From positions 672 to 64,671 of the forward strand of contig NZ_VHQG01000005.1 in NCBI RefSeq assembly GCF_006517435.1: a stretch of DNA of 64,000 nucleotides, given 5' to 3'. This document shows, piece after piece, positions 1 to 64,000 of this stretch. Each line of letters starts with the position of its first letter. Within the stretch, counting starts at the first letter, position 1. Source of the stretch: Schumannella soli (GTDB taxonomy: Bacteria > Actinomycetota > Actinomycetes > Actinomycetales > Microbacteriaceae). The notes under the pieces were generated by a model. The model was given only the letters and a program-made list of their open reading frames with translations, ran no database searches and was not told where the DNA came from. Made by a program: the position numbers and the translations under genes.

Positions 1-21
1 AAGAGACCACAGGAGCACCAC

Positions 22-1032
22 ATGACCGGCAGCACCCGCTGGCTCCACCGACGCGGCGACCTCGCCCGCGACGGCTGGGAGTCGGTCGTCGACGACACCC
101 TCCCCGGCTGGCAGCACACCGGCCTGCGGATCGGCGTGCTCGACGGCTCCACAGCGCTGGAGCTGCCCGCTGGCGCCCTCGAGCGGATGGTGGTTCCGCT
201 CGAGGGCGCCCTCACCGTCACGCACGACGGCGGTGAGGATGCCGAGGGCCCGACCGGTGCGCAGAGCACCATCGAGCTCGCCCACCGCATCGGCGTCTTC
301 CACGGCCCCGGCGACGTCGTCTACCTCGGCGTCGGCGTGACCGCGACGATCAGCGGCACCGGTCGCGTGGCCGTCGCCGAGGCGCCCGCGACCGAGCAGA
401 TCCCGGTGCAGGTCATCCGCGCCGCCGACGTGCCCGTCGAGCAGCGCGGCGCCGGCGCCGCCAGCCGCCAGGTGCACAACTTCGGGGTTCCCGGAGGCCT
501 GCGCGCACAGAAGCTCATCGTGTGCGAGGTGATCACGCCCAGCGAGAACTGGTCGTCGTTCCCCGCGCACAAGCACGACCAGGCGATCCCCGGCGTGGAG
601 TCGCGGCTCGAGGAGATCTACTACTTCGAGTCCGACGTCGCGCGCGGCCTCGCCCGTCCCGAGCAGTCCGATCCCTTCGGCCTGTTCGCGACCTACAGCT
701 CACCCGCTGGTGAGATCGACATCGCCGGACTCGTGCGCACCGGCGATGTCGCCCTCGTCCCCTACGGCTACCACGGCCCCGCCGCCGCAGCCCCGGGCTA
801 CGACCTCTACTACTTCAACGTCATGGCCGGCCCCGACCCGGAGCGCGTCTGGAACATCACCGACGACCCGGCGCACGGCTGGATCCGCGGCACCTGGAAT
901 GGCCAGGAGCGCGACAGCCGCCTGCCCTACACGAGCGCCCCCGTCGGCGACGAGCCCGGCGCGGCCGACGCGGCCGGCTCCGCCGCCGACGCCAGCACGA
1001 CCACCACCAGCACCACGGAGAACGGACTCTGA
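22..1032 (+). CDS. iolB: 5-deoxy-glucuronate isomerase
   Basis: This enzyme isomerises 5-deoxy-D-glucuronate to 2-deoxy-5-keto-D-gluconate in cytosolic myo-inositol breakdown. The protein (336 aa) is a bicupin. The C-terminal cupin shows the metal-binding pattern PAHKHD followed by EEIYYF, and later GYHG, all expected for IolB. The length is slightly above the family norm because of an Ala/Ser/Thr-rich tail of about 25 residues. An AGGAG ribosome site lies just before the ATG. The stop overlaps the iolD start by one base (TGATG), so the two are translationally coupled. The gene begins 21 bp into the window, so its promoter and any earlier operon genes (iolC, iolA, iolJ are expected somewhere) are out of view. 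Confidence 0.93.
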   Translation: MTGSTRWLHRRGDLARDGWESVVDDTLPGWQHTGLRIGVLDGSTALELPAGALERMVVPLEGALTVTHDGGEDAEGPTGAQSTIELAHRIGVFHGPGDVVYLGVGVTATISGTGRVAVAEAPATEQIPVQVIRAADVPVEQRGAGAASRQVHNFGVPGGLRAQKLIVCEVITPSENWSSFPAHKHDQAIPGVESRLEEIYYFESDVARGLARPEQSDPFGLFATYSSPAGEIDIAGLVRTGDVALVPYGYHGPAAAAPGYDLYYFNVMAGPDPERVWNITDDPAHGWIRGTWNGQERDSRLPYTSAPVGDEPGAADAAGSAADASTTTTSTTENGL

Positions 1033-2978
1033 TGAGCACGACCCCCGCCCGCGGCGAGACCCGCCGCATGACCGTCAGCCAGGCGCTCCTCGAGTTCCTG
1101 GCCAACCAGTGGACCGTCGACGTCGACGCCGACGGCACCGAGATCCGCGAGCGCACCATCCCCGCCGTCTTCGGCATCTTCGGTCACGGCAACGTCGCCG
1201 GAATCGGCCAGGCGCTCAAGCAGCTCAACGTCGAGCAGCCCGACCTGCTGCCCTACCTGCAGGCGCGCAACGAGCAGGCCATGGTGCACCAGAGCGTCGG
1301 CTACGCCCGCATCCACCGCCGTCGCGGCACCTACGCGAGCGCCGCGAGCGTCGGCCCGGGGGCCGCGAACCTGCTCACCGGCGCGGCCCTCGCCACGACG
1401 AACCGGATGCCCGCCCTGCTGCTGCCCAGCGACACCTTCGCGACCCGCGTCGCCGACCCGGTGCTGCAGCAGATCGAGGCGCCGCACGACACGAGCATCA
1501 CGGTCAACGACGCCTTCCGTCCGCTGTCGCGCTTCTTCGACCGCGTCGACCGCCCCGAGAAGCTGTTCTCGATCGCGCTGCAGGCGATCCGCGTGCTGAC
1601 CGACCCGGTCGAGACGGGCGCCGTCACGATCGCCCTGCCGGAGGACGTGCAGGCCGAAGAGCTCGACGTGCCCGTCGAGTTCCTGCAGCCGCGCGAGTGG
1701 CACATCCGCCGCCCGCTGCCCGAGGCGGGTCCGCTCGCCCGCGCCGTGGCCGCGATCAAGGCCGCGAAGAACCCGATCGTCGTCGCCGGCGGCGGCGTCA
1801 TCTACTCCGGAGCCGAGCAGGCGCTGCAGGCGCTCGTCGAGGCCACCGGCATCCCCGTCGGCACCTCGCAGGCCGGCGGCGGCGTGCTGAACTGGGATCA
1901 CCCGCAGTACCTGGGCGGAATCGGCGCGACCGGCACCGCCGTCGCGAACCGCATCGCGGCGACCGCCGACGTCGTGATCGGCATCGGAACGCGCTACAGC
2001 GACTTCACCACCGCGAGCCGCACCGTGTTCCAGAACCCCGACGTCGTGTTCGTGAACGTCAACGTCGCGAGCTTCGACGCCTACAAGCACGGCTCGCAGC
2101 TGCCCATCATCGCCGACGCCCGCGAGGCGATCCGCGCCCTGCAGACCGAGCTCGCCGACTACACCGTGCCCGCCGAGCTCGCCGAGCGCATCCAGACCGA
2201 GAACGCCCAGTGGGATGCGGCCGTCGACGCGGCCTTCCAGCCGAGCGGACTCGACCTGCCCGGCCAGCCCGAGATCATCGGCGCCGTGCAGAAGGCCTCC
2301 GACCCGCAGGACGTCATCGTGCAGGCCGCCGGCTCGCTGCCGGGCGACCTGCACAAGCTGTGGCGCGTGCGCGATCCGCTCGGCTACCACGTCGAGTACG
2401 CCTTCTCGTGCATGGGCTACGAGATCGCGGGCGGGCTCGGCGTCAAGCGCGGCGCCCTCGCCGCGGGCGAGGATCGCGACGTGATCGTCATGGTCGGCGA
2501 CGGCTCGTACCTGATGCTGCACACCGAGCTCGTGACCGCGGTCGCCGAGGGCATCAAGATCATCGTCGTGCTCATCCAGAACCACGGCTACGCCTCGATC
2601 GGCCACCTCTCGGAGACCGTCGGGTCCGAGCGCTTCGGCACCTGGTACCGCGAGTACGACCCGGCGACGCGCAACTTCCAGGGCGAGCAGATCCTGCCCG
2701 TCGACCTGGCGATGAACGCGCGCAGCTACGGCGTCGACACGATCGAGATCGAGCCGGGCGCGGATGCGATCGAGAAGCTCGGCGAGGCCCTCGCCGTCGC
2801 CAAGGCGAGCGAGCGCTCGACCTTCATCCACATCAACTCGAACCCGCTCATCTACGCGCCCGACGGCGAGGGCTGGTGGGATGTGCCGGTCGCCGAGGTC
2901 TCGACGATCGAGAGCACCCAGCAGGCGCGCGCCGAGTACGTCGAGCAGGTGAAGGCGCAGCGGCCGCTGCTCGGCTGA
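1032..2978 (+). CDS. iolD: 3D-(3,5/4)-trihydroxycyclohexane-1,2-dione hydrolase
   Basis: ThDP-dependent ring-opening enzyme of myo-inositol catabolism; it acts after IolE and before IolB. The 648 aa protein has the three domains of the acetolactate-synthase superfamily. The N-terminal pyrimidine-binding domain holds the activating Glu (ARNEQAMVHQ, near residue 85). The C-terminal PP-binding domain shows VGDGSYLMLHTEL, ending in the metal-binding Asn-His (IQNHGYASIG). The length matches IolD (about 640) rather than acetolactate synthase. Its start overlaps the iolB stop by one base. No other operon gene follows on this strand within 100 bp, so it probably ends the iolB-iolD transcript. Confidence 0.95.
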   Translation: MSTTPARGETRRMTVSQALLEFLANQWTVDVDADGTEIRERTIPAVFGIFGHGNVAGIGQALKQLNVEQPDLLPYLQARNEQAMVHQSVGYARIHRRRGTYASAASVGPGAANLLTGAALATTNRMPALLLPSDTFATRVADPVLQQIEAPHDTSITVNDAFRPLSRFFDRVDRPEKLFSIALQAIRVLTDPVETGAVTIALPEDVQAEELDVPVEFLQPREWHIRRPLPEAGPLARAVAAIKAAKNPIVVAGGGVIYSGAEQALQALVEATGIPVGTSQAGGGVLNWDHPQYLGGIGATGTAVANRIAATADVVIGIGTRYSDFTTASRTVFQNPDVVFVNVNVASFDAYKHGSQLPIIADAREAIRALQTELADYTVPAELAERIQTENAQWDAAVDAAFQPSGLDLPGQPEIIGAVQKASDPQDVIVQAAGSLPGDLHKLWRVRDPLGYHVEYAFSCMGYEIAGGLGVKRGALAAGEDRDVIVMVGDGSYLMLHTELVTAVAEGIKIIVVLIQNHGYASIGHLSETVGSERFGTWYREYDPATRNFQGEQILPVDLAMNARSYGVDTIEIEPGADAIEKLGEALAVAKASERSTFIHINSNPLIYAPDGEGWWDVPVAEVSTIESTQQARAEYVEQVKAQRPLLG

Positions 2979-3106
2979 GTCTCGGGGCCGCCGCGGTCTG
3001 ATCGCCGCGGCACCGGCACCGGCACCGGCGCCGGCACGGGCGCTGCCGCGGGCGCCGCGGCCGAACCCGGGTGCATCGCGCTTGGCCGCTGCGGGAGGAT
3101 GTTCCC

Positions 3107-3736
3107 GTGGCTCTCTTCGGTCGTCGTCGGCGCGTGAACGTCGGGCGGTACGTGGCGCCGGATCCGACCGTGCCCGCCCCGGTCGAGCGCGTCGTCGAGG
3201 AGGGCGTGCTCATCATCGAGACCGCGGTGCGCATGTCGGTGAAGAACGCCGTCATCCTCAGTTCGCTGCGCGACCGCCTCGACCTCGACCGCACGTCGCT
3301 GCGACGCCACGCGGCCGATGAGCTGCGTGCTGCGGCCGCCCACGAGCTCGAGTCGCTCGAGCGGGTGCGCGCCGCGGCCGCGGCCGCCGCCGGCAAGCCG
3401 AAGCCGCGCTACGTCGGCGACGTGAAGGGCGTGGGCGAGCCCATCGACGTCGCTGCTGAGCGGGTGCGTCCCGCTCTCGCGGAGCGGCTGCGCGAACTCG
3501 CCGCTGACGAAGCGCACCTGGATGCACTGGTCGAGCGGGCGCGCACCGAGGCCTGGTCGGAGATCGCGGTCTCCTTCGAGCGCCGCGCGCTGGCTCTCAC
3601 GGACGCTGAGCAGCGCGCCGTCGACGACGGTGCCGGCGCGGCCGGCCGCGACGCGCGCCTCGCCGAGTTCCTCGAGCTCGACCTCGGCCCCGCTCTGCGC
3701 GCGGCCGAGGAGCAGGACGAAGAGGAACCGGCCTAG
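3107..3736 (+). CDS. Conserved-looking hypothetical protein, helical and charged
   Basis: Cytosolic protein of 209 aa with no signal peptide or membrane segment and no domain I can name. An in-frame GTG lies 36 bp upstream at 3071, but I chose GTG 3107 because GGGAGGAT sits 6 bp before it and the product then begins MALFGRRRRV. The sequence is Ala/Arg/Glu-rich and predicted mostly helical; the motif AVRMSVKNAVILSSLRDR near residue 45 and the acidic tail EEQDEEEPA stand out. Codon use matches its neighbours, so I take it as a real gene. It lies between iolD and the convergent GntR gene and may have nothing to do with inositol. Confidence 0.72.
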   Translation: MALFGRRRRVNVGRYVAPDPTVPAPVERVVEEGVLIIETAVRMSVKNAVILSSLRDRLDLDRTSLRRHAADELRAAAAHELESLERVRAAAAAAAGKPKPRYVGDVKGVGEPIDVAAERVRPALAERLRELAADEAHLDALVERARTEAWSEIAVSFERRALALTDAEQRAVDDGAGAAGRDARLAEFLELDLGPALRAAEEQDEEEPA

Positions 3737-3755
3737 CGGCCACAGCGCCGTCGAT

Positions 3756-3826
3756 GTCGAGCTATCGGTCACGGTGCCCGTCCGTCGACCTACCGGTCAC
3801 GGTGCTCATCCGTCGACCTACCGGTC
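3756..3826. repeat. 28-bp tandem repeat, about 2.5 units, running into the 3' end of the GntR gene
   Basis: Units start at 3756, 3784 and 3812. Each begins GTCGA(G/C)CTA(T/C)CGGTC. Units 1 and 2 differ at only a few positions. The third, partial unit contains the stop codon and last codons of the GntR gene, which suggests duplication of the gene's 3' end. Confidence 0.75.
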
Positions 3827-4576
3827 GACCAGCGTCACCTCGAAGGAGTAGAGGTCGGGACGGTACGAGTGGTGGCCGAACTCGATCACGCGGGCGTTGT
3901 CGTCGTAGGCGGTGCGGTCCATCGTGAGCACAGCCGAGTGCTTCTCGAGCTCGAGCAGCTTCGACTCCTCGTTGGTCGCCGAGCGGGCGCCGATGCGCTG
4001 CCGGGCGACGCGGATCGACACCCCGCGCCCGCGCAGCAGCTGGTACATGCCGTGCTCGGTGAGCTGCTCGGCGGTGATGTCGGCGAAGTCCTCGGGCAGG
4101 TAGTTCTCGAGCAACGCGAGCGGCACGTCATCGGCGAGCCGCACGCGGCGCACGTGCAGCACATCGGCGCCCTCGGCGATCGCGAGACGCTCGGCGATCG
4201 CGGCGTCTGCGGGCACGACCTCGTGCAGCAGCAGCTGGGTGCGCGGAGTGCGTGACGAGGCGGCGAGATCCTCGAACAGGCTCGTCAGCTCGACCTTGCG
4301 GGTCACCCCGCCGTGCACGACCTGCGTGCCGATGCCGCGGCGTCGCACCAGCAGCCCCTTGTCGACGAGCTCCTGGATGGCACGCCGAATCGTCGGACGC
4401 GACAGCCCCAGACGGCTGGCGAGAGCGATCTCGTTGTCGATGCGGGATCCGGCCGACACGGTGCCGTCGGAGATCGCGCGCTCGATGCGGCTCGCCACCT
4501 GGTAGTAGAGGGGCACGGGGCCCGAGCGGTCCATGTCGAGGAACAGGGATGCCGGGAGGGTCGGGTCTGCGTCCAT
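3818..4576 (-). CDS. GntR-family regulator, HutC/UTRA type, probable inositol repressor
   Basis: DNA-binding regulator of 252 aa. Residues 18-90 form a GntR winged helix-turn-helix (IALASRLGLSRPTIRRAIQE as recognition region, then KGLLVRRRGIGTQVV). Residues 100-250 form a UTRA effector domain that would bind a small sugar-like ligand. The gene sits between iolBD and the ABC importer. Its own promoter region carries the inverted repeat TTTGT-N4-ACATT at 4605-4618, 29 bp before the start; the same motif lies in front of the importer and of the second inositol operon. I infer that it autoregulates and represses inositol genes. The effector could be an inositol intermediate, but this is not shown by sequence. 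Confidence 0.88.
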   Translation of the reverse strand: MDADPTLPASLFLDMDRSGPVPLYYQVASRIERAISDGTVSAGSRIDNEIALASRLGLSRPTIRRAIQELVDKGLLVRRRGIGTQVVHGGVTRKVELTSLFEDLAASSRTPRTQLLLHEVVPADAAIAERLAIAEGADVLHVRRVRLADDVPLALLENYLPEDFADITAEQLTEHGMYQLLRGRGVSIRVARQRIGARSATNEESKLLELEKHSAVLTMDRTAYDDNARVIEFGHHSYRPDLYSFEVTLVDR

Positions 4577-4604
4577 GCAGCGGCCACCTCACCTTCGTCG
4601 TGAC

Positions 4605-4618
4605 TTTGTGGGGACATT
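4605..4618. promoter_or_regulatory. Putative GntR operator (site 1)
   Basis: TTTGTGGGGACATT fits the inverted repeat TNTGT-N4-ACANA except for its last base. It lies in the 143-bp region between the GntR gene and the divergent thioesterase gene. Matching sites occur at 6488-6501 and 9774-9787. Confidence 0.6.
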
Positions 4619-4719
4619 ATCACCTGGCCGCGCGCGGTCCCCGGTGACGCGTCGCGGTGCGGTCAACGGCTCCGCTATTGTCAGCATGTCCTGACATGAG
4701 ACCCGAAGTCGGAGAGACC

Positions 4720-5133
4720 ATGAGCGTCGACGCCATCACCTTCCGCACCCGCAAGTGGGTGCGACCCGAAGATCTCAACGCCAACGGCACTCTCTTCGGC
4801 GGCAGCCTGCTGCGCTGGATCGACGAGGAGGCGACGATCTACGCCATCCTGCAGCTCGGCAACCACCAGGTGGTCACCAAGTACATGTCCGAGATCGAGT
4901 TCGTCTCCTCCGCCCGCCAAGGCGACATCATCGAGATGGGCCTGCGGGCGACGGCCTTCGGCCGCACCTCGCTGACGATGCGCGCCGAGGTGCGCAACAT
5001 GATCACCCATCGCAGCATCCTCACCGTCGACCGTGTCGTCTTCGTCGGCCTCGGCGACGACGGCCGGCCGACGCCGCACGGCTACACCGAGATCACCTTC
5101 GACCGCGACCGCATCCCGCCGCAGACGGCCTAG
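4720..5133 (+). CDS. Hotdog-fold acyl-CoA thioesterase
   Basis: Cytosolic enzyme of 137 aa expected to hydrolyse acyl-CoA. It is a single hotdog domain of the YciA/acyl-CoA hydrolase group: NANGTLFGGSLLRWIDEEAT (residues 18-37) holds the conserved Asn-Gly-x-x-Phe-Gly-Gly and catalytic Asp region. An upstream in-frame start at 4657 exists, but ATG 4720 is preceded by GGAGAG at good spacing and matches the family N-terminus. A TGTCAG-N6-CTGACA inverted repeat at 4679-4696 lies just upstream and may be a regulatory site. The gene is convergent with the dehydrogenase that follows. A role in inositol metabolism is not evident. Confidence 0.87.
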   Translation: MSVDAITFRTRKWVRPEDLNANGTLFGGSLLRWIDEEATIYAILQLGNHQVVTKYMSEIEFVSSARQGDIIEMGLRATAFGRTSLTMRAEVRNMITHRSILTVDRVVFVGLGDDGRPTPHGYTEITFDRDRIPPQTA

Positions 5134-5159
5134 CGGCGGCGGGGGATGCGCCCCGGCGC

Positions 5160-6344
5160 TCACGCGTCGAACGTCGTCGGCCCGTCGACCACCGGCACGG
5201 CCTGCCAGGTGCGGCTCACCGCGGTCGCCTCGGCCGCATCCAGGATCGCCGCCGCCGACCAGCCGTCGGCGACCGACGGGGCCAGCTGACGCTGCTCGGC
5301 GATCGACCGCAGGAACAGCTGCGCCTCGATCGTCTTGAGGTCGTCGAAACCCATGCTCGTGCCGGCGCCGGGCTGGAATCGGCTGAACTCGCCCATGCCC
5401 GGAGCGGCGTACACGGTGCGGTAGCCACCGGGGCCCTCGGCGAGCTGCAGCTCATTGAGGCGCTGGAAGTCCCAGCGCAGCGACCCGGCCGTACCGTAGA
5501 CCTCGAGGCGGTACTCGGCGTGCGGCCCGACCGCGATGCGGCTGGTCTCGAGCACGCCGATCGCCCCGTTGTCGAAGCGCGCGAGCGCGGCGGCGTAGTC
5601 CTCGTTCTCGACGGGGGCGCGCTCGGCCGAGGCGTCACCGCGGCTGAAGTGGCTCGCGGCGCCGGCCGCCGGCACGGGCCGCTCGGCGATGAAGGTCTCG
5701 GTCACGCCGCTGACCTCGGCGATGCGGCCGACGACGTACTGCGCGAGATCAGCGCCGTGGGCGAGCAGGTCGCCGAGCACGCCGCTGCCCGCCTGCGCGC
5801 GCTCGAAACGCCAGGTGCGGGCGCCGTCGGGGTCGGAGGAGTAGTCGGCGAGCAGGGCGACGCGCACGTTCGTGATGCGGCCGAGGCGGCCCGAGCGCAC
5901 GAGCTCGCGGGCGTGGGCGACAGCGGGCGCCTGCCGGTAGTTGAACCCGACCGAGGTGAACACACCGGCCTCGACGGCGCCGCGGGCGATGTCGGCGGCC
6001 TCATCCACGGTGCGGCCCATCGGCTTCTCGATCCAGAAGTGCTTGCCGGCCGCGGCTGCGGCGAGCGCGACCTCGCGGTGCAGGAAGTTCGGCGAGCAGA
6101 TCGACACCGCATCGATGCGCGGATCGGCGAGAACCTCGCGGTAGTCGGCGACCGCCTCCGCGTAGCCCAGCGCGGTGGTCGCGTGCTCGCGCCCGCTCTC
6201 GACCGGGTCGGCGGCGCTGACCAGGTCGACGTCGATGCCGAGCTCGGGGTAGTGCCGGGCGACCTCGGTGTAGGCGCGCGAATGCAGGCGGCCCATCCAT
6301 CCGACCGAGACGAGGCCGATGCCGATGCGGGTGCGTGAGTTCAC
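5160..6344 (-). CDS. Gfo/Idh/MocA-family dehydrogenase
   Basis: NAD(P)-dependent sugar or cyclitol dehydrogenase of 394 aa. The Rossmann motif GLVSVGWMGRLHS is at the N-terminus, the catalytic lysine motif is WIEKPMG, and the substrate-site Asp/His pattern appears as GDLLAHGADLAQY. I chose GTG 6344 because GGAGGA lies 6 bp upstream; the open frame extends 23 codons further without support. It is divergent from the ABC importer genes, sharing a promoter region with operator-like site 6488-6501, so it is probably co-regulated with uptake. It may oxidise an inositol isomer or another sugar taken up by that importer. The substrate cannot be read from sequence. Confidence 0.9.
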   Translation of the reverse strand: MNSRTRIGIGLVSVGWMGRLHSRAYTEVARHYPELGIDVDLVSAADPVESGREHATTALGYAEAVADYREVLADPRIDAVSICSPNFLHREVALAAAAAGKHFWIEKPMGRTVDEAADIARGAVEAGVFTSVGFNYRQAPAVAHARELVRSGRLGRITNVRVALLADYSSDPDGARTWRFERAQAGSGVLGDLLAHGADLAQYVVGRIAEVSGVTETFIAERPVPAAGAASHFSRGDASAERAPVENEDYAAALARFDNGAIGVLETSRIAVGPHAEYRLEVYGTAGSLRWDFQRLNELQLAEGPGGYRTVYAAPGMGEFSRFQPGAGTSMGFDDLKTIEAQLFLRSIAEQRQLAPSVADGWSAAAILDAAEATAVSRTWQAVPVVDGPTTFDA

Positions 6345-6487
6345 GTTGTTCCTCCGATAGCAACGGTGATATTCGGGATGCCGGGTGCGAGATGCACGAC
6401 AGGCGAAGCGCATTCGGGAGCGCGTGGCGGGGCGGGCCGAGAGGTCTCGCGGCGGCTCCGCGTCAGCAGACTACACGCGGTTGACAG

Positions 6488-6501
6488 TATGTGAGGACAA
6501 A
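6488..6501. promoter_or_regulatory. Putative GntR operator (site 2)
   Basis: TATGT-GAGG-ACAAA, the inverted-repeat counterpart of the sites at 4605 and 9774. It sits between two TTGACA hexamers (6481-6486, 6505-6510) in the divergent region between the dehydrogenase and the ABC importer, where a bound repressor could block both promoters. The rest of 6345-6637 shows no gene. Confidence 0.62.
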
Positions 6502-6637
6502 TGCTTGACAAGCCCCTCTCGCGCAATCCACACTCTCCCCGTATCGACAGCGACGTCGCCCCCGGAGCACCGGCAGCGACTCATCGAGCCCCGCCGTTCC
6601 CCTTGGGCGGGATTCCCGAGAGAAGGAATCACACACC

Positions 6638-7603
6638 ATGAAGAAGCTCCTGGCCAGCATCGGCATCGTCGCCGCTGCCGGCATCCTCCTCACCGCGTGC
6701 ACCGGCACCGGGCAGGAGAACGCCGGGACGGTCGACAAGAAGACCGACCTCACCTACGCCGTCGTCACCCACTCGGGTCCCGGCGACGCCTTCTGGGACC
6801 GCGTGAAGTCGGGCGCCGAGCAGGCCGGCAAGGACTACGGCGCGAAGATCAACTACAACTCCGACCCCGACCCGGCCAAGCAGTCGCAGCTGATCGACAA
6901 CGCGGTCGCGCAGAAGGTCGACGGCATCGTCGTCTCGATGGCGAACCCGGATGGCGTGGAGGCGAGCGTCAAGAAGGCCGTCGCCGCGGGCATCCCCGTC
7001 GTCACCATCAACTCCGGCATCGAGCGCTCGAAGGAGTTCGGCGCCATCACGCACGTCGGCCAGAGCGAGACCGTCGCCGGCGAGGAGGTCGGCAAGAAGC
7101 TCAAGGAGGAGGGCTGGAAGAACGCCCTCTGCGTGATCCAGGAGGCCGGCAACGTCGGACTCGAGGAGCGCTGCAAGGCGACCGCCTCGACCTTCGGCGG
7201 CACCCTCGCGAACCTCCAGGTCGACGGCACGAACGACGCCGATGTGAAGGCGACCATCAAGTCGAAGCTGCAGGCCGACCCGACCATCGACGGCGTGCTC
7301 ACCCTCGGCGGCCAGTACGCGATCGACGCCGTCGGCGCGGTCGACGAGTCGGGCAGCAAGGCGAAGGTCGCGACCTTCGACCTCTCGGAGGATGTCGTCT
7401 CGAACATCGAGAGCGGCAAGATCGTCTTCGCCGTCGACCAGCAGCCCTACGTGCAGGGCTTCCTCGGCGTCACCGCCCTCTACCTGAAGTCGATCAACGG
7501 CAACGACATCGGCGGCGGACAGCCGGTCTACTCCGGCCCGGCCTTCGTCACCAAGGAGAACGCCGCGCAGGTCGCGAAGTTCGCCAAGCAGGGAACGCGC
7601 TGA
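6638..7603 (+). CDS. Sugar ABC transporter substrate-binding lipoprotein
   Basis: Extracytoplasmic binding protein of 321 aa that delivers sugar or inositol to the permease. The lipoprotein signal peptide ends in lipobox LTAC (lipidated Cys at residue 21). The remainder is a type I periplasmic-binding fold of the ribose/xylose/inositol class (Peripla_BP_4): YAVVTHSGPGDAFWDRVKSG near the N-terminus and DGIVVSMANPDG in the middle. AGAAGGAA lies upstream of the ATG. It is first in the order binding protein, permease, ATPase. With iol genes on both sides and a shared operator motif, myo-inositol or a related cyclitol is the likely ligand; this is an inference. Confidence 0.92.
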   Translation: MKKLLASIGIVAAAGILLTACTGTGQENAGTVDKKTDLTYAVVTHSGPGDAFWDRVKSGAEQAGKDYGAKINYNSDPDPAKQSQLIDNAVAQKVDGIVVSMANPDGVEASVKKAVAAGIPVVTINSGIERSKEFGAITHVGQSETVAGEEVGKKLKEEGWKNALCVIQEAGNVGLEERCKATASTFGGTLANLQVDGTNDADVKATIKSKLQADPTIDGVLTLGGQYAIDAVGAVDESGSKAKVATFDLSEDVVSNIESGKIVFAVDQQPYVQGFLGVTALYLKSINGNDIGGGQPVYSGPAFVTKENAAQVAKFAKQGTR

Positions 7604-7676
7604 CGCGTCCCCTCCATCTGATCCGGCCGGCCGCTCACCGGCGGCCGGCCGGATCACCGGAAAGGAAACACCTCTC

Positions 7677-8723
7677 GTGACCACGACCGACCTCGTCACT
7701 GTGGCGAATCGCAGATCCTTGGATCGCAGCCGTCTCAAGCGACTGTTCACCCGACCGGAGATCGGCGCGCTCGTCGCCGCGATCGCCGTTCTCGTCTTCT
7801 TCTCCGTCTACACCGGACAGTTCTTCTCGCTGCCGGGCGCGGGCGTCTGGCTCGAGTCGGCGTCGACCTTCGGCATCATGGCGGTCGCCGTCGCGCTGCT
7901 CATGATCGGCGGCGAGTTCGACCTCTCCTCCGGTGTCATGACCGGCTTCACGGCCCTCATCGTCGGCGTGCTGACCACGCACTACGGCCTCAACATCTGG
8001 GTCGCCGTCGTCATCGCGCTGATCGTCGCCCTCGGCGTCGGAGCCCTCAACGGCTACCTGGTGATGAAGACGGGGCTGCCCAGCTTCATCGTCACCCTCG
8101 GCACCTTCTTCGTGCTCGCCGGCATCGACCTGGCACTGACGAAGGTCATCACCGGGCAGGTCTCGATCCAGGGGATGACGCAGGTTCCGCTCTACGACAG
8201 CATCCAGCCGGTCTTCGGCTCGTCGGTCGAGATCGGCGGCGGCAACTTCTACGTCTCGGTGCTGTGGTGGGTCGCGGTCACGGTCGTGGCGACCTGGGTG
8301 CTGCTGCGCACGCGCGCCGGCAACTGGATCTTCGCGGTCGGCGGCGCTCAGACCGCGGCGCGCCAGATCGGCGTGCCGGTGCTGAAGACCAAGATCGGCC
8401 TGTTCATGACGACGGCCGGCGCGGGTTGGCTGGTCGGCATGATCTCGCTGTTCCGCACCTCGACGGTGCAGGCGAACACGGGTGTCGGCCAGGAGTTCAT
8501 CTACATCATCTGCGCCGTCGTCGGCGGCTGCCTGCTGACCGGCGGGTTCGGCTCGGCGATCGGTGCGGCCCTGGGCGCGTTGATCTACGGCATGACCTTC
8601 CAGGGCATCACCTTCGCCCAGTGGGACACGAACTGGCTGCGCACCTTCCTCGGCGCGATGCTGCTGGGGGCCGTGTTCCTCAACCACTGGGTCCGCATCC
8701 GAGCCGGGGGAGGTTCCCGATGA
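7677..8723 (+). CDS. Sugar ABC transporter permease (BPD_transp_2)
   Basis: Integral membrane subunit of 348 aa with about nine or ten hydrophobic segments, of the ribose/inositol permease family. [20 protein letters not shown] (about residues 79-98) is the typical family motif, and a later segment [20 protein letters not shown] is also characteristic. The GTG start has AAAGGAAA upstream. It overlaps the ATPase gene by 4 bp (ATGA), so the two are translationally coupled. A single permease gene is present, consistent with a homodimeric channel. Confidence 0.93.
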
Positions 8724-9673
8724 GCACCGAAGCTCCCGCGGCTGCGCCGCAGACGCCGACGGCGTCGGCCGTTCCGCTGATCGAGGCGAGGGACATCGGC
8801 AAGCGCTACGGATCCGTGCGCGCGCTCGGCGGCGTCTCGACGGTCGTCAAGGCGGGGGAGGTCACCTGTGTGCTCGGCGACAACGGCGCCGGCAAGTCGA
8901 CGTTCATCAAGATCCTCGCCGGCTCGCACCAGCAGAGCGATGGCGAGCTGCTGATCGACGGCACCCCGACGCATTTCTCGTCGCCGCGTGCGGCGCTGGA
9001 TGCGGGCATCGCGACCGTCTACCAGGATCTGGCGGTCGTACCGCTGATGCCGGTGTGGCGCAACTTCTTCCTCGGCTCGGAGCCGACGACGGGAGCAGGG
9101 CCGTTCCGCAAGCTCGATGTCAAGCAGATGAAGGCGACGACCTTCACCGAGCTCGACAACATGGGCATCCGCCTGCGCGACGTCGACCAGCCGATCGGCA
9201 CCCTGTCGGGCGGTGAGCGTCAGTGTGTGGCAATCGCCCGCGCCGTGTACTTCGGCGCTCGCGTGCTCATCCTCGACGAGCCGACTGCCGCGCTCGGCGT
9301 GAAGCAGTCGGGTGTGGTTCTGCGCTACATCGCCCGGGCGCGCGACCGCGGTCTGGGTGTGGTGTTCATCACGCACAACCCGCACCACGCTTACCCGATC
9401 GGCGACCGGTTCATGCTGCTGCAGCGCGGTGAGAGCCTGGGCACGTTCCCGAAGTCGGAGATCTCGCTCGAGGAGCTGACGGGCATGATGGCCGGCGGTG
9501 CCGAGCTGGAGACGCTGGCGCACGAGCTGGCCCGGTCGGGCGGCAGCGCGGCGGAGGTCGCGCGCGAGCTGCGGGCCGAGGTGGATGCGCTGCCGACCGA
9601 CACGGCGTCGGCCCAGTCGCCGGCCGAGTCGCCGGCGGCAGCGGCAGCGTCGGCGGAGCCCGACGCGCGCTGA
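8720..9673 (+). CDS. Sugar ABC transporter ATP-binding protein, single NBD
   Basis: Cytosolic ATPase of 317 aa that powers the importer. Walker A is GDNGAGKST, the signature is LSGGERQ, and Walker B is [11 protein letters not shown]. The start is the ATG inside the ATGA overlap with the permease; the open frame extends far upstream but only as a shadow. Ribose- and xylose-type importers often have a tandem ATPase of about 500 aa. This one has only one nucleotide-binding domain, like FrcA-type fructose importers. The last 60 residues are an Ala/Ser/Glu-rich low-complexity tail. Confidence 0.93.
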
Positions 9674-9773
9674 TCCGAGCCGGGTGGCCTGAGCCGGTGA
9701 GCATCGGCGGGGAGGCGGACGGCGCGTCCGTTCGGCTCTCCGCCGGTCTCCGGCATCCCCGCGTTCAGCTCAA

Positions 9774-9787
9774 TTTGTTAGAACATA
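9774..9787. promoter_or_regulatory. Putative GntR operator (site 3)
   Basis: TTTGT-TAGA-ACATA, fully matching TNTGT-N4-ACANA. It is nested between the wider arms CAATTT (9771-9776) and AAATTG (9795-9800) in an unusually AT-rich stretch just upstream of the transaldolase-like gene, where the promoter of the second inositol operon must lie. Confidence 0.65.
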
Positions 9788-9817
9788 CGCACATAAATTG
9801 ATCCTGTGGAGATCACC

Positions 9818-10915
9818 ATGACCCTCAGCGAGACCGCCGCCGCGGCCGAACTCCTGCCCCTCGCCCGTGCCGCGGCGACCACCCCCACGGCGCTGTGGAA
9901 CGACTCCGCCGACCCCGACGAACTGCGCCGCTCGATCGGCTTCGGCGCCGTCGGCGCCACCTGCAACCCGGTCATCGCCTACACCGCGATCAGCGCGCAC
10001 CCCGACGTCTGGGGTCCGCGCCTCACGCAGCTCGCGGCCGAGAACCCCGCCGCCGGCGAGAGCGAGCTCGGCTGGCTCGCCGTCGAATGGCTGTCGAAGG
10101 ATGCGGCCGAGCTGCTGTTGCCCGCCTTCGAGGCCAGCGGCGGCCGCAACGGCCGGCTCTCGGTGCAGACCGACCCGCGCCTCCACCGCGACGCGAAGGC
10201 CCTCGCCGACCAGGCCGTGCACTTCTCGCAGCTCGCGCCGAACATCATCGTCAAGATCCCGGCGACCGAGATCGGCATCCAGGCCATCGAAGACGCCGCC
10301 TACCGCGGTGTCAGCATCAACGCCACCGTCTCGTTCACCGTGCCGCAGGCCGTCGCCGTCGGCGAGGCGCTCGAGCGCGCCCTCGACCGCCGCGCCGCGG
10401 ACGGCCTGGAGGAGAAGGAGTTCGGCCACGTCGTCACGATCATGGGCGGCCGCCTCGACGACTGGCTCAAGTACACGGTGCAGCGCGACCGCATCCTCAT
10501 CGACCCCGGCCACCTCGAGTGGGCTGGCGTCGCCGCGCTGAAGAACGCGTACCGCATCTTCCGCGAGCGCGGCTTCCGCTCGCGCATCCTCTCGGCCGCG
10601 TTCCGCAACCACCTGCAGTGGTCGGAGCTCGTCGGCGGCGACCTCGTCGTCTCGCCGCCCTTCGACTGGCAGGTGCGCATCAACGAGAACCCGCTCAGCG
10701 CCGAGTCGCGCATCGACGTGCCCGTCGACCCCGCGATCATCGAGGAGCTGATCGAACGCGTGCCCGACTTCCGCCGCGCCTACGAGCCCGACGGCCTCGC
10801 ACCCGCCGAGTTCGCCAGCTTCGGGGCCTCGGCGCGCACACTGCGCCAGTTCCTCGACGCCGATGCCAAGCTCGACGCGCTGGTGCGCGACGTGCTCGTG
10901 CCCGAGCCGCGCTGA
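9818..10915 (+). CDS. Transaldolase-family protein in the inositol operon
   Basis: TIM-barrel protein of 365 aa. The strand IIVKIPAT (about residue 145) has the lysine that forms the Schiff base in transaldolases; GATCNPVI near residue 50 resembles the family's substrate-binding first strand. ATG 9818 is preferred over GTG 9806 because GGAG lies 6 bp before it. It opens the operon with iolG, a hydroxypyruvate-isomerase-like gene and iolE. Canonical myo-inositol degradation has no transaldolase step. It might cleave or transfer a three-carbon unit from an inositol-derived keto-phosphate, or serve another sugar of the same regulon. Confidence 0.85.
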   Translation: MTLSETAAAAELLPLARAAATTPTALWNDSADPDELRRSIGFGAVGATCNPVIAYTAISAHPDVWGPRLTQLAAENPAAGESELGWLAVEWLSKDAAELLLPAFEASGGRNGRLSVQTDPRLHRDAKALADQAVHFSQLAPNIIVKIPATEIGIQAIEDAAYRGVSINATVSFTVPQAVAVGEALERALDRRAADGLEEKEFGHVVTIMGGRLDDWLKYTVQRDRILIDPGHLEWAGVAALKNAYRIFRERGFRSRILSAAFRNHLQWSELVGGDLVVSPPFDWQVRINENPLSAESRIDVPVDPAIIEELIERVPDFRRAYEPDGLAPAEFASFGASARTLRQFLDADAKLDALVRDVLVPEPR

Positions 10916-10968
10916 TCCGCGGCGCCCCGCCGACATCTCCTGACCCCGCACTCAGCAGAAGGAACACC

Positions 10969-11979
10969 ATGACCACCGCCCCCGTCCGCTTCGGACTCAT
11001 CGGAACCGGCCGCATCGGCCAGGTGCACGCCGCCAGCATCGCCGCGTCGGCGAACGCCGAGCTCACCTGGATCGCCGACCCGATCGTCGCCGGCGCCGAG
11101 GCCGTCTCCGCTCGCTTCGGCGGTCGCGTGACGACCGACGCCGGCGAGGTCATCGCCTCGGGCGAGGTGGATGCGCTGCTCATCGCCTCGCCGACGCCCA
11201 CCCACGTCGACCTCATCGCCGCGGCCGTCGCCGCCGGAATCCCCGCCCTGTGCGAGAAGCCGATCGACCTCGACATCGCCCGCGTCGAGGCGCTGCGCCC
11301 CACCGTCGCAGCGGCGGGCGTGCCGGTCGCGCTCGGCTTCAACCGCCGCTTCGACCCCGCCTTCGCCTCGGTGCGCGCCCGCGTCGCCGCGGGCGAGATC
11401 GGCGAGCTCGAGCAGCTGTCGATCATCAGCCGCGACCCCTCGGCCCCGCCGGCCGCCTACGTCGCCGTGTCGGGCGGCATCTTCCGCGACATGACGATCC
11501 ACGACTTCGACATGGCCCGCTTCTTCCTGCCCGACATCGTCGAGGTCAGCGCCGTGGGCGCGACCCTCTTCGATGACGGGGCCCGCGAGCACGGCGACTT
11601 CGACACCGCCGTCGTCACGCTGCGCGCCGCCAGCGGCGCCGTCGTGTCGATCAGCAACTCGCGTCACTCGGCCGTCGGCTACGACCAGCGCCTCGAGGCT
11701 TTCGGCGCGCGCGGCTTCCTGCAGGTCGCCAACGCCCCCAGCAGCCTGGTCAGCTTCTCGGGCGCCGAGATCGTCGAGGCGAAGCCGCCGTACGAGAACT
11801 TCTTCCTCGAGCGCTACTCGGCCGCCTACGCCGCCGAGCTCGAGGAGTTCGTCAAGCTCGTGCGTGGCGAGGCCTCCACCAGCCCCACCTTCGACGACGG
11901 CCGTGCCGCCCTGCTGCTGGCGGATGCCGCCCAGCGCTCGGCGACCGAGGGCGTCGCCGTCGCGGTCGACCTGGGCTGA
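10969..11979 (+). CDS. iolG: Inositol 2-dehydrogenase
   Basis: Oxidises myo-inositol to 2-keto-myo-inositol with NAD, the first step of the pathway, in the cytosol. The 336 aa protein has the Rossmann motif GLIGTGRIGQVHA, the catalytic motif CEKPIDLD and the substrate-site pattern RDMTIHDFDMARFFL, closest to IolG among the three Gfo/Idh/MocA proteins here. AGAAGGAA precedes the ATG by 5 bp. It follows the transaldolase-like gene by 53 bp and precedes the isomerase-like gene by 5 bp. Scyllo-inositol or another isomer as substrate cannot be excluded. Confidence 0.9.
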   Translation: MTTAPVRFGLIGTGRIGQVHAASIAASANAELTWIADPIVAGAEAVSARFGGRVTTDAGEVIASGEVDALLIASPTPTHVDLIAAAVAAGIPALCEKPIDLDIARVEALRPTVAAAGVPVALGFNRRFDPAFASVRARVAAGEIGELEQLSIISRDPSAPPAAYVAVSGGIFRDMTIHDFDMARFFLPDIVEVSAVGATLFDDGAREHGDFDTAVVTLRAASGAVVSISNSRHSAVGYDQRLEAFGARGFLQVANAPSSLVSFSGAEIVEAKPPYENFFLERYSAAYAAELEEFVKLVRGEASTSPTFDDGRAALLLADAAQRSATEGVAVAVDLG

Positions 11980-11984
11980 GCGCC

Positions 11985-12761
11985 GTGAGCTACCGTCTGG
12001 CCGCGTCGGCCGAGATGCTGTTCCTCGAGCTGCCGTTCGAGGAGCGCGTTCGGCGCATCCACGATCGCGGCTTCGAGGTCGAGATCTGGGACTGGAGCAC
12101 GAAAGACCTGCCCGCGCTCGCGAAGACCGGGGCGACGTTCTCGTCGATGACCGGATATCTGCGCGGCGACCTGCTCACCGACGACGGCATCGCCGACCTG
12201 CTGGCCACGGCCGCCGAGTCGCTGCAGCAGGCCGAGATCATCGACGCGCCGCGCCTGAACCTGCACGGCACCGGGCTCGACGGCGACGGCCAGGCGATCA
12301 TCCCGAAGGAGGCCGTGAGCGGTGCGGACTGGCTGCGCGCCGCCGACACCCTCAGTCGGGTCGCCGAGCTGGGCGAGACGGCCGGGCGCGTGTTCACGCT
12401 CGAGAACCTCAACCTGCCGGTCGACCACCCGGGCGTGCCGTTCGCGCTCGCCGCCGACACGATCGCCCTGGTCGAGGCCGTCGACAGCCCCGCGCTGCGA
12501 CTCAACCTCGACCTGTACCACGCGCAGATCGGCGAGGGGAACCTCATCGAGCTCGTGCGCCGCGCCTTCGGGTCGATCGGCGAGATCCAGGTGGCGGATG
12601 TGCCCGGCCGCCAGGAACCCGGTACCGGCGAGATCCGCTACGAGGCCATCGCCGCCGAGCTCACCCGGCTCGGCTACGACGGCGTCGTCGGGCTCGAGGG
12701 ATGGGCGAGCGGCGACAGCGATGTCGCGCTCGACTCGTTCCGGGCCGCGTTCGCCGGCTGA
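11985..12761 (+). CDS. Hydroxypyruvate isomerase-like TIM-barrel protein
   Basis: Sugar isomerase of 258 aa of the AP-endonuclease-2 fold. Family features include the metal ligand Glu in VFTLENLNLP, NLDLYHAQIGEGNL, and IQVADVPGRQEPGTGEI, the signature of the hydroxypyruvate isomerase group. The GTG start lies only 5 bp after the iolG stop, so translation is probably coupled. In this operon it may isomerise an inosose or a derived keto-sugar, in the manner of IolI, rather than hydroxypyruvate. The motifs favour the Hyi clade by eye; only a phylogeny would settle it. Confidence 0.87.
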   Translation: MSYRLAASAEMLFLELPFEERVRRIHDRGFEVEIWDWSTKDLPALAKTGATFSSMTGYLRGDLLTDDGIADLLATAAESLQQAEIIDAPRLNLHGTGLDGDGQAIIPKEAVSGADWLRAADTLSRVAELGETAGRVFTLENLNLPVDHPGVPFALAADTIALVEAVDSPALRLNLDLYHAQIGEGNLIELVRRAFGSIGEIQVADVPGRQEPGTGEIRYEAIAAELTRLGYDGVVGLEGWASGDSDVALDSFRAAFAG

Positions 12762-12831
12762 CGCCCGCCGGCTGACGTCCCGCCGCATCCACCACCCCTT
12801 CAGCACCTCTTTCGAAAGTCAGGACCACCCG

Positions 12832-13761
12832 ATGACGGATGCCCTCACCGCCCGTGTCGCCGGAGCCCCCGTGAGCTTCGGCGTCTTCGAGATGACCCCG
12901 GAGGGCGCCGACACGGTGACCGCCGACCAGCTCGTCGACACGCTCGCCGAGACCGGGTACACCGGTGTCGACCTCGGCCCGATCGGCTACCTCGGACGCG
13001 GCGCCGAACTGCGTTCGCGCCTCGAGCGCGGTGGGCTCGAGCTCGCGGGCGGATGGGTGCAGCTGCCGTTCAGCGACGACGAGGCCTTCGCGGCGTCGCT
13101 GCCCCAGCTCGACGACGCGCTGCGCGTGTTCGCCGAGGCGGCGGAGACGGGACCCGAGCGGCTGCCGCTGCCGACGCTCGCCGACGACGGCTCCGCTCCG
13201 CGCCGGCAGGCGCCGGGTCGCGGCGCCGAAGTCGACCCGCTCGCCGACGAGGCCTGGGCGCGACTGACGGGCAACGCGCAGATCGCCGCCGACCGGGTGC
13301 GGGCGGCGGGATTCGAGCCGACCTTCCACCACCACGCTGGCACCTTCGTCGAAGACCCGGCCGAGATCGACCGCTTCCTCGCCGCTGTCGACATCGACCT
13401 GACCCTCGACTCCGGCCACCTGCTCATCGGCGGCGGCAACCCGGTCGCGGCGGTCGAGCGCTGGGGCGACCGCATCAACCACCTGCACCTCAAAGACGTC
13501 GACCGCGCCGAGCTCGCGCGCGTGCTCGCGGCGGGCGGCGGCATGCGCGAGGTGTGGTCGTCGACATCGTTCGTCGCGTTCGGCGAGGGCGACATCGACC
13601 TGGCGGCGATCCTGGATGCGGTGCGCGAGCGCGGCTTCGACGGCTGGATCGTCGTCGAGCAGGATGTGCTGAACGGCCCGGGCGTGTCGATCACCGACTT
13701 CCTGGCCCAGCGCAGCCGCGACCAGGTCGTCAACCGGCAGGCGCTGCGCGCCTGGGTCTGA
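12832..13761 (+). CDS. iolE: Inosose dehydratase (2-keto-myo-inositol dehydratase)
   Basis: Dehydrates 2-keto-myo-inositol to the trihydroxycyclohexanedione used by IolD. The 309 aa TIM-barrel protein has the IolE hallmarks: GAPVSFGVFEMTPEG at the N-terminus, FHHHAGTFVEDPAEIDRFL mid-protein, DSGHLLIGGGNP, and HLKDVDR. Residues near 125-140 carry a short insertion rich in Pro/Arg. AGGA sits 9 bp upstream of the ATG, in a 70-bp gap after the isomerase gene. Its partner genes iolD and iolB lie 10 kb to the left, so the pathway is split over two transcription units that share an operator motif. Confidence 0.93.
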   Translation: MTDALTARVAGAPVSFGVFEMTPEGADTVTADQLVDTLAETGYTGVDLGPIGYLGRGAELRSRLERGGLELAGGWVQLPFSDDEAFAASLPQLDDALRVFAEAAETGPERLPLPTLADDGSAPRRQAPGRGAEVDPLADEAWARLTGNAQIAADRVRAAGFEPTFHHHAGTFVEDPAEIDRFLAAVDIDLTLDSGHLLIGGGNPVAAVERWGDRINHLHLKDVDRAELARVLAAGGGMREVWSSTSFVAFGEGDIDLAAILDAVRERGFDGWIVVEQDVLNGPGVSITDFLAQRSRDQVVNRQALRAWV

Positions 13762-13788
13762 TCCGGCGCAGGTCGGCCGGGCCTGTGG

Positions 13789-13944
13789 ATGGTCTCCGTC
13801 GGCATCGGCTCGAGCTACGGAGCCGGTCAGGCTCTCGACGCCATCTCGACGTTCTTCTTCATCCGCACGATCGCGTGGCCGTGGATCCTCGCGGTCGCGG
13901 CCGTGGTGGTGCTGATCATCGACGTCGTGGGGCTGCTGACCTGA
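13789..13944 (+). CDS. Possible small membrane protein or C-terminal remnant (51 aa)
   Basis: A short open frame encodes a hydrophobic peptide: a polar start (MVSVGIGSSYGAGQ), an aromatic stretch (STFFFIRTIAWPW), and a membrane segment (ILAVAAVVVLIIDVVGLL) ending in Thr. It is in the same frame as iolE, and the only in-frame stop upstream is iolE's own. No good ribosome site precedes the ATG. It may be a real small protein of the operon or the last transmembrane helix of a lost transporter. The remainder of 13762-14049 shows nothing else. Confidence 0.35.
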   Translation: MVSVGIGSSYGAGQALDAISTFFFIRTIAWPWILAVAAVVVLIIDVVGLLT

Positions 13945-14049
13945 GTCCCGCCTCCGCGACGTCCCGGGGGAGCGCCCGGCCGGCCGCGGAGTAGTGTCGC
14001 CACGGCGCCGGCGCACAGCCGACGCGTCCCGCACGCCGAGGAGGCCCGC

Positions 14050-15072
14050 ATGATCCGTCTCGCCACGATCGGCACAAGCCAGATCACCCGCACGCTCGCC
14101 CGCGACGCGGCCGGCGTCGACGGCATCCGCGTGTCGCACGTCGTCTCACGCGACGTGGCGCGGGCGCACGAGTTCGCGGGCGGGCTCGCCGAGCTGGCGC
14201 CCGCCGAGGCGGCGCCGCAGGCGACGGGCGACCTGGATGCGCTGCTGCGCTCGGGCGACATCGACGCGGTCTACATCGCGAGCCCCAACAGCGTGCACGC
14301 CGGCCAGGTGCGGGCGGCGATCCGCGCCGGCATCCACGTGCTGGTCGAGAAGCCGGCCGTCACCACGGCCGCCGAGTGGCGCGAGCTCACCGCCGCGGCG
14401 CGCACCGCCGGCGTCGTGCTGATCGAGGGCATCCGCACCGCCTACGACCCCGGCCTGCAGGCTGTGCGTGACCTGCTGCCGCAGCTCGGCGCCGTGCGCC
14501 GCGTCTCCTTCGGCTACGAGTCGGTATCCAGCCGCTACGGCAAGGTGCTGGCCGGCGAGCGGATCAACATGTTCGACCCCGAGCTCGCCGGCGGCGTGCT
14601 CTACGACCTCGGCGTCTACGCGGCGCATCCGCTGATCGCCCTGTTCGGCCTGCCGCGCGAGGTGCGCGGCTCGAAGGTGCAGGTCGCCGTGCGCGACGAC
14701 AGCCCCGGCGTCGACGGCGCCGGCGTCGCGATCGCGAGCTACGACGGCTTCGACGCCGACCTCAGCTACTCCAAGATCACGACGTCATCGCGGCCCAGCG
14801 AGATCCGCGGCGAGCTCGGCACGCTGCAGATCGACCACATCGCCAGCCCGCGCGTGCTCACGCTGCAGCTCGCCGGCGCCGACGACGTCGTGCACGAGCT
14901 GCCGATCGACGGCCCGCAGCACGCCCTGACCGGCGAGATCGAGCGCTTCGTCGAGCTCGTGCGGGGCGGGGATGCGGCGGCGGCCGAACCCGACCAGCTC
15001 GCCACCGAGCGGACCCTGCGCCTCATGGATGCGATCCGCGCCTCCTGGGGCGCCGGAGCCGTCGCACCCTGA
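14050..15072 (+). CDS. Gfo/Idh/MocA-family oxidoreductase
   Basis: NAD(P)-dependent dehydrogenase of 340 aa, third of its superfamily in the window. The N-terminal Rossmann segment is ATIGTSQITRTL, a looser version of GxGxxG; the catalytic lysine motif is LVEKPAVTT; the C-terminal domain shows YDLGVYAAHPLIALFG. These resemble the dimeric dihydrodiol/scyllo-inosose-type branch more than IolG. GAGGAGG lies before the ATG. It is separated from iolE by 288 bp, so it may have its own promoter. The substrate is not assignable. Confidence 0.85.
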   Translation: MIRLATIGTSQITRTLARDAAGVDGIRVSHVVSRDVARAHEFAGGLAELAPAEAAPQATGDLDALLRSGDIDAVYIASPNSVHAGQVRAAIRAGIHVLVEKPAVTTAAEWRELTAAARTAGVVLIEGIRTAYDPGLQAVRDLLPQLGAVRRVSFGYESVSSRYGKVLAGERINMFDPELAGGVLYDLGVYAAHPLIALFGLPREVRGSKVQVAVRDDSPGVDGAGVAIASYDGFDADLSYSKITTSSRPSEIRGELGTLQIDHIASPRVLTLQLAGADDVVHELPIDGPQHALTGEIERFVELVRGGDAAAAEPDQLATERTLRLMDAIRASWGAGAVAP

Positions 15073-15151
15073 GCCTGGCCCTGCTGAGCCCGGCCCTGCT
15101 GAGCCTGAACCTGCCGCGCCGGGCTGCGTCGTCGACGCCGTCGCCGGCAGC

Positions 15152-16264
15152 TCAGTCGCGCGCGACCGCGAGCCCCATCCACCGCGCGAAGCGATCGATC
15201 TCGGCATCGACGTCACGTCGCACGTCGGCCGCGAAGGGCTCGTCCTCGTGGATCGCGTGCACCCGCAGCAGTCCGGCGTCGCGATCGGAGCGCGCATCCA
15301 CCTTGCCGATGAGCCGGTCGCCGCGCAGGATCGGCAGCGCGAACGCGCCCCAGCGCCGCGTGCGCTTCGGCTTGTACATCTCGAGCGTGTAGTCGAACTC
15401 GAACAGCCGGGCCACGCGCTCGCGGTCGCTCAGCAGCCGGTCGAAGGGCGAGAGCAGCACGGTGCGCTCCGCGAGCTCGGCGTCGGCGCCGGCGCTGCGC
15501 AGCTCGTCGAGCAGCTCGACATCGACCCGCCAGCGCCCCGGCACGTCGTCGATCGTCGCCAGCTCGCCGACCTCGCGGTGGAAGCCGTGCAGCTCGGTCG
15601 GCACGATCGCGATGCTGTCGCGGGCCACGCCGAAGGCGCGCATGAGCTGCGCGCTGCGGATGCGCCGGGCCTCGTCGAGCGGCGTCGCGGCGACCGAAGG
15701 GAACACGTTCTGCGCCAGATCCCAGACCCGCAGCCGTCCGACGCGGCCGACGACGGCGAGCTCGCCCGCGCCGTGCAGGCACTCGAGCATCTTGGTGACG
15801 TTGCGATCGTTCGTCCACCCCGACGACGGCCACGGCACGACCGACTCGTCGGGCACCTCGCGGGAGGTCAGCGGACCCTCGTCGCCGATGCGGTCGAGGA
15901 TGGTGCGCCGGAACCCGTCGTTCGCCTCCACCCAGTCTCGGGCGCCGGCCCGCTCGAGCCAGCTGCGCATCCCGGCGAGGTAGAGCCCCAGATCGCGCAT
16001 CGGCCGGAGCACCCAGTTGCGCTCGAACAGCCGACCGCTCGCCAGCGCGCGGGCGAGCTCGTCGGCGTCCGCGCCTGGTCCGAGGCGGGTGTAGGCGACA
16101 TGCTCCGCCGCCGGAGCGACGATGCCCGTCAGCTCGACCCGCAGCCCCGCGACCGCCGTCGCGAGCTCGACCACGTCGGCGGGAGCCGAGTCGAGGTCCG
16201 CGTCGAGGCGCGCGCCCCGCACGGCCAGCCGTCGTGCTTCCTGCTTGCTCAGTCGCAGCGCCAT
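15152..16264 (-). CDS. Winged-helix YcaQ/AlkX-like protein (HTH_42)
   Basis: Protein of 370 aa of the family that includes the YcaQ and AlkZ DNA glycosylases, which unhook crosslinks or excise alkylated bases. The conserved C-terminal block is present: LLSPFDRLLSDRERVARLFEFD, then YKPKRTRRWGAFALPILRGD and GKVDARSDR (given in parts). In the N-terminal region, where active members carry a Gln-x-Gln or Gln-x-Asp, this protein reads GLRVELTGIVAP, so the expected catalytic glutamine is absent. It may act differently or only bind DNA. It is convergent with the preceding dehydrogenase and divergent from the LCP gene. Confidence 0.8.
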   Translation of the reverse strand: MALRLSKQEARRLAVRGARLDADLDSAPADVVELATAVAGLRVELTGIVAPAAEHVAYTRLGPGADADELARALASGRLFERNWVLRPMRDLGLYLAGMRSWLERAGARDWVEANDGFRRTILDRIGDEGPLTSREVPDESVVPWPSSGWTNDRNVTKMLECLHGAGELAVVGRVGRLRVWDLAQNVFPSVAATPLDEARRIRSAQLMRAFGVARDSIAIVPTELHGFHREVGELATIDDVPGRWRVDVELLDELRSAGADAELAERTVLLSPFDRLLSDRERVARLFEFDYTLEMYKPKRTRRWGAFALPILRGDRLIGKVDARSDRDAGLLRVHAIHEDEPFAADVRRDVDAEIDRFARWMGLAVARD

Positions 16265-16439
16265 GCGGCGACGCTACGCGTTCTCAGGCCATCCGAGGGT
16301 GCCCGGGTATCATCGAGCACTTGCCTTCCGTCGAGCGCGGCATCGTGCCCGCCGCGGAATCCGGATGCTCGATCACCGCATCCGCCGCACGCACCCACCA
16401 GCTCACCGCCCCAGCCGACCGACTGAGAGGACCATCGCC

Positions 16440-17723
16440 ATGAGCGAGTCCCGCCGCGACCGGAGCACCGGCTCCGCCTCCGACGCGCCCGCGACGGCCA
16501 TGAACCACGGCCGGCTCCGCCGCTCCCGCCTCGGCAGGAGCATCGCCGCCTTCACCGCGATCTCGCTCGCGGTCGTCATGGTCGCGGGCGTCTCGCTCGC
16601 CGCGATCGCGTTCTGGCGCATCCAGAGCAACGTCACCGCCAACGCCGTCGACATCGGCGAGAAGGGCGAGAAACTGCCGCAGATCGGCGACTTCAAGGGC
16701 GGGTTCAACATCATGCTCGTCGGCGTCGACAACGACCCCTCGCAGGGCAACGTCTACGGCAAGCGCGACGGCACCCTCAACGACGTCAACATCCTGCTGC
16801 ACGTGTCGGCCGACCACACCTCGGCGACCGCGGTCAGCCTTCCGCGCGACCTGGTCGTGCCGATCCCCTCGTGCACGTCGGAGGACGGCAAGTCCAAGAG
16901 CTCGGCCATGTCGGGCCGGCCGCTCAACGAGGCCTATTACTACGGCGGCCTCAAGTGCGTCACCGACACCGTCTCCGACCTGACCGGGCTCGAGATCCCA
17001 TTCGCGGCGGTCATCACCTTCCAGGGCGTCATCGACATGTCGAATATCGTCGGCGGCGTCGAGGTCTGCGTCGACGGGCCGGTGCACGACAAGTTCACCG
17101 GGCTCACCTTCCCGGCGGCCGGCAAGTACACGATCCAGGGTGTGCAGGCGCAGCAGTTCGTGCGCAGCCGGCACGGCGTCGGCGACGGCAGCGACCTGGG
17201 CCGCATCAGCTCGCAGCAGGTGTTCATGTCCGGTCTCGCTCGCAAGCTCACCAGCGAAGGAACTCTGAGCGACCTCGGCAAGCTGTATCAGATCGCTGAG
17301 GGCGCGTCCGAGCACATGAAGCTCTCGACCTCGCTCGCGCAGCTCGACACGATGGTGTCGATCGCGAAGGCCATGCGCAACATCCCGCTCGACCGCATCA
17401 ACTTCATCCAGTACCCCGGCGACACGGGCGGCGACGGCATCTACAAGAACAAGGTGCGGCCGAACAAGTACCAGGCGAAGCTGCTGTTCGACGCCCTCAA
17501 GGCCGATCGTCCGGTGCAGCTCGACGCCGACTCGCTCGACACCGGCTTCGACGGCTCGGTCGCCGACCCCGACACCCCGGGTGCCACGACGCCGCCGTCG
17601 ACCGACCCCTCGGCGCCCGCCTCGGGTGCGCCGAGCGACGGCGCCTCCGACGGACCCGCGATCCTCACCGGCATCAAGGGCCAGTCGGCGGCGCAGCAGA
17701 CCTGCAGCCACGCCAACAACTGA
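16440..17723 (+). CDS. LCP (LytR-CpsA-Psr) family cell-wall ligase
   Basis: Membrane-anchored enzyme of 427 aa that transfers undecaprenyl-linked glycopolymer to peptidoglycan outside the membrane. A cytoplasmic Arg-rich start is followed by one transmembrane helix (about residues 38-62), then the LCP domain: MLVGVDND, GTLNDVNILLHV, the catalytic-site arginine motif SLPRDLVV, and RSRHGVGDGSDLGRISSQQ. A Pro/Ser/Ala/Asp-rich tail of about 60 residues follows. ATG 16440 has GAGAGG 9 bp upstream; the longer open frame overlaps the divergent gene and is unlikely. It is monocistronic, followed by tRNA-Ser. Confidence 0.93.
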   Translation: MSESRRDRSTGSASDAPATAMNHGRLRRSRLGRSIAAFTAISLAVVMVAGVSLAAIAFWRIQSNVTANAVDIGEKGEKLPQIGDFKGGFNIMLVGVDNDPSQGNVYGKRDGTLNDVNILLHVSADHTSATAVSLPRDLVVPIPSCTSEDGKSKSSAMSGRPLNEAYYYGGLKCVTDTVSDLTGLEIPFAAVITFQGVIDMSNIVGGVEVCVDGPVHDKFTGLTFPAAGKYTIQGVQAQQFVRSRHGVGDGSDLGRISSQQVFMSGLARKLTSEGTLSDLGKLYQIAEGASEHMKLSTSLAQLDTMVSIAKAMRNIPLDRINFIQYPGDTGGDGIYKNKVRPNKYQAKLLFDALKADRPVQLDADSLDTGFDGSVADPDTPGATTPPSTDPSAPASGAPSDGASDGPAILTGIKGQSAAQQTCSHANN

Positions 17724-17835
17724 CCGTCTGCGGCGCGTCCCCGGCGCCCCGGCGGCGGCGTCGGCGGCGACGCCCGGATGCGGGCGTTCAGTTCCGGCCC
17801 CGTCGTACGGTTATGATGGCCGAGGCGATTCGCCA

Positions 17836-17924
17836 GGAGACGTCGCATAGTCCGGTCGAGTGCACCACCCTGCTAAGGTGGAGTCCCCGCAAGGGGACCG
17901 CGGGTTCAAATCCCGCCGTCTCCG
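17836..17924 (+). tRNA. tRNA-Ser(GCT)
   Basis: The acceptor stem GGAGACG pairs with CGTCTCC. The anticodon stem-loop is CCACC-CTGCTAA-GGTGG, with anticodon GCT at 17872-17874. The long variable arm (GTCCCC-GCAA-GGGGAC) is typical of class II serine tRNAs, and the T-arm is GCGGG-TTCAAAT-CCCGC. Discriminator is G; CCA is not encoded. It reads AGC/AGU codons. Confidence 0.97.
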
Positions 17925-17936
17925 CACAGATCATCG

Positions 17937-17961
17937 AAACCCCCTGCTGAGCAGGGGGTTT
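17937..17961 (+). terminator. Hairpin terminator after tRNA-Ser
   Basis: Perfect 11-bp inverted repeat AAACCCCCTGC / GCAGGGGGTTT with a 3-base loop, 12 bp after the tRNA. The short T run at its end supports intrinsic termination; being symmetric, it could also serve the convergent small gene at 17968. Confidence 0.8.
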
Positions 17962-17967
17962 CGTCGT

Positions 17968-18210
17968 TCACCGGCGAGTTGCTCGAGTCGGGAGCGACAG
18001 CGCCGCCGGATGGACGCTCTCCGTCTGCAGCAGGTCGACCCGGTGGGCGCCGCAGGAGGCGCAGCGCACGTAGGCCACTGTCCCCTCGCTCGTCCGGTGG
18101 ATCGAGTCCGTGATCCAGCCGTGCTCGTGAGGGCGGGCCGAGCGCGGATCGCCGGGCGCGGACGAGGTCTCCGTCGGTCGGGCGTCGGCTGAGGTCGCGG
18201 TGGTGCTCAT
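17968..18210 (-). CDS. Small hypothetical protein with a CASC metal-site motif
   Basis: Protein of 80 aa. The first 25 residues are Ser/Thr/Ala/Pro-rich. The second half, HEHGWITDSIHRTSEGTVAY followed by VRCASCGAHRVDLL, looks like a conserved folded core, with one CxxC pair and nearby His residues that could bind zinc. No membrane segment is visible. It is divergent from the CGNR zinc-finger gene (25 bp between starts) and may share its promoter region. No function can be given; I call it a gene because the core is well ordered and codon use matches the neighbours. Confidence 0.6.
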   Translation of the reverse strand: MSTTATSADARPTETSSAPGDPRSARPHEHGWITDSIHRTSEGTVAYVRCASCGAHRVDLLQTESVHPAALSLPTRATRR

Positions 18211-18235
18211 GCTGCAATCGTGCTGTCATGGTCTT

Positions 18236-18787
18236 ATGCATCTCAACCCTTACGGCGAGTACGCGGTGCTGCTCGCCGCATCCCTCGCCGACGACTGGCC
18301 CGACGACGTCGCCGGCATCGAGCGGCGCACGCGCGACTTCGGCATGACGATGTCGTTCCGCATCGCCGCGACCGAGCATGCGCGCACCCGCCGGATGATC
18401 GACGACTGGCTGCGGGTCGTGGATGCGCCGGGCGAATCCGATCGCGCCGCCGAGCTGAACGCGCAGATGGCCGCGCTCGCCGCCTACCCCCGCCTCACCG
18501 ATCACGACGGCGAGGGCTGGCACCTGCACTACCGCGACCTCGACCAGTCGCTCTCGCACGTGCTCGGCGCCGTCATCGCGGTCGGCACCGCCCTGCACCT
18601 CACGACCCGCGGCATGCACCGGCTCGGGCGGTGCGCGGCCGGCAACGACCCCGGCGATGACTGCCGCAACGTGGTCGTCGACGTCACCCGCAACGGCCGC
18701 CAGCGCTACTGCTCCGTGCGGTGCGCGAACCGCGCCGCGGTGCGCCGTCATCGGGCGCGCACCGCACTCCGCGGAGCCGCTGGCTGA
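18236..18787 (+). CDS. CGNR zinc-finger transcriptional regulator
   Basis: Protein of 183 aa of the ABATE/CGNR group: an N-terminal helical stress-sensing-like domain (residues 1-130) and a C-terminal zinc finger. The finger reads GRCAAGNDPGDDCRN, then RYCSVRCANRAAVRRHRAR; the diagnostic CGNR is CANR here, with a conservative Gly-to-Ala change. ATG 18236 gives the usual MHLNPYGEYAVLLA-type start, whereas an ORF start at 18200 would add an odd Cys-rich leader. Probably a cytosolic DNA-binding regulator. Target genes are unknown; the divergent 80-aa gene is a candidate. Confidence 0.88.
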   Translation: MHLNPYGEYAVLLAASLADDWPDDVAGIERRTRDFGMTMSFRIAATEHARTRRMIDDWLRVVDAPGESDRAAELNAQMAALAAYPRLTDHDGEGWHLHYRDLDQSLSHVLGAVIAVGTALHLTTRGMHRLGRCAAGNDPGDDCRNVVVDVTRNGRQRYCSVRCANRAAVRRHRARTALRGAAG

Positions 18788-18964
18788 CGCCCGTTCCTGC
18801 CCGCTTGGGAGCGAGTCATCCGCCGGATGTGATCGATCGCGCCCGCTCCGTTCCGCTTGCCGAGCGATCCTCCGTCGTTCCTGAAGAAGTTTCCGCCACC
18901 CCTGGACAGGGGGTGAGGGCGGGCGTACATTTCCGCTCAAACGGTTTGATCGCCAGGGGGGTGG

Positions 18965-20191
18965 ATGACCGTGGATCAGGGATGCGCCTCACCAGCGCTG
19001 CGTAGCACGGGGGCCCCGCAGGGGGTCCTCCGCACGCTTCTTCTTGCCCTCCTGGCCATCGCCGGAGCCGTGCTTGGCGTGATGCTGAGCTCCACGACAG
19101 CCCACGCGGATGAGGCCGTTCCGGCCCCTCCGCCCGCCGCGCCGGCCGCTCCCGCGACATCCTCGTCGCCGGGGCTGCTCGGTGCCGTCGGCGGTCTTCT
19201 GAACGCGGTCGTCGAGCCCGTCGGGCAGACGCTGCACACGGTCGTCGGCGCACTCACCCCGACCTCGCCCGCACCGGCCCCCGCGGCCCCGGCGCCGGTC
19301 ACCCCCGCGGTTCCCGCGGCACCGGCTGCGCCCGCCGCTCCGGCCGCGCCCGCATCGCCCGGCGCACCGGCTTCGACGCCCGTGATCCCGGCCCAGAACG
19401 GCCCCGCGACGACCGCGCTCGGCGCGGCATCCGCTCTCTCCGGGCAGGGCGCCGCGGCCGCCGATCAGGCCCTCGCCGCGGCCTCCGGCATCCCGGCGCT
19501 CGCGCCGATCACGACCCCCGTCGCCGACCTCGTCGACGGCGTTCCGGCCCTGCTCTCGAGCCACCTCACGAGCCTCCTCGTCGGCCCGCTCGCCGGGGCT
19601 CTCGACTCCACGCTGACGAGGCTGCCGCTGCTCGGCGGCACCGTGCAGGGCCTGCTCGGATGCGCCCCGGTCAGCTCGCTGACGACGCCCGTCACGGGCC
19701 TCGTCGACGGGGTCACCGCCGACGTCGGAACCCTCGTCGCGCCCGTGCTCTCGCCGGTCGCCGACGTCGTCCGCGACGTGGGCGGCGGTGGCGTCACCCT
19801 GCCGACCGCGCCCGGAATCCCGGGCGCCGGCGGCACGAGCGTCCCGGCCGAGCCGGTCACCCCGACCCCGGCGGCGGACACGACCGCCGCCTCCGCCGAC
19901 GCCGCGCTCCACCTGAAGCTCGCCCCGGCCGGCACGACGGCAGCCGGATCCGGCTCGGCCGAAGCTCCGCTGCTCGACCCGGCCGGCCTCGTCATCCACG
20001 GCTCGCCCGCCGCCCTCCCCGGCGGCTCGGGCGGCGCGACCACTTCGGCAGTCGGCGGCGCCTCCGCCGCCACGCTCGCCGACGTCGCCGCCTCGGCGCA
20101 CCTGGTCCTCCTCGACCTCGGCGCCCGCTACCTCGACGACGACGACCTCCCGTCGACGCCGAACTTCGACACCGACTCCTCGCCCGACTGA
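18965..20191 (+). CDS. Exported Ala/Pro-rich hydrophobic protein
   Basis: Protein of 408 aa with a signal peptide (Arg at residue 23, hydrophobic core LLLALLAIAGAVLGVML, cleavage probably after AHA near residue 48). It is built of Ala/Pro/Val/Leu-rich low-complexity sequence containing three related segments: TTPVADLVDGVPALL, TTPVTGLVDGVTADVG and SPVADVVRDVGGG. There is no sorting signal or catalytic motif. It is followed within 115 bp by the ten-repeat wall protein and may be co-transcribed with it. A surface or extracellular structural role is my inference. The ATG directly follows a GGGGGG-containing stretch that could act as a weak ribosome site. Confidence 0.75.
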   Translation: MTVDQGCASPALRSTGAPQGVLRTLLLALLAIAGAVLGVMLSSTTAHADEAVPAPPPAAPAAPATSSSPGLLGAVGGLLNAVVEPVGQTLHTVVGALTPTSPAPAPAAPAPVTPAVPAAPAAPAAPAAPASPGAPASTPVIPAQNGPATTALGAASALSGQGAAAADQALAAASGIPALAPITTPVADLVDGVPALLSSHLTSLLVGPLAGALDSTLTRLPLLGGTVQGLLGCAPVSSLTTPVTGLVDGVTADVGTLVAPVLSPVADVVRDVGGGGVTLPTAPGIPGAGGTSVPAEPVTPTPAADTTAASADAALHLKLAPAGTTAAGSGSAEAPLLDPAGLVIHGSPAALPGGSGGATTSAVGGASAATLADVAASAHLVLLDLGARYLDDDDLPSTPNFDTDSSPD

Positions 20192-20304
20192 CGCCGGACG
20201 GCAGCCGCGCCACGTCCCACCTCGCGGCACGCGTCCCCTCAATCAGTCACGCACGGAACCGCTCATCTGGGATGCGGTTCCGGCTAGGCAAGGAGTTCCC
20301 TCTG

Positions 20305-22446
20305 ATGAACAGAATCGTCTCCAGAGGACTCATGGGAGTCCTCTTCACCGGCGGCCTGATGGCCCTCGGCTGCGGCGTCGCGAACGCCGCGGAACAGCCC
20401 TCCACCGACGGCACGGGCAGTGTCGCCGGCGGAACGCAGGCCCTGATCGACATCGATCTGCCGATCGACCTGTCGGGTGTCTCGCTCTCCGTGCTCGGCG
20501 ACTCGTCGTCGACCGGATCCACAACCGCACCCGCCGCCCCGACTCCGGCTGCGCCCGCCGCACCCGCGACGCCTGCAGCGCCCGCCGCTCCGGTCACCTC
20601 CGGCAGCGACTCGCTGCTCGGCGGATCGCAGGCCCTCGTGAACGCGGGCGTGCCGATCACCGTGTCGGGCAACAGCATCAGCGTCGTCGGCGACTCCGCG
20701 TCGAGCGGGTCGACCACGTCGGCCGCGCCCGCCCCGGCACCCGCCGCCGCCAGCACGGACGGCAGCGACGGCACCGCCTCGGGTACGCAGGCGCTGATCG
20801 GGCTGAACGTGCCGATCACCGTCTCGGGCAACGCGATCAGCGTGCTCGGTGACACCGGATCGTCGGGAGCGACGACCGGCGCCGCGACCGACCCGGCCGA
20901 CTCCGACAGCGCCGACGGCACCGCGGGTGACGCCGCGACGACGGGCTCCGGCGCGACGACCTCGGGCTCCGACGGCATCCTCGGCGGCACGCAGATCGTG
21001 CCGAACGTGGGCGCCCCGGTCACGGTCGCGGGCAACGCGATCAGCCTGCTGGGCGACAGCGCCACGAGCGGTTCGACGGTCGGCTCCACGACCGGCGGAT
21101 CGGGCTCCAGCGCCGCGGCTCCGTCCACTTCGGGTGTGGACGGCATCGCGGGCGGCACGCGGGTCGTTCCGGACGTCGCCGCTCCGGTGACACTCGGCGG
21201 CAACGCGATCAGCCTGCTCGGCGACAGCACCGCGATCGACTCGTCGACTGCGGTCGGCGCCGGGTCGGGCTCGGATGCGGGTGACACGACGGGCACCGCC
21301 GGTCCGGTCATCACCTCGGGTGACGACGGCATCCTCTCCGGCACGCAGGTCGCCGGTGACGTCGCGGCTCCCGTGACGCTCGGCGGCAACGCGATCAGCG
21401 TGCTCGGTGACAGCGCCACGAGCGGTTCGACGGTCGGCTCCACGACCGGCGCGACCGGGTCGGGAACGGGCGGCTCCACGGCCGCCCCGACCACCTCGGG
21501 CTCGGACGGCATCGCCGGCGGAACCCAGGTCGCGCCCAACGTGGGCGCTCCGGTGACGCTCGGCGGCAACGCCATCAGCGTGCTGGGTGACAGCACGGCG
21601 ACCGACTCGGCCACCGCGGTCAGCACGGGCTCCGGCTCGGGCGCGACCGACGGAACCGGCACGACGGCCGGCGCCGGCGCATCCACCTCAGGCGGCGACG
21701 GAGTGCTCTCGGGCACCCAGGTCCTCGGCGACGTCGCGGTTCCCGTGACGGTCGGCGGCAACGCGATCAGCGTTCTCGGCGACAGCGCCACGAGCGACTC
21801 GTCGGTGACGAACACGACCGGATCCGGCACCACCGGCACCGCGGGCGAGGGCACCGGCACCGCCGGCGGCCCGACCACCTCGGGCTCGGACGGAACCGCC
21901 TCGGGCACGCAGGTCGTGCCGGAGGTCGGCCTGCCGATCACCGCGAGCGGCAACGCGATCAGCGTCGTCGGCGACAGCACCTCGACCGGCTCGGACGTGA
22001 CCGGCGGCATCCCCGCCGGTGACGGCAGCACCGGCGGTGCGACCACCGACGGCAGCGGCGGGATCGCCGGGGGCACGCAGATCGCCCCGATCCTGCGCTT
22101 CCCCATCCTGATCGGCGGCAACGCCGTCTCGGTCGTCGGCGACTCCACCACGGAGGACACCGGCACCTCGGTGATCGAGGGAGGGGACCCGACGGACCCC
22201 ACCGATCCGACGGACCCGGTCGACCCGGGTACCCCGACCGTCCCCGGTGATGGCGCCAGTGGCGACGGGAGCGGCAACGACGGATCCGGTGCCGGCACCG
22301 GCATCGTCGCCCAGGCCGACGGCGTGCGTCAGCTCGCCTCGACCGGCGTCGGCGGCGCCGAGATCGCCCTGACCGCGGTTGCCCTGCTGCTCGGTCTCGG
22401 AGTGATCCTGCTGATGGTGGGCGTCGCCCGCCGCCGCAGCGCCTGA
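20305..22446 (+). CDS. Ten-repeat cell-wall-anchored protein (GNAISVLGDS repeats, LASTG sorting signal)
   Basis: Exported protein of 713 aa with a signal peptide ending around ANAAEQ, then ten repeats of about 60 residues. Each has a conserved 30-residue core GTQ..(V/I)...P(V/I)T..GNAISVLGDS separated by Ser/Thr/Gly-rich linkers. It ends in LASTG, a hydrophobic helix and RRR, a wall-sorting signal of the LAXTG type used by class E sortases. No catalytic motif is seen. The core, small-residue-rich beta strand pairs around Gly-Asn, recalls chaplin-like surface domains but lacks their cysteines. AAGGAG lies 9 bp before the ATG. No sortase gene is in the window. Confidence 0.85.
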   Translation: MNRIVSRGLMGVLFTGGLMALGCGVANAAEQPSTDGTGSVAGGTQALIDIDLPIDLSGVSLSVLGDSSSTGSTTAPAAPTPAAPAAPATPAAPAAPVTSGSDSLLGGSQALVNAGVPITVSGNSISVVGDSASSGSTTSAAPAPAPAAASTDGSDGTASGTQALIGLNVPITVSGNAISVLGDTGSSGATTGAATDPADSDSADGTAGDAATTGSGATTSGSDGILGGTQIVPNVGAPVTVAGNAISLLGDSATSGSTVGSTTGGSGSSAAAPSTSGVDGIAGGTRVVPDVAAPVTLGGNAISLLGDSTAIDSSTAVGAGSGSDAGDTTGTAGPVITSGDDGILSGTQVAGDVAAPVTLGGNAISVLGDSATSGSTVGSTTGATGSGTGGSTAAPTTSGSDGIAGGTQVAPNVGAPVTLGGNAISVLGDSTATDSATAVSTGSGSGATDGTGTTAGAGASTSGGDGVLSGTQVLGDVAVPVTVGGNAISVLGDSATSDSSVTNTTGSGTTGTAGEGTGTAGGPTTSGSDGTASGTQVVPEVGLPITASGNAISVVGDSTSTGSDVTGGIPAGDGSTGGATTDGSGGIAGGTQIAPILRFPILIGGNAVSVVGDSTTEDTGTSVIEGGDPTDPTDPTDPVDPGTPTVPGDGASGDGSGNDGSGAGTGIVAQADGVRQLASTGVGGAEIALTAVALLLGLGVILLMVGVARRRSA

Positions 22447-22705
22447 TCCGAGCGGATGCCGCGCCGGCCGCGCACGGGGTCGCACCCCGCGGCCGGCCGG
22501 CATCCCTCACCGCAGACACACCACGTCGCGGGCCGCACTCGCCCGTGACGTGGTTGCTCGCCCGACCGCCTGGGAGCGGTCGGGTCGGCCGCGGCGACGG
22601 ATCTGAGGGGACTCCAGCCGCGGCTTCGGGGGAGCGCCGCCGGGCATCACGGAGCGGGTCGACGATCGGCCCGTGAGTCCGGCGGCGCACTCGGAACCAC
22701 GACGA

Positions 22706-22820
22706 GCGCTCGGGGGAGTGCGAGTCAACCGGATCCCACGCACTCGGGGGAGTGCATCCGTCGGCTCCGCAGATCCGCTCGGGGGAGCGGATGCAGCGCC
22801 GCCCGCGCTCGGGGGAGCGC
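22706..22820. repeat. Array of four CTCGGGGGAG hairpins with about 33-bp period
   Basis: Units at 22706-22721, 22740-22755, 22773-22792 and 22805-22820 each have a 4-base GGGG loop closed by CTC/GAG. Outer stem bases differ but stay paired: GCGCTC/GAGTGC, GCACTC/GAGTGC, ATCCGCTC/GAGCGGAT, GCGCTC/GAGCGC. A degenerate relative lies near 22625, and the core recurs at 48547-48556. The surrounding 22447-23149 region has no convincing gene. Confidence 0.75.
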
Positions 22821-22828
22821 ACGAAGAG

Positions 22829-22912
22829 GATCTGCGGGAGGGGTTACCACCCGGCGCGCCGCACGCGAAGAGGGCATTCGCGGCGCGTCGGCCGGAACCC
22901 CTCCCGCAGATC
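22829..22912. repeat. Long intergenic palindrome with perfect 17-bp arms
   Basis: GATCTGCGGGAGGGGTT (22829-22845) is exactly complementary to AACCCCTCCCGCAGATC (22896-22912). The 50-base interior is itself partly self-complementary (CGCGAA-N7-TTCGCG). It directly follows the hairpin array. Confidence 0.75.
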
Positions 22913-23104
22913 GGGATCGGCCGGGTCGACCGGATGCGCGGGGGCGCGTCGGTCGGCTCGGCCGATCGGCGTGCCGGCACCGGCGTCACTGCACTGCGGC
23001 GCTGGGCACCGGGGCAGCGGGCGCTTGTCGCTGCGCGCGCGGCGCTCGTCGTCGCGCGCGATCCTTCCGCTCCGCACGGGAGAACGGGTGCGCCACTCGA
23101 GCAC

Positions 23105-23128
23105 TTCGTATACGATCTGTAATACGAA
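23105..23128. promoter_or_regulatory. Probable operator of the hpa operon
   Basis: Inverted repeat TTCGTAT (23105-23111) / ATACGAA (23122-23128), with the perfect palindrome TCGTATACGA at 23106-23115 inside it. It ends 21 bp before the hpaG start in an AT-rich patch. The GntR protein encoded in the operon is the natural binding candidate. Confidence 0.6.
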
Positions 23129-23149
23129 ATCGAGCGAAGGGGCTCCGGG

Positions 23150-24769
23150 ATGACGGCGACGCCAGATCAGACAGCCGGCGACAGCGGCGGCGCGGCCGCT
23201 GCCCGTGCGACCTCCGCCGACGCGATCGATCCCCGCTTCGCCAGTCTGCCGCAGCGGCCCGGAAAGATCATCGCCGTCCACCTCAGCTACCCCTCGCGGG
23301 CCGACCAGCGCGGTCGACGTCCCGCGGATCCCTCCTACTTCCTCAAGCCGTCGAGCTCGGTCGCCGCCTCCGGCAGCGACATCGAGCGGCCCGCCGGCAC
23401 CGAGCTGCTCGCCTTCGAGGGCGAGGTCGCCCTTGTCATCGGAACCACAGCGCGCGATGTCACCGCCGCCGAAGCCTGGGACCACGTCGGCTGGGTCACG
23501 GCCTCGAACGACTTCGGCGTCTACGACCTGCGTGCGAACGACAAGGGCTCGAACGTGCGCTCGAAGGGGCGCGACGGCTTCACCCCGATCGGCCCCGATC
23601 TCCTCGATGCCCGCGTGGTCGACCCCGACGCGCTGCGCGTGCGCACCTGGGTCGACGGCGAGCTCGCCCAAGACGACACGACGCGCGACCTGCTGTTCCC
23701 GCTCGCGCAGATCGTGGCCGACCTGTCGCAGCACCTCACCCTCGAGGTCGGCGACGTCATCCTCACCGGCACCCCCGCTGGCTCGTCGGTCGTCGCGCCC
23801 GGCCAGACGGTCGAGGTCGAGGTGGATGCGCCGACCGCGCCCGGCGCCCCGAGAAGCGGCCGGCTGGTCACCCGGGTCGTCGCCGGAGCGCACGAGTTCG
23901 ACGCGAGCCTCGGCTCGCTTCCCGCGGTCGACGACACGCAGCGCGCCGAAGCCTGGGGCTCGCGGGAGGCGGCGGGGCTGCCGGCCGAGCAGCCGGCCGC
24001 CGCGACGGCGGGCGCCGGGGCGAGCGCCGCATCCGCCGCCCGCCCGTCCCTCGACCCGAGCCTGCGCGAGCGCCTCGAGCGCACCCCGGTCGCGGCCCTG
24101 TCGGGCCAGCTGCGCAAGCGCGGCCTGAACAACGTCACAATCGACGGCGTGCGCCCGCTGCACCCCGGCGCGAAGCTCGTCGGCGTCGCGACGACGCTGC
24201 GCTTCGTGCCGAATCGCGAAGACCTCTTCGCCAGCCACGGCGGCGGCCAGAACGCGCAGAAGCGCGCCTTCGACGCCGTCGGCGCGGGCGAGGTCATCGT
24301 GATCGAGGCTCGCGGCGAGGCCGGTTCGGGCACGCTCGGCGACATCCTCGCGATCCGCGCCCACGCCCGCGGCGCCGCCGGCATCGTGACCGACGGCGGC
24401 GTGCGCGACGTCGACGCCGTCACGGCCGTCGGCATCCCCGTCTACACGCGCGGCGCGCATCCCGCCGTGCTCGGCCGCAAGCACGTGCCATGGGATGTCG
24501 ATGTCACGATCGGCGTCGGCGGCACCACCGTGCAGCCCGGCGACGTGATCGTCGGCGACGCGGACGGCGTGATCGTCATTCCTCCCTCCCTCGTCGAGGA
24601 GGTCGTGGATGCGGCCCTCGCCCAGGAGGACGAGGACGCCTGGATCGCGGCGCGCGTCGCGGAGGGGCATCCCATCGAGGGCCTCTTCCCGATGAACGCC
24701 GCCTGGCGCGCGAAGTACGACGCCGAACAGCAGACCCCCGCCGGTCACAAGAACGGAGCCTCCCGATGA
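23150..24769 (+). CDS. Fusion of HpaG-like FAH domain and RraA-like aldolase/decarboxylase domain
   Basis: Protein of 539 aa. Residues 36-265 are a fumarylacetoacetate-hydrolase fold with metal ligands in FEGEVALVIG (Glu90, Glu92) and NDFGVYDLR (Asp121), as in HpaG isomerase/decarboxylases. After an Ala/Pro-rich linker (about 268-300), residues 303-525 are an RraA-like domain with LGDIL (Asp398) and GIVTDGGVRD (Arg419, Asp420), the metal-dependent aldolase/oxaloacetate decarboxylase signature. E. coli HpaG is a fusion of two FAH domains; here the second half is replaced. It heads the homoprotocatechuate operon and overlaps the regulator gene by 4 bp. Confidence 0.88.
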   Translation: MTATPDQTAGDSGGAAAARATSADAIDPRFASLPQRPGKIIAVHLSYPSRADQRGRRPADPSYFLKPSSSVAASGSDIERPAGTELLAFEGEVALVIGTTARDVTAAEAWDHVGWVTASNDFGVYDLRANDKGSNVRSKGRDGFTPIGPDLLDARVVDPDALRVRTWVDGELAQDDTTRDLLFPLAQIVADLSQHLTLEVGDVILTGTPAGSSVVAPGQTVEVEVDAPTAPGAPRSGRLVTRVVAGAHEFDASLGSLPAVDDTQRAEAWGSREAAGLPAEQPAAATAGAGASAASAARPSLDPSLRERLERTPVAALSGQLRKRGLNNVTIDGVRPLHPGAKLVGVATTLRFVPNREDLFASHGGGQNAQKRAFDAVGAGEVIVIEARGEAGSGTLGDILAIRAHARGAAGIVTDGGVRDVDAVTAVGIPVYTRGAHPAVLGRKHVPWDVDVTIGVGGTTVQPGDVIVGDADGVIVIPPSLVEEVVDAALAQEDEDAWIAARVAEGHPIEGLFPMNAAWRAKYDAEQQTPAGHKNGASR

Positions 24770-25431
24770 GCGCAGCCCCCGCCGAGGTCGGCAAGTCGGA
24801 GACCGCCTACCGCTGGCTGCACGAACGCATCTCCCGCCACGAGTACGGCCCGGGTTACCGGCTCGTGCTCGCGCCGATCGCCGATGAGCTCGGCATGAGC
24901 GTCGTGCCCGTGCGCGAGGCGATCCGCCGGCTCGAGGCCGAGGGCCTCGTGACCTTCGAGCGCAACGTCGGCGCGCGCGTCGCGGTCGTCGACGAGAGCG
25001 AGTACGTGCACACGATGCAGACGCTCGGGCTCGTCGAGGGCGCCGCGACCTCGCTCTCCGCGCCGAGCCTGACAAGCGCCGATCTCGATCGCGCGGCCGA
25101 GGTCAACGACCGCATGCGGCACCTGCTCGACCACTTCGACGCGCACAGCTTCACCGTGCTCAACCAGCAGTTCCACTCGGTGCTGTTCGAGCCCTGCCCG
25201 AACCCGCACATCCTCGACCTCGTGCATCGCGGCTGGTCGCGGCTGTCGGGCATCCGCGACTCGACCTTCGCCTTCGTGCCCGGTCGCGCGCAGCACTCCG
25301 TCGAGGAGCACGAGGTGATCCTCGACCTCATCCGGCAGGGGGCGGATGCGCTCGAGATCGAGCTCGCCGCGCGCAACCACCGCTGGAAGACCCTCGACGC
25401 CTACCTCGCGGCCCGCCAGGCCGCGCACTGA
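24766..25431 (+). CDS. GntR-family regulator of the hpa operon (FCD-like)
   Basis: Regulator of 221 aa. Residues 10-80 are a GntR winged helix with the recognition segment LGMSVVPVREAIRRLEAEGL. Residues 90-215 are helical and of FCD type, with histidines in FHSVLFE and EEHEVI that would bind a metal for effector recognition. The start ATG lies in an ATGA overlap with the fusion gene, so it is part of the operon. It likely binds the TTCGTAT inverted repeat at 23105-23128 and responds to an aromatic or ring-cleavage intermediate, an inference from position. Confidence 0.87.
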   Translation: MSAAPAEVGKSETAYRWLHERISRHEYGPGYRLVLAPIADELGMSVVPVREAIRRLEAEGLVTFERNVGARVAVVDESEYVHTMQTLGLVEGAATSLSAPSLTSADLDRAAEVNDRMRHLLDHFDAHSFTVLNQQFHSVLFEPCPNPHILDLVHRGWSRLSGIRDSTFAFVPGRAQHSVEEHEVILDLIRQGADALEIELAARNHRWKTLDAYLAARQAAH

Positions 25432-25519
25432 TCCCGCGGCGGACGCCCCGCTCGCCGCCTGCCGACCCCGACGCACTGACCTGTCGCACCGACCCGTCAC
25501 GCTCACTCTGGAGATGACC

Positions 25520-27046
25520 ATGACCGACACCGCCACGACCTTCGTGCACGTTCCCGCCGACCTGCCGACGCGCATCCAGCACTACATCGACGGAGCGTTC
25601 GTCGACAGCGTCGACGGCGACACCTTCGACGTGCTCGACCCGGTCTCGAACGAGACCTACCTGCAGGCCGCTGCCGGCAAGAAGGCCGATATCGATCTCG
25701 CGGTCGCCGCCGCGCGCCGCGCCTTCGCCGAGGGGCCGTGGCCGAAGATGCTGCCCCGCGAGCGCGCGAAGGTGCTGCACCGCATCGCCGACCTCGTCGA
25801 GTCGCGGGATGCTCGCCTCGCCGAGCTGGAGAGCTACGACTCAGGACTGCCGATCACCCAGGCGCTCGGCCAGGCCCGTCGCGCGGCCGAGAACTTCCGC
25901 TTCTTCGCCGACCTGATCGTCGCCCAGGCCGACGACACCTACAAGGTTCCCGGCCGCCAGATCAACTACGTCAACCGCAAGCCGATCGGCGTCGCCGGGC
26001 TCATCACGCCGTGGAACACGCCCTTCATGCTCGAGTCGTGGAAGCTCGCCCCGGCGCTCGCCACCGGCAACACCGTCGTGCTGAAGCCGGCCGAGTTCAC
26101 GCCGCTCTCGGCATCCCTCTGGGCCGGCATCTTCGAGGAGGCGGGCCTGCCGCAGGGCGTCTTCAACCTCGTCAACGGCCTCGGCGAGGATGCGGGCGAC
26201 GCCCTCGTCAAGCACCCCGACGTGCCGCTCATCTCGTTCACGGGCGAGTCGAGCACCGGGCAGCTGATCTTCGGCAACGCCGCCCCGTTCCTCAAGGGCC
26301 TCTCGATGGAGCTCGGCGGCAAGAGCCCCGCCGTCGTCTTCGCCGATGCCGACCTCGACGCGGCGATTGACGCGACCATCTTCGGCGTCTTCTCGCTCAA
26401 CGGCGAACGCTGCACGGCCGGATCGCGCATCCTCGTCGAGCGTCCCGTCTACGACGAGTTCGTCGAGCGCTACGCCGCGCAGGCGAAGCGCGTGAAGGTC
26501 GGCCACCCGCAGGACCCGACGACCGAGGTCGGCGCGCTCGTGCACCCCGAGCACTACGACAAGGTCGTCAGCTACATCGAGATCGGCAAGACCGAGGGCC
26601 GCCTCGTCGCCGGCGGCGGACGCCCGGCCGGCTTCGAGACCGGCAACTACGTCGAGCCGACCGTCTTCGCCGACGTCGCGCCCGACGCGCGCATCTTCCA
26701 GGAGGAGATCTTCGGCCCGGTCGTCGCGATCACCCCCTTCGACACCGAGGAGGAGGCGCTCGAGCTCGCGAACGGCGTCAAGTACGGCCTCGCCGCCTAC
26801 ATCTGGACCAATGACCTCAAGCGGGCGCACAACTTCTCGCAGGCCGTCGAGGCCGGCATGGTCTGGCTGAACTCGAACAACGTGCGCGACCTGCGCACCC
26901 CCTTCGGCGGCGTCAAGGCCTCCGGCCTCGGGCACGAGGGCGGCTACCGCTCGATCGACTTCTACACCGACCAGCAGGCCGTGCACATCACGCTCGGCGC
27001 GGTGCACAACCCCACCTTCGGCAAGCAGGGCGCCGCGGCGCACTGA
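25520..27046 (+). CDS. hpaE: 5-carboxymethyl-2-hydroxymuconate semialdehyde dehydrogenase
   Basis: NAD-dependent aldehyde dehydrogenase of 508 aa that oxidises the ring-cleavage product of homoprotocatechuate. Key motifs are ITPWNTPFMLESWKLAPALA (NAD site), SMELGGKSPAVVF (general-base Glu) and LNGERCTAGS (catalytic Cys), with the C-terminal FGGVKASGLGHEGG. ATG 25520 is chosen over the nearby ATG 25514 because GGAG is 6 bp upstream of it. It follows the regulator by 88 bp and precedes hpaD by 50 bp. The assignment to HpaE rather than a betaine-type dehydrogenase rests on motifs and the operon. Confidence 0.88.
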   Translation: MTDTATTFVHVPADLPTRIQHYIDGAFVDSVDGDTFDVLDPVSNETYLQAAAGKKADIDLAVAAARRAFAEGPWPKMLPRERAKVLHRIADLVESRDARLAELESYDSGLPITQALGQARRAAENFRFFADLIVAQADDTYKVPGRQINYVNRKPIGVAGLITPWNTPFMLESWKLAPALATGNTVVLKPAEFTPLSASLWAGIFEEAGLPQGVFNLVNGLGEDAGDALVKHPDVPLISFTGESSTGQLIFGNAAPFLKGLSMELGGKSPAVVFADADLDAAIDATIFGVFSLNGERCTAGSRILVERPVYDEFVERYAAQAKRVKVGHPQDPTTEVGALVHPEHYDKVVSYIEIGKTEGRLVAGGGRPAGFETGNYVEPTVFADVAPDARIFQEEIFGPVVAITPFDTEEEALELANGVKYGLAAYIWTNDLKRAHNFSQAVEAGMVWLNSNNVRDLRTPFGGVKASGLGHEGGYRSIDFYTDQQAVHITLGAVHNPTFGKQGAAAH

Positions 27047-27096
27047 GCGCGCATTCCGCCTCCCACCTCGAACCACCCCGACCCAAGGACTCACCG

Positions 27097-28320
27097 ATGA
27101 GCAACCACGCGGGCAAGACCCTCACCTCCTCCGGCTTCTACGTCAGCCAGGAGGCGCCCATCCACTCCGACAACCCGATCGCGATCCCCACCGCGCCGGC
27201 GCCCGACATCCTGCGCTGCGCGTACATGGAGCTCGTCGTCACCGACCTGGCCGCCTCGCGCGAGTTCTACGTCGACATCCTCGGCCTGCACGTCACCGAA
27301 GAAGACGACCAGGCGATCTACCTGCGCTCGACCGAGGAGTTCATCCACCACAACCTGGTGCTGCGCCTCGGCCCCGTCGCCGCGGTCGCCGCGTTCTCGT
27401 ACCGGGTGCGCAGCGCCGAGGATCTCGACCGCGCCGTCGCCTTCTACACCGAGCTGGGATGCCGGGTCGAGCGCCGCGAGGGCGGCTTCACGAAGGGCAT
27501 CGGCGACTCGGTGCGCGTGACCGACCCGCTCGGCTTCCCCTACGAGTTCTTCTACGGCACCGAGCACGTCGAGCGCCTGTCGTGGCGCTACGACCTGCAG
27601 ATCCCCGGCGAGCTCGTGCGCCTCGACCACTTCAACCAGATCACGCCGGATGTGCCGCGCGCGGTCGGCTTCATGCAGAGCCTCGGCTTCCGCGTGACGG
27701 AGGACATCCAAGACGGCGAGGGCGTCGTCTACGCGGCGTGGATGCGGCGCAAGCCCACCGTGCACGACACCGCCATGACCGGCGGCGACGGCCCGCGCAT
27801 GCACCACGTCTGCTTCGCGACGCACGAGAAGCACAACATCCTCGCCATCTGCGACAAGCTCGGCGCCCTGCGCCGCTCGGACGCGATCGAGCGCGGCCCC
27901 GGCCGACATGGCGTCTCGAACGCGTTCTACCTCTACCTGCGCGACCCCGACGGGCACCGCGTCGAGGTCTACACGCAGGACTACTACACGGGCGACCCCG
28001 ACAACCCGGTCGTCACCTGGGATGTGCACGACAACCAGCGCCGCGACTGGTGGGGCAACCCGGTCGTGCCGAGCTGGTACACCGACGGCTCGCTCGTGCT
28101 CGACCTCGACGGGAACCCGCAGCCGGTCATCGCCCGCTCGGACAGCTCGGAGATGGCGGTCACGATCGGCGCCGACGGCTTCTCGTACACGCGGGCCGGC
28201 GACGAGAAGGATGCGCTGCCGGCGTGGAAGCAGGGGGAGGGGGCGGCTGTGTCGGGCTCGGGCTCCGCTCCCGAAGCTCCGCCTGCGCCCCAGGAGTTCA
28301 AGCTCGGGAACCAGCTCTGA
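27097..28320 (+). CDS. hpaD: 3,4-dihydroxyphenylacetate 2,3-dioxygenase (extradiol, VOC type)
   Basis: Ring-cleaving dioxygenase of 407 aa, similar to the actinobacterial Fe- or Mn-dependent homoprotocatechuate dioxygenases (HPCD, MndD). Two vicinal-oxygen-chelate modules cover about residues 40-155 and 175-300. The metal triad is visible: His178 in RLDHFN, His237 in MHHVCFATH, Glu290 in HRVEVYTQDYY; spacing matches the known enzymes. The protein is about 40 residues longer than HPCD, with extra sequence at the start and a Gly/Ala/Ser-rich insert near residue 380. Whether the metal is Fe or Mn cannot be read. It forms the heart of the hpa operon. Confidence 0.94.
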   Translation: MSNHAGKTLTSSGFYVSQEAPIHSDNPIAIPTAPAPDILRCAYMELVVTDLAASREFYVDILGLHVTEEDDQAIYLRSTEEFIHHNLVLRLGPVAAVAAFSYRVRSAEDLDRAVAFYTELGCRVERREGGFTKGIGDSVRVTDPLGFPYEFFYGTEHVERLSWRYDLQIPGELVRLDHFNQITPDVPRAVGFMQSLGFRVTEDIQDGEGVVYAAWMRRKPTVHDTAMTGGDGPRMHHVCFATHEKHNILAICDKLGALRRSDAIERGPGRHGVSNAFYLYLRDPDGHRVEVYTQDYYTGDPDNPVVTWDVHDNQRRDWWGNPVVPSWYTDGSLVLDLDGNPQPVIARSDSSEMAVTIGADGFSYTRAGDEKDALPAWKQGEGAAVSGSGSAPEAPPAPQEFKLGNQL

Positions 28321-28321
28321 C

Positions 28322-29116
28322 ATGGCCGGCGCGCTGAACCCCGAGACGCTCGCGCAGATCGCCGACGAGCTGGCCGCCGCCGAGCGCGACCACACGCTCA
28401 TCCCGCGCATCACGGCCCGCTGGCCCGAGGCGACGATCGACGACGCCTACGCGATCCAGGGCGCCTGGCGCGACGGACGCCTCGCCGCCGGACGCCGCCT
28501 CGTCGGACGCAAGATCGGCCTCACCTCGAAGGCGATGCAGGCCGCGACCGGCATCACCGAGCCCGACTACGGCGTCATGTTCGACGACACGGTCTGGCAG
28601 AGCGGGTCCGTCATCCCCTTCGACGACTTCTCGAACGTGCGCATCGAGGTCGAGCTGGCCTTCGTGCTGAAGGCGCCGCTCGAAGGTCCCGATGTGACGC
28701 TGTTCGACGTGCTGCGCGCGACCGAGTACGTGACCCCGGCGCTCGAGGTGCTCAACTCGCACATCGAGCTCGAGGGGCGCACGATCGTCGACACGATCAG
28801 CGACAACGCGGCCTACGGCGGGCTCGTGCTCGGCGGAGCTCCGGTCGCTCCGGATGCGGTCGACCTGCGCTGGGTCTCGGCGCTGCTGTTCCGCAACGAG
28901 ACGATCGAGGAGACCGGCGTCGCCGCGGGCGTGCTCGGGCATCCGGCCTCGGGCGTAGCGTGGCTCGCGAACAAGCTGCACCAGCACGGAGCGCGCCTCG
29001 AGGCGGGCGAGATCATCCTGGCCGGATCGTTCACCCGGCCCGTGTGGATCTCGCGCGGCGACAGCGTGCTCGCCGACTACGGACCCCTGGGGACGATCTC
29101 ATGCCGCTTCCTGTGA
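28322..29116 (+). CDS. hpaH: 2-oxo-hept-4-ene-1,7-dioate hydratase
   Basis: Hydrates the decarboxylated ring-cleavage product before aldol cleavage. The 264 aa protein belongs to the HpaH/MhpD hydratase branch of the FAH superfamily: GRKIGLTSKAMQAATGITEP, DYGVMFDD, and the metal ligands in RIEVELAFVL and TPALEVLNSHIEL. It starts one base after the hpaD stop and overlaps hpaI by 16 bp, so it is tightly coupled to both. Confidence 0.93.
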   Translation: MAGALNPETLAQIADELAAAERDHTLIPRITARWPEATIDDAYAIQGAWRDGRLAAGRRLVGRKIGLTSKAMQAATGITEPDYGVMFDDTVWQSGSVIPFDDFSNVRIEVELAFVLKAPLEGPDVTLFDVLRATEYVTPALEVLNSHIELEGRTIVDTISDNAAYGGLVLGGAPVAPDAVDLRWVSALLFRNETIEETGVAAGVLGHPASGVAWLANKLHQHGARLEAGEIILAGSFTRPVWISRGDSVLADYGPLGTISCRFL

Positions 29117-29949
29117 CCTCGCTTCCCGCGACCTTCCGCGAGCGGCTGGCGTCGGCCGCGGGCTCGGGCTCGGACTCTGCTGGCAACTCGACCGGTCGCG
29201 CGCTCGCCGGCATCTGGGTGTGCTCGGGCAGCCCGCTCGTGGCGGAGATCTGCGCCGGATCCGGTCTCGACTGGACGCTCATCGACATGGAGCATTCGCC
29301 CAACGGGCTCGAGTCGGTCGTGGCGCAGCTGCACGCGGTCAGCGCCTACCCGATCACCCCGGTCGTGCGTGTGCCGTCGCTGGATGCTGTCGTGATCAAG
29401 CAGGTGCTCGACCTCGGCGCGCAGAACGTGCTCGTGCCGATGGTGTCGTCGGCGGCCGAGGCCGCGCAGGCCGTCGCGGCCGTGCGCTACCCGCCGCGCG
29501 GCATCCGCGGCGTCGGCAGCGCGCTCGCCCGCTCGGCCCGCTGGAACCGCGTCGACGACTACCTGCAGAACGGCGACGAGCACGTGTCGCTGTTCGTGCA
29601 GATCGAGACCGCGGCGGGTGTGGAGGCGGCGGCCGAGATCGCCGCGGTCGACGGCGTGGACGGCGTCTTCGTCGGACCCAGCGATCTCGCCGCGTCGCTC
29701 GGCGTGCTCGGCCAGCAGACGCATCCGGATGTCGTCGCCGCCGTGACGCGCACCTTCGACGCCGTGCGCGCGGCCGGCAAGCCGGTCGGCGTGAACGCCT
29801 TCGTGCCCGAGCAGGCGCAGGACTACATGGATGCGGGCGCCAGCTTCGTGCTCGTCGGCGCCGACACGGCGCTGCTCGCCCGCGCCTCCGAGGCGCTCGC
29901 CGCGCGCTGGGCGCCCGCCGGCGGCGACGCCTCCCGCGCCTCGTACTGA
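29101..29949 (+). CDS. hpaI: 4-hydroxy-2-oxoheptanedioate aldolase
   Basis: Class II metal-dependent aldolase of 282 aa that cleaves the hydratase product to pyruvate and succinic semialdehyde, the last step of the pathway. Motifs: DWTLIDMEHSPNG (catalytic His), PVVRVPSLD, VPMVSSAAEA, QIETAAGVEAA (metal Glu) and GPSDLAASLGVLGQ (metal Asp). It has an N-terminal extension of about 25 Ser/Gly-rich residues. It overlaps hpaH by 16 bp and ends the operon; no terminator hairpin stands out in the following 100 bp. Confidence 0.94.
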   Translation: MPLPVTSLPATFRERLASAAGSGSDSAGNSTGRALAGIWVCSGSPLVAEICAGSGLDWTLIDMEHSPNGLESVVAQLHAVSAYPITPVVRVPSLDAVVIKQVLDLGAQNVLVPMVSSAAEAAQAVAAVRYPPRGIRGVGSALARSARWNRVDDYLQNGDEHVSLFVQIETAAGVEAAAEIAAVDGVDGVFVGPSDLAASLGVLGQQTHPDVVAAVTRTFDAVRAAGKPVGVNAFVPEQAQDYMDAGASFVLVGADTALLARASEALAARWAPAGGDASRASY

Positions 29950-30027
29950 CCGCCCGGACGGGTCGCCGCCTCGGTCACGTTCTCACGCGCTCTGCGGACA
30001 CATCGGCTGCTCGGCGGCGGTCCGGGG

Positions 30028-30079
30028 TTGGCATCGCGCGCGCGATGAGCTAGTCTCGCCCAGATGACAGCGCTGTCAT
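30028..30079 (+). promoter_or_regulatory. Promoter with downstream LacI-type operator
   Basis: TTGGCA (30028-30033) and TAGTCT (30051-30056) are 17 bp apart, a plausible sigma-70-type promoter. Eight bases further lies the perfect 16-bp palindrome ATGACAGCGCTGTCAT (30064-30079), with the central CG typical of LacI-family operators. It would control the gene at 30131. No LacI gene is in the window. Confidence 0.65.
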
Positions 30080-30130
30080 AGTGGCCCGTCCCGCAGCGCT
30101 CAGCCCGCCCGCTCTGGAAGAGGACCTGCC

Positions 30131-33100
30131 GTGCGCCCTCACGACTCGATGACCGCGACGATCTCGTCTCCGGCTCGCTCACGACGCCTCAGCCGCCTTC
30201 TGGCGGGCGTCCTCGCCATCGGCCTCGCCGGCTCGCTCCTCGGGCTCAGCGCCGCCCCGAGCGCCGAGGCTGCGCCGACAGGTGCCCGCTACGGCGCCCC
30301 GGACGACATCGCCGCCGACTACTACGGCGCGCTTCTGCGCCACACGCGCTGGACCGAGACCGTCTGGGATTCGACGGCGGGCGTCTATCAGCTCAAGGAC
30401 TTCAACTTCGCCGTCGTGCTCGGCAACGCGGTGCTGCTCACGCACGGCGACTACGACGCGACCGTGACCGGCGTACCGAAGGAGACACTGCGCAGCAAGA
30501 CGCTGGCGACGATCAAGCACTACGCCGCCGTGAACCGCTTCGTCGACGCCAAGGGCACCTGGGGCAAGCAGCTCTTCTGGGACTCGACCTTCCAGTCGTA
30601 TTTCCTCGATGCCGGGCGCCTGCTCTGGGACCAGCTCGACGCGACCACACAGCAGAACCTCCGCACCATCGCGGTCGGTCAGTCGCGGTACACCGCTGAC
30701 CTCGAGTACGGCGACGACCCGCGCTCCGGCAGCTGGACGACCGACTGGCCGACGGGCAAGTACCTCGGCGACACGGCACAGGAGGAGACCGGCGTCTACA
30801 CGCAGGCGCTGGCGCCCGGACTCGCCTGGGCGCCCGACGACGCGGATGCCGGCCGATGGGCCGAGCAGCTCGCGACCTACGGCCGCAACGCCGCCGGCCA
30901 GCCCACCGCCGACCGCAACAACCCCGCGATCGTGGCCGGGGCGCCCATCTCGAGCAACACGATGCACACCATCCACGACACCTACCTGGTCGAGAACCAC
31001 GGGTCGTTCGGCCCGCACTACCAGTCCGACATCTGGCGCTCCGGCGGTCGCAACGCGATCCAGTTCCTGCTCAACGACCAGCCGCTGCCCGAGATCCTCA
31101 CCCGCCAGCCGAACTCGGCCGAGCTGTGGGAGTCGATCAAGATGATGATGTCGAACCAGGGCGAGCCCTTCATGCCGATGGTTCCCGACCGCGAGTACCT
31201 CTACGGGCGCGACGTGCTGCCGCTGGCGTTCCTTGGTCAGGTGCAGCGCGACCCCGACGCCGTGCGCGCCGAAGCCAACCTCGCCGCCGCGCTCGAGGAC
31301 TACCAGGCCTACGCGCCGGTCGACCGGCTGGCGAAGTTCTCGGGCGAGCCCAAGTACGAGCCCGAGGCGCGCGCCGAGATCGCCATCTCCTATCTGCTGC
31401 ACGTGCACGCGGCGCAGTCGAAGGAGGGTGTCGTCGTGCCGACGCCCCAGGCCGACTTCTTCGCCCGGCTGACCGGGGTGCGCGATTTCGGCTCCGTCCC
31501 CGGGCTCACCGTCCAGCAGACCGCGGGTGCCTGGGCCGCGGCATCCAGCCATGCCGGCTTCGTCAAGTTCCCCTGGGTTCCCGGTCATGACTCCTGGCTG
31601 TTCGACGTCTCGGGAGCGACTCCGTTCCTCTCCCCGTCGACCTCGGCCGCGGTCGCAGCCCGGTCGACGCAGGTCTACACAGCGCCCCGCGACGGATTCG
31701 AGGGCACCGCATCGGTGTACGGATTCGCCGACCATCGGGCCGGCCAGGTGACGCTGCCGACCGGCTCCGCCATCTACGCCACCAGCGGCGGGGGAACCGA
31801 CGATGCCAGCCTGACCGTGCGCAACCTGAAGATGGGCGGCTACTCCGGCCTCGATGGAACGCGCGACTACACGACGGCGGAGGGCGCCTCGACCGCGTCG
31901 CTGCCGGTCAAGCGACCCGCCGATGCGCTCGACGCGAAGGCGGCTCGGGTCGACGACCTCGACATCGCGCCGGTCTCGGCTCGTTACGTCCGGATGCTCG
32001 GACAGCAGGGCAACCCCACCTACGGCTACTCGATGTACTCGTTCCACGTCTATGGCGACGATCCGGCGTCGAACGTCGACCTCGCCGCCGGCGCGGCTGC
32101 CCGTGCCTCGAGCGAAGACGCCGCCAACCGTCGCACCGCCTCGACCGTGACGGACAAGGACGCCAACAGCCGCTGGGCGGTCTCGACCGCGGACCGGACC
32201 CGCTCCGACTCATGGATCCAGGTCGACCTCGGTTCATCGCAGCGGATCGGTGCGGTGCGCCTCGCCTGGGAGGCGAGTGCCGGATCGCGCTATCTCATCC
32301 AGACGTCTGACGACGCACAGTCCTGGACGACCCGCACCGCCTACGGCAAGTCGGCCGCCGACGCCAACGTGGCGCGGCTCGACACGGTCGACCTGACCCC
32401 GCCCGGTTTCGCCGCCCCGGCGCCGGTGACGACCCGATATGTGCGGATGCAGGGCGTCACCGGTGACAGCAGCTACGGCTATTCGCTCTACCACCTTCGC
32501 GCCTTCACCCCACAGGGCGTGGATGTCGCGGCCAAGCGCACGGCGACCGCGTCGAGCGCCGACCCCACCAAGCCCGCATCGGCAGTGACCGACGGCAGCC
32601 CGAGCACGCGCTGGGCGGTCGCGAGCTCGGAGCGTTCGCGTTCCGACTCGTGGGTGCAGGTCGATCTCGGCGCGCAGCTGGACATCGCTCAGGTGCAGCT
32701 CGGCTGGGAGTCGGCGGCGGGACGGGAGTACCGCATCCAGACCTCGCTCGACGGGGTGACGTGGCAGGATGCCGCCGACTTCCGCTACACCGGCGACCAG
32801 GTGCTGAGCAGCGCCGGCGGCTGGATCGACGTCGACGGCAAGGCCGGCTTCGTCGTGCGAGGATCGGACGCTCCGATCACCGTCTCGACTGAGAATCCGG
32901 AGCAGAACGTGCTGCGCCTCGCTGACCGCGCCGGCGGCCCGACCGCCCCCTTGCTGGTCGAGATGATCCCGGGCGACGCGGCCGCGACCCGCGCCAGAGC
33001 GGCCGCCGCGGCGCCGACGAGCGATACGGCCGGTGTGATCGCGAGCGCGCTCGACGGCTACCTCTCGGTGTTCAACCTCACGGGGTCGGACGCGCGGGCG

Positions 33101-34300
33101 GTCATCACGGTTCCGCACGGCGCCGGCGCGATCCCGTTGTTCGCCGGCACCCAGACGGTCGGGGCGGCCAGCAGCGCCGTCGAGGTCTCGGTTCCGGCCG
33201 GATCTGCCGTCGTGCTCTCGCCGCGGGCGACGATCGAGACGACCGCCGCGCGGGCTCGGGCGCTCGCCGCCGGTGCGAATGCGGTGACCGCATCGGTCTC
33301 GGACGCGCGCAGCGTGCGAGTGCAGTCCGCCGCGCCCGTCGAGGTCGTCGTGACGAACCTCGAGACCGGCTCGAGCCGTGCGGTGTCGCTGACCAGCGAA
33401 CCGCAGGACCTCGCCTTCGAGAACGCGACGGCGTTCCCGGTTCCCGACCTCGCCCTCAGCACCCTCACCTTCCCGGCTTCGGTGCTTCCGGTGGGGATGA
33501 CCTCGCCGGCGCTGGCGGTCGACGGTGATGCCTCGACGGCGTGGCGCCCCGGCCCCGACGGTCGCATGGTGACCGATCTGGGCGCGATGCGTCAGTTCGG
33601 CGCGGTCGTCACGGACTGGGGCGGCGATGAGGCTCCGGCGGCGACGATCTCGGTCAGCGACGACGGACTCACCTTCCGCGATATCGGCACGGTGCCGGCC
33701 GGTCGACGATCGGGCACGGTCGACGGTCTCGCGACCGCGCGCTACGTCGCGCTGTCGACGTCGTGGAGCGAGGGTGACGCCGACCTGACCGCACTGCGGG
33801 TGCTCATCCCGCAGGCGCCGGCATGGACGTCGACGGCGCTGCCCTCGGCGAAGGTCGGCGACGCCTTCGTCGGCCAGCTGGGCGCGGTCGGCACGCCGTC
33901 GCCCACCTTCCGACTCGTGGCGGGCGCGCTGCCAGACGGCCTGCGACTCGACGAGAGCACCGGTCGGATCAGCGGGACGCCGACCGCCGCGGGCGACTTC
34001 GTTGTGACGATCGGCGCGCAGAACGGGGTGGGCGACGAGACGCAGCGCGACGTCGCGATCACGGTGGCCGCCGCGGACGTCGATCCCGGCCAGCCGGGCG
34101 GCGGCCAGCCGGGTCAGGGTGCCGGATCGGGCGGCACCGGCGATTCGGGAGGATCTGGCGGCGTCGGCGACGACTCGGGCGGCGGCTCCCTCGCGAACTC
34201 GGGTGTGAATGCGGCGCTGCCGGGTCTGATCGGTCTCGCTCTCGTGATCGTCGGCATCGGGCTGGCGTCGTGGCGACGAGCCCGGGTGCGGCGCGGGTGA
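30131..34300 (+). CDS. Large wall-anchored discoidin-domain protein, probable glycan-active enzyme
   Basis: Exported protein of 1389 aa. The signal peptide runs to about residue 48 (ends AEAAPTG). Residues 50-450 look like an alpha/alpha-toroid catalytic domain, with the conserved-looking stretch MHTIHDTYLVENHGSFGPHY resembling polysaccharide lyases, though I cannot name the family. Two F5/8 type C (discoidin) domains follow (about 610-780 and 790-900, each with SRWAV and DSW(I/V)QVDLG), a third degenerate one near 1120-1225, and an Ig-like putative domain (about 1235-1315, ALPDGLRLDESTGRISGTP). A Gly/Ser-rich linker, LANSG, a hydrophobic helix and RRARVRR form a sorting tail. The GTG start has GAAGAGGA upstream; ATG 30149 is an alternative. 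Confidence 0.82.
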   Translation: MRPHDSMTATISSPARSRRLSRLLAGVLAIGLAGSLLGLSAAPSAEAAPTGARYGAPDDIAADYYGALLRHTRWTETVWDSTAGVYQLKDFNFAVVLGNAVLLTHGDYDATVTGVPKETLRSKTLATIKHYAAVNRFVDAKGTWGKQLFWDSTFQSYFLDAGRLLWDQLDATTQQNLRTIAVGQSRYTADLEYGDDPRSGSWTTDWPTGKYLGDTAQEETGVYTQALAPGLAWAPDDADAGRWAEQLATYGRNAAGQPTADRNNPAIVAGAPISSNTMHTIHDTYLVENHGSFGPHYQSDIWRSGGRNAIQFLLNDQPLPEILTRQPNSAELWESIKMMMSNQGEPFMPMVPDREYLYGRDVLPLAFLGQVQRDPDAVRAEANLAAALEDYQAYAPVDRLAKFSGEPKYEPEARAEIAISYLLHVHAAQSKEGVVVPTPQADFFARLTGVRDFGSVPGLTVQQTAGAWAAASSHAGFVKFPWVPGHDSWLFDVSGATPFLSPSTSAAVAARSTQVYTAPRDGFEGTASVYGFADHRAGQVTLPTGSAIYATSGGGTDDASLTVRNLKMGGYSGLDGTRDYTTAEGASTASLPVKRPADALDAKAARVDDLDIAPVSARYVRMLGQQGNPTYGYSMYSFHVYGDDPASNVDLAAGAAARASSEDAANRRTASTVTDKDANSRWAVSTADRTRSDSWIQVDLGSSQRIGAVRLAWEASAGSRYLIQTSDDAQSWTTRTAYGKSAADANVARLDTVDLTPPGFAAPAPVTTRYVRMQGVTGDSSYGYSLYHLRAFTPQGVDVAAKRTATASSADPTKPASAVTDGSPSTRWAVASSERSRSDSWVQVDLGAQLDIAQVQLGWESAAGREYRIQTSLDGVTWQDAADFRYTGDQVLSSAGGWIDVDGKAGFVVRGSDAPITVSTENPEQNVLRLADRAGGPTAPLLVEMIPGDAAATRARAAAAAPTSDTAGVIASALDGYLSVFNLTGSDARAVITVPHGAGAIPLFAGTQTVGAASSAVEVSVPAGSAVVLSPRATIETTAARARALAAGANAVTASVSDARSVRVQSAAPVEVVVTNLETGSSRAVSLTSEPQDLAFENATAFPVPDLALSTLTFPASVLPVGMTSPALAVDGDASTAWRPGPDGRMVTDLGAMRQFGAVVTDWGGDEAPAATISVSDDGLTFRDIGTVPAGRRSGTVDGLATARYVALSTSWSEGDADLTALRVLIPQAPAWTSTALPSAKVGDAFVGQLGAVGTPSPTFRLVAGALPDGLRLDESTGRISGTPTAAGDFVVTIGAQNGVGDETQRDVAITVAAADVDPGQPGGGQPGQGAGSGGTGDSGGSGGVGDDSGGGSLANSGVNAALPGLIGLALVIVGIGLASWRRARVRRG

Positions 34301-34382
34301 TCGGCCGGGCGGGAGGGGGTGCCCTTCCCGCCCGGGCCCGGCGCGTGCGACGCTCGTCGCATCCCCCGACGAAGGAGTCGCG

Positions 34383-34724
34383 ATGCCGCACTACCTGATC
34401 TCGTTCCCCGGCTCGGCGATGCAGATCGGCGAGGAGGATTTCCCGATCGTGGTCGAGGAGTCGCATGCCGCGGTCGCCGCGGCGCAGGAGGCGGGTGTGC
34501 TCGTCTTCGCGGGTGGGCTGGATGAGGCGTCGCTGCTCGTGCGCGTCGCCGCCGACGGCAGCGAGCAGTCGGGTGCCTACCCGCAGACGGGCTCCCTCGC
34601 CGGCGGATTCACCGTGATCGACGTGCCGACTCGCGAGGATGCGGTCGCCTGGGCCGCGCGCATCGCCGCGGCCTGTCGCTGCGACCAGGAACTGCGCGTC
34701 TTCGCCGACGGCTCCGCGACCTGA
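34383..34724 (+). CDS. YCII-related small protein
   Basis: Protein of 113 aa with the alpha/beta dimeric-barrel look of the YCII/DGPF family: AQEAGVLVFAGGLDE followed by GGFTVIDVPTREDAVAWAARIA. Such proteins are small cytosolic enzymes or partners of sigma factors; the family's active-site His-Asp pair is not obvious here. AAGGAG lies 8 bp before the ATG. It stands alone between the large surface enzyme and a convergent regulator gene, with no clue to its role. Confidence 0.8.
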   Translation: MPHYLISFPGSAMQIGEEDFPIVVEESHAAVAAAQEAGVLVFAGGLDEASLLVRVAADGSEQSGAYPQTGSLAGGFTVIDVPTREDAVAWAARIAAACRCDQELRVFADGSAT

Positions 34725-34743
34725 CCCGCGTTCGCGGTCGAAC

Positions 34744-35436
34744 TCAGCTGAGCGGGTCGAGGATGTCGAAGGCGGTCATGCCGCCGAGCACGTGCACCTC
34801 CCACATCCGCACGACTCGACGGGCGTCGCCGGTCTCGAGCGCTTCGGTCAGCGCATCCACCAGCATCGTGTGGTTCTCGACGAGCATCTCGCCGCGCCCC
34901 CAGGTCTCGATATCGCTGGCGAGCAGGGCGAGCCGGATCTGGTCGGTCAGGTCGTCGTAGCGGGCGGCCAGCCGAGGGAGGCGTGCGAGTCCGACGACGG
35001 CGCGGTGGAAGGCGGCGTCGGCGGCGGCGGCCGCGGCGGGATCGCCGGTCGCCGCAGTGAGCTGCGCGACGTGCTCGGCGAGCGAGTCGATCGAGTAGCG
35101 GTGCTGCACGATCGTGCGCACGGCGAGGGTCTCGTCGGCGAGTCGCAGGCTCGCGAGCTCGGGGATGTCCTCCGCGGCGAGCAGTGAGATGCGGTACGAG
35201 CGGTTGGCCGACTTCTCGACGAGTCCCGACTGCTCGAGTCGGCGCAGGGCCTCGCGCACGGGGGAGCGGCTGATGCCCATCTGCTCGGCGAGCACCGAGT
35301 CCTTGAGCGGCTCACCGGGTCGCAGCTTGCCGGCCACGATCAGGGCGCGGATCTGGCCGTGAGCCCGATCGACGAGGGATGTCGTGGTGATCGACTCGAA
35401 GATGCCGGTGGCGTCGTCGGTGACCGCGTCGTTCAT
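34744..35436 (-). CDS. GntR-family regulator, FCD type
   Basis: Regulator of 230 aa with a winged helix at residues 25-90 (LAEQMGISRSPVREALRRLE, then SGLVEKSANRSYRISLL) and an all-helical FCD effector domain at 95-225 with the metal-binding histidines in AAFHRAVVGL and the HVLGG region. It is divergent from the MHS transporter operon. The shared 137-bp region contains TGTCGACA (35473-35480) within ATTGTCGACAGAAT, a typical FCD-GntR operator. It probably represses transport and catabolism of an organic acid, which would be the inducer. Confidence 0.88.
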   Translation of the reverse strand: MNDAVTDDATGIFESITTTSLVDRAHGQIRALIVAGKLRPGEPLKDSVLAEQMGISRSPVREALRRLEQSGLVEKSANRSYRISLLAAEDIPELASLRLADETLAVRTIVQHRYSIDSLAEHVAQLTAATGDPAAAAAADAAFHRAVVGLARLPRLAARYDDLTDQIRLALLASDIETWGRGEMLVENHTMLVDALTEALETGDARRVVRMWEVHVLGGMTAFDILDPLS

Positions 35437-35472
35437 GGCGTCAGCATACGCCGAAACTCGTTGATCGTAGAT

Positions 35473-35480
35473 TGTCGACA
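35473..35480. promoter_or_regulatory. FCD-GntR operator-like palindrome
   Basis: TGTCGACA, within ATTGTCGACAG, between the divergent FCD regulator and MHS transporter genes. A related half (ATCGACA) follows at about 35487. The sequence resembles the TTGTNNACAA-type sites of this regulator family. Confidence 0.5.
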
Positions 35481-35573
35481 GAATGCGATCGACACTGCTA
35501 CTGTCCGACTGCCGCCGACGATGACGGCCCGCCGCCCCCGGCGGAAGAATCTTCCGAGAGCAAAGGAGCTCCC

Positions 35574-36995
35574 GTGACTGAAACGATGCCTCCCGGCACC
35601 GCGAACCCCGGCGGTCCCGGCGGCGATCCCGCTTCCGTGGTCGTCAAGCCCACCCGACGTCAGTCGGTCCGCTCCGCGATCGCGGTCGGCTTCGGCTCGG
35701 CGATCGAGTGGTACGACTACGGCCTCTACGCCTTCGTGGCGGGCCTCATCATCGCCCCGCTGTTCTTCTCCGGCGCGACCGGCGCCGTCGGACTGCTCGC
35801 CTCGTTCGGCACCTTCGCGGTCGGCTTCGTCGCCCGCCCCATCGGCGGGCTCGTGCTCGGCGCGCTCTCCGACCGCTGGGGCCGTCGCCCGGTGCTCATG
35901 CTGTCGATCCTCATGATCGGCATCGCGACCACCCTCATCGGCTGCCTGCCGCCCTACGCCTCGATCGGCGTCGCGGCGCCGATCATGCTGGTGATCCTGC
36001 GGCTCATTCAGGGCTTCGGCGCCGGAGCCGAGCTCGCCGGCGCGATCACCATGGTCAACGAGAGCGCCCAGCTCAAGCGCAAGGGCTTCTTCTCCTCGCT
36101 CGCGATGGCCGGCGCCGGCGCCGGCGGTCTGCTCGCGCTGATCATCTTCACGACCTCGAGCACGGTGCTCGGGCCGGAGGAGTTCAGTAGCTGGGGCTGG
36201 CGCATCCCGTTCCTGTTCAGCGCCGTGCTGACGATCATCGGCGTCGTGATGCGGCGCAAGCTGCACGAGTCGCCCGAGTTCGAGGCCGTCGAGCGCGAGC
36301 GCAAGGCCGGCCTCGTGCGCGAGGCACGACGCAACCCCTTCGTCGCCTTCGCCCGCGCGTTCAAGGCCAGCCCGCGCAACTGGATCGCCGGCTTCCTCAT
36401 CCCCTCGGGGCTCAACGTGACCGGCTACATCGTCACCGCCTTCGGCATCAGCTACCTCGTCGGAACCGTGGGCCTGCCCCAGAACCAGGCGCTATTCGTG
36501 AGCTTGTCGTGCTCGCTCGTGATGCTGATCTTCGTCGCCGTCTTCGGCGCGGTGAGCGACCGGATCGGGTCGAAGAGGGTCATCTACATCAGCGTGATCG
36601 GAGCGGTCGTCTGGGTCGTGCCGTACTACCTGATCCTCAACACCGGCAATCTCGCCTTCATCATCGTGGCGAGCGGCGTGATGCTCGCTCTCGGATGGGC
36701 GGCGGGATCGGCGGCGCACACCGTGCTCATGCCCGCGTTCTTCAAGGCCGAGTTCCGATCCGCCGGTCTCTTCTCCTCGCGAGAGCTGCAGGGCGCCCTC
36801 ATCGCCGGGCCCGCGCCGCTCATCGCCACCGCGATCGTCGTCGCGACCGGCGGGGCGCCGTGGGGCGCGGCGGGGCTCATCATCGTGGCCCAGCTGCTCA
36901 CCCTCGTCGGCGTGCTCATCGCCAAGCCCTGGGTCAGTGCGGCCGAGAAGGCCGAGACGCCCGCGCTCGCGGGAATCACCCCGCGCGAGGACTGA
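35574..36995 (+). CDS. MFS transporter of the metabolite:H+ symporter (MHS) family
   Basis: Inner-membrane importer of 473 aa with 12 predicted helices, related to citrate, shikimate, proline/betaine and alpha-ketoglutarate symporters. Family motifs include GSAIEWYDYGLYAF in helix 1, SDRWGRRPVLMLS between helices 2 and 3, and SWGWRIPFLFSAVL at helix 6. AAAGGAG precedes the GTG start by 5 bp. It is the first gene of an operon with a 2-hydroxyacid dehydrogenase, an alpha-hydroxyacid oxidase and an HpcH/HpaI aldolase, so a hydroxylated carboxylic acid is the probable cargo. Confidence 0.92.
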   Translation: MTETMPPGTANPGGPGGDPASVVVKPTRRQSVRSAIAVGFGSAIEWYDYGLYAFVAGLIIAPLFFSGATGAVGLLASFGTFAVGFVARPIGGLVLGALSDRWGRRPVLMLSILMIGIATTLIGCLPPYASIGVAAPIMLVILRLIQGFGAGAELAGAITMVNESAQLKRKGFFSSLAMAGAGAGGLLALIIFTTSSTVLGPEEFSSWGWRIPFLFSAVLTIIGVVMRRKLHESPEFEAVERERKAGLVREARRNPFVAFARAFKASPRNWIAGFLIPSGLNVTGYIVTAFGISYLVGTVGLPQNQALFVSLSCSLVMLIFVAVFGAVSDRIGSKRVIYISVIGAVVWVVPYYLILNTGNLAFIIVASGVMLALGWAAGSAAHTVLMPAFFKAEFRSAGLFSSRELQGALIAGPAPLIATAIVVATGGAPWGAAGLIIVAQLLTLVGVLIAKPWVSAAEKAETPALAGITPRED

Positions 36996-37089
36996 ACGCC
37001 GCCTCGATCCCGACCCGACCCGGCGCCGGTCGGCCGATCCGGCCGGCGCCGATCCATCTCGAACACCCACGCCTGAGGAGGGCAGACCT

Positions 37090-38064
37090 GTGAACAAGGT
37101 CGTCATGACGAACACGATGGTGCCGATCACCGCCGAGGACCTGAAGGCCTTCGACGGGCTCGACGTCGACTTCCAGATCATCGAGGGCACGACCGAGCAG
37201 GCGCTGCTCGAGGGCACGCGCGATGCGGATGCGGTGATCATCCTCGCCGAGCAGTTCACCGAGACGGTGATCGACAACCTGCAGAGCTGCCGCTCGCTCA
37301 CCCGCTTCGGCATCGGCTACGACACGATCGACGTGCCCGCGGCGACCGCGCGCGGAATCTGGGTCACGAACGTGCCCGACGCGAACTACCGCGAGGTCGC
37401 GGTGCACGCGATCGCGCTGGCACTGTCGGTGACCCGGCGGCTGCCAGCGCTGGATGCGGGCATCCGCTCCGAGGGCTGGGCGTCGTCGTTCTTCCCCGGC
37501 GTGCGCCGCCCCGACGACCAGGTGTTCGGGCTGCTCGGCCTCGGCCGCATCGGGCGCCGCGTCGCGACCATGGCGCAGGCGATCGGCTACACCGTCGTCG
37601 CCTTCGACCCGGTCGTCGCGGCCGCCGACGCCGCCGAACTCGGCGTCGAGCTGCTGACGAAGGATGAGGTGATCGCGCGCGCCGACATCCTCTCGATCCA
37701 TGTGCCGCTGATGGAGTCGACGCGGAACATCATCGACGCCGACGCGCTCGCGCACATGAAGAAGGGCAGCGTGCTCGTCAACGTCTCGCGCGGCGGCCTC
37801 ATCGACGAGTCCGCCCTCGCCGACGCGCTGCGCAGCGGCCACCTCTTCGGCGCCGGCATCGACGCCTTCGGCAACGAGCCGCTCGAAGCCGACAGCCCGC
37901 TGCGCGACCTCGACAACATCATCCTGTCGCCGCACGCCGCGCACTGGAGCGAGGAGTCGTGGAACGAGACCCGCCGCAAGGTGCTCGAAGAGGCCGCCCG
38001 GGTGCTGCGCGGCGAGCAGCCGCGCAACCCGGTCAACGACATCCGGCGCGAGACCGCGGCGTAG
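37090..38064 (+). CDS. D-isomer-specific 2-hydroxyacid dehydrogenase (CtBP-like)
   Basis: NAD(P)-dependent dehydrogenase of 324 aa interconverting a 2-hydroxy and a 2-keto acid. The Rossmann motif is LLGLGRIGRRVA; catalytic Arg lies in NVSRGGLIDE, Glu in GIDAFGNEPLE, and His in SPHAAHWSEES. The overall form is that of the C-terminal-binding-protein-like dehydrogenases. GTG 37090 has GAGGAGGG about 8 bp upstream, and the longer frame has no support. It follows the MHS transporter by 94 bp and precedes the oxidase by 12 bp. The substrate is unknown. Confidence 0.9.
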   Translation: MNKVVMTNTMVPITAEDLKAFDGLDVDFQIIEGTTEQALLEGTRDADAVIILAEQFTETVIDNLQSCRSLTRFGIGYDTIDVPAATARGIWVTNVPDANYREVAVHAIALALSVTRRLPALDAGIRSEGWASSFFPGVRRPDDQVFGLLGLGRIGRRVATMAQAIGYTVVAFDPVVAAADAAELGVELLTKDEVIARADILSIHVPLMESTRNIIDADALAHMKKGSVLVNVSRGGLIDESALADALRSGHLFGAGIDAFGNEPLEADSPLRDLDNIILSPHAAHWSEESWNETRRKVLEEAARVLRGEQPRNPVNDIRRETAA

Positions 38065-38076
38065 ACGGGAGCGGTC

Positions 38077-39393
38077 ATGCCGAAGTACCCGCCGCTGCGG
38101 CGGCGCATCCCGCAGCCCTCCGACATCAAGCCCTTCCTGCGCATGAAGTCGCGTCGCGGCCTCACCCGCGCCGAACGCCGCGTCGCCGATGCGCACACGA
38201 TCGACGACCTGCGGCGCATCGCGAAGCGGCGCACCCCAGCCGGTCCCTTCCACTACGTCGACGGCGGCGCCGAGGGCGAGATCAGCATGCGCCGGGCGCG
38301 GGAGGCGTTCGACGACCTCGAGTTCAACCCGACGATCCTGCGCGACGTCAGCGAGGTCGACACCACGACGACCGTGCTCGGCAAGCCGAGCGCGCTGCCG
38401 TTCGGCTTCGGCCCGACCGGCGGCACGCGGATGATGTACGCGGCCGGCGAGCCGGCGGTCGCCCGGGCGGCGGCGCGCGCGGGCATCCCCTACGGCCTCT
38501 CGACCGTCGGCACGACGTCGATCGCCGACTTCGCGGCGGCGGCGCCCGGCGCGCGGCACTGGTTCCAGATGTACCTGCTCAGCGACCGCGACCGCTCGCT
38601 GCGGATGCTCGCTGACGCGGCCGCGCACGGCTTCGACACGCTCGTCGTCACCGTCGACTCGGCCGTCGTCGGCAACCGACTGCGGGACGCGCGCTACGGC
38701 ATGTCGTACCCGCCGCAACTGACGCCGAAGACCTTCCTCGACGCCTCGTACCGGGTCGAGTGGTGGACGAACCTGCTGACGACCGAGCCCTACCGCTTCA
38801 CCTACGAGGAACCGGATCTGCCGCGATCGCAGCTCACCGCGGTGAAGGGCTTCACCGACAGCTCGGTCACCTTCAACGACCTGGCCTGGATCCGCGAGGC
38901 GTGGACCGGTCCGGTCGTGCTGAAGGGCATCCAGACCCTCGACGACGCCGTGCGCGCCGCCGACGCCGGGGTGGAGGGCATCGTGCTCTCGAATCACGGC
39001 GGACGCCAGCTCGACCGCGCGATCCCGCCGCTGCACCTGCTGCCCGCGGTCGCGGCGCGCGTCGGCGACTCCACCGAGGTCATGCTCGACACCGGCGTGC
39101 GCACCGGAGCGGATGTCGTCGCCGCGATCGCCCTCGGCGCGCGCTTCGTGCTGCTCGGCCGCGCCTACCTCTACGCGCTCATGGCCGGCGGCGAGGCGGG
39201 TGTCGACCGGGCGGTGCAGATCCTTCGTGCCGAGGTGCGCACCACCATGGCGCTGCTCGGCGTCACCTCGATCGACGAGCTCTCGCCCGAGCACGTCACC
39301 TTGATCTCGCGCTACTCGCGCATCACCTCGGCCCCCGAACCGGAGACCGCGATCGCGGCGCCCCCGCGCGCCCGGAAGGCAGGAACACGATGA
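38077..39393 (+). CDS. FMN-dependent alpha-hydroxy-acid oxidase/dehydrogenase
   Basis: Protein of 438 aa of the L-lactate dehydrogenase/glycolate oxidase family, oxidising an L-2-hydroxy acid with FMN. Features in order: FHYVDGGAEGEISMRRARE, GPTGGTRMMYAAGE, WFQMYLLSDRDRS, DTLVVTVDSAV, WTGPVVLKGIQT (FMN lysine) and VLSNHGGRQLDRA with the active-site His and Arg. The C-terminus has an extra Ala/Pro-rich tail. It overlaps the following aldolase gene by 4 bp (ATGA). Together with the preceding D-specific dehydrogenase it suggests handling of both stereoisomers of a hydroxy acid. Confidence 0.92.
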   Translation: MPKYPPLRRRIPQPSDIKPFLRMKSRRGLTRAERRVADAHTIDDLRRIAKRRTPAGPFHYVDGGAEGEISMRRAREAFDDLEFNPTILRDVSEVDTTTTVLGKPSALPFGFGPTGGTRMMYAAGEPAVARAAARAGIPYGLSTVGTTSIADFAAAAPGARHWFQMYLLSDRDRSLRMLADAAAHGFDTLVVTVDSAVVGNRLRDARYGMSYPPQLTPKTFLDASYRVEWWTNLLTTEPYRFTYEEPDLPRSQLTAVKGFTDSSVTFNDLAWIREAWTGPVVLKGIQTLDDAVRAADAGVEGIVLSNHGGRQLDRAIPPLHLLPAVAARVGDSTEVMLDTGVRTGADVVAAIALGARFVLLGRAYLYALMAGGEAGVDRAVQILRAEVRTTMALLGVTSIDELSPEHVTLISRYSRITSAPEPETAIAAPPRARKAGTR

Positions 39394-40202
39394 CCGCAGC
39401 CGCCCATCCGATGACCACCCGCTGGGATGCCGGCGAGCCGGCCCTGCTCGCGACGGCGATGGTGCCGAGCACCCTCGTCGCCGAGTCGATCCAGCGCGGC
39501 GGGGTCGACGGGGTGCTCTTCGACATGCAGCACGGGCACATCGACGTGCAGTCGCTCGTCGGCCTCTGCCAGACGGTGGGGAACCTCGGCGGCACGCCCT
39601 TCGTGCGGGTGCCGTCGGCGGATCCGTGGATGATCATGAAGGCTCTCGACGCCGGCGCCTTCGGGATCGTGTGCCCGCTCGTGAACACCCGCGAGGAGGC
39701 GGAGTCGCTCGTCGGCGCCTGCTTCTACCCGCCGCTCGGCGGTCGCAGCAACGGCCCGACGAGACCGTGGGCGTACGGCCCGACCGACGACTTCCACACG
39801 ACGGCCAACGACACCGTGCTGCCCTTCGTGATGATCGAGACCGAGCAGGGCATGGCGAACCTCGACGACATCTTCTCGGTGCCGCGTCTCGCCGGCGTCG
39901 TGATCGGGCCGAGCGATCTCGCCGGAACGCACGGCTACGGCTTCCAGTTCGACAGTCACGACGAGCGGGTGCTCGAGAACTACCGCCGCGTGCTCGATGC
40001 CGCCCGCCGGCACGGTCTGCGCGCGGGCATCTTCACCGCCGACCCGGCCTACTCGCGCGAGATGGTCGCGCTCGGCTTCGACTTCGTGCTGCAGGGCGGA
40101 GACCTCGGCACGATCGGCGCAGCCACGGCGGCCGGGTCCGCCGCGTTCCGCAGCGGCGACGCCGGGGGAGGTGCGCCAGCATCCGGACCCTACGTGCGCT
40201 GA
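39390..40202 (+). CDS. HpcH/HpaI-family aldolase
   Basis: Class II pyruvate aldolase of 270 aa. Motifs: VLFDMQHGHIDVQ (catalytic His), PFVRVPSADPW, FGIVCPLVNTREEAE, MIETEQGMANL (metal Glu) and VIGPSDLAGTHGYGFQ (metal Asp). It is less like HpaI of the hpa operon than like the 2-keto-3-deoxy-sugar-acid aldolases (YfaU/GarL group). Start ATG overlaps the oxidase stop. It would split a 2-keto-4-hydroxy acid into pyruvate and an aldehyde, the end of the pathway fed by this operon. Confidence 0.9.
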   Translation: MTAAAHPMTTRWDAGEPALLATAMVPSTLVAESIQRGGVDGVLFDMQHGHIDVQSLVGLCQTVGNLGGTPFVRVPSADPWMIMKALDAGAFGIVCPLVNTREEAESLVGACFYPPLGGRSNGPTRPWAYGPTDDFHTTANDTVLPFVMIETEQGMANLDDIFSVPRLAGVVIGPSDLAGTHGYGFQFDSHDERVLENYRRVLDAARRHGLRAGIFTADPAYSREMVALGFDFVLQGGDLGTIGAATAAGSAAFRSGDAGGGAPASGPYVR

Positions 40203-41611
40203 ACGCCGAACGGAGGCCGGGACCGATCGTCGCGGTCCTGGCCTTCGCCGGCATGGGCGCCTCGTTCATGCAGACGATCGTGCTGCCCATCCAGCCGCGC
40301 CTGCCCGAGCTGCTCGGCACCAGCCGCGACGACGCCGCCTGGGTGATCACGGCGACCCTCGTCGCGGCGGCCGTGTGCACGCCGATCGCCGGGCGGCTCG
40401 GCGACCTCTACGACAAGCGCCGCATCGCGATGGCGCTGCTGCTCATCCAGGCCGCGGGCGCGCTGCTGGCGCTGTTCTCGGTATCGCTCGCGCCGATGAT
40501 CGTCGCCCGGGCGCTGCAGGGCGCGGCCGTCGGAGTCATCCCGCTCGGCATCTCGATCCTGCGCGACGTGCTGCCGCCGCAGCGCCTCGGCGGCGGCATC
40601 GCCCTCGTGAGCGCGACGCTCGGCGTCGGCGGCGCGCTCGGGCTGCCGCTCAGCGCGGTGATCGCCGAGAACGCCGACTGGCACGCGGTGTTCGGCGTCG
40701 CCGCCGGACTCGCGCTGCTGTGCTTCGTCCTGTTCGCCCTCGTCGTGCCGGTCAGCACGCTGCGGGCCGAGGGGCGCGTGGATGCCGTCGGCATCATCGG
40801 TCTGGCGATCGGGCTGGTGGCGGTGCTCATCGCGGTATCGCGCAGCGGGGAGTGGGGCTGGGGCGACCCGCGCATCCTCGCCCTCGGTCTCGGCGGCCTG
40901 CTGGTGCTGCTGCTCTGGGGTGTGTTCGAGCTGCGGGTGCGCGATCCGCTCGTCGATCTGAGAGTGAGCGCGCGCCCCGCCGTGCTGCTCACGAACCTGG
41001 CCTCGGTGGCCATGGGCTTCGCGCTGTTCGCGTCGAACGTCGCGTTCCCCCAGCTGCTCGAGCTGCCGCCATCGACCGGATTCGGGCTCGGGCTGCCGCT
41101 GCTGACCGCCTCGCTGGCGCTCGCCCCCGCGGGCCTGACGATGATGGCCATGTCGCCGCTCGCCGACCGGCTCGAACGCGCGCACGGGCCGAAGCCGCTG
41201 CTCGCGTGGGGCGCCGCGGTGATCGCGCTCTCGTACCTCGCCGCGCTCTGGCTGCACGACGAGCTGTGGCAGATCGTGGCGATCAACGTGCTCATCGGCG
41301 TGGGCATCGGGCTGGGCTACGCGGCCATGCCGGCTCTCATCATGCGGGCCGTGCCGCCGAGCGAGACCGGCGCGGCCAACGGGCTCAACGCGCTCATGCG
41401 CTCGCTCGGCACGAGCACCGCGTCGGCGGTGACCGGCGCCGTGCTCGCCGGTTCGGCGACGGCGGCCGGACCCAGCGAGCAGGGGTTCCTGACCTCGCTC
41501 GTGCTCGGGCTCATCGCCGCGGTGGCGTGCCTCGGCGTGTCGCTCGCGATCCCGTCGGCGCGGCCGGCGGGGCGCACCGCGCTCGACGGCGGGGAGTTCG
41601 GGCCGGCGTGA
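40199..41611 (+). CDS. MFS transporter, drug:H+ antiporter-like; start uncertain
   Basis: Membrane protein with about 14 predicted helices (DHA2-like). Helix 1 is in IVAVLAFAGMGASFMQTIVL; the motif-A region reads RLGDLYDKRRIAMALL, and motif C-like Gly residues lie near GALGLPLSAVI. No ATG, GTG or TTG is available before helix 1 in this frame. The first ATG (40253) falls inside that helix. CTG 40199 forms a CTGA overlap with the aldolase stop and gives a complete N-terminus, so I propose it. It may export a toxic intermediate or be a general efflux pump. Confidence 0.8.
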   Translation: MNAERRPGPIVAVLAFAGMGASFMQTIVLPIQPRLPELLGTSRDDAAWVITATLVAAAVCTPIAGRLGDLYDKRRIAMALLLIQAAGALLALFSVSLAPMIVARALQGAAVGVIPLGISILRDVLPPQRLGGGIALVSATLGVGGALGLPLSAVIAENADWHAVFGVAAGLALLCFVLFALVVPVSTLRAEGRVDAVGIIGLAIGLVAVLIAVSRSGEWGWGDPRILALGLGGLLVLLLWGVFELRVRDPLVDLRVSARPAVLLTNLASVAMGFALFASNVAFPQLLELPPSTGFGLGLPLLTASLALAPAGLTMMAMSPLADRLERAHGPKPLLAWGAAVIALSYLAALWLHDELWQIVAINVLIGVGIGLGYAAMPALIMRAVPPSETGAANGLNALMRSLGTSTASAVTGAVLAGSATAAGPSEQGFLTSLVLGLIAAVACLGVSLAIPSARPAGRTALDGGEFGPA

Positions 41612-41680
41612 CCGGCGCCGTGCTCAGCGAACATCCATACCGCTCAGCGACCACCCACGCCGCGGCGGGAGGATCGGGGC

Positions 41681-42421
41681 ATGACGCTCTTCGACGTGGA
41701 ACCCCGCACCCTCCCGATCGCCGGCGACGGCCCCTCTGCCACCGCCGAGCGCTTCCCGGTGCGCCGGGTCTACTGCGTGGGGCAGAACTACGCCGACCAC
41801 GCGCGCGAGATGGGCTCCGACCCCGAGCGTCAGGCCCCCTTCTTCTTCAGCAAGCCCGCGGATGCCGTCTACGCCGCGGCCGAGGGCATCCCCGCCGCCG
41901 AGGGGTTCGACGGCGTCGAGGCGGGCACGACGCCGTACCCGCCGCGCACCGACGACTTCCACTACGAGGTCGAGCTAGTCGTCGCGATCGGCGCGGCCGC
42001 GGATGCCGTCACGCCCGAGTCGGCGCTCGACGCCGTGTGGGGCTACACGGTCGGCGTGGATCTGACCCGCCGCGACGTGCAGGCTCAGGCCAAGAAGAGC
42101 GGGCGGCCCTGGGATCTCGCGAAGGGCTTCGACGCCTCCGGTCCGGTCGGCGAGATCGTGTCGCTCGAGCGCATCGGGCAGCACCCGGTCAGTGGACGCA
42201 TCCACCTCGACGTCGACGGCGCGACCCGCCAGGACGGCGACCTCGACCAGCTCATCTGGAGCGTGCCCGAGCTGATCTCCCGCCTCTCGCACGAGGTCGT
42301 GCTGCGCCCCGGCGATCTGATCTTCACGGGCACGCCGGCCGGCGTCGGCCCGCTGGAGCGCGGTCAGCGCGTGCGGGCCGAGGTCGCCAGCGTCGGCGCG
42401 GTCGAGTTCCGCGTGGTCTGA
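41681..42421 (+). CDS. Fumarylacetoacetate hydrolase-family protein, fumarylpyruvate hydrolase-like
   Basis: Protein of 246 aa in which RRVYCVGQNYADHAREMG and PFFFSKPADAVYAA match the fumarylpyruvate hydrolases of gentisate breakdown (NagK type). Metal ligands lie in DDFHYEVELVVAIG, and the substrate-side segment reads GYTVGVDLTRRDVQ. GGGAGGATC precedes the ATG. It sits 69 bp after the MFS gene; it may be the last gene of that operon or separate. No gentisate dioxygenase is in the window, but a 3-hydroxybenzoate monooxygenase-like gene lies at 60.9 kb. Confidence 0.87.
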   Translation: MTLFDVEPRTLPIAGDGPSATAERFPVRRVYCVGQNYADHAREMGSDPERQAPFFFSKPADAVYAAAEGIPAAEGFDGVEAGTTPYPPRTDDFHYEVELVVAIGAAADAVTPESALDAVWGYTVGVDLTRRDVQAQAKKSGRPWDLAKGFDASGPVGEIVSLERIGQHPVSGRIHLDVDGATRQDGDLDQLIWSVPELISRLSHEVVLRPGDLIFTGTPAGVGPLERGQRVRAEVASVGAVEFRVV

Positions 42422-42431
42422 GCCGCCTCAC

Positions 42432-43241
42432 TCACCAGGGGACGACGCCCGCATCCTCGAAGAAGCCGCCGCGGGGGCCGTCGTCGGGCAGCGTCGCCAG
42501 GCGGACGGCGGTCGCGGCGCCCTGCTCGGGCGTGCGGTCGCCGGCGAAGCCGTTGAAGTCGGTCGCGACGAGTCCGGGGCAGGCGGCGTTGACGATGATC
42601 GCGGTCTGCTCGAAGGCCCGTGCGTACTGCACGGTGAGCGAGTTGAGGAATGTCTTCGTCGGCGAGTAGAGCGCCATGATCGGGCCCGGGCGGCGCTCGA
42701 GCGAGCCCATGCTGCTCGAGGCGTTGACGATGCGCGGATGCGGCGCTCGCCGCAGCAGCGGCAGCAGCGCGTTGGTCACGCGGATCACGCCGTAGACGTT
42801 GACGTCGACGACCCCGCGCAGCTGATCGAGGTCGATCGCGGTCGGGTCCTGCTGCCAGGTCGTCGGATCGAACGGACCCGAGACGCCCGCGTTGTTGACG
42901 AGCACGTCGAGGCGGCCGAAGCGATGCTCGATCTCGGCGGCCGCGGCGGCGACGCTCGCGTCGTCGGTCACGTCGAGGCGCACGCCCTCCGCATCCAGGC
43001 CGCTCTCGCGCAGGCGGACGACCGCCGCGGACCGGGCCGCGGCGTCGCGGGCGCCGACGATCACGCGCAGACCCTGCCGGCCGAGGCCCTCGGCGATCGC
43101 GAAGCCGATGCCCTTGTTGGCGCCGGTGACGAGAGCGACACGGGCGTCGGCGGCGGGCGCGGCGGGCGAGGCCTCGGGCGAGTCGGCGGCGGGCGAGCTG
43201 GATGCGGGTGCTGCGGGGGACGGGTTCGTGCTGTCGGTCAT
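42432..43241 (-). CDS. Short-chain dehydrogenase/reductase
   Basis: NAD(P)-dependent oxidoreductase of 269 aa. After a 30-residue Ala/Ser/Pro-rich leader come the cofactor motif VTGANKGIGFAIAEGLG, the structural motif VNNAGVSGP, the catalytic Ser in NASSSMGSL and the catalytic YSPTK. ATG 43241 is supported by GGAG 9 bp upstream and gives the better N-terminus. It is divergent from a LysR gene, with a LysR-type box between them, so it is likely the LysR target. The closest look is to carbonyl reductases; the substrate is unknown. Confidence 0.9.
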   Translation of the reverse strand: MTDSTNPSPAAPASSSPAADSPEASPAAPAADARVALVTGANKGIGFAIAEGLGRQGLRVIVGARDAAARSAAVVRLRESGLDAEGVRLDVTDDASVAAAAAEIEHRFGRLDVLVNNAGVSGPFDPTTWQQDPTAIDLDQLRGVVDVNVYGVIRVTNALLPLLRRAPHPRIVNASSSMGSLERRPGPIMALYSPTKTFLNSLTVQYARAFEQTAIIVNAACPGLVATDFNGFAGDRTPEQGAATAVRLATLPDDGPRGGFFEDAGVVPW

Positions 43242-43296
43242 GCGCTCATGCTCCGCCCGACCGACGCCGCGCGTCCAAGACCGATCGAGTGCACGC

Positions 43297-43315
43297 CGAT
43301 ACTCCACGGGTATCG
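43297..43315. promoter_or_regulatory. LysR-type binding box
   Basis: CGATAC-N7-GTATCG, a T-N11-A inverted repeat centred in the 113-bp region between the divergent SDR and LysR genes. This geometry is the standard recognition site of LysR regulators. Confidence 0.65.
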
Positions 43316-43354
43316 ACCCGGCGCAGGGCCCGCTCCCGGGGCTAGCCTCGCCCC

Positions 43355-44236
43355 GTGCACGATCTGGAGACCCGCGAGCTGCGCTACTTCGTCGCCGTGG
43401 CCGAGGAGCTGAATGTCACGCGCGCCGCCGAGCGTCTCGGCATCGCGCAGCCGCCCCTGTCGCGGGCGATCCGCCAGCTCGAGCAGCGGCTCGAGGTGCA
43501 GCTGATCGACCGGGTTCCGAGCGGCATCCGCCTCACGTCCGCGGGCGAGGTGCTGCTGCGCGAGGCTCGCGCGGCGCTGCAGGCCGTCGGCGCCGCGGCG
43601 CTGCGCACCCGTCGCGCCGGCGTCGAGGCCGAGACCGGCGATCGCGTGCTGACCCTCGCGACCAAGGCGGGGTCATCGCACGAGCTGCTGCAGGCGATCC
43701 TCGACGCGAACGAGGCCGCCGGGCAGACCCGCATCGAGGTGCTGCTCTGCGAGATCGGCGAGCAGGCGACACTGCTGCGCGAGGGCGCGGCGGATGTCGC
43801 GATCATGCACCGCCCCTTCGACGACCTGGCCGGCTTCGAGACGGCCGACCTGCTGACCGAGCCGCAGGTCGCGATCGTGCCGAGCTCGCATCCGCTCGCC
43901 GCCCGCAGCGAGGTCACGCGCGAGGAGGTCGCGAACGTTCCCGGACTGCCGATCGCCCGCTGGCCGCGGCTCGACGGCAGCTACCCCGAGGGGGACGGGC
44001 CCGAGGTGCGCTCGCAGACGCAGCTCGCCCAGCTCGTCGCGCTCGGACGCACGCTGCTCGTGATCCCGCGCTCGAGTCGAGCGTGGCAGTGGCCCGAGCA
44101 CACGGCCGTTCCGGTGGTGGATGCGCCGCACTCGACGACCCTGCTGGCGTGGCCCCACGGCCACGGCTCGGCCGACGTCGACCGGCTGGTCGCGACGGCC
44201 GAGCGGGTCGCCGGGCTCGCGGTCGCGCTCGGGTGA
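43355..44236 (+). CDS. LysR-family transcriptional regulator
   Basis: Regulator of 293 aa. Residues 5-62 form the LysR helix-turn-helix (LNVTRAAERLGIAQPPLSRA, IRQLEQRLEVQL), and residues 90-290 the periplasmic-binding-like effector domain. It starts at GTG 43355. It is divergent from the SDR gene and probably binds the CGATAC-N7-GTATCG box at 43297, activating that gene and repressing itself. The inducer is unknown. The 142 bp after it contain no evident feature. Confidence 0.92.
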   Translation: MHDLETRELRYFVAVAEELNVTRAAERLGIAQPPLSRAIRQLEQRLEVQLIDRVPSGIRLTSAGEVLLREARAALQAVGAAALRTRRAGVEAETGDRVLTLATKAGSSHELLQAILDANEAAGQTRIEVLLCEIGEQATLLREGAADVAIMHRPFDDLAGFETADLLTEPQVAIVPSSHPLAARSEVTREEVANVPGLPIARWPRLDGSYPEGDGPEVRSQTQLAQLVALGRTLLVIPRSSRAWQWPEHTAVPVVDAPHSTTLLAWPHGHGSADVDRLVATAERVAGLAVALG

Positions 44237-44378
44237 GCGGAGGCCGGGCCCGCCCGCCCGCCGGCGAACGCGCCGCGCGACACGGTGTCGGCCGTGCGTG
44301 CCGGCAACGTCGCATCACGCGGCGGCCGCTTCGAGGAGCCGACGCTGTGCCGCCGCGACCGTCCGCGCGGCAGTCCCC

Positions 44379-45938
44379 CTACACGTCGCTCGTGACGAGG
44401 TCGTCGCCGACGCGCTGCGCGCTCGACGCACCCGGCTCGGTCGAGCCCGCGACCACGGGCGCCGCGATCGGGTACGCCCGCCATGACCCCGACGCGGGGC
44501 GTGCCCCGGCGAGGTGCTCGGCGATGCGGACGACCTGGTGGCTGTAGCCGAACTCGTTGTCGTACCAGACGTAGACGACGACGTGGCGTCCGTCGGCGAC
44601 CGTGGCGAGGCCGTCGACGATGCCGGTCTGGCGGGCGCCGAGGAAGTCGGTCGACACCGCATCCGGGCTCTCGACGTAGCCGACCTGGCGGCGCAGCGGC
44701 GAGCGCACCGAGGTGACGCGGATGAGGTCGTTGACCTCGGCCGCCGTCACCGCGCGCGACAGCTCGAGGTTGAGGATCGCGATCGACACGTCGGGGGTGG
44801 GCACGCGGATGGCGTTGCCGGTCAGCTTGCCCTCGAACTTCGGCAGCGCCTTCGCCACCGCACGAGCGGCGCCGGTCTCGGTGATGACCATGTTGAGCCC
44901 GGCGGCGCGGCCGCGGCGGTCGGCCTTGTGGAAGTTGTCGATGAGGTTCTGGTCGTTGGTGAAGGAGTGGATCGTCTCGATGTGTCCGCGCTCGACGCCG
45001 AGGGCGTCATCCAGCACCTTGAGCACCGGCGTGACCGCGTTGGTGGTGCACGAGGCGGCCGACACGATCTGCGCATCCCCGATGCTGTCGCTGTTGACGC
45101 CGTGCACGATGTTCGGCAGGTCGCCCTTGCCCGGTGCGGTCAGCAGAACGCGGGCGATGCCGGGGCGCTCGAGGTGCTGGCGCAGGCCCGCCTCGTCGCG
45201 CCAGCGGCCCGTGTTGTCGATGAGGATCGCATCCGAGATTCCGTGGGCGCTGTAGTCGACCTCGCGCGGGTCGTCGGCGTAGATGACCTGGATGAGCGTG
45301 CCGTTCGCGAGGATCGTCTCCGCGTCGTGGTCGACCGAGATCGTGCCCTCGAAGGGGCCGTGGATGCTGTCGCGGCGCAGCAGGCTGGCGCGCTTGACGA
45401 GGTCGTCGTCCGAGCCGCGGCGCACGACGATCGCGCGCAGGCGGGGCCCGCCGCCGCTGCCGGCGTGGTTGATGAGGATGCGGGCCACGAGACGCCCGAT
45501 GCGTCCGAAGCCGTAGAGCACGACATCCCGCCCGGCGGTCTGCGCGACGATCTCGTCGGCGCTCGGGGCGGGCAGCTCGCGCGCGAGGAACTCGGCGAGC
45601 GTCAGCTCGGGCTCGGCCGTGCGCGCCTCGCGGTGGTCGGCGAGCAGGGCGGCGAGGTCGACCGAGAGCCCGCGGGTTCCGGCGTCGAGCAGCGCCTCGG
45701 CCAGCTCGACGGTCTTGTCGAGCGGGATCTGGAACGCGTCGGCGTGCCGCCCGAAGCGGTGCGCCTTGACGACGTCGATCGCCGAGAGATTGATCAGCCG
45801 GCGCCCGTAGAGCGAGGTGACGACGCCGCGCTCGCGGTGCAGTCGGCCGAGCAGGGGGATGAGGCGCTCGGCCTGCGACTGGGTGTCGGCCCAGGAGAGG
45901 AGGGCCTCGTGACGGGCGGAGGGAGTGGATCGCTGCAT
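44379..45938 (-). CDS. Glyceraldehyde-3-phosphate dehydrogenase, long GapB-like type
   Basis: Protein of 519 aa, much longer than classical GAPDH (about 335). Residues 1-125 are an extra helical domain. The Rossmann motif LYGFGRIGRLVARIL starts near residue 140; the catalytic Cys is in SAASCTTNAVTPVL, and the catalytic His in HSFTNDQNLID; WYDNEFGYS is at the C-terminus. The long form is typical of the second GAPDH (GapB) of corynebacteria and relatives, linked to gluconeogenic flow. The start is ATG 45938; the frame is open upstream without support. It is monocistronic and divergent from the FurA-like gene. Confidence 0.9.
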   Translation of the reverse strand: MQRSTPSARHEALLSWADTQSQAERLIPLLGRLHRERGVVTSLYGRRLINLSAIDVVKAHRFGRHADAFQIPLDKTVELAEALLDAGTRGLSVDLAALLADHREARTAEPELTLAEFLARELPAPSADEIVAQTAGRDVVLYGFGRIGRLVARILINHAGSGGGPRLRAIVVRRGSDDDLVKRASLLRRDSIHGPFEGTISVDHDAETILANGTLIQVIYADDPREVDYSAHGISDAILIDNTGRWRDEAGLRQHLERPGIARVLLTAPGKGDLPNIVHGVNSDSIGDAQIVSAASCTTNAVTPVLKVLDDALGVERGHIETIHSFTNDQNLIDNFHKADRRGRAAGLNMVITETGAARAVAKALPKFEGKLTGNAIRVPTPDVSIAILNLELSRAVTAAEVNDLIRVTSVRSPLRRQVGYVESPDAVSTDFLGARQTGIVDGLATVADGRHVVVYVWYDNEFGYSHQVVRIAEHLAGARPASGSWRAYPIAAPVVAGSTEPGASSAQRVGDDLVTSDV

Positions 45939-46160
45939 GACGGTGGGTACGCCTTCGGGGTCGGTGGGATCGTGTCCCGGCCCCGCGGTGGCGACGCGGC
46001 CGTGTACGTCTATTCTGCCGCGCGCATCCGCTCGAGCCAACCCGACGGCGCTCGATCGCCGAGGGGCGAGCGGCCGGACAGGGGAGCGCGCATCCCCTCG
46101 CCTGGATGTTCACCCGACGTTATTCGTAATCACTCAAAACACCCGACTAGGGTCGACGGC

Positions 46161-46601
46161 ATGGACGACCTCGCAGTGCGCACCGAGCCGGCGGCCGACG
46201 CCGACGCGGCCGCGCTGCGATCGGCCGGGCTCAAGGTCACCCGCGGCCGGCTGGCCGCTCTGCGCCTGCTTCAGCGGATGCCGCACAGCGACGCCGAGAC
46301 TATCCACCGCCACGCGGTGACCGACGAGCCCACCCTCTCGGTGCAGTCGATGCACAACGTGCTGACCGACCTCACCAGGGCCGGACTGCTGCGTCGCATC
46401 GAACCGGAGCGCTCCGCCGCTCTGTACGAGCGCCGCGTGGGCGACAACCACCACCACGTGGTCTGTCGCGCGTGCGGCAAGGTCGCCGACGTCGACTGCG
46501 TCGTCGGGCACGCCCCGTGCCTGGCGCCCAGCGACGCCGGAGGCTTCGCCATCGACACCGCCGAGGTCGTCTTCTGGGGGCTGTGCGCCGACTGCCGGTG
46601 A
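46161..46601 (+). CDS. Fur-family peroxide/iron regulator (FurA/CatR-like)
   Basis: Regulator of 146 aa: N-terminal winged helix (AALRSAGLKVTRGRLAALRL to LTDLTRAGLLRRIE) and C-terminal dimerisation domain with the regulatory metal site GDNHHHVVCRACG and structural-zinc pairs CRAC and CADC. It lies 120 bp upstream of catalase on the same strand, the usual furA-cat arrangement, so it probably represses the catalase and itself until oxidised by peroxide. Just before it, around 46118-46140, is an AT-rich stretch (TTATTCGTAATCACTCAAAA) that is the best candidate for its binding site and promoter. Confidence 0.92.
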   Translation: MDDLAVRTEPAADADAAALRSAGLKVTRGRLAALRLLQRMPHSDAETIHRHAVTDEPTLSVQSMHNVLTDLTRAGLLRRIEPERSAALYERRVGDNHHHVVCRACGKVADVDCVVGHAPCLAPSDAGGFAIDTAEVVFWGLCADCR

Positions 46602-46721
46602 CGGGGCGTGCCGGTGACTCCGCACCGGTTCGCGCCGCGATCGACGACGGGATGCGCATCCCCACCGCCCCTGCCGGGTTCGGCCGGCAGGAGCTCGCTC
46701 CGAATGAAACGAGAGACACAC

Positions 46722-48236
46722 GTGACCGACGCGAAGACCACGACCAACTCCGGCGCCCCCGTCGCCAGCGACCAGCACTCCCAGTCCGTCGGGCCGGACG
46801 GCGCGATCGCGCTGACCGACCACTACCTGGTCGAGAAGCTCGCCCAGTTCAACCGCGAGCGCGTGCCCGAGCGCGTCGTGCACGCCAAGGGCGGCGGCGC
46901 CTTCGGCTCGCTGGTCGTGACGCACGACGTCTCGCAGTACACGCACGCGGCGCTGTTCCAGCCGGATGTCGAGACCGAGCTGCTCATCCGCTTCTCCACC
47001 GTCGCCGGCGAGCAGGGCAGCCCCGACACGTGGCGCGACCCGCGCGGCTTCGCGGTGAAGTTCTACACGAGCGAGGGCAACTACGACCTCGTCGGCAACA
47101 ACACGCCCGTCTTCTTCATCAAGGACGGCATCAAGTTCCCCGACTTCATCCGCTCGCAGAAGCGCCTGCCCGGCAGCCACCTGCGCGACAACGACATGCA
47201 GTGGGACTTCTGGACGCTGCAGCCCGAGAGCGCGCACCAGGTCACCTGGCTGATGGGCGACCGCGGACTGCCGAAGAGCTGGCGCCACATGGACGGCTTC
47301 GGCTCGCACACCTACCAGTGGATCAACGCCGCCGGCGAGCGCTTCTGGGTCAAGTACCACTTCCGCACGAAGCAGGGCAACGAGTTCCTGCCGCAGGACG
47401 AGGCCGACCGTCTCGCCGGCTCGGACGCCGACCTGCACATCCGCGACCTCTACGACGCGATCGAGAACGGCGACTTCCCGCAGTGGGATCTCAGCGTGCA
47501 GGTCATGCCCTACGACGAGGCCGCCGGCTACCGCTTCAACCCCTTCGACCTCACGAAGGTGTGGCCCAAGAGCGACTACCCGCTCATCCCGGTCGGCACG
47601 GTCACGCTGAACCGCAACCCCGAGAACTACTTCGCCGAGATCGAGCAGGCCGCCTTCGCGCCGTCGAACTTCGTTCCCGGCATCGCGGCCAGCCCCGACA
47701 AGATGCTGCAGGCCCGCATCTTCAGCTACGCGGATGCGCACCGCTACCGCGTCGGCACCAACCACGCGCAGCTGCCGGTCAACGCCCCGAAGAACGAGGC
47801 GCACAGCTACTCGAAGGACGGCGCCTCGCGCTTCGGCTTCGAGCACCCGAGTGTGCCGGTGTACGCGCCGAACTCCTTCGGCGGACCGCACGCCGACCCG
47901 GCCGCCCACGGCGACGACCGCGGCTGGCAGAACGACGGCGAGCTCGTGCGCTCGGCCGCGACCCTGCACGCCGAGGACGATGACTTCGGCCAGGCCCGCA
48001 CCCTCGTCAACGAGGTGCTGGATGACGCGGCCCGCGAGCGCCTCGTCGGCAACATCGCCGGGCACGTCGGCAAGACGACGATCCCCGACATCCGCGAGCG
48101 CGCCCTGCAGTACTGGGACAACGTGGATGCCGAGCTCGGCCGCCGCGTGCGCGAGTCGGTCGCCCCGATCGAGAACCCGCGCGAGACCCTCGTGCCGGCT
48201 CCGGTGCCGACCCCGGCGGGTCCCGCCCAGGGCTGA
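46722..48236 (+). CDS. katA: Monofunctional haem catalase
   Basis: Decomposes hydrogen peroxide in the cytosol. The 504 aa protein has the distal His in [12 protein letters not shown], the distal Asn in [11 protein letters not shown], and the proximal haem-ligand Tyr in [14 protein letters not shown]. The length fits small-subunit (clade 3) catalases. GTG 46722 is preferred since GAGAG lies 6 bp upstream and the protein then begins [14 protein letters not shown] 46704 would add six residues. It is downstream of, and probably controlled by, the Fur-family gene. A structured intergenic region follows instead of a simple terminator. Confidence 0.94.
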
Positions 48237-48256
48237 CGCTCCCGGCTCCTTCTCGT

Positions 48257-48380
48257 GAGTTGCCCGCTTCCGCGGCTTGTCGTGCGTGACATTCCGCGGA
48301 AGTGGGCAACTCGCGTCCTCCGCCGAGTTGCCCACTTCGGCCGGGTTCTCGTCTCGGAAGCCGGCAGAACTAGGCAACTC
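48257..48380. repeat. Two tandem stem-loops built of GAGTTGCCC arms
   Basis: A 19-bp arm at 48257-48275 pairs with 48294-48312 with one G-T wobble. A second copy of GAGTTGCCCACTTC starts at 48325 and pairs less well with AGGCAACTC at 48372-48380. Both lie just after the catalase gene and may end its transcript. Confidence 0.75.
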
Positions 48381-48453
48381 ATGCTCTCCGAGGCGTGAGG
48401 GAGCCGGATGCGCGGCTCGACCTCCCCGGAGGCTCGGGCCGCGCATCCATGTT

Positions 48454-48524
48454 CGTGAGGGGTCGCAAAGGCCCCTCGCGGACCCCGATTCGAGCCTTCG
48501 ACGGGGCCTTTGCGACCCCTCACG
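48454..48524. repeat. Intergenic palindrome with perfect 22-bp arms
   Basis: Positions 48454-48475 (starting CGTGAGGGGTCGC) are exactly complementary to 48503-48524, with a 27-base loop. It is downstream of both the catalase and the convergent Clp genes. A smaller repeat with the CTCGGGGGAG core follows at 48547. Confidence 0.8.
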
Positions 48525-48562
48525 GATCTACCCGGAACTCGGGGCACTCGGGGGAGTTCGGC

Positions 48563-49180
48563 TCAAGCGCCGAGCGGACGCGGGGTGCGCGGGGGAGCGG
48601 CGGCGAGCACGTGGTCGGCGAGGCCGTAGTCGCGGGCGGCGCTCGCCGTGAAGACGCGGTCGTGGTCGGTGTCGGCGCGCAGCGTCTCGACGGTCTGGCC
48701 CGTGTGGTCGGCCAGGATCTGCTCCATCTCCCCGCGCTGGCGCACCACCTCATCCGCCGCCAGGATCAGGTCGGGGATCGCCCCGCGGCCCTGCGCCGCC
48801 GGCTGGTGCAGCACGACCCGCGCGTGCGGCAGCACCGCCCGCTTTCCCGCCGCGCCCGCCGCGAGCAGCGCTGCGCCCACCCCGACCGCCTGGCCCACGC
48901 AGGTCGTCGCGACATCCGGCTGGATGAAGCGCATCGTGTCGTAGATCGCGAGCATCGCGCTCGGGTCGCCGCCTTCGCAGTTGATGTAGAGCTGGATGTC
49001 GGTGTCGGGGCTGTCGGAAGCGAGGTGCAGCAGCTGCGCGATGAGCGCGTTCGCGACGCCCGCGTCGATGCCGGTGCCGAGGTAGATGATGCGCTCGGTG
49101 AGCAGGTGCGAGTAGACATCCATGATGCGGTCGCCGCGGGAATCCCGGGCGATGACGTTGGGGATCGTGTAGGTGCTCAT
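48563..49180 (-). CDS. ClpP-family subunit lacking the catalytic serine (ClpR-like)
   Basis: Protein of 205 aa of the ClpP protease fold. The usual GQAASMGA nucleophile motif reads GQAVGVGA, so the catalytic Ser is Gly100; the His (LHQP, His125) and the Asp (DTDHDR, Asp174) are kept. It should therefore be inactive as a peptidase and would act in a mixed ring with an active partner. That partner is the gene directly upstream (49177-49803), overlapping by 4 bp. The C-terminus ends in a Pro/Arg-rich tail (PPRTPRPLGA). Cyanobacterial and plastid ClpR subunits give a precedent for serine-less members. Confidence 0.9.
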   Translation of the reverse strand: MSTYTIPNVIARDSRGDRIMDVYSHLLTERIIYLGTGIDAGVANALIAQLLHLASDSPDTDIQLYINCEGGDPSAMLAIYDTMRFIQPDVATTCVGQAVGVGAALLAAGAAGKRAVLPHARVVLHQPAAQGRGAIPDLILAADEVVRQRGEMEQILADHTGQTVETLRADTDHDRVFTASAARDYGLADHVLAAAPPRTPRPLGA

Positions 49181-49803
49181 CGGGTGACCTCCGCGCGGAA
49201 CCCGGTCACCGCGGCGCGGTCGCGCTCGCCCGGACGGAACTCGTCGAAGCGCGTCACGATCCGGTCGATGAAACCGTAGTCGAGCGCCTCCTGCGCCGTG
49301 TACCAGTGGTCGTGCAGCGAGTCGTCGAACACGCGCTCGCGCGGCTGGCCGGTGTCGTCGCTGATGAGTCCGAGCACGGTGTCGCGGGTGTGGCGCAGGT
49401 CGTGGGCCTGCAGCTCGACGTCGACCGCGGCGCCGCCGATGCCCGACGAGCCCTGGTGCAGCAGCACGCGGGCGTGCGGCAGGGCGCGTCGCTTGCCCTT
49501 CGTGCCGGCCGAGAGCAGGAACTGCCCCGCGCTGTAGGCGATGCCGAGCACGAGCGTCGACACGTCGTTCGGGATGGCGCGCATGACATCGCGGATCGCC
49601 AGCATCGACGGCACCGAGCCGCCGGGCGAGTGGATCCAGAGGTCGATGTCACGCGTCTCGCTCTCGGTCGCGAGGGCGATCAGCTGGGTCGCGAGCAGCG
49701 TGCCGTTGTCGTCGTCGAGCACGCCGTCGAGCACGAGCACGCGCCGCTCGTAGAGTTCGCGCCGCACGGCCTGGTCGAACACGGGGATCTTGTTCTCGGT
49801 CAT
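49177..49803 (-). CDS. ClpP-family serine protease subunit
   Basis: Proteolytic subunit of 208 aa of a Clp protease, working in the cytosol with an AAA+ unfoldase. Triad: Ser91 in GIAYSAGQFLL, His116 in LLHQGSSG, Asp165 in SLHDHW. The canonical GQAAS context is altered to GIAYS, and the sequence diverges from housekeeping ClpP1/ClpP2, so this is an accessory copy. ATG 49803 is chosen because the protein then starts just before the ClpP core; the open frame extends far upstream only as a shadow. It is the first gene of a two-gene operon with the serine-less subunit and is divergent from an aldo/keto reductase. Confidence 0.9.
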   Translation of the reverse strand: MTENKIPVFDQAVRRELYERRVLVLDGVLDDDNGTLLATQLIALATESETRDIDLWIHSPGGSVPSMLAIRDVMRAIPNDVSTLVLGIAYSAGQFLLSAGTKGKRRALPHARVLLHQGSSGIGGAAVDVELQAHDLRHTRDTVLGLISDDTGQPRERVFDDSLHDHWYTAQEALDYGFIDRIVTRFDEFRPGERDRAAVTGFRAEVTR

Positions 49804-49844
49804 GGCTCCACCGTGCGCTCGAGCGGGTGCCGCTGTCGCCGGAA

Positions 49845-49873
49845 TCTGCCGTGCGCAGATCTGCTGACAGCAG
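49845..49873. promoter_or_regulatory. Overlapping palindromes upstream of the clp operon (PopR-like box)
   Basis: TCTGCC-GTG-CGCAGA (49845-49859) is nearly the Streptomyces PopR element TTCTGCC-3N-GGCAGAA that activates accessory clpP genes. It overlaps the perfect palindromes GCAGATCTGC (49855-49864) and CTGCTG-A-CAGCAG (49861-49873). The cluster lies 42-70 bp before the clp start codon. No PopR/ClgR gene is in the window. Confidence 0.55.
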
Positions 49874-49977
49874 AGCCCTCCGCAGCCGACATTTGTCAGC
49901 ACAAAGTCGCTAGCGTGGATGCGCGGCGCCCGCTCACGATGCGGCGTCGCGATCACATCCAGTCGAGGAGGACCCCG

Positions 49978-50814
49978 ATGAGCGACGCGCTCGCACCCCG
50001 CACCCTGAACGACGGCCACAGCATCCCGGCGATCGGATTCGGCAGCTACCCGCACCACGGCGAGGACAGCGACGAGATGGTCACGAACGCGCTCGACCTG
50101 GGCTACCGCCTGATCGACACCGCGCTGCGCTACGAGAACGAGGTCGAGGTCGGCGCGGCCGTGCGCCGCAGCTCCGTTCCGCGCGACGAGATCGTCGTCA
50201 CCTCGAAGCTCGCCGGGCGGCACCACGGTCGCGACGGGGCGCGTCAGGGCGTCGCCGACTCGCTGAAGAACCTCGGGCTCGAGACGATCGACCTGTTCCT
50301 CATCCACTGGCCGCTGCCGAAGCAGGGCAAGTTCGTCGACACCTGGAAGACGCTCGTCGAGCTGCGCGACGAGGGCAAGCTGCGCTCGATCGGCGTCTCG
50401 AACTTCACGCCGCAGCACCTCGAGCAGATCATCGACGCGACCGGCGTCGTGCCCGCAGTCAACCAGGTCGAGCTGCATCCCGCGTTCACGCAGACAGAGC
50501 TGCGCAAGGTGCACGACGAGCTCGGCATCGTGACCGAGGCGTGGAGTCCGCTCGGCCGCGGCACGGGCCTGCTCGACGAGCCCGTCATCCGCGACGCCGC
50601 CGAGAAGTACGGGGTGACGACCGGGCAGATCGCGCTGCGCTGGCACGTGCAGCAGGGCATCGTGCCGATCCCGATGTCATCGAACCCCGCGCGCCGCGCC
50701 GCGAACCTCGAGCTCGCCGGCTTCGCGCTGACGGATGACGAGGTCGCCGCGATCTCGGCCCTCGACCGCGGCCGCATCTGGGGCCAGGACCCGGACGAGC
50801 ACGAGGAGTTCTGA
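49978..50814 (+). CDS. Aldo/keto reductase (2,5-diketo-D-gluconate reductase-like)
   Basis: NADPH-dependent cytosolic reductase of 278 aa with the AKR5-like pattern. The catalytic tetrad is visible: Asp and Tyr in LIDTALRYENE, Lys in VVTSKLAG, His in FLIHWPLP. Cofactor-binding motifs IPMSSNPARRAANLEL and the C-terminal IWGQDPDEHEEF are also typical. GAGGAGG lies 5-10 bp before the ATG. Substrate is probably a small aldehyde or keto sugar. It is divergent from the clp operon and followed by a repeat-filled 294-bp gap. Confidence 0.92.
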   Translation: MSDALAPRTLNDGHSIPAIGFGSYPHHGEDSDEMVTNALDLGYRLIDTALRYENEVEVGAAVRRSSVPRDEIVVTSKLAGRHHGRDGARQGVADSLKNLGLETIDLFLIHWPLPKQGKFVDTWKTLVELRDEGKLRSIGVSNFTPQHLEQIIDATGVVPAVNQVELHPAFTQTELRKVHDELGIVTEAWSPLGRGTGLLDEPVIRDAAEKYGVTTGQIALRWHVQQGIVPIPMSSNPARRAANLELAGFALTDDEVAAISALDRGRIWGQDPDEHEEF

Positions 50815-50850
50815 CCCTCGCCGCCCCGACGCGGCCCGGCGCCTGACGCG

Positions 50851-51084
50851 GATACTGGCGAGCGGCGCACCCGGAGCCCTGGGCGGGCTCGGGTGGGCCG
50901 CTCGCCAGTATCGCGTGGCGTCTCGCCAGTATCGGGGCCGGTCAGGCATCGGCGGGTGAGGACGCGGCCGTCGACGGTCGTCCTCGGGATGCCGCGACGC
51001 GGACACTGGCGAGCGGGACCGCCGCGCGCCCCGGGCTGCTCGTGCCGACGCCTCGCCAGTATCGCGTGGCGTCTCGCCAGTATC
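50851..51084. repeat. Duplicated inverted-repeat element with CTCGCCAGTATC arms
   Basis: Six copies of CTCGCCAGTATC: forward complement at 50851-50862 and 51002-51013 (one mismatch), reverse at 50901-50912, 50922-50933, 51052-51063 and 51073-51084. The pair at 50901-50933 and the pair at 51052-51084 are identical over 33 bp, 151 bp apart. The element fills the gap between two convergent genes. Confidence 0.85.
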
Positions 51085-51108
51085 CGCGCGTCGCCGGGGG
51101 CGCCCGGG

Positions 51109-53619
51109 CTAGAGCAGCGGGGGCTCGGGCTCCTCGTCGCGGTCCATGACCACGAGGTTCGGCATCGTCGTCGTGATGAGCGAGCCGTCGGTGCGCTGCA
51201 TCCCCTCGAGGTCGCTCGTCGACGGCTCGCCCGTGAGCAGCGCGCCGTGGTGCTCGAGCGACACCGTGACCGGGGCGTCGGCGCGCACCGACACGGCGGT
51301 GCCGCGCACGAACACGTCGGCACCGCGGCCGGTCTCGACGGTGAACGTGACCGACTCCCGCGCCACGCGCACCCGCAGGCGCGAGCCGCGCAGCGTCAGC
51401 GGGAACTCGATCGCATCCCACTCGGCCGGCAGGCGCGGGTCGAACGAGATCCGCCCCGCGTGGTCGCGCATCCCCGCGAAGCCGTAGACGAGCGCCGTCC
51501 ACACCCCGCCGGTCGAGGCGACGTGGATGCCGTCGCTCGTGTTGCGGTGCAGGTCGGCCAGGTCGACGAACGCGGCCGAGTAGAAGTACCGCAGCGCGAG
51601 GGCGTTGTAGCCGACCTCGGCGGCGACGGCCGACTGCACGACCGCCGACAGCGTCGAGTCGCCGGTCGTGAGCGCGTCGTAGTACTCGAAGTCGCGGCGC
51701 TTCTCGTCGGCCGTGAACTCGTGACCCTGCAGCAGCAGGGCGAGCACGACATCCGCCTGTTTCAGCACCTGGTGGCGGTAGATCACCAGCGGGTGGAAGT
51801 GCAGCAGCAGCGGCCGCTGCGAGTCGGGGGTGTTGTCGAGATCCCAGACCTCCTTCTCGAGGAAGGCCTGGTCTTGCGGGTGGATGCGCATGCCGGCGTC
51901 GTAGGGGATGTGCATCGCGTCGGCGGCGGCATCCCAGTCGAGCACCTCGTGCTCGCCCAGCCCGAGCCGCGCGACCATGCGCGCGTAGGCGTCGACGTCG
52001 GTCGCCTTGAGACGGGCGACGGCGGCGACGGCGTCGCGCAGGTTCGCCCGCGCCATGACGTTCGTGTACAGGTTGTCGTTGACGACGGTCGTGTACTCGT
52101 CGGGCCCGGTGACGCCGTGGATGTGGAACGCGGTGTCGCCGTTGCTGCGCCAGAAGCCGAGGTCGGCCCAGAGGCGGGCGGTCTCGACGAGGATGTCGAC
52201 GGCGCCCGCGGCGAGGAAGTCCTCATCTCCGGTGGCCGACACGTACTGCTGCAGCGCATGCGCGATGTCGGCATCGATGTGGTACTGCGCCGTGCCGGCC
52301 GCGTAGTACGCGCTCGACTCGAGTCCGTTGATGGTGCGCCACGGGAACAGCGCGCCCTTCTGGTTCATCTCGGCGGCGCGGTCGCGGGCGGCCGGCAGCA
52401 TCCCCTCGCGGAAGCGCAGCGCGTTGCGCGCCGCGATCGGGCGCGTGTAGCTGAGGAAGGGGAGCACGTAGACCTCGGTGTCCCAGAAGTAGTGCCCGCC
52501 GTAGCCGGACCCGCTGACGCCCTTCGCGGCGATGCCGCCGCCGTCGGTGCGGGCGCTGGCCTGGATGAGCTGGAACAGGTTCCAGCGCGTGGCCTGCTGG
52601 ATGTCGGCGGCGCCCTCGACGACGACGTCGGAGTTCTGCCAGAAGTCGGCCAGCCAGCCCTGCTGTGCGGCGTAGTGCTGCTCGAGGCTGAGCTCGTTCG
52701 CGCGGTCGAGGGTGCGGTCGCAGCGGTCGGCGAGCTCGCGCACGGGCACGCCGCGCGAGGAGTGGTAGCTGATGCGCTTCTCGAGCTTGATCGGCACGTT
52801 CGCCTGCGCCCGCACGCGGAAGACCTGCTTGGCGATGTCGTCGTTGACGCTCGAGGTGTGATCCCACTCGTTCTCGGTGACGAGCACGTGGTCCATGGCG
52901 GCGGCGATCGTCATGCCCGAGTTGGTGGTGCGGTAGCCGAGCAGCGAGCGGTGCTCCTGTTCGCGCGCGAGGCGCGGCTGCAGCACGCGCTCGGTGAACG
53001 CCTCGCCCTTGCGCGGGTCGAAGGCAGTCGCCGCGGCGGCGCCGTTGTGGAACTCGTCGACGCCGTCCTGTCGGTTCAGCAGCTGGCTCGAGAGCAGCAC
53101 GGCGGCATCCGCATCCAGCAGCGTGACCTCGTACTCGACGATCGCGAGGTGGCGCTCGGTGAACGACACCATGCGGCTCGAGCGGATGCGCACGCGCTTG
53201 CCGGTGGGCGTGCGCCAGATGAGCTCGCGGGTCAGACGGCCGTCGCGGAAGTCGAGGCGGCGGCTGTAGCGGTCGAGGTCGGCCTCGGTGAGGATGAACG
53301 GCTCGTCGTCGACGTAGAGCCGCACGACCTTCGCGTCGGGCACGTTGACGATCGTCTGTCCGACGCGCGCGAAGCCGAAGGCCTCTTCGGCGTGACGGAT
53401 CGGCCAGGTCTCGTGGAAGCCGTTGATGAAGTTGCCGTGCGTGTCGGCGTCGCGGCCCTCGTCGAGGTTGCCGCGCAGGCCGAGGTAGCCGTTGCCGACC
53501 GCGAACAGGGTCTCGGTGCGGCCCTGGATGCGCGGGTCGAAGCTGGTCTCGACGAGCGCCCAGTCGTCGAGGGGGAAGCGCCCGCGGTCGAGCGGGTCGT
53601 GGGGCTCGGTGAGCTGCAT
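51109..53619 (-). CDS. GH65 glycoside hydrolase/phosphorylase (maltose/trehalose/kojibiose phosphorylase type)
   Basis: Enzyme of 836 aa. The N-terminal beta-sandwich covers about residues 15-290, the (alpha/alpha)6 barrel 320-690, and a C-terminal beta domain follows. Landmarks are GYGGHYFWDTEVYVLPFLSY, WRTINGLESS, and VTGPDEYTTVVNDNLYTN with the general-acid Glu. It splits an alpha-linked glucose disaccharide with phosphate into beta-glucose 1-phosphate and glucose. The linkage specificity is not readable. The beta-phosphoglucomutase gene 70 bp upstream on the same strand strongly supports a phosphorylase over a hydrolase. ATG is preceded by GGAGA. Confidence 0.92.
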   Translation of the reverse strand: MQLTEPHDPLDRGRFPLDDWALVETSFDPRIQGRTETLFAVGNGYLGLRGNLDEGRDADTHGNFINGFHETWPIRHAEEAFGFARVGQTIVNVPDAKVVRLYVDDEPFILTEADLDRYSRRLDFRDGRLTRELIWRTPTGKRVRIRSSRMVSFTERHLAIVEYEVTLLDADAAVLLSSQLLNRQDGVDEFHNGAAAATAFDPRKGEAFTERVLQPRLAREQEHRSLLGYRTTNSGMTIAAAMDHVLVTENEWDHTSSVNDDIAKQVFRVRAQANVPIKLEKRISYHSSRGVPVRELADRCDRTLDRANELSLEQHYAAQQGWLADFWQNSDVVVEGAADIQQATRWNLFQLIQASARTDGGGIAAKGVSGSGYGGHYFWDTEVYVLPFLSYTRPIAARNALRFREGMLPAARDRAAEMNQKGALFPWRTINGLESSAYYAAGTAQYHIDADIAHALQQYVSATGDEDFLAAGAVDILVETARLWADLGFWRSNGDTAFHIHGVTGPDEYTTVVNDNLYTNVMARANLRDAVAAVARLKATDVDAYARMVARLGLGEHEVLDWDAAADAMHIPYDAGMRIHPQDQAFLEKEVWDLDNTPDSQRPLLLHFHPLVIYRHQVLKQADVVLALLLQGHEFTADEKRRDFEYYDALTTGDSTLSAVVQSAVAAEVGYNALALRYFYSAAFVDLADLHRNTSDGIHVASTGGVWTALVYGFAGMRDHAGRISFDPRLPAEWDAIEFPLTLRGSRLRVRVARESVTFTVETGRGADVFVRGTAVSVRADAPVTVSLEHHGALLTGEPSTSDLEGMQRTDGSLITTTMPNLVVMDRDEEPEPPLL

Positions 53620-53689
53620 CAGCGGTGGTCTCCGGTGCGGTGGTGGTGGATGCCGGCGGTGCTGCGGCTGGGCCAGGTCAGAACGTAGT

Positions 53690-54481
53690 TCATCGAAGTT
53701 CTTCGGCGGACTCGGCGGCGGACGATCCGGCGGCGGACGATCCGGCGGGGACCGCGGCGACGTCGGCCGCGAGCTCGCCGAGGTCGGGCACGACGAGGTC
53801 GGCGCCGTGCTCGATCAGGGCCTCGGCTCCGACGCCGCGGTCGACGCCGAGCACGAGCCCGAAGTCGCCGGCGCGGCCGGCCTGAACGCCCGACTCGGCG
53901 TCTTCGACGACGACGCAGTCGGCGGCGGTGAGTCCGAGGCGCTCGGCGCCGGCGAGGTAGGTGTCGGGGGCCGGCTTGCCGGGCAGGCCGTCGCGCGCGG
54001 CGACGGCGCCGTCGACGACGATCTCGAAGCGGTCGGCGATGCCGGCGGCGGCGAGCACCGCGGGGGCGTTGCGCGAACTGGAGACGACCGCGACCTGGTA
54101 GCCCGAGTTCTGCGCCGCATCCAGGAAGGCGATCGAGCCCGGGTAGGCGGCCACGCCGTGCTCGGTCAGCTCGGCCGTGAAGAGCGCGTTCTTGCGGTTG
54201 CCGAGACCGCCGACGGTCTCGAGTTCGGGAGCGTCATCGACCGTGCCCTCGGGCAGCTCGATGCCGCGCGACGCGAGCAGGTCGCGCACGCCGTCGAAGC
54301 GCGGCTTGCCGTCGATGTGCCGGAAGTAGTCGGCCTCCGTGTACGGCGCGACGCCGCGTGCCTCGAGCTCGGCCGTGAAGAGCCGCGACCAGGCGCGGCG
54401 GTGCACCTCGGCCGTCGGCGTGAGCACGCCGTCCAGGTCGAAGAGGAAGGCACGCACGGTACTGAGTCGCGAGCGGAACAT
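53690..54481 (-). CDS. Beta-phosphoglucomutase-like HAD hydrolase
   Basis: HAD-superfamily protein of 263 aa. The nucleophile motif is AFLFDLDGVLTPTAEVH, motif II VVSSSRNAP, motif III lysine GKPAPDTYLAGAERLG, and the metal-binding motif VVEDAESGVQAGRAG. The cap region includes DYFRHIDGKPRFDGV, the signature of beta-phosphoglucomutases. It converts beta-glucose 1-phosphate to glucose 6-phosphate, which fits the GH65 phosphorylase downstream. The C-terminal 35 residues are Ala/Ser-rich. GTG or later starts are possible, but ATG 54481 is preceded by AAAGGGG. Confidence 0.9.
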   Translation of the reverse strand: MFRSRLSTVRAFLFDLDGVLTPTAEVHRRAWSRLFTAELEARGVAPYTEADYFRHIDGKPRFDGVRDLLASRGIELPEGTVDDAPELETVGGLGNRKNALFTAELTEHGVAAYPGSIAFLDAAQNSGYQVAVVSSSRNAPAVLAAAGIADRFEIVVDGAVAARDGLPGKPAPDTYLAGAERLGLTAADCVVVEDAESGVQAGRAGDFGLVLGVDRGVGAEALIEHGADLVVPDLGELAADVAAVPAGSSAAGSSAAESAEELR

Positions 54482-54613
54482 GAGACCCCTTTGTGGTGGA
54501 TTCGCGTCCGCTCGTCGCGCGTCCGCACTCCGAGCGTAGAACCGTCAGGGGGTCGGATGCACGTCCCCTGTGCGGTGAACACTCGGACGGGGCACGCGGC
54601 GCATCATGTGGTC

Positions 54614-54802
54614 ATGGCACACAACGCAAGCGGCAACCAGTCCGGCGACTCGGCACAGACCTGGGACTCGGTCGATTCCGGCCAGTCGGATGACATCGAG
54701 AACGCCCTCACCGGCCAGGGCACGAGCGACCGGGAGATGGTCGCCGAGTCCCAGCGCACCGAAGCAGACGAGCGCGAGGACGACACCCCCGAGATCAGCT
54801 GA
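54614..54802 (+). CDS. Small acidic hypothetical protein
   Basis: Protein of 62 aa, very hydrophilic and rich in Ser, Asp, Glu and Gln, with no hydrophobic segment (for example GQGTSDREMVAESQRTEADE). It is probably disordered. Its coding potential rests on a plausible ATG and on a frame that stays open far upstream on the same strand as a shadow of the HAD gene, so support is moderate. A strong hairpin (54830-54876) follows its stop, consistent with a transcribed gene. The function is unknown. Confidence 0.55.
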   Translation: MAHNASGNQSGDSAQTWDSVDSGQSDDIENALTGQGTSDREMVAESQRTEADEREDDTPEIS

Positions 54803-54829
54803 GGGCTGTCCTCGCCCGCACATACGACA

Positions 54830-54876
54830 GCGCGCATCCTCGCTCCGCGGCATTGCTCCGAGGCGAGGATGCGCGC
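54830..54876. terminator. Bidirectional hairpin between convergent genes
   Basis: Perfect 14-bp arms GCGCGCATCCTCGC (54830-54843) and GCGAGGATGCGCGC (54863-54876). Outer sequences CCTCGCCCGCA (54810-54820) and TGCGGGGCGAGG pair further with a bulge. Its place between two convergent stops fits a shared terminator, though there is no T run. Confidence 0.6.
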
Positions 54877-54894
54877 TTGCGCTGCGGGGCGAGG

Positions 54895-55356
54895 TCAGCT
54901 CGCGGTGGTGTCCACGCCGGCGTCCGTCTCGGCGTCGCCGTCCTGCGCAGCGCGCACGTCGAGCGCCCAGATCACGCCGAAGCGGTCGCGCAGCTGACCC
55001 GCGAGCGGCGACCAGGCCGAGGCGCCCAGCGGCTGGCGGATCTCCGCTCCGTCGACCAGCCCATCCCAGATCGCGGTGATCTCGTCGGCGTCGTCGCCGC
55101 TGAGGTAGACGTAGAACGCGTTCTCGCCCTGGTCGTAAGCCTGGTGCGGCCACACGTCGAAGGCCATGACGCGCACGCCGCTCGGGGTCTCGACCTGACC
55201 CCAGACGATGCGGTCGGCCCACGCCGGATCCTGCGAGGCGCCCATCTGGCCGTAGGTCATCATGACCGGCGCGACGCCGAGGGCGGTGCCGTAGAACTCG
55301 AGGGCCGCGCGGGCGTCGCCGTTGAAGTTGAGGTGCGGGGTGGTCGTGATCGACAT
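54895..55356 (-). CDS. VOC-family protein (PhnB/glyoxalase-like)
   Basis: Protein of 153 aa with the vicinal-oxygen-chelate fold: HLNFNGDARAALEFYGTALG at the start, MMTYGQMG, VRVMAFDVWP, NAFYVYLSGDDADEI, and a final RFGVIWALDV. It resembles the PhnB/3-demethylubiquinone-methyltransferase-like subgroup, whose members have varied or unknown roles. ATG 55356 is chosen for AGGAGA 6 bp upstream; the frame extends 41 codons further with Arg-rich, unconvincing sequence. It is divergent from the WYL regulator gene and may be its target. Confidence 0.88.
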   Translation of the reverse strand: MSITTTPHLNFNGDARAALEFYGTALGVAPVMMTYGQMGASQDPAWADRIVWGQVETPSGVRVMAFDVWPHQAYDQGENAFYVYLSGDDADEITAIWDGLVDGAEIRQPLGASAWSPLAGQLRDRFGVIWALDVRAAQDGDAETDAGVDTTAS

Positions 55357-55499
55357 GTCGTCTCCTGAGCTGAGGGGATGAAGTCGGGCGCGTCGGCTGG
55401 CGACGCATCCGGTTGAGCGGCCACCGGCTGGCGACCTGAGGAGACTCTCTCGCCAGATCAGGCCAGATCCTGACCGCAACTTCGACGAGAATCGAGAAC

Positions 55500-56537
55500 A
55501 TGACCGATCCCTCGTCGCGGATGCTCGAACTGCTCTCGCTGCTGCAGGTGCGCCGCGAGTGGGCGGGCGAGGTGCTCGCCGAGCGGCTGAACGTGAGCCC
55601 GCGCACGGTGCGCCGCGACGTCGACCGGCTGCGCGAGCTCGGCTATCGGGTCGAGGCGGCGCGCGGTCCTGCGGGCGGCTACCGGCTCGAGGCCGGATCC
55701 GACCTGCCGCCGCTGCTGTTCGACGACGAGCAGGCGATCGCCGTCGCGCTCGCGCTGGCGGTCGCTCCCGCCTCCGGCGCCGACATCGCCGAGGCCGCGA
55801 CGCGGGCGCTCGCCACCGTCCGGCAGGTCATGCCGGCCCGACTGCGCGGCCGAGTGGATGCCGTCGCCGTCACGCCGACGACCGCGGGCACGGCTGTCGA
55901 CCCGGATGTGCTCGTCGCCGTGAGCGAGGCGACCCGCGCGCACGAGGTGCTGCGCTTCGACTACGGCTCCGCATGGGGAGAGGCGGCCGAGCGACCGGCA
56001 CGCCGGGTCGAGCCGCACGCCGTCGTCGCGCGGAACGGACGCTGGTACCTGCTCGCCTGGAACGACGAGGTCGGAGACGCGGGCGACTGGTCGACCTTCC
56101 GCATCGACCGGATGCACCCGCGCGCGCCGACCCGTCTGCGGTTCGCGCCGCGCGAGATCCCAGGCGGCGATCCGGTCGCCTTCCTCGCGGCGCGATTCCG
56201 CGGGTCGAACGTGGATGCGGGGGCGAACTCCGGCGCGACCTCCGGCTGGCCCTGCGTCGGCACCGCCGAGGTCGCGGCGCCGGCGCGGCGGCTCGCGCCC
56301 TTCGTCGGCGCCGACGGGAGCGCCGGAGGCGCCGGCGCCTCCGGCGGAGACGCCGACACGGTTCTCATCGAGATCGACGAGAGCACCTCCCGGCTCACGC
56401 TCGGCTCCTGGTCGTGGCGCGCTCTCGCGGCGCGGTTCGCGGGGCTGGATGCCGAGTTCCGCATCCAGGGCCCCGCCGAGCTGAGCGCGGCCGCGCGCGA
56501 GCTCGCCGCGCGCCTCGCGGCTGCCGCCGAGGGTTAG
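55500..56537 (+). CDS. WYL-domain transcriptional regulator (YafY/DeoR-like)
   Basis: Regulator of 345 aa. Residues 5-60 are an HTH_11 winged helix (AERLNVSPRTVRRDVDRLREL). Residues 140-215 form the WYL domain: VLRFDYGSAWGEAAERPARR and RNGRWYLLAWNDE. A C-terminal WCX-type extension follows, interrupted by a Gly/Ala-rich insert around residue 270. It is divergent from the VOC gene. Its stop overlaps the convergent amylosucrase-like stop by 4 bp. WYL regulators of this size often bind nucleic-acid or nucleotide ligands; the ligand here is unknown. Confidence 0.9.
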   Translation: MTDPSSRMLELLSLLQVRREWAGEVLAERLNVSPRTVRRDVDRLRELGYRVEAARGPAGGYRLEAGSDLPPLLFDDEQAIAVALALAVAPASGADIAEAATRALATVRQVMPARLRGRVDAVAVTPTTAGTAVDPDVLVAVSEATRAHEVLRFDYGSAWGEAAERPARRVEPHAVVARNGRWYLLAWNDEVGDAGDWSTFRIDRMHPRAPTRLRFAPREIPGGDPVAFLAARFRGSNVDAGANSGATSGWPCVGTAEVAAPARRLAPFVGADGSAGGAGASGGDADTVLIEIDESTSRLTLGSWSWRALAARFAGLDAEFRIQGPAELSAAARELAARLAAAAEG

Positions 56538-58570
56538 AAGCGCTCGGGACCGGCGGCGCCCGCGGGCTGCACGCGCAGCCAGGCGAGGTGCCGCGGCTCG
56601 AGCACGATCCCGCCGGCGAGGCTCACGACCCGGCTCGTGATGAGCTCGGTCGCGATCGGCGTGAAGCCGCTGAGCACCTCGGCGCTGATCTCGGCATCTT
56701 CGTCGCCGAAGTTCGCGAGCACGAGCACGGTCGAGCCAGCGGACCCGGTCGACCCGGTCGCGTCCGGGCCGGCGGCGTCGCGGTCGGCGATCGCGGATGC
56801 GGGGTCCGCCGTGCGCTGGAACGCCAGCACGTGCGGCGAGCGGGCGTCGAAGGGCAGCAGCGTCGTGCCGGCCAGTTCGGGCGTCGCCTGGCGCACCTCG
56901 ATGAGGCGGCGCATCCAGCGGTGCAGCCAGCCGGCGACGGTGCGCTCGTCGTCGCGGCTCGCGTAGGCCTCGGCCGGGTACTCGGGCCGATTGACCCAGC
57001 GGCTGTCGCTCGCGCGCTCGGGGTCGTCGGCGTAGCCGTAGTCGTTGAGCTGGCCGACCTCGTCGCCGAGGTAGATCAGCGGAACGCCGCCCGTGCTGAA
57101 CGCGATCGCGTGCGCGAGCACGACGCGCTGCACGCCCGCTGGGTCGCGCGCCTCGACGCCGGCGAGGGAGGCGGTGGTGCCGGCCACGCGGGCATCCCCG
57201 GTGCGCGGGTTCTCTTGAAAGAGCACGCCGCGCGCGAAGCTGCCCTCGAAGCGGCCGGAGTAGAACTCGTTGAGGAAGCGGCGGTGGGCGCCGGCGTCGA
57301 TGCCGAGCTCGGCCGCATCCTCGTCGGCGAAGGTCCAGCCGATGTCGTCGTGGCCGCGCACGTAGTTCACCCACGCGGTGCCGTCGGGCAGCGCGTGCCG
57401 GCGCTCGAGCGCCTGCCGCAGCAGCCGCGGGTCGCGCGTCGCGAGCGCCTCCCAGGTGAGCGCCATCTGCAGCGGGTTGTAGCTGAGGCGGGCCTCCTCG
57501 GTCGAGATGTAGTCGACGACCTCGTCGGGATGCACGATCGCGTCCGACAGGAACACCACCCCCGGCGCCGCGATCGCGAGCACCGCGTTGAAGGCCTGCA
57601 GCAGCAGGTGCGCTTCGGGCAGCGACTCGCTCGGGGTGCCGAGCCGCTTCCAGATGAAGGCCACCGCATCCATGCGCAGCACGTCGACGCCGAGGTTCGC
57701 GAGGAACAGCATCTCGCCCGCCATCGCACGGAACACGGCGGGGTTCGAGTAGTCGAGATCCCACTGGTAGTGGTGGAACGTCGACCAGATCCAGCGTCCG
57801 TCGGGCAGCTGCACGAAGCTGCCGGGGTGGTCGTCGGGGAAGATCTCGCGCACCGTCTGCTCGTACCGATCGGGCAGCTCGCGGTCGGGGAAGATCAGGT
57901 AGAAGTCCTCGTAGCCCGGCTCGCCGGCCACCGCCTTCTGCGCCCACTCGTGGTCGCTCGCGGTGTGGTTGAAGACGAAATCGAGCACGAGCGACATGCC
58001 GGCCTCGTGCAGTTCGGTCGCCGTCGCGCGCAGATCGGCGATCGTGCCGAGCGCGGGATCGACCTCGCGGTAGCTGCTGACCGCGTAGCCGCCGTCGTCA
58101 TCCCCCTCGGGCGTGCGGAACAGCGGCATGAGGTGCAGCCAGCCGAGGCCGAGTTCCTTCAGGTCGGGGATGCGGGCGCGCATCCCCGCCAGGTCGCCGG
58201 CGTAGCGGTCGACGTAGGCGACGCCGCCGACGAGCCGGTTGTCGGCGAACCACGGCTGCTTCGGGGCGCCGGCGGTGACGCTGAGGGTGTCGGAGGTGCC
58301 GCTGTCGGCGTGCGACTCGGACGGCAGCTCGCGCTGGGCGTCGCGGTCGCGCAGGGGCTGGGCGCGCGCATCCCAGCTCTCGCCGGCGATGAGGATCGTG
58401 TCGCGCAGCGCCTCGAAGGCGTCGGCGCGGTCGCCGTAGAGGCGGAAGAACAGCGCGTGCAGGCGCGGGAAGTGCTCGTCGAGGCGGCGATCGAATTCGC
58501 GGTCGCCGCCGAGCAGCGCGTCGCGGATCGTGTCGAGGTCGCGGGCGGCATCGGCGTTCAGTGCGGGCAT
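56534..58570 (-). CDS. Amylosucrase-like GH13 enzyme with Asp in place of the acid/base Glu
   Basis: Protein of 678 aa of GH13 subfamily 4. The N-terminal helical domain is at 1-100 and the TIM barrel begins at about 110. Family motifs: GGYAVSSYREVDPALG, VLDFVFNHTASDHEWA, LRMDAVAFIWK (nucleophile Asp301), RGHDDIGWTF (Asp408). The acid/base motif, normally SEAIVHP, reads SDAIVHP: residue 343 is Asp (codon GAC). If the sequence is right, activity should be much reduced or changed. A native enzyme would make glucan or isomers from sucrose. GAAGGAGG lies 5 bp before the ATG. The C-terminal domain has a Gly/Ser/Asp-rich insert near residue 600. Confidence 0.9.
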   Translation of the reverse strand: MPALNADAARDLDTIRDALLGGDREFDRRLDEHFPRLHALFFRLYGDRADAFEALRDTILIAGESWDARAQPLRDRDAQRELPSESHADSGTSDTLSVTAGAPKQPWFADNRLVGGVAYVDRYAGDLAGMRARIPDLKELGLGWLHLMPLFRTPEGDDDGGYAVSSYREVDPALGTIADLRATATELHEAGMSLVLDFVFNHTASDHEWAQKAVAGEPGYEDFYLIFPDRELPDRYEQTVREIFPDDHPGSFVQLPDGRWIWSTFHHYQWDLDYSNPAVFRAMAGEMLFLANLGVDVLRMDAVAFIWKRLGTPSESLPEAHLLLQAFNAVLAIAAPGVVFLSDAIVHPDEVVDYISTEEARLSYNPLQMALTWEALATRDPRLLRQALERRHALPDGTAWVNYVRGHDDIGWTFADEDAAELGIDAGAHRRFLNEFYSGRFEGSFARGVLFQENPRTGDARVAGTTASLAGVEARDPAGVQRVVLAHAIAFSTGGVPLIYLGDEVGQLNDYGYADDPERASDSRWVNRPEYPAEAYASRDDERTVAGWLHRWMRRLIEVRQATPELAGTTLLPFDARSPHVLAFQRTADPASAIADRDAAGPDATGSTGSAGSTVLVLANFGDEDAEISAEVLSGFTPIATELITSRVVSLAGGIVLEPRHLAWLRVQPAGAAGPERF

Positions 58571-58685
58571 GTCGATCCTCCTTCCGGCACCGTCGTCGGT
58601 GTGCTCAGCCTATGACTCAGCCGTAGCGCAGCCCGTTCGGCGGGCCGGGGCTGGCGGATGCCGGTGTCCGGCTGGTAGAGGAGGG

Positions 58686-58761
58686 GGCGCGAGCGCGGGG
58701 CTCCGTTCCGAGCGCGCGGTGTCGTCGCCCCGCGCTCGGAACGGAGCCCCGCGCTCGCGCC
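58686..58761. repeat. Perfect 31-bp inverted repeat between divergent genes
   Basis: Arms 58686-58716 (begins GGCGCGAGCGCGGGGCTCCG) and 58731-58761 are exactly complementary, with a 14-base loop. It lies between the divergent amylosucrase-like and aldo/keto reductase starts, so it is not a normal terminator position. The second arm ends 24 bp before the reductase start codon. Confidence 0.9.
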
Positions 58762-58785
58762 GCTCCCGCGGGTAGCGTCATCCGC

Positions 58786-59826
58786 ATGACCTACGTCGCT
58801 CATCCCGACCGCTACGACGCGATGCCGTACCGCCGCACCGGACGCTCCGGTCTCGACCTGCCGCTGCTGTCGCTCGGCTACTGGCACAACTTCGGCGACG
58901 ACCGCGCGTTCGAGTCGCAGCGCGCGATCGCCCGCCGCGCCTTCGACCTCGGCATCACGCACCACGACCTGGCGAACAACTACGGCCCGCCCTACGGCGC
59001 CGCCGAGGTCAACTTCGGCCGGCTCATGCGCGAGGACTTCGCGCCCTACCGCGACGAGATGGTCATCTCGACGAAGGCCGGCTGGGACATGTGGCCCGGC
59101 CCGTACGGTCAGGGCGGCGGCTCGCGCAAGTACGTGCTCGCCTCGCTCGACCAGTCGCTCGAGCGCCTGGGACTCGACTACGTCGACATCTTCTACTCGC
59201 ACCGACTCGACGCCTCCACGCCCCTCGAAGAGACGATGGGCGCACTGCACACGGCCGTGCAGCAGGGCAAGGCGCTCTACGTCGGCATCTCGTCGTACGA
59301 CGCGGAGCGCACGCGGCAGGCGGCGGCGATCCTGCGCGACCTGGGCACGCCGCTGCTCATCCACCAGCCGTCGTACTCGATGCTGAACCGCTGGATCGAG
59401 ACCGAGGGCCTGCTGGATGCGGCGGCCGAGGTCGGCGCGGGCGTCATCGGCTTCACCGCGCTCGCCCAGGGCCTGCTGACCGGCAAGTACCTCGACGGCG
59501 TGCCCGCCGACTCCCGCGCCGCCGCGGACAAGTCGCTGGATGCGGGCGTCATCACGCCCGAGCTCGTCGCCCGTCTGAACGGGCTCGCTGCGATCGCTTC
59601 GCGCCGGGGTCAGTCGCTCGCGCAGCTCGCCCTGACCTGGGCGCTGCGCGACGAGCGCGTCACCTCGCTCGTGATCGGCGCCTCGCGCGTGGAGCAGCTG
59701 GAGCAGAACGTCGCCGCGCTGCAGAACCTGTCGTTCACGGAGGCGGAGCTGGCCGAGATCGACGCCTTCGCCGGCGACACGGCCGGCGTCGACCTCTGGT
59801 CGGGCGCCCGCGTCGGCGACGTCTGA
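58786..59826 (+). CDS. Aldo/keto reductase, L-glyceraldehyde 3-phosphate reductase-like (YghZ group)
   Basis: NADPH-dependent reductase of 346 aa. The start MPYRRTGRSGLDLPLLSLG and the segments THHDLANNYGPPYGAAE (Asp and Tyr of the tetrad), VISTKAGWDMWPGPYG (Lys) and DIFYSHRLD (His), with GSRKYVLASLDQSLERLGLD, match the YghZ/AKR14 group, which detoxifies L-glyceraldehyde 3-phosphate and methylglyoxal. The C-terminal VIGASRVEQLEQNVAAL binds the cofactor phosphate. The gene is followed by tRNA-Arg 124 bp later. The long hairpin at 58686-58761 ends only 24 bp before its ATG, leaving little room for a conventional promoter between them. Confidence 0.92.
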   Translation: MTYVAHPDRYDAMPYRRTGRSGLDLPLLSLGYWHNFGDDRAFESQRAIARRAFDLGITHHDLANNYGPPYGAAEVNFGRLMREDFAPYRDEMVISTKAGWDMWPGPYGQGGGSRKYVLASLDQSLERLGLDYVDIFYSHRLDASTPLEETMGALHTAVQQGKALYVGISSYDAERTRQAAAILRDLGTPLLIHQPSYSMLNRWIETEGLLDAAAEVGAGVIGFTALAQGLLTGKYLDGVPADSRAAADKSLDAGVITPELVARLNGLAAIASRRGQSLAQLALTWALRDERVTSLVIGASRVEQLEQNVAALQNLSFTEAELAEIDAFAGDTAGVDLWSGARVGDV

Positions 59827-59949
59827 GGTCGCGCCTCCGGCCACTCGACGCGCCCGGCCCCGCGCGGGCGGGCTCTCGTGGTCACGAGCACCCCTCCGGC
59901 GCTGTTATAGTCGTCAGGTTGCTTCGCGGCTCCGGCCGAAGAGGAACAT

Positions 59950-60022
59950 GCGCCCGTAGCTCAACGGATAGAGCATCTGACTACGGATCAGAAGGTTGGG
60001 GGTTCGAATCCCTCCGGGCGCA
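59950..60022 (+). tRNA. tRNA-Arg(ACG)
   Basis: The acceptor stem GCGCCCG pairs with CGGGCGC and the discriminator is A. The anticodon loop CTACGGA has anticodon ACG at 59983-59985; A34 would be modified to inosine to read CGN codons. D-arm and T-arm (GGTTCGAATCC) are regular. Total 73 nt; CCA is not encoded. Confidence 0.97.
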
Positions 60023-60040
60023 CTCTGGTTGAGACAGAGA

Positions 60041-60072
60041 AGAAGCGGGTCACCTTCGGGTGGCCCGCTTCT
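60041..60072 (+). terminator. Hairpin terminator after tRNA-Arg
   Basis: AGAAGCGGGTCACC pairs with GGTGGCCCGCTTCT (one T-G wobble) around a stable TTCG loop, followed by TTC. It starts 18 bp after the tRNA and is a convincing intrinsic terminator. Confidence 0.9.
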
Positions 60073-60122
60073 TTCGTCTCCGCCGCCTCGGACCCGCGGG
60101 CGAAGACCGCTGCGCGACCGCC

Positions 60123-60824
60123 TCAGCCGAGGTGGCGGGCGATCGCGTCGGCCGCGCCGCGCACCCGTGCGCCGATCGCGGTGACGTCGCGCTCGCCGAT
60201 GTAGACCACGGCGACGGCCACCGGCGTGCCGCCCGCCGGGGCGAACGCGGCGGCCACCGAGGAGAGGCCGGGAACGACCTCGTCGCGGGTGAAGGCGTAG
60301 CCGAGCCGGCGCGCCGCGGACGCCTCGACGCGCTCGCCGTCGTGCCCGCCGACGGCGATCCACTGCGGCTCGGTCAGCATCGCCTGGATCGCGACCCCCG
60401 GCGCTCCGCGGTCGAGAGGATGCCGGCTGCCGGGGCGCTGGGCCACGGCGGCGACGGCATCCAGCGGCGACGCCGTCGCGAGGGTGACGCACTCTCCTCG
60501 ATCGAGCACGACGAGGAACGAGGTCATGCCGAGGTCTTCGGCCAGGCGGGAGAGCTCGGGCGCCGCCGTCGCCTGGAGATCCGGTGCGACGCTGCGCGCG
60601 AGCGCGGCGAGCCCGGCCCCGAGCTGGATCCTGCCGCCGGCGTCGCGCACGAGGAAGCCGTGAGCCTCGTGGGTCCGCAGCATGCGGTAGGCGATCGAGC
60701 GGTGCAGGCCGAGCATCGACGCCAGCTCCGTGATCGTGAGGCCCGGGTTGTCGGCGAGCGCTTCCAGCATCCGCAGTCCTCGGTCGAGGGTCTGGGACGG
60801 CGAATCCTGTCGGGCGTCGGGCAT
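60123..60824 (-). CDS. IclR-family transcriptional regulator
   Basis: Regulator of 233 aa. The N-terminal winged helix lies at residues 10-65 (LTITELASMLGLHRSIAYRM) and the GAF-like IclR effector domain at 75-230. ATG 60824 is chosen because the IclR start pattern SPSQTLDRGLRMLEAL follows at once and AGAGGT lies upstream; the open frame extends far beyond with no support. It is divergent from the 3-hydroxybenzoate monooxygenase-like gene, and a GGCGTTC-N7-GAACGCC repeat sits between them. IclR proteins of aromatic pathways (PobR, PcaU) often activate the divergent gene, so that is the likely role. Confidence 0.9.
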   Translation of the reverse strand: MPDARQDSPSQTLDRGLRMLEALADNPGLTITELASMLGLHRSIAYRMLRTHEAHGFLVRDAGGRIQLGAGLAALARSVAPDLQATAAPELSRLAEDLGMTSFLVVLDRGECVTLATASPLDAVAAVAQRPGSRHPLDRGAPGVAIQAMLTEPQWIAVGGHDGERVEASAARRLGYAFTRDEVVPGLSSVAAAFAPAGGTPVAVAVVYIGERDVTAIGARVRGAADAIARHLG

Positions 60825-60885
60825 GCGCGTCGACCTCTTTCTCGTGAGCGGGCTCCGCGGTACAGTATGACCTATAAACGGACAA

Positions 60886-60906
60886 GGCGTTCGATATAAG
60901 AACGCC
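60886..60906. promoter_or_regulatory. IclR-type operator
   Basis: Perfect inverted repeat GGCGTTC-N7-GAACGCC with an AT-rich centre (GATATAA), 42 bp before the monooxygenase start. The pattern GTTCGATA...GAAC resembles sites of aromatic-pathway IclR regulators. TATAAG at 60895-60900 could be the -10 box, with no good -35, fitting activator-dependent transcription. Confidence 0.65.
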
Positions 60907-60948
60907 GGGTCTGAAGCCAGCCCGACGATGACGTCACAGGAGAGCTCG

Positions 60949-62895
60949 ATGCAGTACCACCACCGCGGATACATCTCGGGAGACCCGAGGATCCAGCCCG
61001 CCGCCGGCCGGGGGATCGAGCGGCCCGACGAGCTGCCGTCGCAGACGGATGTGCTCATCGTGGGCACCGGCCCGGCCGCAGCGATCCTGCTCGCCCAGCT
61101 CTCCCGCTTCCCCTCGATCGACGTGCGGGCGATCGAACGGCGACCCGGCCGGCTCGAGGTCGGCCAGGCGGACGGCATCCAGGCGCGGTCGGTCGAGACC
61201 TTCCAGGCATTCGGCTTCGCCGACGAGGTGATCGCCGAGGCGTACCGCAACGTCGAGATGTGCTGGTGGAAGCCCGCGCCCGATGACCCGTCGAAGATCG
61301 TCCGCGTCTCCCGCGCCGCGGACGATGCCACCGGACTCAGCGAGTTCCCGCACATCTACGTGAATCAGTCGCGCATCCTCGACTACTTCCTGCGCGACGC
61401 CGAGCGCGCACCCGGGCGCGCGACGCCCGACTACGGCATCGAGTTCGTCGACTGCCGCATCGATGCCGAGGCCGAATACCCGGTCGAGGCGCGCGTGCGG
61501 TACACCGCCGGCGAGCGGGTCGGCGAGGAGCGCACCGTGCGGGCGAAGTACCTCGTCGGCGGCGACGGCGCCCGCAGCGCCGTGCGGTCCGCGCTCGGCC
61601 GCAGGCTCGAAGGCGAGGCGGCGCTGCACGCCTGGGGCGTCATGGACGTCATGGCGAACACCGACTTCCCCGACTTCCAGGTCAAGTGCTCGATCCAGTC
61701 GCACGCCGACGGCAACATCCTGCTGATCCCGCGCGAGGGCGGCTACCTCTCGCGGATGTACGTCGACCTCGGCGAGGTCGACGAGAACGACGCCGGCGCC
61801 GTGCGCTCCACCTCGATCGAGACGATGATCGAGCGGGCGAACCGCATCCTCGCCCCCTACAGCCTGGATGTGCGGGCCGTGACCTGGTGGTCGGTGTACG
61901 AGGTCGCGCACCGCATCGCCGACGGCTTCGACGACGTTCCCGCCGAGCTGACCGGCACGCGGGCGCCCCGCGCGTTCATCATGGGCGACGCCTGCCACAC
62001 GCACTCCGCTAAGGCGGGACAGGGGATGAACGTCTCGATCCAGGACGGCTTCAATCTCGGCTGGAAGCTCGCCGCGGTGCTCGAAGGACGGGCGCCGGAG
62101 AGCCTGCTCTCGACCTACGCGTCGGAGCGCCGCGTGATCGCCCAGAACCTGATCGACTTCGACCGCGAGTGGTCGGAGATGGTCGCCCGGCCGGTGGACT
62201 CGTGGGAGGACCCGGCCGCGCTCGAGGACTACTACAACTCCACGATCGAGTTCCCGGCGGGGTTCATGACGCAGTACGCGCCCTCGCTCGTCACGCTCGA
62301 CGACGCCCACCAGCAGCTCGCGCCGGGCTTCCCGGTGGGCAAGCGCTTCAAGTCGGCCGAGGTCATCCGCCGTGCCGATAACCGCTGGCGCCACCTCGGA
62401 CACACGCACGAGGCGGATGGTCGCTGGCGCGTCTACGTGTTCGCCGACGACGCACCGGCCGCGCCGACCGGCACGCCGACCGCCGACTTCGCCGCGTGGT
62501 GGTCGAGCGCGCCCGAGTCTCCCCGCGTGCGGTTCACCCCCGGCGACGGCGACGACGACGCGGTCTTCGACACGAAGGTCATCTACCCGCAGGACTACGC
62601 GACCTTCGACCCGGCCGACGTGCCGACCGCCTTCAAGCCGGTCAGCGTGCCCTACGGCCTCGAGGACCTCAATCAGATCTTCGCCACCGGTCACGGGCGC
62701 GACATCCACCGGGATCGGGGGATCGGGCCGGCGGGCGCGATCGTCGTCGTGCGCCCCGACATGTACGTCGCGGCGGTGCTCCCGCTCGACGCCCGAGCAG
62801 AGCTCGCCGACTTCTTCGCGGGTCACATGATCGAGCCGCAGCACCGGGAGCGGGCGCCGTTCATCACGACCGTGCACGGCAGGGTCGCGATCTGA
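60949..62895 (+). CDS. mobA: FAD-dependent aromatic monooxygenase, 3-hydroxybenzoate 4-monooxygenase-like
   Basis: Flavoprotein hydroxylase of 648 aa using NADPH and oxygen. By memory it closely follows MobA of Comamonas: start MQYHHRGYISGDP, ELGQADGI-like VGQADGIQARSVETFQAFGF, GLSEFPHIYVNQSR, GGDGARSAVR, WGVMDVMANTDFPD, and FIMGDACHTHSAKAGQGMN (FAD motif). The C-terminal thioredoxin-like domain is from about 470. The ADP-binding motif is GTGPAAA, so the third Gly is Ala. ATG 60949 has AGGAGA 5 bp upstream. It would turn 3-hydroxybenzoate into protocatechuate; phenol as substrate is possible. Divergent from its IclR regulator. Confidence 0.87.
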   Translation: MQYHHRGYISGDPRIQPAAGRGIERPDELPSQTDVLIVGTGPAAAILLAQLSRFPSIDVRAIERRPGRLEVGQADGIQARSVETFQAFGFADEVIAEAYRNVEMCWWKPAPDDPSKIVRVSRAADDATGLSEFPHIYVNQSRILDYFLRDAERAPGRATPDYGIEFVDCRIDAEAEYPVEARVRYTAGERVGEERTVRAKYLVGGDGARSAVRSALGRRLEGEAALHAWGVMDVMANTDFPDFQVKCSIQSHADGNILLIPREGGYLSRMYVDLGEVDENDAGAVRSTSIETMIERANRILAPYSLDVRAVTWWSVYEVAHRIADGFDDVPAELTGTRAPRAFIMGDACHTHSAKAGQGMNVSIQDGFNLGWKLAAVLEGRAPESLLSTYASERRVIAQNLIDFDREWSEMVARPVDSWEDPAALEDYYNSTIEFPAGFMTQYAPSLVTLDDAHQQLAPGFPVGKRFKSAEVIRRADNRWRHLGHTHEADGRWRVYVFADDAPAAPTGTPTADFAAWWSSAPESPRVRFTPGDGDDDAVFDTKVIYPQDYATFDPADVPTAFKPVSVPYGLEDLNQIFATGHGRDIHRDRGIGPAGAIVVVRPDMYVAAVLPLDARAELADFFAGHMIEPQHRERAPFITTVHGRVAI

Positions 62896-62963
62896 GCGGC
62901 CGCTGAGAGGGGAGGTGCCACGACAGGCGCCGCGCCCTCGCCTCGGGTGCGCATGTCGACGCC

Positions 62964-63803
62964 TCAACGCACCAGCAGGTACAGCGCTCCGACGACGGTC
63001 AGCGCCAGCACGATGCGGGTGAACTGGGTCTGGGTGAGGCGGCGGGCGAGCCAGCGGCCGCCGAGGGCGCCGAGCAGCACGGCGGGCGCGAGGCAGAGCA
63101 CGAGCAGCGCCGACGACCAGCTGAGCAGGCCGAGACCGATCACGATCGGCAGCTTCGCCAGGTTGACGACGGCGAAGAACCAGGCGGACGTTCCGAGGAA
63201 GGTCAGCACGTCGAAGCGCAGCGCCAGGAAGTACAGCGACATCACCGGGCCACCGGCGTTCGCGACCATCGTCGTGAAGCCGCCGAGGGTGCCGAAGGCG
63301 ATCGCCTCGGCGCGGTGCGCGCGGGATGCCGTCGCGAGCGTGGTGCCGGATGCGCCGGCCGAGCCGCCCGAGCCGTCCGCGGCGCCTGAGACGGAGCTGG
63401 CGGACGCAGCGCTACCAGCGGCGGTGAGCGCGACCCGCGACCGCCGCCGCGACCACAGCGTGATGCCCACGAGCAGCAGCAGGATGACGCCGATGACCTT
63501 GCGGGCAACGCCGTCATCCACCAGGAAGAGGAAGATCGCGCCGAGGGCGATGCCGGCGACGACCATCGGGATGAGTCGCACCAGCAGTCGCCACTCGGCG
63601 TGACGGCGGTAGCTGAGCAGCGCGGTGACGTCGCCGACGATGAGCAGGAGCAGCAGGCACGCGGTCGCCTCGCGCGCCGGGACGACGGCGGCGAAGATCG
63701 CCACGGCGACGGTTCCGGCGCCCGCGGTGGCCGTCTTCGAGATGCCGACGACGAGGGCGGCGACGACGAGCAGGGCCCAGCCGGCCGGCGCGAGATGCTC
63801 CAC
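62964..63803 (-). CDS. TSUP/TauE-SafE family permease
   Basis: Membrane protein of 279 aa with about eight predicted helices in two related halves: GISKTATAGAGTVAVAIFA in helix 1 and GTLGGFTTMVANAGGPVMS in the second half are the family signatures. Between the halves is an Ala/Ser/Gly-rich loop of about 35 residues (near 150-185). It probably moves a sulfur-containing or organic anion such as sulfite or sulfonate; direction and cargo are unknown. GTG 63803 has GAAGG about 8 bp upstream; the longer frame adds Cys/His-rich sequence without support. Two LacI-type operator-like sites lie upstream. Confidence 0.88.
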   Translation of the reverse strand: MEHLAPAGWALLVVAALVVGISKTATAGAGTVAVAIFAAVVPAREATACLLLLLIVGDVTALLSYRRHAEWRLLVRLIPMVVAGIALGAIFLFLVDDGVARKVIGVILLLLVGITLWSRRRSRVALTAAGSAASASSVSGAADGSGGSAGASGTTLATASRAHRAEAIAFGTLGGFTTMVANAGGPVMSLYFLALRFDVLTFLGTSAWFFAVVNLAKLPIVIGLGLLSWSSALLVLCLAPAVLLGALGGRWLARRLTQTQFTRIVLALTVVGALYLLVR

Positions 63804-63882
63804 CGTGCCGCCTTCCCGTCGATCCGTGCGCCGCCCAGCCTGGCACGGCATCCCGGCATGGTGACACCCCTGCGCCGCGTTC

Positions 63883-63985
63883 GTCAACCGGTTGCCATCC
63901 GTCCCATGCGACAGCCGCGGACAATACGACGTTGTCTCGCGCTGTCAGCGGTCGCGGGCTTCGGCGCATTTTGGCAACCGCTTGC
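63883..63985. promoter_or_regulatory. Two LacI-type operator-like palindromes at the window edge
   Basis: GTCAACCGGTTGCC (63883-63896), containing the perfect palindrome CAACCGGTTG, and GCAACCGCTTGC (63974-63985). Both show the central CG and half-sites of LacI-family operators. They are 80-180 bp upstream of the TSUP gene and may instead belong to a gene beyond the window. The rest of 63804-64000 shows no gene. Confidence 0.55.
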
Positions 63986-64000
63986 ACAACTCGGATCACC

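Follow-up and report, generated by a model that had tools for sequence, protein, structure and literature searches.

The closest described relative of the locus studied here is the ClpP3-ClpP4/PopR system of Streptomyces, from which both the operon type and its switch are already known. To our knowledge, experiments on the backup function, on the binding of PopR and on ClpP1P2-dependent turnover of this regulator have been confined to Streptomyces. Our locus lies in a 64,000-nucleotide stretch of DNA (the window) from Schumannella soli, an actinobacterium of the Microbacteriaceae, and shares with the Streptomyces system orthologous genes in the same order, a double palindrome upstream and a ClgR-like activator ending in -AA. 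The two differ in that the PopR-like gene is unlinked from the operon here, and in that Streptomyces offers experiments whereas the system of the window is known from sequence alone. The second subunits also differ in the residue that was lost: in each of the 30 sampled Streptomycetaceae the catalytic His of the second subunit is replaced by Gly, so that Streptomyces ClpP4 is also predicted to be inactive, whereas in the window it is the nucleophilic Ser that has been lost.

A functional precedent is provided by the housekeeping ClpP1P2 protease of M. tuberculosis and Streptomyces, where ClpP1 cuts, the ClpP2 nucleophile is dispensable and the ClpP2 docking patch is required (PMC9067928, PMC9765437). 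There, as proposed here, one ring cuts and the other, with a dispensable serine, docks the ATPase; but housekeeping ClpP1 and ClpP2 both keep full triads, while the docking-type subunit of the window has lost its own. ClpR of cyanobacteria, plastids and apicoplasts is likewise homologous to ClpP, has no functional triad and works together with an active ClpP; a first-pass annotation of the window had likened the pair to ClpP/ClpR. This likeness holds as an analogy only: hosts, partners and regulation differ, the nearest relatives found are actinobacterial ClpP4-type proteins (the tree did not include ClpR sequences), and the ClpP1/ClpP2 division of labour is the closer functional precedent.

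Single inactive ClpP alleles of S. coelicolor and N. asteroides were noted in 2022 (PMC9067928) and probably belong to the same second-subunit group. That paper mentions them in passing, and its main text makes no tie to the PopR operon or to a repeated, one-sided loss across the class. In our literature search, which did not extend to most subscription papers or to Viala 2000 and 2002, inactive actinobacterial ClpP alleles were named only there, and we found no description of a family-wide repeated one-sided loss or of its link to the PopR operon.

The gene pair and its genomic setting

The first-pass annotation described a two-gene operon with an ATGA overlap, and both minus-strand reading frames and the 4-nt overlap are indeed present. 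The features of the locus are as follows:

49177..49803, minus strand: first gene, ClpP3-type subunit (208 aa; S91-H116-D165 intact)
48563..49180, minus strand: second gene, ClpP4-type subunit (205 aa; Gly100 at the nucleophile position, His125 and Asp174 kept)
49177..49180, minus strand: 4-nt ATGA start/stop overlap of both genes (-4 spacing in 118 of 172 orthologous pairs)
49845..49859, no strand assigned: PopR-like operator palindrome TCTGC-N5-GCAGA, at -42 to -56 from the ClpP3-type start codon
49860..49874, no strand assigned: second, tandem PopR-like palindrome TCTGC-N5-GCAGA, at -57 to -71 from the ClpP3-type start codon
49978..50814, plus strand: aldo/keto reductase gene, divergent and beyond the operator (a neighbour only, with no shown membership in the Clp system)

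On the other side, the operon is adjoined by a Fur-family regulator gene followed by a catalase gene (46155-48236, plus strand), and further away lies a glyceraldehyde-3-phosphate dehydrogenase-like reading frame (44379-46040, minus strand) in which ~170 residues precede the NAD-binding domain.

The HMM search that had been proposed with the annotation placed both proteins in the Clp protease family (PF00574), with 173 bits for the first and 205 bits for the second, against a cut-off of 20.2. Catalytic columns were set by alignment with E. coli ClpP (triad S97/H122/D171). The first protein has S91/H116/D165 in these columns and therefore a complete triad, while the second has G100/H125/D174 and lacks the full Ser-His-Asp set of an active ClpP peptidase; residues and numbering had been given correctly for both subunits. 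The annotation had also called the GIAYSAG context of the first subunit unusual, which does not hold up, as GIAYSAG, GLACSAG and GMAASAG are all normal nucleophile motifs of its clade.

The pair had been proposed to exist in addition to a housekeeping Clp protease, and a separate clpP1-clpP2 pair was found on another contig (G000:C8:114880-116122), in adjacent genes with intact triads and with a ClpX-sized AAA+ protein encoded nearby. Two larger Clp/HSP100-type proteins are also encoded in the genome, which contains four ClpP proteins. With all four in one genome, the Gly100 subunit could act as a regulator or poison of housekeeping ClpP1P2, entering its rings to lower or redirect their activity rather than partnering the product of the first gene. 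ClpP paralogues can mix, since the ClpP-ADEP protein of S. hawaiiensis binds ClpP1 and pairs with ClpP2 (PMC12607617). Nevertheless, the dead subunit is encoded directly downstream of its active partner in nearly all recovered loci, usually in overlapping genes, and the operator marks a separate inducible unit, which makes such a role quite improbable.

Operator and PopR-like regulator

The two palindromes upstream of the operon are perfect and stand back to back, and the exact 30-bp double site occurs once in the genome. It matches the published PopR operator, TCTGCC-3N-GGCGAATCTGCC-3N-GGCAGA (PMC9775585). Across the orthologous loci, 137 of 187 upstream regions carried the palindrome with no more than a single mismatch, where shuffled sequences would give 2.2, and the eight housekeeping clpP1P2 operons of the set all lacked it; in most relatives outside Streptomyces, the double palindrome lies at an equal distance upstream. 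Scans for a sigma-70 promoter and a terminator returned no match.

In most relatives a ClgR/PopR-like helix-turn-helix gene adjoins the operon, and the great majority of these linked products end in -AA, usually -LAA, an ending that marks such regulators for ClpP1P2 in Streptomyces (PMC9775585). No PopR gene was found beside the operon within the 64-kb window. The PopR-like gene is instead located on another contig (G000:C6:768691-769047) and its product, a ClgR-like activator, carries the C-terminal -AA (VQVAA). This protein scored 84.5 bits against the ClgR model, under its cut-off of 170, as expected of a paralogue. Within the genus, all three genomes with the operon, and neither of the two without it, have the PopR-like gene, its orthologues being ~80% identical or more. 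One further PopR-like gene (L259, G013:C1:389684-389950; 73% identical) was found in an assembly that is 86% complete and in which no clpP3-clpP4 was detected.

Distribution of the pair and loss of the triad in the second subunit

We searched 99 relatives together with 395 genomes of the class and a named genome collection. The orthologous pair is scattered in Actinomycetia (Microbacterium, Agromyces, Nonomuraea, Actinomadura, Nocardia, Tsukamurella, Amycolatopsis, Nocardioides, Streptomyces, Actinoplanes and others). Its distribution is patchy in the family of the window, with the pair in ~10 of 60 sampled genomes, and about one quarter of the genomes of the class sample had a match of comparable strength (counted at E < ~2e-62). 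In the tree, the second subunits, including the Streptomyces ClpP4-type proteins, form one group apart from housekeeping ClpP2, and this grouping of the second protein identifies the adjacent pair as orthologous to clpP3-clpP4 of Streptomyces. The second window protein is nearer to that of Nonomuraea (79%) than to those of several members of its own family, which suggests horizontal transfer.

Triad loss was counted over 172 Actinomycetia pairs with a P4-type second subunit. The first-subunit triad is intact in 171 of them, the exception (L081) being a frameshifted reading. Of the second subunits, 123 have a broken triad and 47 an intact one, and 2 are truncated. At the nucleophile, Ser is replaced by Ala in Nonomuraea, Actinomadura, Nocardia, Tsukamurella and Amycolatopsis, by Gly in Microbacterium, Agromyces and the genus of the window, and by Trp, Phe or Glu in further second subunits. 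The His to Gly change of the Streptomycetaceae covers every sampled Streptomyces and Kitasatospora second subunit; His is replaced by Arg in Brevibacterium and by Ser, Thr, Asn, Asp or Gln elsewhere. Finally, Asp gave way to Asn, Ser, Arg or His in an Actinoplanes-Planomonospora group, and some lineages have lost two triad residues together. Parsimony on a tree of 144 rows, from which the triad columns had been left out, required at least 10 changes between intact and broken second subunits. About five of these are unambiguous, since they strike a different residue in a separate clade. Inactivity is thus frequent and not obligatory, given the 47 second subunits that keep a full triad.

In one family (f38: L175, L184 and L196), the motif reads GQASETAA, with Glu at the nucleophile and Ser one residue earlier. 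Such a serine, together with the His125 and Asp174 kept in the window, could speak for a second subunit that still cuts by means of a substitute nucleophile or of residues from a neighbouring subunit. We give this very little credence: in the window protein the four residues on either side of Gly100 include no Ser, Thr or Cys, and other lineages have dispensed with His or Asp, or with two residues of the triad at once.

Gly100 is common to two congeners (G003 and G004). Starting from TCN, the ancestral serine codon, a single base change yields Ala (GCN), Trp (TGG) or Phe (TTC), whereas Gly (GGN) takes two; Gly100 therefore most likely arose through an already dead Ala form. A sequencing error was rejected on both grounds, the sharing of Gly100 and the two base changes probably passing via Ala. 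The first-pass annotation had held that serine in close relatives would point to such an error or to a recent loss. The outcome is mixed, as the congeners have Gly but more distant relatives, two Microbacterium (L044, L066) and a Janibacter (L040), have Ser (P4-type gene near 4001-4600) and are nested in the Ala/Gly clade. When all dead sequences of this clade were constrained together, the log-likelihood fell by 33 (p-AU 0.04), so a single serine loss in the nearest clade is weakly rejected, and both a regain of Ser and several losses are possible for the three sequences. Altogether, the phylogeny points to a nucleophile that was lost, and perhaps regained, more than once.

The annotation further proposed that the ATGA overlap keeps the two subunits near 1:1. 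The -4 overlap is no commoner with a dead subunit (79 of 123 pairs) than with an intact one (37 of 47), and does not appear to be a special device. Frameshifts in one gene of the pair were seen in L010, L015, L081 and L084 (Tsukamurella spumae, a Streptomyces and two others); these are assembly errors or decay.

Retention of the inactive subunit and the proposed protease

The few frameshifted relatives and the patchy family distribution could mean that the operon is decaying, with the second gene on its way to a pseudogene and the serine loss meaningless. This is largely refuted and very unlikely. The dN/dS of the second gene was 0.03-0.28 in eight comparisons, well below 1 in every pair tested and similar to that of the first gene, so that the dead subunit is under purifying selection. 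Gly is conserved in both congeners. AlphaFold2 monomer models were confident (pLDDT 92 for the second protein, 89 for the first), and the second protein is predicted to adopt a normal ClpP fold, its best PDB matches being ClpP structures, among them the ClpX-bound P. aeruginosa ClpP1/ClpP2 complex and Mtb ClpP1P2.

The docking features are also preserved. Among broken second subunits, the Y62 column (E. coli numbering) is Tyr in 124 of 124 and the L114 column Leu in 124 of 124, the F82 column holds F, Y or H, and the N-terminal axial loop is present; the window protein itself has its docking Tyr65 in the Y62 column and keeps the loop. These invariant columns and the low dN/dS led us to reject the pseudogene reading. 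The partner first subunits have W or Y at 62 and mostly Leu at 82 and lack the N-terminal axial loop; the first protein of the window is likewise without this loop and without the usual docking-pocket aromatics.

We consider it likely that the operon encodes a PopR-controlled backup Clp protease, in which a cutting ClpP3-type ring is combined with a non-cutting ClpP4-type docking ring. The locus is best read as encoding a mixed active/inactive complex distinct from the housekeeping protease, and we infer the heteromer from the evidence above; in this respect the first-pass annotation stands, although it missed that the pair is a PopR-type clpP3-clpP4 operon with its operator. The ClpP3-type subunit would form the ring that cuts, and the ClpP4-type ring, unable to cut, would keep the surface and axial loop for ClpX/ClpC docking and pore gating. 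In normal cells, the housekeeping Clp protease would destroy the PopR-like activator; a block or overload of that enzyme would let the activator accumulate, bind the double palindrome and turn on the operon, which is probably stress-induced. For this species we infer assembly, ring arrangement, docking through the dead subunit, induction and degradation of the regulator by ClpP1P2. The pattern fits a ClpP1P2-like split of labour from which the superfluous site has been removed.

The two subunits could also be mixed within each ring, giving half-dead rings in place of one live and one dead ring, as in the plastid R-ring that combines active ClpP1 with inactive ClpR (PMC7966870). We regard this as unlikely, if the most serious of the alternatives, because in the heteromer known from actinobacteria ClpP1 and ClpP2 each form homoheptameric rings (PMC9067928), and the two window proteins divide axial loop and docking features in the same manner.

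The reason for keeping two ClpP types in bacteria, and the need for both rings to cut, are unsettled matters that bear on drug design. Mutation in M. tuberculosis and Streptomyces showed that one cutting ring is enough, and evolution appears to repeat that change here, with the loss always in the predicted ATPase-docking ring and never in its partner. Forms of one complex that are active, dead or possibly revived would make up a natural set for comparison, and the classical Streptomyces ClpP4 is predicted to be a non-cutting subunit. For a broader reading, we see the balance as nearly even and tilting slightly towards doubt: that the actinobacterial PopR backup protease is asymmetric as a rule, its docking ring having died repeatedly via all three triad positions, with Ser later regained in Janibacter and the two Microbacterium. 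In that case the backup protease would amount to a naturally repeated counterpart of the 'forced asymmetry' strain of M. tuberculosis made in the laboratory.

Against the reading of a cutting and a docking ring stand the full triad in 47 of 172 second subunits, the Ser of two Microbacterium and a Janibacter within the dead clade, and the family member G027, which has a PopR-like gene beside a single active ClpP with no dead partner. In this last locus (L256, G027:C13:567500-572500), the ClpP gene (1922-2455, minus strand) is divergent from the PopR-like gene and would represent an alternative, one-subunit form of the backup protease. A third, distant ClpP of another type (35% identity) is encoded in an operon-less congener (L258, G001:C74; 1764-2291, minus strand), with an intact triad and the motif GPAFSMAAW.

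Follow-up and report, generated by a model that had tools for sequence, protein, structure and literature searches.

The accessory clpP operon described here, which lies within a 64-kb stretch of DNA (the window), is preceded by two abutting operators that share the layout of the Streptomyces PopR site. We consider it probable that they belong to a PopR-type backup circuit in which the operators have been retained and the activator has changed, with a ClgR/PopR-family paralogue encoded elsewhere in the genome, here called type B, being the likely activator in trans; this reading draws on sequence comparison. The PopR/clpP3clpP4 circuit comes from work by Viala et al. (2000, 2002) on S. lividans, as cited in PMC9775585, PMC9765437 and PMC12607617, and the Streptomyces clpP3clpP4 pair can, according to PMC9765437 and PMC12607617, replace lost housekeeping ClpP1P2, also in acyldepsipeptide-resistant mutants. 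Our literature search returned no title describing this circuit outside Streptomyces, though further papers cannot be excluded.

On the minus strand, positions 49874-49845 read TCTGCTGTCAGCAGA|TCTGCGCACGGCAGA, two abutting 15-bp imperfect palindromes located 5' of two overlapping clpP genes. The proximal operator (TCTGCGCACGGCAGA on the minus strand, 49845..49859) is centred 49 bp upstream of the ATG of the first gene, and the distal operator (TCTGCTGTCAGCAGA on the minus strand, 49860..49874) abuts it, with a centre-to-centre distance of 15 bp. The initial annotation had described a cluster of palindromes here, TCTGCC-GTG-CGCAGA (49845-49859), GCAGATCTGC (49855-49864) and CTGCTG-A-CAGCAG (49861-49873). 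Their sequences and positions were confirmed and the cluster is real, but the division into three separate palindromes was rejected: two abutting 15-bp operators account for all of it, GCAGATCTGC being their junction. The likeness to PopR was upheld, with a correction. It had been drawn with a single element, TTCTGCC-3N-GGCAGAA, whereas the site in print, as quoted in a review (PMC9775585), consists of two 15-mers placed end to end, TCTGCC-3N-GGCGAATCTGCC-3N-GGCAGA, and it is this tandem layout that the window shares. Set against TCTGCC-3N-GGCGAA/TCTGCC-3N-GGCAGA, the window agrees in layout and spacing and departs in the distal right half, which is AGCAGA rather than GGCGAA, and at a single inner position in the left half of the proximal operator. 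All four half-sites in the window read TCTGCN and none is TTCGC-like, unlike the quoted Streptomyces site with its one GGCGAA half.

The operon consists of a clpP3-like gene (P0001, 49177..49803, minus strand, 208 aa, PF00574) and a clpP4-like gene (P0002, 48563..49180, minus strand, 205 aa, a Clp protease by Pfam) that overlap by 4 bp. In a tree of 58 ClpPs, which took in 14 of the 33 loci of our active-site survey and the pair of genome G446 as separate rows, the first genes group with Streptomyces ClpP3 (support 98/97) and the second genes with ClpP4 (100/99), as would be expected of an accessory two-gene operon of this type. The description of the operon as serine-less applies to its second gene, in which the catalytic Ser is replaced by Gly with His and Asp retained, and not to the first, which keeps an intact Ser-His-Asp triad; the window pair therefore does not encode two catalytic subunits. 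The first subunit carries Ser-His-Asp in 33/33 surveyed loci. In the second, all 23 family loci (the 22 described below and a further genus member, G150) have Ala or Gly in place of Ser and always retain His, with Asp retained except in L029 (Glu). Streptomyces-type ClpP4, in contrast, retains Ser and has His replaced by Gly in 76/76. The second ClpP has Asp replaced by Ala in L243 (another family; 4445-5610) and holds the whole Ser-His-Asp triad in L239. Inactivation thus falls on different residues by lineage: Ser in the family, His in Streptomyces and Asp in L243 (loci compared: L008-L029, L230-L233, L246, L249, L250-L329 and L243).

To place the operators in an evolutionary context, we used the second ClpP protein of the window pair as a query against 150 genomes drawn evenly from the family, which we take to be Microbacteriaceae. 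The 22 best matches, the window's own included, are orthologous pairs (59-100% identity), while the next matches reach at most 47% and resemble housekeeping ClpP2. Conservation upstream of orthologous operons, the lack of which would have counted against the initial annotation, was found throughout: two operators precede the first gene in 22/22 pair-bearing genomes, spaced by 15 bp and with the proximal centre 48-50 bp before the ATG. The proximal operator holds the equivalent position in all 22 promoters, in L027 by the third of three sites (its best-scoring pair is sites 1-2, and the third lies at 50 bp). When leave-one-out matrices were allowed any spacing from 10 to 25 bp, 15 bp was chosen in 22/22. 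G150 has the identical tandem layout 49 bp from the start of its pair. In one genome the first clpP gene of the pair is broken across two reading frames (L016; G036:C1:884067-884586).

The tandem is far stronger than chance would produce. With a matrix built from 20 orthologous promoters, the window's own genus excluded, it scores 41.8 bits, compared with 8.4 for the next non-overlapping place in the 64-kb window; none of 100 simulated 64-kb sequences reached 41.8 bits, the best scoring 19.7. Other copies of the motif were also looked for, and a degenerate tandem pattern with at most one mismatch matches the whole genome at the window site alone. At up to three mismatches the same pattern gives 23 strand matches, fewer than the backward control (86), and a looser single pattern, TCTGCCNNNSGCAGA, occurs three times in the genome (control 1+1), the other two occurrences appearing, by eye, to be coding. 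We rejected the idea that the strict site is frequent, as exact TTCTGCYNNNRGCAGAA occurs in 15/150 genomes, below its backward control (22/150, rows counted by hand). Location alone, and not frequency, is informative for this exact site: by coordinates, 11 of the 15 copies lie directly upstream of popR-type genes. The copy in G051 lies inside the clpP1 coding sequence, as, judging by its position, the one in G121 probably does too; those in G117 and G100 are without assignment.

An aldo/keto reductase gene (49978..50814, plus strand, PF00248) diverges from the operon, and the palindromes, which lie between the two divergent starts and 104 bp from that of the reductase, could in principle serve this gene and a regulator of its own. 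The locus comparison largely refutes such a role, which we regard as highly improbable. The tandem stands upstream of clpP in 22/22 loci, whereas in the stretches compared, which cover these loci to about 0.8 kb upstream of the pair, the reductase is present at the window's own locus alone; its distance exceeds 4 kb in G118 and G150. We do not consider the gene part of the circuit. Downstream of it, a 94-nt sequence is directly repeated at 50845-50938 and 50996-51089; the copies are 77% identical, and the repeat has the inverted arms GATACTGGCGAG/CTCGCCAGTATC.

A -10-like box follows the operators at a fixed distance. In the window this box is CACGGT (49810..49815, minus strand), whose A falls at position +38 and T at position +42 relative to the centre of the proximal operator. 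When family promoters are aligned on that operator, a box of the form xAxxxTGG places A at +38 and T at +42 in 16/22, the other six being shifted by one (rows read by eye). The same two positions are each occupied in 48/50 Streptomyces rows, these rows being the pattern matches in 80 named loci, unfiltered for position. The spacing of the tandem operators to each other and to the -10-like box is therefore fixed in two distant lineages. The 80 named loci are mostly from Streptomyces; 76, from Streptomyces and near relatives, contain both clpP genes and four do not, and a strict tandem pattern is found within 300 bp in 55 of the 76 and is missing from that interval in the other 21. One difference concerns the start of the message. 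Because the offset of the -10-like box makes the ATG the likely point of transcription start, the clpP3-like mRNA, like that of the family, is probably leaderless, whereas in Streptomyces promoters a leader follows the box; the transcription start given here is that predicted from the position of the box.

The Streptomyces circuit includes a linked regulator gene, and the clpP-clpP-popR order with a convergent regulator is present in 6/6 Streptomyces-like loci that we read. In the family, a linked ClgR/PopR-family gene (type A) convergent with the pair is found at 19/22 loci; 17 of these 19 proteins end in Ala-Ala, and their recognition helix is mostly SPQYLSE or STQYLSE. The window departs from this arrangement: a search of the 15-19 kb surrounding the pair found no linked popR at E<=1e-5 in the window genome (G000), G118, G150 or G021. 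Weak matches between the catalase gene and clpP in the window (best E 0.025) were rejected as a popR remnant, as they land on a 22-nt perfect inverted repeat; in G150, some 5 kb from the pair, L180:1810-1902 gives a popR-type match with E 0.006. Two inverted repeats lie between catalase and the clpP pair in the window (48254-48315 and 48454-48524, the second with perfect 22-nt arms), and by eye repeats resembling the first are seen in the corresponding gap of G118 and repeats resembling the second in that of G150. Since the ClpP tree places G021 and the genus apart, each adjoining loci with linked popR, the linked gene was likely lost in two events.

Loss of the linked popR raises the prospect that the operators are relics and that the operon is now silent or constitutive. 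The absence of a linked gene around all four pairs fits with this, but the state of the operators speaks against it. The tandems of G000, G118 and G021 are the best-scoring among the 22 (42.6-42.7 bits, the next being 38.3), and CTG is kept in 16/16 half-sites of the four operons without linked popR (these three and G150), compared with 40/76 in the 19 with it. In addition, G118 conserves both operators although the surrounding spacer differs, and both clpP reading frames are open. On this evidence we think it improbable that the operators are relics.

If the operators are in use, as we favour, an activator should be encoded elsewhere. A ClgR/PopR homologue, on whose presence the initial annotation's backup circuit depended, is indeed there: the window genome encodes two such regulators, canonical ClgR (C6:1387459-1387698), with helix LGYLSE and an AVR terminus in place of an Ala-Ala end, and the distal type B regulator (C6:768691-769047; 119 aa), with helix SMPYLSE and a -VAA terminus, downstream of an OsmC-like gene (OsmC-like and cinA-like are labels given by eye to neighbouring genes). 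SMPYLSE is common to five of the six Streptomyces-like PopRs read, the sixth having SLPYLSE, so that type B has a PopR-like rather than a ClgR-like (LGYLSE) helix; like Streptomyces PopR it is a ClgR-family protein combining such a helix with an Ala-Ala end. In the regulator tree, which rests on 76 columns only, all type B proteins fall in a single clade (98/94) whose sister group is ClgR (91/84), while type A and Streptomyces PopR branch elsewhere. The candidate therefore sits on the ClgR side of the tree rather than with Streptomyces PopR, a placement to be read in light of the few columns; with the same reservation, type B and L235 are both set apart from Streptomyces PopR (97/98). The tree took in 15 of the 19 linked regulators; of the other regulators read, it omitted four that duplicate linked ones (L087, L090, L092, L094), the broken L091 and the unlinked type A gene L099. 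Set A1 comprises 13 hand-chosen regulators. L099 (G097:C1:208735-208956) is a popR-like gene of type A whose genome has two ClpP matches only, and L091 (G052:C17:24979-25284) is a type A gene with internal stops in a genome likewise with two ClpP matches only.

The distribution of type B is consistent with its having taken the place of the linked regulator. Type B was called in 15 of the 30 loci read, which were the strongest matches. It is thus present in at least 15/150 genomes, among them 3/3 pair-bearers without linked popR (G000, G118 and G021) and at least 12/128 genomes without the pair; among the matches listed, none of the 19 genomes with linked popR has one of type B strength (>=76 bits). 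Because the losses of popR were probably two events, this association is weaker than the counts suggest. Within the five genomes of the genus, G000, G118 and G150 have both the pair and type B, while G048 and G151 lack both; G151 does carry a third clpP, different in kind (L181, G151:C74:3260-3781).

Type B is also associated with clpP genes other than the pair. The type B gene is divergent from a solo clpP in G060, G126, G057 and G023, and in G125 the type B gene is separated by 79 kb from a solo clpP that is preceded by TCTGCGCAGGGCAGA, a precedent for action in trans. Eleven type B genomes lacking the pair were searched for ClpP: five have a solo third clpP and six have only two clpP genes. 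As these six genomes (type B regulators L074, L075, L077, L078, L085 and L086, some of them, by eye, downstream of an OsmC-like gene) have no accessory clpP, the comparison indicates that type B has further targets or other work. The type B promoters themselves are of two kinds, differing by genome, one with TCTGCY-3N-RGCAGA and the other with TCCGCY-3N-NGCGAA; that of the window genome is of the second kind, with TCCGCCCTCCGCGAA, the right half of which resembles a ClgR half-site. The distance from site to -10 in these promoters is 47-49 in 10/16, 38 in 2/16 and different in the other four.

Canonical ClgR is the other regulator that could read the operators, in which case the sites would be real PopR-type sites but the operon would be co-regulated with housekeeping clpP1P2 and would provide no separate backup. 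A match of ClgR strength (56-59 bits) is present in 5/5 genomes of the genus, and the ClgR regulon, represented by the clpP1P2 promoter, resembles the window in having a related regulator and a 15-bp palindrome with a GCY-3N-RGC core. Moreover, 38/58 ClgR-type sites in clpP1 promoters have one TCTGC half, and their -10 box lies 36-38 bp from the centre in 58/58 (L005 and further) and in six of the eight further ones (L032 and L034 being without it), a distance equal to that of the window operator. The half-sites point the other way, however. A ClgR-type site with an RGCGAA right half was found in 58/58 clpP1 promoters, the pattern used having required that half, and in eight others, whereas the window operators lack an RGCGAA half-site, being TCTGCN throughout. 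In addition, G048 and G151 have the ClgR-strength match and yet neither the pair nor type B, and the ClgR of the window genome has an AVR terminus and no Ala-Ala end; in helix (LGYLSE) and in its housekeeping target genes, too, the ClgR regulon is unlike the circuit proposed here. The presence of TCTGC as left half of the clpP1-promoter site was considered as a marker of type B and rejected: it is found in 13/13 type B genomes but also in 16/29 genomes with neither type and in 9/16 with type A. Taken together, the links of type B with solo clpP genes and the half-site evidence favour type B over ClgR as the reader of the window operators, without amounting to proof, and control of the operon by ClgR strikes us as unlikely, if less so than the relic explanation.

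With type B as the preferred candidate, the circuit could work as follows. Two abutting dimer operators would occupy the place of the -35 box and recruit RNA polymerase to the accessory clpP3clpP4-type promoter. While ClpP1P2 is functional, the Ala-Ala-tailed activator would be degraded, by analogy with Streptomyces as described in PMC9765437 and PMC12607617. If ClpP1P2 were lost or blocked, the activator would accumulate, two dimers would bind the tandem and contact RNA polymerase, and the spare ClpP pair would be made, induction again being assumed by analogy with the same accounts of Streptomyces. We infer that the tandem is bound by an activator of the ClgR/PopR family whose C terminus is Ala-Ala, the candidate here being the distal paralogue at C6:768691-769047, which would operate in trans. 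The two gene products would form a mixed ClpP core whose cleavage activity comes from the first subunit alone. A backup role for the operon is presumed from its Streptomyces counterpart.

On the history of the circuit we lean, by a modest margin of confidence, towards a regulator swap, in which the native popR was lost, probably twice, and a ClgR-sister paralogue, elsewhere divergent from solo clpP, took over in trans via the same operators. In the same reading, the second subunit was inactivated at different residues, at Ser here, at His in Streptomyces and at Asp in L243, as if a one-sided core had been selected. The comparison establishes that both the gene pair and the design of its operators and promoter, spacing included, are found outside Streptomyces; it offers what may be a naturally occurring exchange of activators over an operator that stayed as it was, as well as a comparative handle on the repeated inactivation of one ClpP subunit.

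Compared with the Streptomyces circuit, then, the window shares the tandem of abutting 15-bp operators, the -10 offset and a two-gene clpP operon grouping with ClpP3/ClpP4, and differs in lacking a linked popR and in which residue its second subunit has lost. Linked clpP-clpP-popR modules, in the family and on plasmids, offer a second comparison: they have related genes in the same order and a Ser-less second subunit, with tandem operators in the family loci, but unlike the window they retain a convergent popR-like gene beside the pair. The order clpP-clpP-HTH regulator is found on annotated plasmids of Tsukamurella tyrosinosolvens (plasmid 10), Streptomyces fungicidicus and Prescottella equi, and alignment revealed the same module in an unannotated Embleya plasmid stretch. 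Because the gene order recurs on plasmids, the module can travel. The plasmid-borne clpP-clpP-regulator modules in named Actinomycetes are L391, L392, L393 and L394.
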